Positions 1 through 7,185 of a stretch of 7,185 nucleotides of DNA are shown here, piece by piece. The notes below the pieces were generated by a model. That model did not search any database. It saw only the letters and a list, made by a program, of their open reading frames with translations, and was not told the origin of the DNA. Origin of the DNA: Deltaproteobacteria bacterium (lineage in GTDB: Bacteria > DRYD01). Location: assembly GCA_028276365.1 (NCBI GenBank), contig JAPYWL010000056.1, forward strand, positions 1 through 7,185, written 5' to 3'. Positions within the stretch are counted from its first letter, which is position 1, and each line of letters begins with the position of its first letter. The position numbers and the translations under genes were made by a program.

Positions 1-519
1 AAATTAAAATTAAATGATGGTTTTAGAATAAGTTTAGCTCCTTTAGATGTTATTTATTATACAGTTGTTAATAATATTATTTTACTGAATACTAAAGAAG
101 GAATTGTAAAAATAGATTTAAGGAGTAGGGATACAGAGTTTTATTTAATAAATAAGGAAAAGAATGTAAATAGTGATATTAATGTTTTACGTAAGAAATC
201 TCCTGATATAATACCTTATATGTCGACAAATTATATATCAAATTATTCTTTTGATATTCTTAATAAATTTAGTTTTTGGGATTATTTAATTTTAGAACTT
301 AATAGTCAATTAAAAAATCCACTAAAATTTATTAATTTTTTGTTATTTAATTCTATTGTAGTTAAAACTAATATTCCTAAAGATTTAATAATTAAAGATA
401 ATTCTTATGAGTTAAAAATTCAAAATATCAAAAATATAAATATGTCTGATTTTATAAAGAACAATAATAATTTAGTTAAAGATATAAAAGTAGATGTAAG
501 GGAATTAAATATTTATTAA
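1..519 (+). CDS. C-terminal part of a possible LCP-like envelope protein (5' end outside window)
   Basis: The frame is open from base 1 to the TAA at 517-519 (172 visible residues), so the gene begins upstream; the internal ATG at 220 is not needed as a start. No motif is intact. The fragment can be laid over the second half of a LytR-CpsA-Psr domain, the family that transfers wall polymers to peptidoglycan outside the membrane. LDVIYY (15-20) fits the 'IDYYV' strand, EGIVKIDL (33-40) the 'GGVxVDV' turn, YMSTN (73-77) the 'YVRxR' strand, FDILNKF (84-90) the 'DIGRIxRQ' helix, and NPLKF...VVKTNIP (about 106-126) the family's 'SPSNLLKLP...VKTNL' end. The arginines of YxRxR and DxxRxxRQ, which bind the polyprenyl pyrophosphate substrate in active members, are Ser/Asn/Phe here. 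That means either a catalytically dead LCP relative or a mistaken alignment. The reading frame is secure; the family is a hypothesis from remembered consensus. Base composition is extremely AT-rich. Confidence 0.45.
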   Translation, partial: KLKLNDGFRISLAPLDVIYYTVVNNIILLNTKEGIVKIDLRSRDTEFYLINKEKNVNSDINVLRKKSPDIIPYMSTNYISNYSFDILNKFSFWDYLILELNSQLKNPLKFINFLLFNSIVVKTNIPKDLIIKDNSYELKIQNIKNINMSDFIKNNNNLVKDIKVDVRELNIY

Positions 520-550
520 TATTAAGTTTCCTAGTAAAATTTTATAGAAT

Positions 551-570
551 CTCAATTATTAGAATTTGAG
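551..570 (+). other. Weak inverted repeat between the first two genes
   Basis: CTCAA (551-555) and TTGAG (566-570) form a 5-bp stem around a 10-base loop, followed by TTTATAAAT. A 10-bp palindrome, TAAAATTTTA, lies just before it (534-543). The stem sits directly on the translation-initiation region of the methyltransferase gene at 580. It is too short and too poor in GC to call a terminator with confidence. It could instead mask the already weak ribosome binding site. Confidence 0.2.
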
Positions 571-579
571 TTTATAAAT

Positions 580-1446
580 ATGGTTTTAAGTTTTATAAAA
601 TATTTTTTTATAGGGGTTATGTATTATGTTTTTAATTTTTTATATTCTTTGTTAGATCTTTGGATTATATTTTTTTATTGTTTTTTTAGGTTTGAAGGTA
701 GGATTTTAAATAAAATAAAAGTTTTTGTAGGGTATGTTTTGTTAAAATTTTTAGTATTTTATTTTTATTTTTTTTTACCTCCTAGATTTGTTAGCTTACT
801 TGAAATTAAAAAGTATAAGATTAATACCTATGATGAGGGATTAAGTGAGCAAGGGATTTATGAAGGGATTGGGAGTTATGTTTATGGAGAAACACCTTAT
901 TTAACTTTGTTTTATATTTTAAATGATTTAAAAAAAGTTTTATTTTCTTTAAATCAGGAAATTGATTTTAAAAGAAGTTTATTTATTGATTTAGGATGTG
1001 GAGTAGGCAAACCTGTTTTTACTTGTAATTTATTATTTAACTCTTTTTCTTTAGGAATTGATAATATATCTACTTTTATAAGTAAAGCTAATATTATTAA
1101 GAAGTTTTTAAGTCCTTTTGTAAATTTTAATAAAATTTGTTTCATTAAAGAAGATATTATTAATTTTTTAGAAAATTTTGAGGTATATCTAAAAAATTGT
1201 TTTGAAAAAAATATAAAGGAAATAAATTATTTAATTATTTATTTACCTGCTACTGCTTTCTCTAAAATCTTGCTAAATAATATTAGTTTAAAAATTTTAA
1301 AAATATTTAGTTTATACAAAGATAAAAAGATTTATATTATTATTTTATCTAAAAAACTTAATATTAAAGCTTTAAATTTGATTTATAAAAAAGATTATTA
1401 CTTTAGCTGGTTTAAAAGTAGTGTTTATTTTTATGAAGTTATTTAG
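580..1446 (+). CDS. Membrane-anchored class I SAM-dependent methyltransferase (YGETP/DOT1-like type)
   Basis: This 288-residue protein has two very hydrophobic, Phe/Tyr-rich N-terminal segments (about 6-36 and 47-66), then a Rossmann-type methyltransferase domain. The SAM-binding motif I is FIDLGCGVGK (135-144). It is preceded by YGETP (102-106) and followed by an acidic loop, LGID (158-161), expected to hold the ribose, and by KED (190-192). The YGE...DLGxGxGK order recalls DOT1-like enzymes and a group of bacterial methyltransferases of unknown substrate that share the GETP motif. The N-terminal segments should place the catalytic domain at the inner face of the cytoplasmic membrane, so a lipid, quinone or membrane-protein substrate is possible, but the target cannot be read from sequence. 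The ATG at 580 has only a weak GAG (568-570) upstream. An in-frame ATG at 619 has AGGGG too close to act normally, so 580 is kept. The gene lies 60 bases after the previous stop and 89 before leuB. Confidence 0.75.
   Translation: MVLSFIKYFFIGVMYYVFNFLYSLLDLWIIFFYCFFRFEGRILNKIKVFVGYVLLKFLVFYFYFFLPPRFVSLLEIKKYKINTYDEGLSEQGIYEGIGSYVYGETPYLTLFYILNDLKKVLFSLNQEIDFKRSLFIDLGCGVGKPVFTCNLLFNSFSLGIDNISTFISKANIIKKFLSPFVNFNKICFIKEDIINFLENFEVYLKNCFEKNIKEINYLIIYLPATAFSKILLNNISLKILKIFSLYKDKKIYIIILSKKLNIKALNLIYKKDYYFSWFKSSVYFYEVI
1247..1268 (+). repeat. 22-base exact repeat, copy 1 (inside methyltransferase gene)
   Basis: Twenty-two bases, with core gctactgctttctctaaa, are identical to positions 4048-4069 in the NfeD-like gene. 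Both copies are on the + strand and read in the same codon phase, giving the peptide ATAFSKI in two unrelated proteins (residues 224-230 here, 15-21 there). The flanking bases differ at once on both sides. Confidence 0.8.
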
Positions 1447-1494
1447 TAATTTAAAGGGATTTAAAAAAAAATATAAAAATCTAAAAATAGAATA

Positions 1495-1515
1495 ATTAAT
1501 TACATAGTAGTTAAT
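1495..1515 (+). promoter_or_regulatory. Hairpin or operator-like inverted repeat upstream of leuB
   Basis: ATTAATTAC (1495-1503) and GTAGTTAAT (1507-1515) pair over nine positions, with one T·G wobble, around the loop ATA. The element ends seven bases before the leuB ribosome binding site (AAAGGGAG, 1523-1530). There is no T-run on the + strand after it, so it is not an intrinsic terminator for the methyltransferase gene. It is better placed to act as a regulator-binding site or a leader hairpin for leuB. The rest of the 1447-1535 gap is A-rich, including a run of nine A, with no recognisable -35/-10 pair. Confidence 0.35.
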
Positions 1516-1535
1516 AAAAAATAAAGGGAGTAAAG

Positions 1536-2636
1536 ATGGAGGCAAAGATTTCAAAGAAAAAATTTGATATATTGGTATTACCTGGAGATGGAGTTGGTCC
1601 TGAAGTAATTAATCAAGCTATTAAAATAATTGATGTTGTCAATGAATTAACTGAAATAGAAATAAGGTATGAATTTGATTATATAGGTGGTGCTTGCTTA
1701 GATAGATATAACCAATCAATAAGAGAGGAAACTTTAAAAAAAGCTTTAAAAGTGGATGCGGTTTTATTAGGTGCTGTTGGTGGACCTAAGTGGGATAAGC
1801 AAAGACCAGAACAAGCTTTATTAACTTTAAGGAAAAGAATGAATGTCTTTGCTAACTTAAGACCTATTAAAGATTATTTTAATAGCAATGTTGATATAAT
1901 GTTTGTTAGGGAATTAACGGGTGGGATATATTTTGGACCTAAAAAATTAATACAAACTAAGAAAGGTTATATTGTTAAGGATGTTTTAGTTTATAAGCAA
2001 GAGGAAATAGAAAGAGTATTAAGAATAGCGTTTGAGTTAGCTAAAAGTAGAAATAAGAATTTAGTAAGTGTAGATAAAGCGAATGTTTTAGCTTCTTCTA
2101 AGTTATGGAGAGAATTAGCTGATAAAATTGCTAAAGACTACCCTGAGGTTAAGTTAAGACATATGTTGGTTGATTCTTTTGCATATAGTTTAATAAAAAA
2201 TCCGAAGAACTTTGATGTAGTTGTTAGTGAGAATTTGTTTGGTGATATTTTAACAGATGAAGCTGCTATATTAGTAAAAAGCTTAGGTATGTTACCTAGT
2301 GCTAGTATAGGATATAAATTAAAGAATGGTTTATATAGGGGGTTATATGAACCTGTACATGGATCTGCTCCTGATATTGCTAATCTTAATATAGCTAACC
2401 CTATTGGAACTATATTATCTGTTTCTCTTATGTTTTATTATTCATTTAATTTACCTTATATCTCTATGTTAATAGAAAAAGCAGTAATTGAGAATATTAA
2501 GCAAGGATTTCTTACTAAAGATATATCTAATACCTCTAATTACAAAACTACTTCTGAAGTAGGAGAAAACATTAAAAATATTCTTAAATCTTTATTATTA
2601 AAGGAATTACAGGTATCTGTAAGGAATTACAAGTAA
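1536..2636 (+). CDS. leuB: 3-isopropylmalate dehydrogenase
   Basis: LeuB catalyses the NAD-dependent oxidation and decarboxylation of 3-isopropylmalate to 2-oxoisocaproate, the third step of leucine synthesis, in the cytoplasm. At 366 residues it has the usual family length, and the landmarks run in order. PGDGVGPEV (16-24) is the N-terminal signature. The substrate arginines are Arg99 (in TLRKR), Arg109 (NLRP) and Arg125 (VRELTGG). The catalytic pair is Tyr132 (GGIYFG) and Lys181 (VDKANVL). Metal-binding aspartates are Asp213 (LVDS), Asp237 and Asp241 (ENLFGDILTDEA). The cofactor loop is LYEPVHGSAPDIA (270-282). The ALLTLRK segment (94-100) fits isopropylmalate rather than isocitrate specificity. 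Homoisocitrate or tartrate dehydrogenase paralogues cannot be fully excluded because leuA, leuC and leuD are not in the window. The ATG follows AAAGGGAG (1523-1530) at five bases. The last ten codons and the stop lie inside a 20-bp tandem repeat array, so the C-terminal tail after about residue 356 is repeat-derived rather than conserved. Confidence 0.95.
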   Translation: MEAKISKKKFDILVLPGDGVGPEVINQAIKIIDVVNELTEIEIRYEFDYIGGACLDRYNQSIREETLKKALKVDAVLLGAVGGPKWDKQRPEQALLTLRKRMNVFANLRPIKDYFNSNVDIMFVRELTGGIYFGPKKLIQTKKGYIVKDVLVYKQEEIERVLRIAFELAKSRNKNLVSVDKANVLASSKLWRELADKIAKDYPEVKLRHMLVDSFAYSLIKNPKNFDVVVSENLFGDILTDEAAILVKSLGMLPSASIGYKLKNGLYRGLYEPVHGSAPDIANLNIANPIGTILSVSLMFYYSFNLPYISMLIEKAVIENIKQGFLTKDISNTSNYKTTSEVGENIKNILKSLLLKELQVSVRNYK

Positions 2637-2680
2637 TTGTAAGGAATTACAGTTAAGTGTAAAGAATTACAAGTGATTAC
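2601..2680 (+). repeat. Four-copy 20-bp tandem array of small palindromes over the leuB stop codon
   Basis: Four contiguous 20-base units start at 2601, 2621, 2641 and 2661. The first ten bases are AAGGAATTAC in three units and AAAGAATTAC in the fourth; the second halves vary (AGGTATCTGT, AAGTAATTGT, AGTTAAGTGT, AAGTGATTAC). The unit junctions give TGTAA-GGAA-TTACA (TGTAA-AGAA-TTACA for unit 4). Across the variable halves, stems form between TTACAG and CTGTAA (2607-2622), TTACAA and TTGTAA (2627-2642), and TTACA and TGTAA (2647-2662). The inner pair changes from G-C in the first hairpin to A-T in the second, which keeps the stem. Units 1 and 2 are translated as the end of LeuB, and its TAA (2634-2636) sits in a hairpin loop. 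Units 3 and 4 fill most of the gap before the HerA-like gene. Possible roles are an mRNA 3'-end stabilising or attenuating structure, a multi-site operator, or a selfish expansion; the sequence does not decide. Confidence 0.85.
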
Positions 2681-2719
2681 TTAAGAGGTGTTTGAATGTA
2701 ATTTGATTTATAATAAAAA

Positions 2720-3946
2720 GTGGTGAGTTTATTGAAAAAGCAAAAAAAGAATATAGATCAAAATTTGTCTTACTTAGATAAAACAATAAGCGATTCAAAA
2801 GAAAATAATTTAACAGGAGATAATTTAAAAGAAGATAATTTTGAAAAAAGTGATTTTGAAAAGAATATAATGTATATTGGAAAAGTTAGTGCTTTTGATG
2901 ATTTCGTATATTTTAATCTAAGATATTCTAAATTCTTAGAATTAACAGATAAGTTATCAAATGGAACATTTTTATTAATTAAAAGAGATAATAAGTTGCT
3001 ATTATCTCAAATAGTTTCTCAAAAAGACCTTTCTATTTATGAAGAGGAAAATAAAATAAAAGCTATAATAACTCATAACGAAGATATTACCTCTACTGAA
3101 AGAGATATATATACTTCCAGAGAATATAAATTAAAAATTTTAGGTACTATTCATAATAATCAGTTTAAAAAAGAAATTGGCTTTTATCCTACTAGATTAG
3201 ATGAAATCCTATTTTTTAATGATTTTAATTTACTTATCAATTATTTTAATCACAAAAACTATAATAATACAGATTATCTAGAAGTTGATTTAGGAAAACT
3301 AAGGAATGGTAATATTATAACTGATTATAATTTAAAAGTTTATCTTAAAGGATTTGTAATATTACTTAATTTAGATAACGAATTTATTACTAAGTTTTTA
3401 AATTCTTTATCTAAAAATATTATAATTTTTACCCCTAATAGAAATTTAGCTTTTAATATAATTAAAAATACTAAATTTAAATTAATAGATTTAAATTCAT
3501 TAAATTTAAATAATTTAAATAAGGATGAGAAATTAAATTTAACAAGTATTAATAATTTTAATTTAGTTTTTTTATATGAAAATATATTGGGATTTGATTG
3601 TATTAGTATAATTAAATTGCTATTAGAGCAGTTTATTAGATTAAATACAGATTCAGTATTGTTTTTAGATGATGATATTAATTATTTTGATGATAAATTT
3701 TTAGCTAAAAATATTTTCTTTAAGCAATTTATTTATAGGTTGAATAATAAGTTATTTATTTACAAAACTTCTTCTTTGGATAAATTTAGTGTTAGTGTAT
3801 TATCTAATGCTAATTATATTATATCTAGAGATATTAGTTTAAATGATTCTAATAAAATTCATAGCACTTTTAATTTAGTAAATTTTTATAGGGGGATTGG
3901 ATTTGAAATTACTAATGGGGAACTAATTTTGTCTTTCGATTATTAA
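2720..3946 (+). CDS. HerA-like (HAS-barrel) protein with degenerate ATPase motifs
   Basis: This 408-residue protein follows the plan of HerA, the hexameric DNA translocase of the FtsK-HerA superfamily that works with nuclease NurA in end resection. A charged low-complexity leader (1-50) carries pentapeptide repeats. A HAS-barrel-like domain follows from MYIGKV (51) to about 145. 'DYLEVDLGKL' (185-194) matches the 'xxIGxL' strand before the P-loop, and 'LKGFVILLN' (209-217) matches 'RHxAILG'. The P-loop GxxGxGKS is replaced by LDNEFITKF (218-226). 'IIIFTPNRN' (234-242) stands where HerA has 'VLIFDxHGEY', and 'VLFLDDDINYF' (313-323) where it has Walker B 'DEAH'. 'KTSSLDKFSVSVLSNANYIISRD' (349-371) replaces the sensor 'SQRPxxLxxxVLSQxNxxIxLR', and the arginine-finger region is absent. 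ATP hydrolysis is therefore unlikely; a structural or regulatory pseudo-enzyme is inferred. No NurA lies nearby. Start: GTG 2720 is the longest frame (an in-frame TAA ends at 2716) but has no ribosome binding site. TTG 2732, five bases after GTGGTGA, may be the true start. Residues 257-275 are Leu/Asn-rich from near-pure A/T codons. Confidence 0.65.
   Translation: MVSLLKKQKKNIDQNLSYLDKTISDSKENNLTGDNLKEDNFEKSDFEKNIMYIGKVSAFDDFVYFNLRYSKFLELTDKLSNGTFLLIKRDNKLLLSQIVSQKDLSIYEEENKIKAIITHNEDITSTERDIYTSREYKLKILGTIHNNQFKKEIGFYPTRLDEILFFNDFNLLINYFNHKNYNNTDYLEVDLGKLRNGNIITDYNLKVYLKGFVILLNLDNEFITKFLNSLSKNIIIFTPNRNLAFNIIKNTKFKLIDLNSLNLNNLNKDEKLNLTSINNFNLVFLYENILGFDCISIIKLLLEQFIRLNTDSVLFLDDDINYFDDKFLAKNIFFKQFIYRLNNKLFIYKTSSLDKFSVSVLSNANYIISRDISLNDSNKIHSTFNLVNFYRGIGFEITNGELILSFDY
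2722..2727 (+). promoter_or_regulatory. Ribosome binding site supporting TTG 2732 as start of the HerA-like gene
   Basis: GGTGAG (within GTGGTGAG, 2720-2727) matches the GGTGA part of the AAGGAGGTGA complement of 16S rRNA and ends four or five bases before TTG 2732. The two upstream GTG codons (2720, 2723) lie inside this motif and have only A/T-rich sequence before them. AGAGGTG at 2684-2690 is about 30 bases away, too far to serve them. The likely protein is thus 404 residues, beginning MKKQKK. Confidence 0.45.
2804..2863 (+). repeat. Four-copy 15-bp in-frame minisatellite in the HerA-like gene
   Basis: Four consecutive 15-base units encode NNLTG, DNLKE, DNFEK and SDFEK (residues 29-48). 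The units share the pattern gataattt(t/a) plus an A/G-rich end. They form part of a hydrophilic, acidic leader that precedes the HAS barrel and is probably disordered. Because the period is a multiple of three, copy-number change would keep the frame. Confidence 0.65.
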
Positions 3947-3991
3947 TATTTTATTTTTATTATTATTTTTAAAGGATAGTTTTTTAAATAT

Positions 3992-3998
3992 GGAGGTG
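3992..3998 (+). promoter_or_regulatory. Ribosome binding site fixing GTG 4008 as the NfeD-like start
   Basis: GGAGGTG lies nine bases before GTG 4008. An in-frame TAG (4005-4007) immediately precedes the GTG, so no earlier start in this frame is possible. The same bases belong to a five-codon open frame, ATG 3990 to TAG 4007 (MEVFI), that ends directly against the GTG. Confidence 0.8.
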
Positions 3999-4007
3999 TT
4001 TATATAG

Positions 4008-4658
4008 GTGATACCAATACTTATATTATTGGGATTAGGGAGTGTTGCTGCTACTGCTTTCTCTAAAATTTCTTTGATTGTTTTGTATTTATCTATTTCT
4101 TTAGGTTTTACGGGATTATTAATGACTCTTATGTTTTTAGGGGTTCTTGATTTAGGCGATTCTGGAGGACATGATGTTGGACATGTAAATGATATTGCAG
4201 CTGATGGTTCTTTAGCTGGTGTAGAAACTGGACATTATGATGCTTCTAATTTATTTATGTTTAGCCCATTTACTTTTTTAACTGCGGGAGCTCTTTTTGG
4301 GGCTTATGGTTTAATAACTCTCCCTTTGTTTAATGTTTTTCCTGCTAATTTAAGAGATTATTTATCTATTTTTACTTCTTTATTTTTAACGGCTTTTAGT
4401 TATATAGTTATTGTTAGAAATTTAATTAAAATGCTAAAATCTACTTCTATGTCTAAATCTAAGTTTGTTTTTGAAGGTAAAGAAGGGGACGTTATTGAAG
4501 CTATATCCGAAAATGGGGTTGGAAAAGTAGCTATAAAGATTGATTCTGAAACTCATTATTTATATGTTAGAACTGAAGATGGAAGACCAATTCCTATAGG
4601 TAAAAGAGTTAGAATAAAAAGAATTGTTGGAGATTATGGATATGTTGAAGAAGTATAA
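4008..4658 (+). CDS. NfeD-like integral membrane protein with C-terminal OB-fold (NfeD1b/YuaF type)
   Basis: NfeD-type proteins are membrane partners of flotillin/SPFH proteins and carry a soluble OB-fold at the C terminus. This 216-residue protein has a hydrophobic start (2-16), a membrane segment at about 22-48, and a polar Gly/Asp/His-rich loop (50-78: GDSGGHDVGH, later GHYDAS). Two further membrane segments follow (about 88-111 and 117-140), then a basic hinge (KMLKSTSMSKSK). The C-terminal domain of about 65 residues begins FEGKEGDVIEAISENGVGKV (155-174) and ends with RVRIKRIVGDYGYVEEV. The FxGxxGxV...GxGxV opening and the closing VxVxxVxGxxxxVxxV pattern are those of the NfeD OB fold. 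The His/Asp-rich loop after the first long membrane helix resembles Bacillus YuaF, whose partner is the flotillin YuaG. No flotillin gene follows here; ispG does. This is not the long NfeD1a form with a serine-protease domain. GTG is the start, fixed by an adjacent stop and GGAGGTG. Confidence 0.8.
   Translation: MIPILILLGLGSVAATAFSKISLIVLYLSISLGFTGLLMTLMFLGVLDLGDSGGHDVGHVNDIAADGSLAGVETGHYDASNLFMFSPFTFLTAGALFGAYGLITLPLFNVFPANLRDYLSIFTSLFLTAFSYIVIVRNLIKMLKSTSMSKSKFVFEGKEGDVIEAISENGVGKVAIKIDSETHYLYVRTEDGRPIPIGKRVRIKRIVGDYGYVEEV
4048..4069 (+). repeat. 22-base exact repeat, copy 2 (inside NfeD-like gene)
   Basis: This is identical to positions 1247-1268 and encodes ATAFSKI at residues 15-21, at the edge of the first membrane segment. 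The match ends sharply on both sides (G/C difference upstream, T/C downstream). Confidence 0.8.
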
Positions 4659-4680
4659 AATTAATTTTAGTTATTTATTA

Positions 4681-4729
4681 GTTTTAAAAAAGCTCAGGAA
4701 GTTTTTATTTTTTAAAGCTTTTAAAAAAC
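4681..4729 (+). promoter_or_regulatory. Long imperfect hairpin in the ispG leader
   Basis: AAAAGCT (4688-4694) pairs with AGCTTTT (4716-4722), and outside a 2x2 A·A internal loop GTTTT (4681-4685) pairs with AAAAC (4725-4729). The total is 12 bp around a 21-base loop. The second arm also contains the self-complementary AAAGCTTT (4714-4721), so alternative folds exist. There is no T-run after the stem, so it is not a classical terminator for the NfeD-like gene. It lies in the longest gap of the window (4659-4780) and may be an ispG leader structure. I do not recognise a known riboswitch in it. Confidence 0.35.
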
Positions 4730-4733
4730 AAGC

Positions 4734-4758
4734 TTATGTAAAACAAGGGATTACATAA
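4734..4758 (+). promoter_or_regulatory. Perfect 8-bp inverted repeat upstream of ispG
   Basis: TTATGTAA (4734-4741) and TTACATAA (4751-4758) are exact reverse complements separated by nine bases. The dyad ends just before the ispG ribosome binding site (AAGAAGGTGAT, 4765-4775) and so could be an operator or a translation-controlling hairpin. Its right half, AAGGGATTACA (4745-4755), differs by one base from AAGGAATTACA, the conserved core of the array at 2601-2680. This suggests that both carry the same element. Confidence 0.5.
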
Positions 4759-4780
4759 AAATTAAAGAAGGTGATAAGAT

Positions 4781-5899
4781 ATGCTAAGAAAAAGGAAAAT
4801 TACAAGAGTAGTAAAGATAGGGGATGTATTGATTGGTGGGGGTAATGAGGTTGTTGTTCAGAGTATGGTTAAATGCCCTACTGAGGATGTTGATCAGGTT
4901 TTAAAACAGTTAGATGAGGCAAAGCAAGCGGGAGCTAAAGTTATGAGAGTTGCTGTACCTGATAAAATTGCTGCTTTGGCTTTAAAAGATATAGTATCTA
5001 AAACTCCGTTACCTTTGGTTGCTGATATTCATTTTGATTATAGGCTTGCTTTGATGGCTATTGATGCTGGAATCCATGCTTTAAGAATTAATCCTGGTAA
5101 TATTCTTGATTCTCCTGAAGGTAATATCTCTAGAATTGAAAAATTAGATAAAGTTATTAAAGCTGCTAAAAGTAAAGGAATACCTATTAGGATTGGGGTT
5201 AATAGTGGTTCTTTACATCCTAAGTATCTTGAAAAATATGGATATCCTACTTATGAGGCTTTAGTTGAGTCTGCAATAGATGAGGTTAAGATCCTTGAGA
5301 ATATGGGATTTTTTGATATTAAAATATCTGTAAAGAGTAGTAATGTTGAGGATATGATAAGTGCTTATATGTTACTTAGTGAAAAAGTAGATTATCCTTT
5401 ACATTTAGGGGTTACTGAATCTGGTAGTGGCTTAAGTGGATATGTTAAAAGTTCTATTGGAATTGGGACTTTATTATATAATGGGATTGGTGATACTATT
5501 AGAGTTTCTTTAACTAGCTCAGTTAGTGAAGAGATAAAAGTTGCTTATGAAATCCTTAAAGCTTTAGGATATTATAAAAGAGGGGTGGAATTAATAAGTT
5601 GTCCTACTTGTGGTAGAATTGAAGTAAATTTATTTGATTTAGTTGAAAAGGTTAAGAAGGAGGTTGAAAATATTGAAGAAAATATAACTGTAGCTGTTAT
5701 GGGATGTGTGGTTAATGGTCCTGGGGAAGCTCGGAAAGCTGATATTGCGGTTGTTGGAGGAAAAGGAAAAGGAATTATTTATAGAAAAGGTAAAATGATT
5801 AAAGTAGCCAAGGAAAATGAAATAATAGATGCTTTTAAGGAAGTTTTAGAACAAGTAATAACTGAAAAAAATGGAATCTTACAAAAAACTAATTCATAA
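4781..5899 (+). CDS. ispG: 4-hydroxy-3-methylbut-2-en-1-yl diphosphate synthase (IspG/GcpE)
   Basis: IspG reductively opens 2-C-methyl-erythritol 2,4-cyclodiphosphate to HMBPP, the penultimate step of the MEP isoprenoid pathway, using a 4Fe-4S cluster and electrons from ferredoxin or flavodoxin. The 372-residue protein is the short two-domain bacterial form. The TIM barrel covers about 1-260: VQSM (26-29), RVAVPD (56-61), LVADIHFDYRLA (79-90), ALRINPGNI (100-108), RIGVNSGSL (137-145) and LHLGVTESG (207-215). The cluster domain follows, with Cys274 and Cys277 (SCPTCGR), Cys309 (VMGCVVNGPGE) and the fourth ligand Glu316. All catalytic features are present. One oddity is VKCPTED (30-36), where most members have a TNTxT-type sequence; it brings an extra Cys32 near the substrate phosphate region. 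ATG 4781 lies five bases after a near-complete Shine-Dalgarno, AAGAAGGTGAT. The gene has higher GC than the first and fourth genes. The gap to mrp is only 50 bases, so co-transcription is likely, and Mrp could supply Fe-S clusters. Confidence 0.97.
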   Translation: MLRKRKITRVVKIGDVLIGGGNEVVVQSMVKCPTEDVDQVLKQLDEAKQAGAKVMRVAVPDKIAALALKDIVSKTPLPLVADIHFDYRLALMAIDAGIHALRINPGNILDSPEGNISRIEKLDKVIKAAKSKGIPIRIGVNSGSLHPKYLEKYGYPTYEALVESAIDEVKILENMGFFDIKISVKSSNVEDMISAYMLLSEKVDYPLHLGVTESGSGLSGYVKSSIGIGTLLYNGIGDTIRVSLTSSVSEEIKVAYEILKALGYYKRGVELISCPTCGRIEVNLFDLVEKVKKEVENIEENITVAVMGCVVNGPGEARKADIAVVGGKGKGIIYRKGKMIKVAKENEIIDAFKEVLEQVITEKNGILQKTNS

Positions 5900-5949
5900 T
5901 TTTTTTCAACATTAATCAAGTTTTATAATTTAATAAGGAGGTTTTTTAT

Positions 5950-7041
5950 ATGGATGAAATAACAAGAGAAAAAGTATTATATGCTTTAAAGGGTATAAAA
6001 GATCCCACTATAGATAGGGAATTAATTTCTTTAAATGCTATTGAAATACAGCTAGATAATAATTTTGTTAAGTTAGTAGTTCATTTAAAGAGAGATGCTA
6101 TTAAATATAAAGATGAGATAAATCAGAAAATAGAGCAAAAATTGAGAAATGCTTTTGGAAATAATTTAAAAGGAATTGAAATTGAATTTAATGAAATAGA
6201 AAATTATCAAGTTATCAAGAAAAAATTAGAAACTATTTTTTTAAAAATTGATAATAAAAGGAAAGCTAATTTAGGTTATGTTATTGCTATAACGAGTGGT
6301 AAAGGGGGCGTAGGGAAATCTTCTATTGCTGTAAATTTAGCTTATAGTTTGTTAAAATTGGGTTATAAAGTGGGGTTATTAGATGGAGATATTTATGGAC
6401 CTTCTATACCTACTGTATTAAATTTAGAAGAAAAAATTTTAACTGTTGAAAATAATCTAATAAAACCACTAGAAAAGGATGGATTAAAGCTAGCATCGAT
6501 AGGGTTTATGCTTCCTAGTGTTGATACTCCGTTAATTTGGAGAGGACCGATGTTACATAAAGCTATTAATGAGTTGGTTAATGAAGTGGATTGGGGGGAT
6601 TTGAATTTTTTAGTAGTAGATTTACCTCCAGGTACTGGTGATGCTATTTTAAGTTTAAATAGTACTGTTAGTATAAGTGGAGCTATTGTAATAACTACGG
6701 GGCAAAGAATAGCAAATGTTGATGTTATGAAAAATATTAATATGTTAAAATCATTGAATATTCCTATTTTGGGGTTGGTAGTTAATATGGCTTATTTTGT
6801 TTGCCCTAATTCAAATGAAAGGATCTATTTATTTGGAAAAAATAGATTTAAGGAATTGTTAGATAAATATGAAATAGACTTATTAGTTGAGATCCCATTT
6901 AAACTGGATTTAGCCAATGATATAGAAGAGGGATTACCTACCTTAGCTAAAAATAATCCCGATGAAGAATTACTAAATGTTTTTAATATATTAAGTAATA
7001 ATATCGTAAAGAAATTAAATTTAATTAGATTAAAAGCATAG
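5950..7041 (+). CDS. mrp: Mrp/ApbC-family P-loop Fe-S carrier protein with altered CxxC motif
   Basis: Mrp/ApbC proteins are cytoplasmic dimeric MinD-like ATPases that bind a 4Fe-4S cluster between subunits and deliver it to target enzymes. The 363 residues comprise an N-terminal DUF59/MIP18-like domain (1-85; IKDPTIDRELISLNAI at 16-31) and the P-loop domain. That domain has deviant Walker A SGKGGVGKSS (116-125), LLDGDIYGPSIP (143-154) as the A' region, WRGPMLHKA (197-205), and switch II DLPPGTGD (224-231). The usual Cys-Pro-x-Cys ligand motif reads Cys285-Pro-Asn-Ser288, so the second cysteine is lost. The normal 'TPQ' after the fourth strand is TGQ (250-252), and the 'FGxGGG' loop is FGKNRF (295-300). 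ATP binding should be intact; cluster binding through two cysteines per subunit is doubtful. ATG 5950 follows AAGGAGG (5935-5941) at eight bases. It lies 50 bases downstream of ispG, whose product needs a 4Fe-4S cluster. Confidence 0.92.
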   Translation: MDEITREKVLYALKGIKDPTIDRELISLNAIEIQLDNNFVKLVVHLKRDAIKYKDEINQKIEQKLRNAFGNNLKGIEIEFNEIENYQVIKKKLETIFLKIDNKRKANLGYVIAITSGKGGVGKSSIAVNLAYSLLKLGYKVGLLDGDIYGPSIPTVLNLEEKILTVENNLIKPLEKDGLKLASIGFMLPSVDTPLIWRGPMLHKAINELVNEVDWGDLNFLVVDLPPGTGDAILSLNSTVSISGAIVITTGQRIANVDVMKNINMLKSLNIPILGLVVNMAYFVCPNSNERIYLFGKNRFKELLDKYEIDLLVEIPFKLDLANDIEEGLPTLAKNNPDEELLNVFNILSNNIVKKLNLIRLKA

Positions 7042-7085
7042 CAAATCAATTATCTAATCATATATAAATTAAAAATTAAATTTAT

Positions 7086-7092
7086 AGGAGGT
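7086..7092 (+). promoter_or_regulatory. Strong ribosome binding site for the gene at the right edge
   Basis: AGGAGGT lies eight bases before GTG 7101, the same spacing as the mrp site. It makes the short reading frame running off the window a credible gene. The preceding gap (7042-7085) is nearly pure A/T, with only weak self-complementarity (TAAATT...AATTTA) and no clear terminator. Confidence 0.8.
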
Positions 7093-7100
7093 CACTAAAG

Positions 7101-7185
7101 GTGAATTTTAAAAAAGGATTAAATAAGATTTTATTTATTTTAAGTTTTTTTGTATTTATTTTTGGAGTTTTATTTTTAACGGTTT
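7101..7185 (+). CDS. N-terminus of a membrane or secreted protein (3' end outside window)
   Basis: From GTG 7101 the frame stays open to the window edge, giving 28 residues. The start MNFKKGLNK has four basic residues with no acidic ones, and is followed by a hydrophobic stretch, ILFILSFFVFIFGVLFLTV (10-28). This is a typical signal anchor or uncleaved signal peptide with the N terminus in the cytoplasm. No cleavage site is visible yet. The strong AGGAGGT supports expression, and the gene may belong to the ispG-mrp transcript (59 bases after mrp). The family cannot be identified from this much sequence. Confidence 0.7.
   Translation, partial: MNFKKGLNKILFILSFFVFIFGVLFLTV

Follow-up and report, generated by a model that had tools for sequence, protein, structure and literature searches.

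HerA is a DNA-pumping ring protein, and several classes of ATPase are known to include pseudo-enzymes whose P-loop has eroded. The features described for HerA include the working Walker residues K175, T176, D487 and E488 of drHerA, which have their equivalents in the HerA resident in the genomes considered below, a helix-bundle domain inserted in the core, and a HAS barrel that docks NurA (PMC9960219). In other bacteria, a stand-alone HAS-barrel protein of 190-200 residues (PF09378), here called S, is encoded directly upstream of herA. S was present in all nine genomes having that HerA type, next to herA in at least five of them; among the examples L095:7864-8445, L098:8202-8774 and L100:8631-9230, two have NurA - HAS protein - HerA in this order, followed by Mre11 and Rad50. 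A stand-alone HAS protein between nurA and herA thus provides a precedent for ATPase-less HAS-type proteins beside HerA. Our literature search returned no study of the role of S. Nor did it return, among open papers, any report of a dead HerA kept lineage-wide beside a live one, and as far as our sources show, a regulatory dead HerA subunit is undescribed in any DNA-end-resection system. Here we describe a protein, named X, which is best explained, with moderate confidence, as a pseudo-ATPase of HerA descent that has been retained for docking or as a scaffold, perhaps serving the resident HerA.

The X gene and its family

The window analysed here is a whole contig of 7,185 nucleotides, AT-rich and bacterial (C25 of genome G000, the window's genome). 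The gene of X, a probable HerA-derived pseudo-ATPase of 408 aa, occupies positions 2720-3946 of the plus strand, where the frame is open over 408 codons from GTG. The homologue in the sister genome (G001) has 407 aa and is 62-63% identical. The claim of an intact frame of more than 400 codons, made in a sequence-only reading of this DNA, was borne out. A TTG at 2732 sits four to five bases after GGTGAG and may be the true start. A frameshifted active HerA was ruled out by the intact frame and its equal length in the sister genome. All the neighbouring genes also lie on the plus strand. Ahead of X there are an open 172-aa frame, a gene at 580-1446 and leuB (1536-2636). The product of 580-1446 is a membrane-linked, methyltransferase-like protein that has hydrophobic segments at its N-terminal end and matches DOT1/methyltransferase weakly (E about 0.001). 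Behind X come the gene of an NfeD-like membrane protein (4008-4658), then ispG (4781-5899) and the gene of an Mrp/NUBPL ATPase (5950-7041). About four imperfect repeats, with a unit like GTAAGGAATTACAAGT, cover the leuB 3' end and the stretch just beyond it, ahead of X (2598-2680). In the sister genome, a gene for an 812-aa protein lies between the homologue of 580-1446 and leuB.

The placement of X between leuB and the NfeD-like gene is that of the window's genus (g1). In a second genus (g2), X adjoins an HtrA-like protease gene in the three loci whose wider region was examined, as it does in G006, from the other family; loci with this neighbourhood are L012:8482-10429, L013:1776-3794, L014:4159-6178 and L015:3-2327. 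A DUF503-like gene also stands next to X in g2, while the window's genus has neither an HtrA-like nor a DUF503-like neighbour, and in G004 a truncated HtrA-like frame comes after X. The X gene is not adjacent to herA, mre11 or any nuclease gene.

Searched with a profile, 386 genomes yielded X in each of the seven from the order; the remaining 379 gave no member, two spurious short frames aside. Candidate relatives beyond the order (in G044, G127 and G241) turned out to be short, interrupted or unrelated frames. Among the genomes covered, the family is thus restricted to a single deep bacterial lineage, in which it is kept with an intact frame in seven genomes spanning two families of one order. 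Outside the window's genome and its sister, the homologues in the other five genomes are remote, sharing about 30% identity that is mostly limited to 110 N-terminal residues. The lengths in the family are 408, 407, 360, 303, 300, 273 and 268 aa, and since most of the other members have 268-303 aa, much of the core appears to be dispensable. The conserved core of the family reads IGKV...GxFLLI...ILSQIVxxxDV...EENIRxSIxxxxDITSTERDIYxxxExKLKxL...RLxxVxFF. Comparison of X with Pfam, NCBIfam, PADLOC and PHROGs gave nothing above noise; a phage or defence origin was considered and rejected, there being no viral relatives and no PADLOC or PHROG match. X has no match to DUF87/HerA profiles either, and the profile libraries never label it HerA, a weak test given that the true HerA of the same genome is also without a Pfam match at E 0.01. 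As far as the sources searched show, the family is undescribed.

Selection and the former nucleotide site

What does selection preserve in X? We compared the window with the sister genome using NG86; the segments are short, and the dN/dS values are hence rough. For X overall dN/dS is 0.33, compared with 0.05-0.27 for the neighbours and HerA. This value, together with the existence of the sister homologue, indicates that X is under selection as a protein and is no chance open reading frame. The constraint is unevenly spread. The N-terminal tail (residues 1-51; 2720-2872, plus strand, as are all segments below) is charged, of low complexity and not conserved, with 51% identity over alignable codons and dN/dS of 0.71, and it is missing in the g2 members. 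The HAS-barrel-like N-terminal domain (residues 52-165; 2873-3214) is the best conserved part of the family (IGKV..ITSTERDIYxxxExKxK) and contains invariant columns; it is 84% identical to the sister protein, with dN/dS of 0.19. Identity falls from 84% in this domain to 42% in residues 166-280 (Fisher P 2e-11), and the linker has a dN/dS of 0.81. A strand hairpin ahead of the former P-loop (residues 187-209, EVDLGKLRN..LKVYL; 3278-3346), modelled as strands 187-196 and 199-209, is followed by the former P-loop strand and helix (residues 212-230, FVILLNLDNEFITKFLNSL; 3353-3409), where Walker A has been lost and the model places a helix at 220-229 with pLDDT of about 80. Over the former P-loop (residues 207-232) dN/dS is 0.83, that is, near-neutral. 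The former Walker B strand (residues 313-323, VLFLDDDINYF; 3656-3688) corresponds to a model strand at 312-317, and its LDDDINYF is identical in the sister. The most constrained stretch (residues 324-353; 3689-3778), with a model helix at 332-340 and a strand at 345-349, leads from the former Walker B to the former sensor strand and its KTSS end; in residues 325-353 identity is 89-90% and dN/dS about 0.05. The HerA-like terminal segment (residues 360-404, VLSNANYIISRDISLND ... NGELIL; 3797-3931) matches in register the LSQMTNKIILKIIEPTD ... VGEAIIIG of SsoHerA. This pattern of dN/dS suggests that the protein is kept while its former nucleotide site drifts freely. The suggested check for constraint on the dead motifs thus came out positive between the former Walker B and the sensor (325-353) and negative at the former P-loop, which is nearly free to change.

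These values bear on the notion that X is a decaying herA paralogue heading for loss. Such decay would fit the nearly free evolution of the former P-loop and linker, the shorter X of other genera and the real herA pseudogene that the sister genome carries as a separate copy, but the frame is intact in seven genomes of two families and dN/dS falls to 0.19 for the N-terminal domain and to 0.05 for residues 325-353. The selection pattern largely refutes this alternative, which we regard as very improbable.

All the segments from which the loss of nucleotide handling had been read are present in X: LDNEFITKF, VLFLDDDINYF (313-323), KTSS (349-352) and VLSNANYII (360-368). The Walker A pattern [AG]xxxxGK[ST] occurs in none of the seven family members and in none of the six frames of window positions 2601-4000. 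The P-loop loss was therefore confirmed family-wide, and a P-loop elsewhere in the protein or in another frame was dismissed by the same pattern search. The broader statement that every nucleotide-handling motif has been replaced holds for Walker A, but less so for the Walker B strand, which is partly kept in the window's genus: compared with hhhhDE, VLFLDDD there retains a hydrophobic strand ending in Asp, with the Glu replaced. The other five members have no strand of the VLFLDDD type at the corresponding place. Being without Walker A, X should be unable to act as a HerA-type motor.

Likeness of X to HerA

An AlphaFold2 model of X, built from two sequences only, has a mean pLDDT of 45 and a pTM of 0.44, while in much of residues 221-260 and 281-320 the block means lie at about 74-84. 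Its strands and helices alternate in the order proposed by the sequence-only reading, with a strand and a helix (220-229) at the former P-loop and further strands at VLFLDDD (312-317), at the former sensor (345-349) and at NYIIS (365-369). Foldseek returned VirB4 8rtb as the best match (E 0.012, probability 0.98) and nothing below E 0.01. After re-ranking with VIA-align 2, VirB4 8rtd stood at the top (Z 8.8, 4.5 Å over 190 residues), and the HerA entries 8ziq, 4d2i and 8zis reached Z of 8.1, 8.1 and 8.0, a level which, by the program's own note, can reflect a common arrangement. Of the 19 best re-ranked PDB entries, 17 are members of the FtsK-HerA superfamily (HerA, VirB4 and B204, the last with Z 7.2), the other two being Rho; a viral structure library adds the A32 and STIV packaging ATPases as neighbours. 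Whole-chain alignments of X with HerA have a high rmsd of 9-11 Å, which is what a misplaced N-terminal domain, itself badly modelled, would produce. In the alignment with 4d2i, model residues 78-391 fall onto chain residues 22-432, with NGTFLLI of X on LGTYVVL of HerA and LSNANYIISRDISLND within one residue of HerA LSQMTNKIILKIIEPTD, assuming that the entry numbering equals that of the chain sequence. This structural register and the independent sequence-motif register, the one proposed in the sequence-only reading, coincide at both ends. A pairwise sequence comparison of the C-terminal half of the window protein with HerA gave no signal (Z 0.04). The helix-bundle insert of the HerA core is missing from the model, and 408 aa, compared with about 560, leave no room for it. 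Judging from the model, a RecA-like core of FtsK-HerA type in the C-terminal half is supported but not proven.

For the N-terminal half, an isolated domain model failed (pLDDT 34) and was discarded, and the case for a HAS barrel consequently rests on sequence. Alignments of X with HerA profiles by hhalign gave P of 0.01-0.05, at the edge of noise, repeatedly on a collinear diagonal (X 47-173 on HerA 47-170; the G006 member 31-197 on 21-180); by the same measure two real HerA groups gave 7e-5, and stand-alone HAS proteins against HerA 1e-4. Searching 177,635 PDB sequences with the N-terminal profile of X returned five at E up to 10, including HerA 8ziq (E 0.26, in register), with inteins at better E-values than HerA. 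The N-terminal part of X scored above all 736 shuffles against one HerA (L085), and pairwise Z against HerA N-termini was 1.0-3.4 in six of the seven members and -0.1 in the window protein itself; a reversed-HerA control, run on four of the seven, stayed at about 0. We give little weight to a panel comparison of HerA with unrelated proteins (P 0.005), as the panel members are non-independent and some of them had been fetched as hits. X has no match to PF09378, and taken alone it has no significant profile match to HerA. Together, the collinear matches weakly suggest that the N-terminal domain is a HAS barrel. The proposal that X follows the order of HerA along its whole length is thus supported in part, by the model and the VIA-align 2 register for a RecA-like C-terminal core, and more weakly, by collinear profile matches, for the barrel.

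X might instead be an unrelated, fast-evolving protein with an N-terminal beta part and a Rossmann-like domain, whose likeness to HerA stems from low-complexity AT-rich sequence and common alpha/beta folds. The lack of a significant match in the Pfam, NCBIfam, PHROGs and PADLOC libraries, the low confidence of the model and the inteins that outrank HerA by E-value among the PDB profile matches are all in keeping with this, but the enrichment of the HerA superfamily among re-ranked structures, the coincident registers and a HAS register collinear in several comparisons speak against it. We give it a low probability, and consider that X probably descends from the HerA lineage.

HerA in the same genomes and comparison with known systems

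If X cannot itself pump DNA, with what might it work? An intact herA was looked for in the same genomes, and all seven of the order were found to encode one full-length HerA of the Deinococcus type (profile E 6e-131 to 7f6d), whose Walker lysine and DE are preserved, as GxSGxATKT and VIDE, in the sequences read out. A Mre11/SbcD match was present in all seven, above cut-off in six. A search for NurA with PF09376 gave nothing over cut-off in the seven genomes, compared with a control search positive in seven of 14 genomes. A role of X as a NurA-binding regulator, which had been put forward earlier, is therefore disfavoured; the two roles proposed along with it, a subunit of a mixed ring and a scaffold, are still candidates. 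The presence of HerA and Mre11 without detectable NurA in all seven (G000-G006) suggests that HerA may act there with another nuclease or alone. The idea that X is a close paralogue of its genome's own HerA was rejected, as a profile comparison gave nothing and X leans toward the other bacterial HerA type. The sister genome carries a second herA (L152:883-2303, contig C42), a pseudogene with many stops and frameshifts, whose longest piece is about 50% identical to intact HerA. In the window's genome, L151 (at the end of contig C87) and L042 (contig C89) share the herA region with 94.8% DNA identity, which suggests a strain mixture in the assembly.

In the mechanism that we propose, the Walker A loop would have disappeared, together with the helix-bundle insert, from a HerA-lineage protein with a HAS-like barrel and a shortened RecA-like core. 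Unable to bind ATP in the manner of HerA, X would not pump DNA itself, and would have been retained for docking or as a scaffold, without catalysis. The surfaces of X under constraint, namely the N-terminal domain and residues 325-353, may pack against a partner, for which the intact HerA ring is the leading candidate, the packing being modelled on HAS-type domains docking NurA on HerA. That X works through the resident HerA is a tentative proposal, and on present evidence rather doubtful; both the partner and the action are inferred. A stronger version, in which X is an order-wide pseudo-translocase inserting into or capping the resident HerA ring as a regulatory dead subunit, appears unlikely.

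A further alternative is that X is a HAS-barrel adaptor and kin of the stand-alone HAS proteins, its ATPase-free state being ancestral and its alpha/beta tail acquired separately. Free-standing HAS proteins of 190-200 aa do exist, in the order NurA - S - HerA - Mre11 - Rad50, and the N-terminal domain of X is conserved across the order while the tails vary (268 to 408 aa in total). The G006 member is also collinear with S (hhalign P 0.076). However, the profiles of X and S match no better than shuffles, with an hhalign P of 0.43, so that membership of X in the stand-alone HAS family finds no profile signal; the tail of the window protein is predicted to have RecA order and HerA/VirB4 neighbours; and S was not found in the order of X. 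We consider this adaptor origin unlikely, slightly more so than an unrelated protein. If a HerA-derived scaffold is confirmed, X would be evidence that the HAS/RecA scaffold can serve a purpose in the absence of ATP, and a natural clue to the job and partners of HerA in NurA-less bacteria.

Compared with HerA (D. radiodurans type 7f6d; Sulfolobus 4d2i), X probably shares the domain order, a HAS-like barrel followed by a RecA-like core, and in the model has its strand order and C-terminal LSxxxN...D...GE segment in register. It differs from HerA in having no Walker A and, in one genus, at most the Asp of Walker B, in its length of 408 aa or less compared with about 560 aa and thus no room for the helix-bundle insert, in its genomes, where no NurA partner was detected, and in showing no significant sequence match to HerA. 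The VirB4/TrwK and A32/B204 ATPases are the closest structural neighbours of the predicted RecA-like half; unlike X, they are active ATPases, while X has no P-loop and another N-terminal domain. With the stand-alone HAS proteins (PF09378), finally, X would share a HAS-type N-terminal domain without a working ATPase and the presence of an intact HerA in the same genomes; S, however, has 190-200 aa, a helical-looking tail and a place mostly beside HerA; the tail of X, in contrast, is predicted to be RecA-like, and the X gene lies elsewhere.
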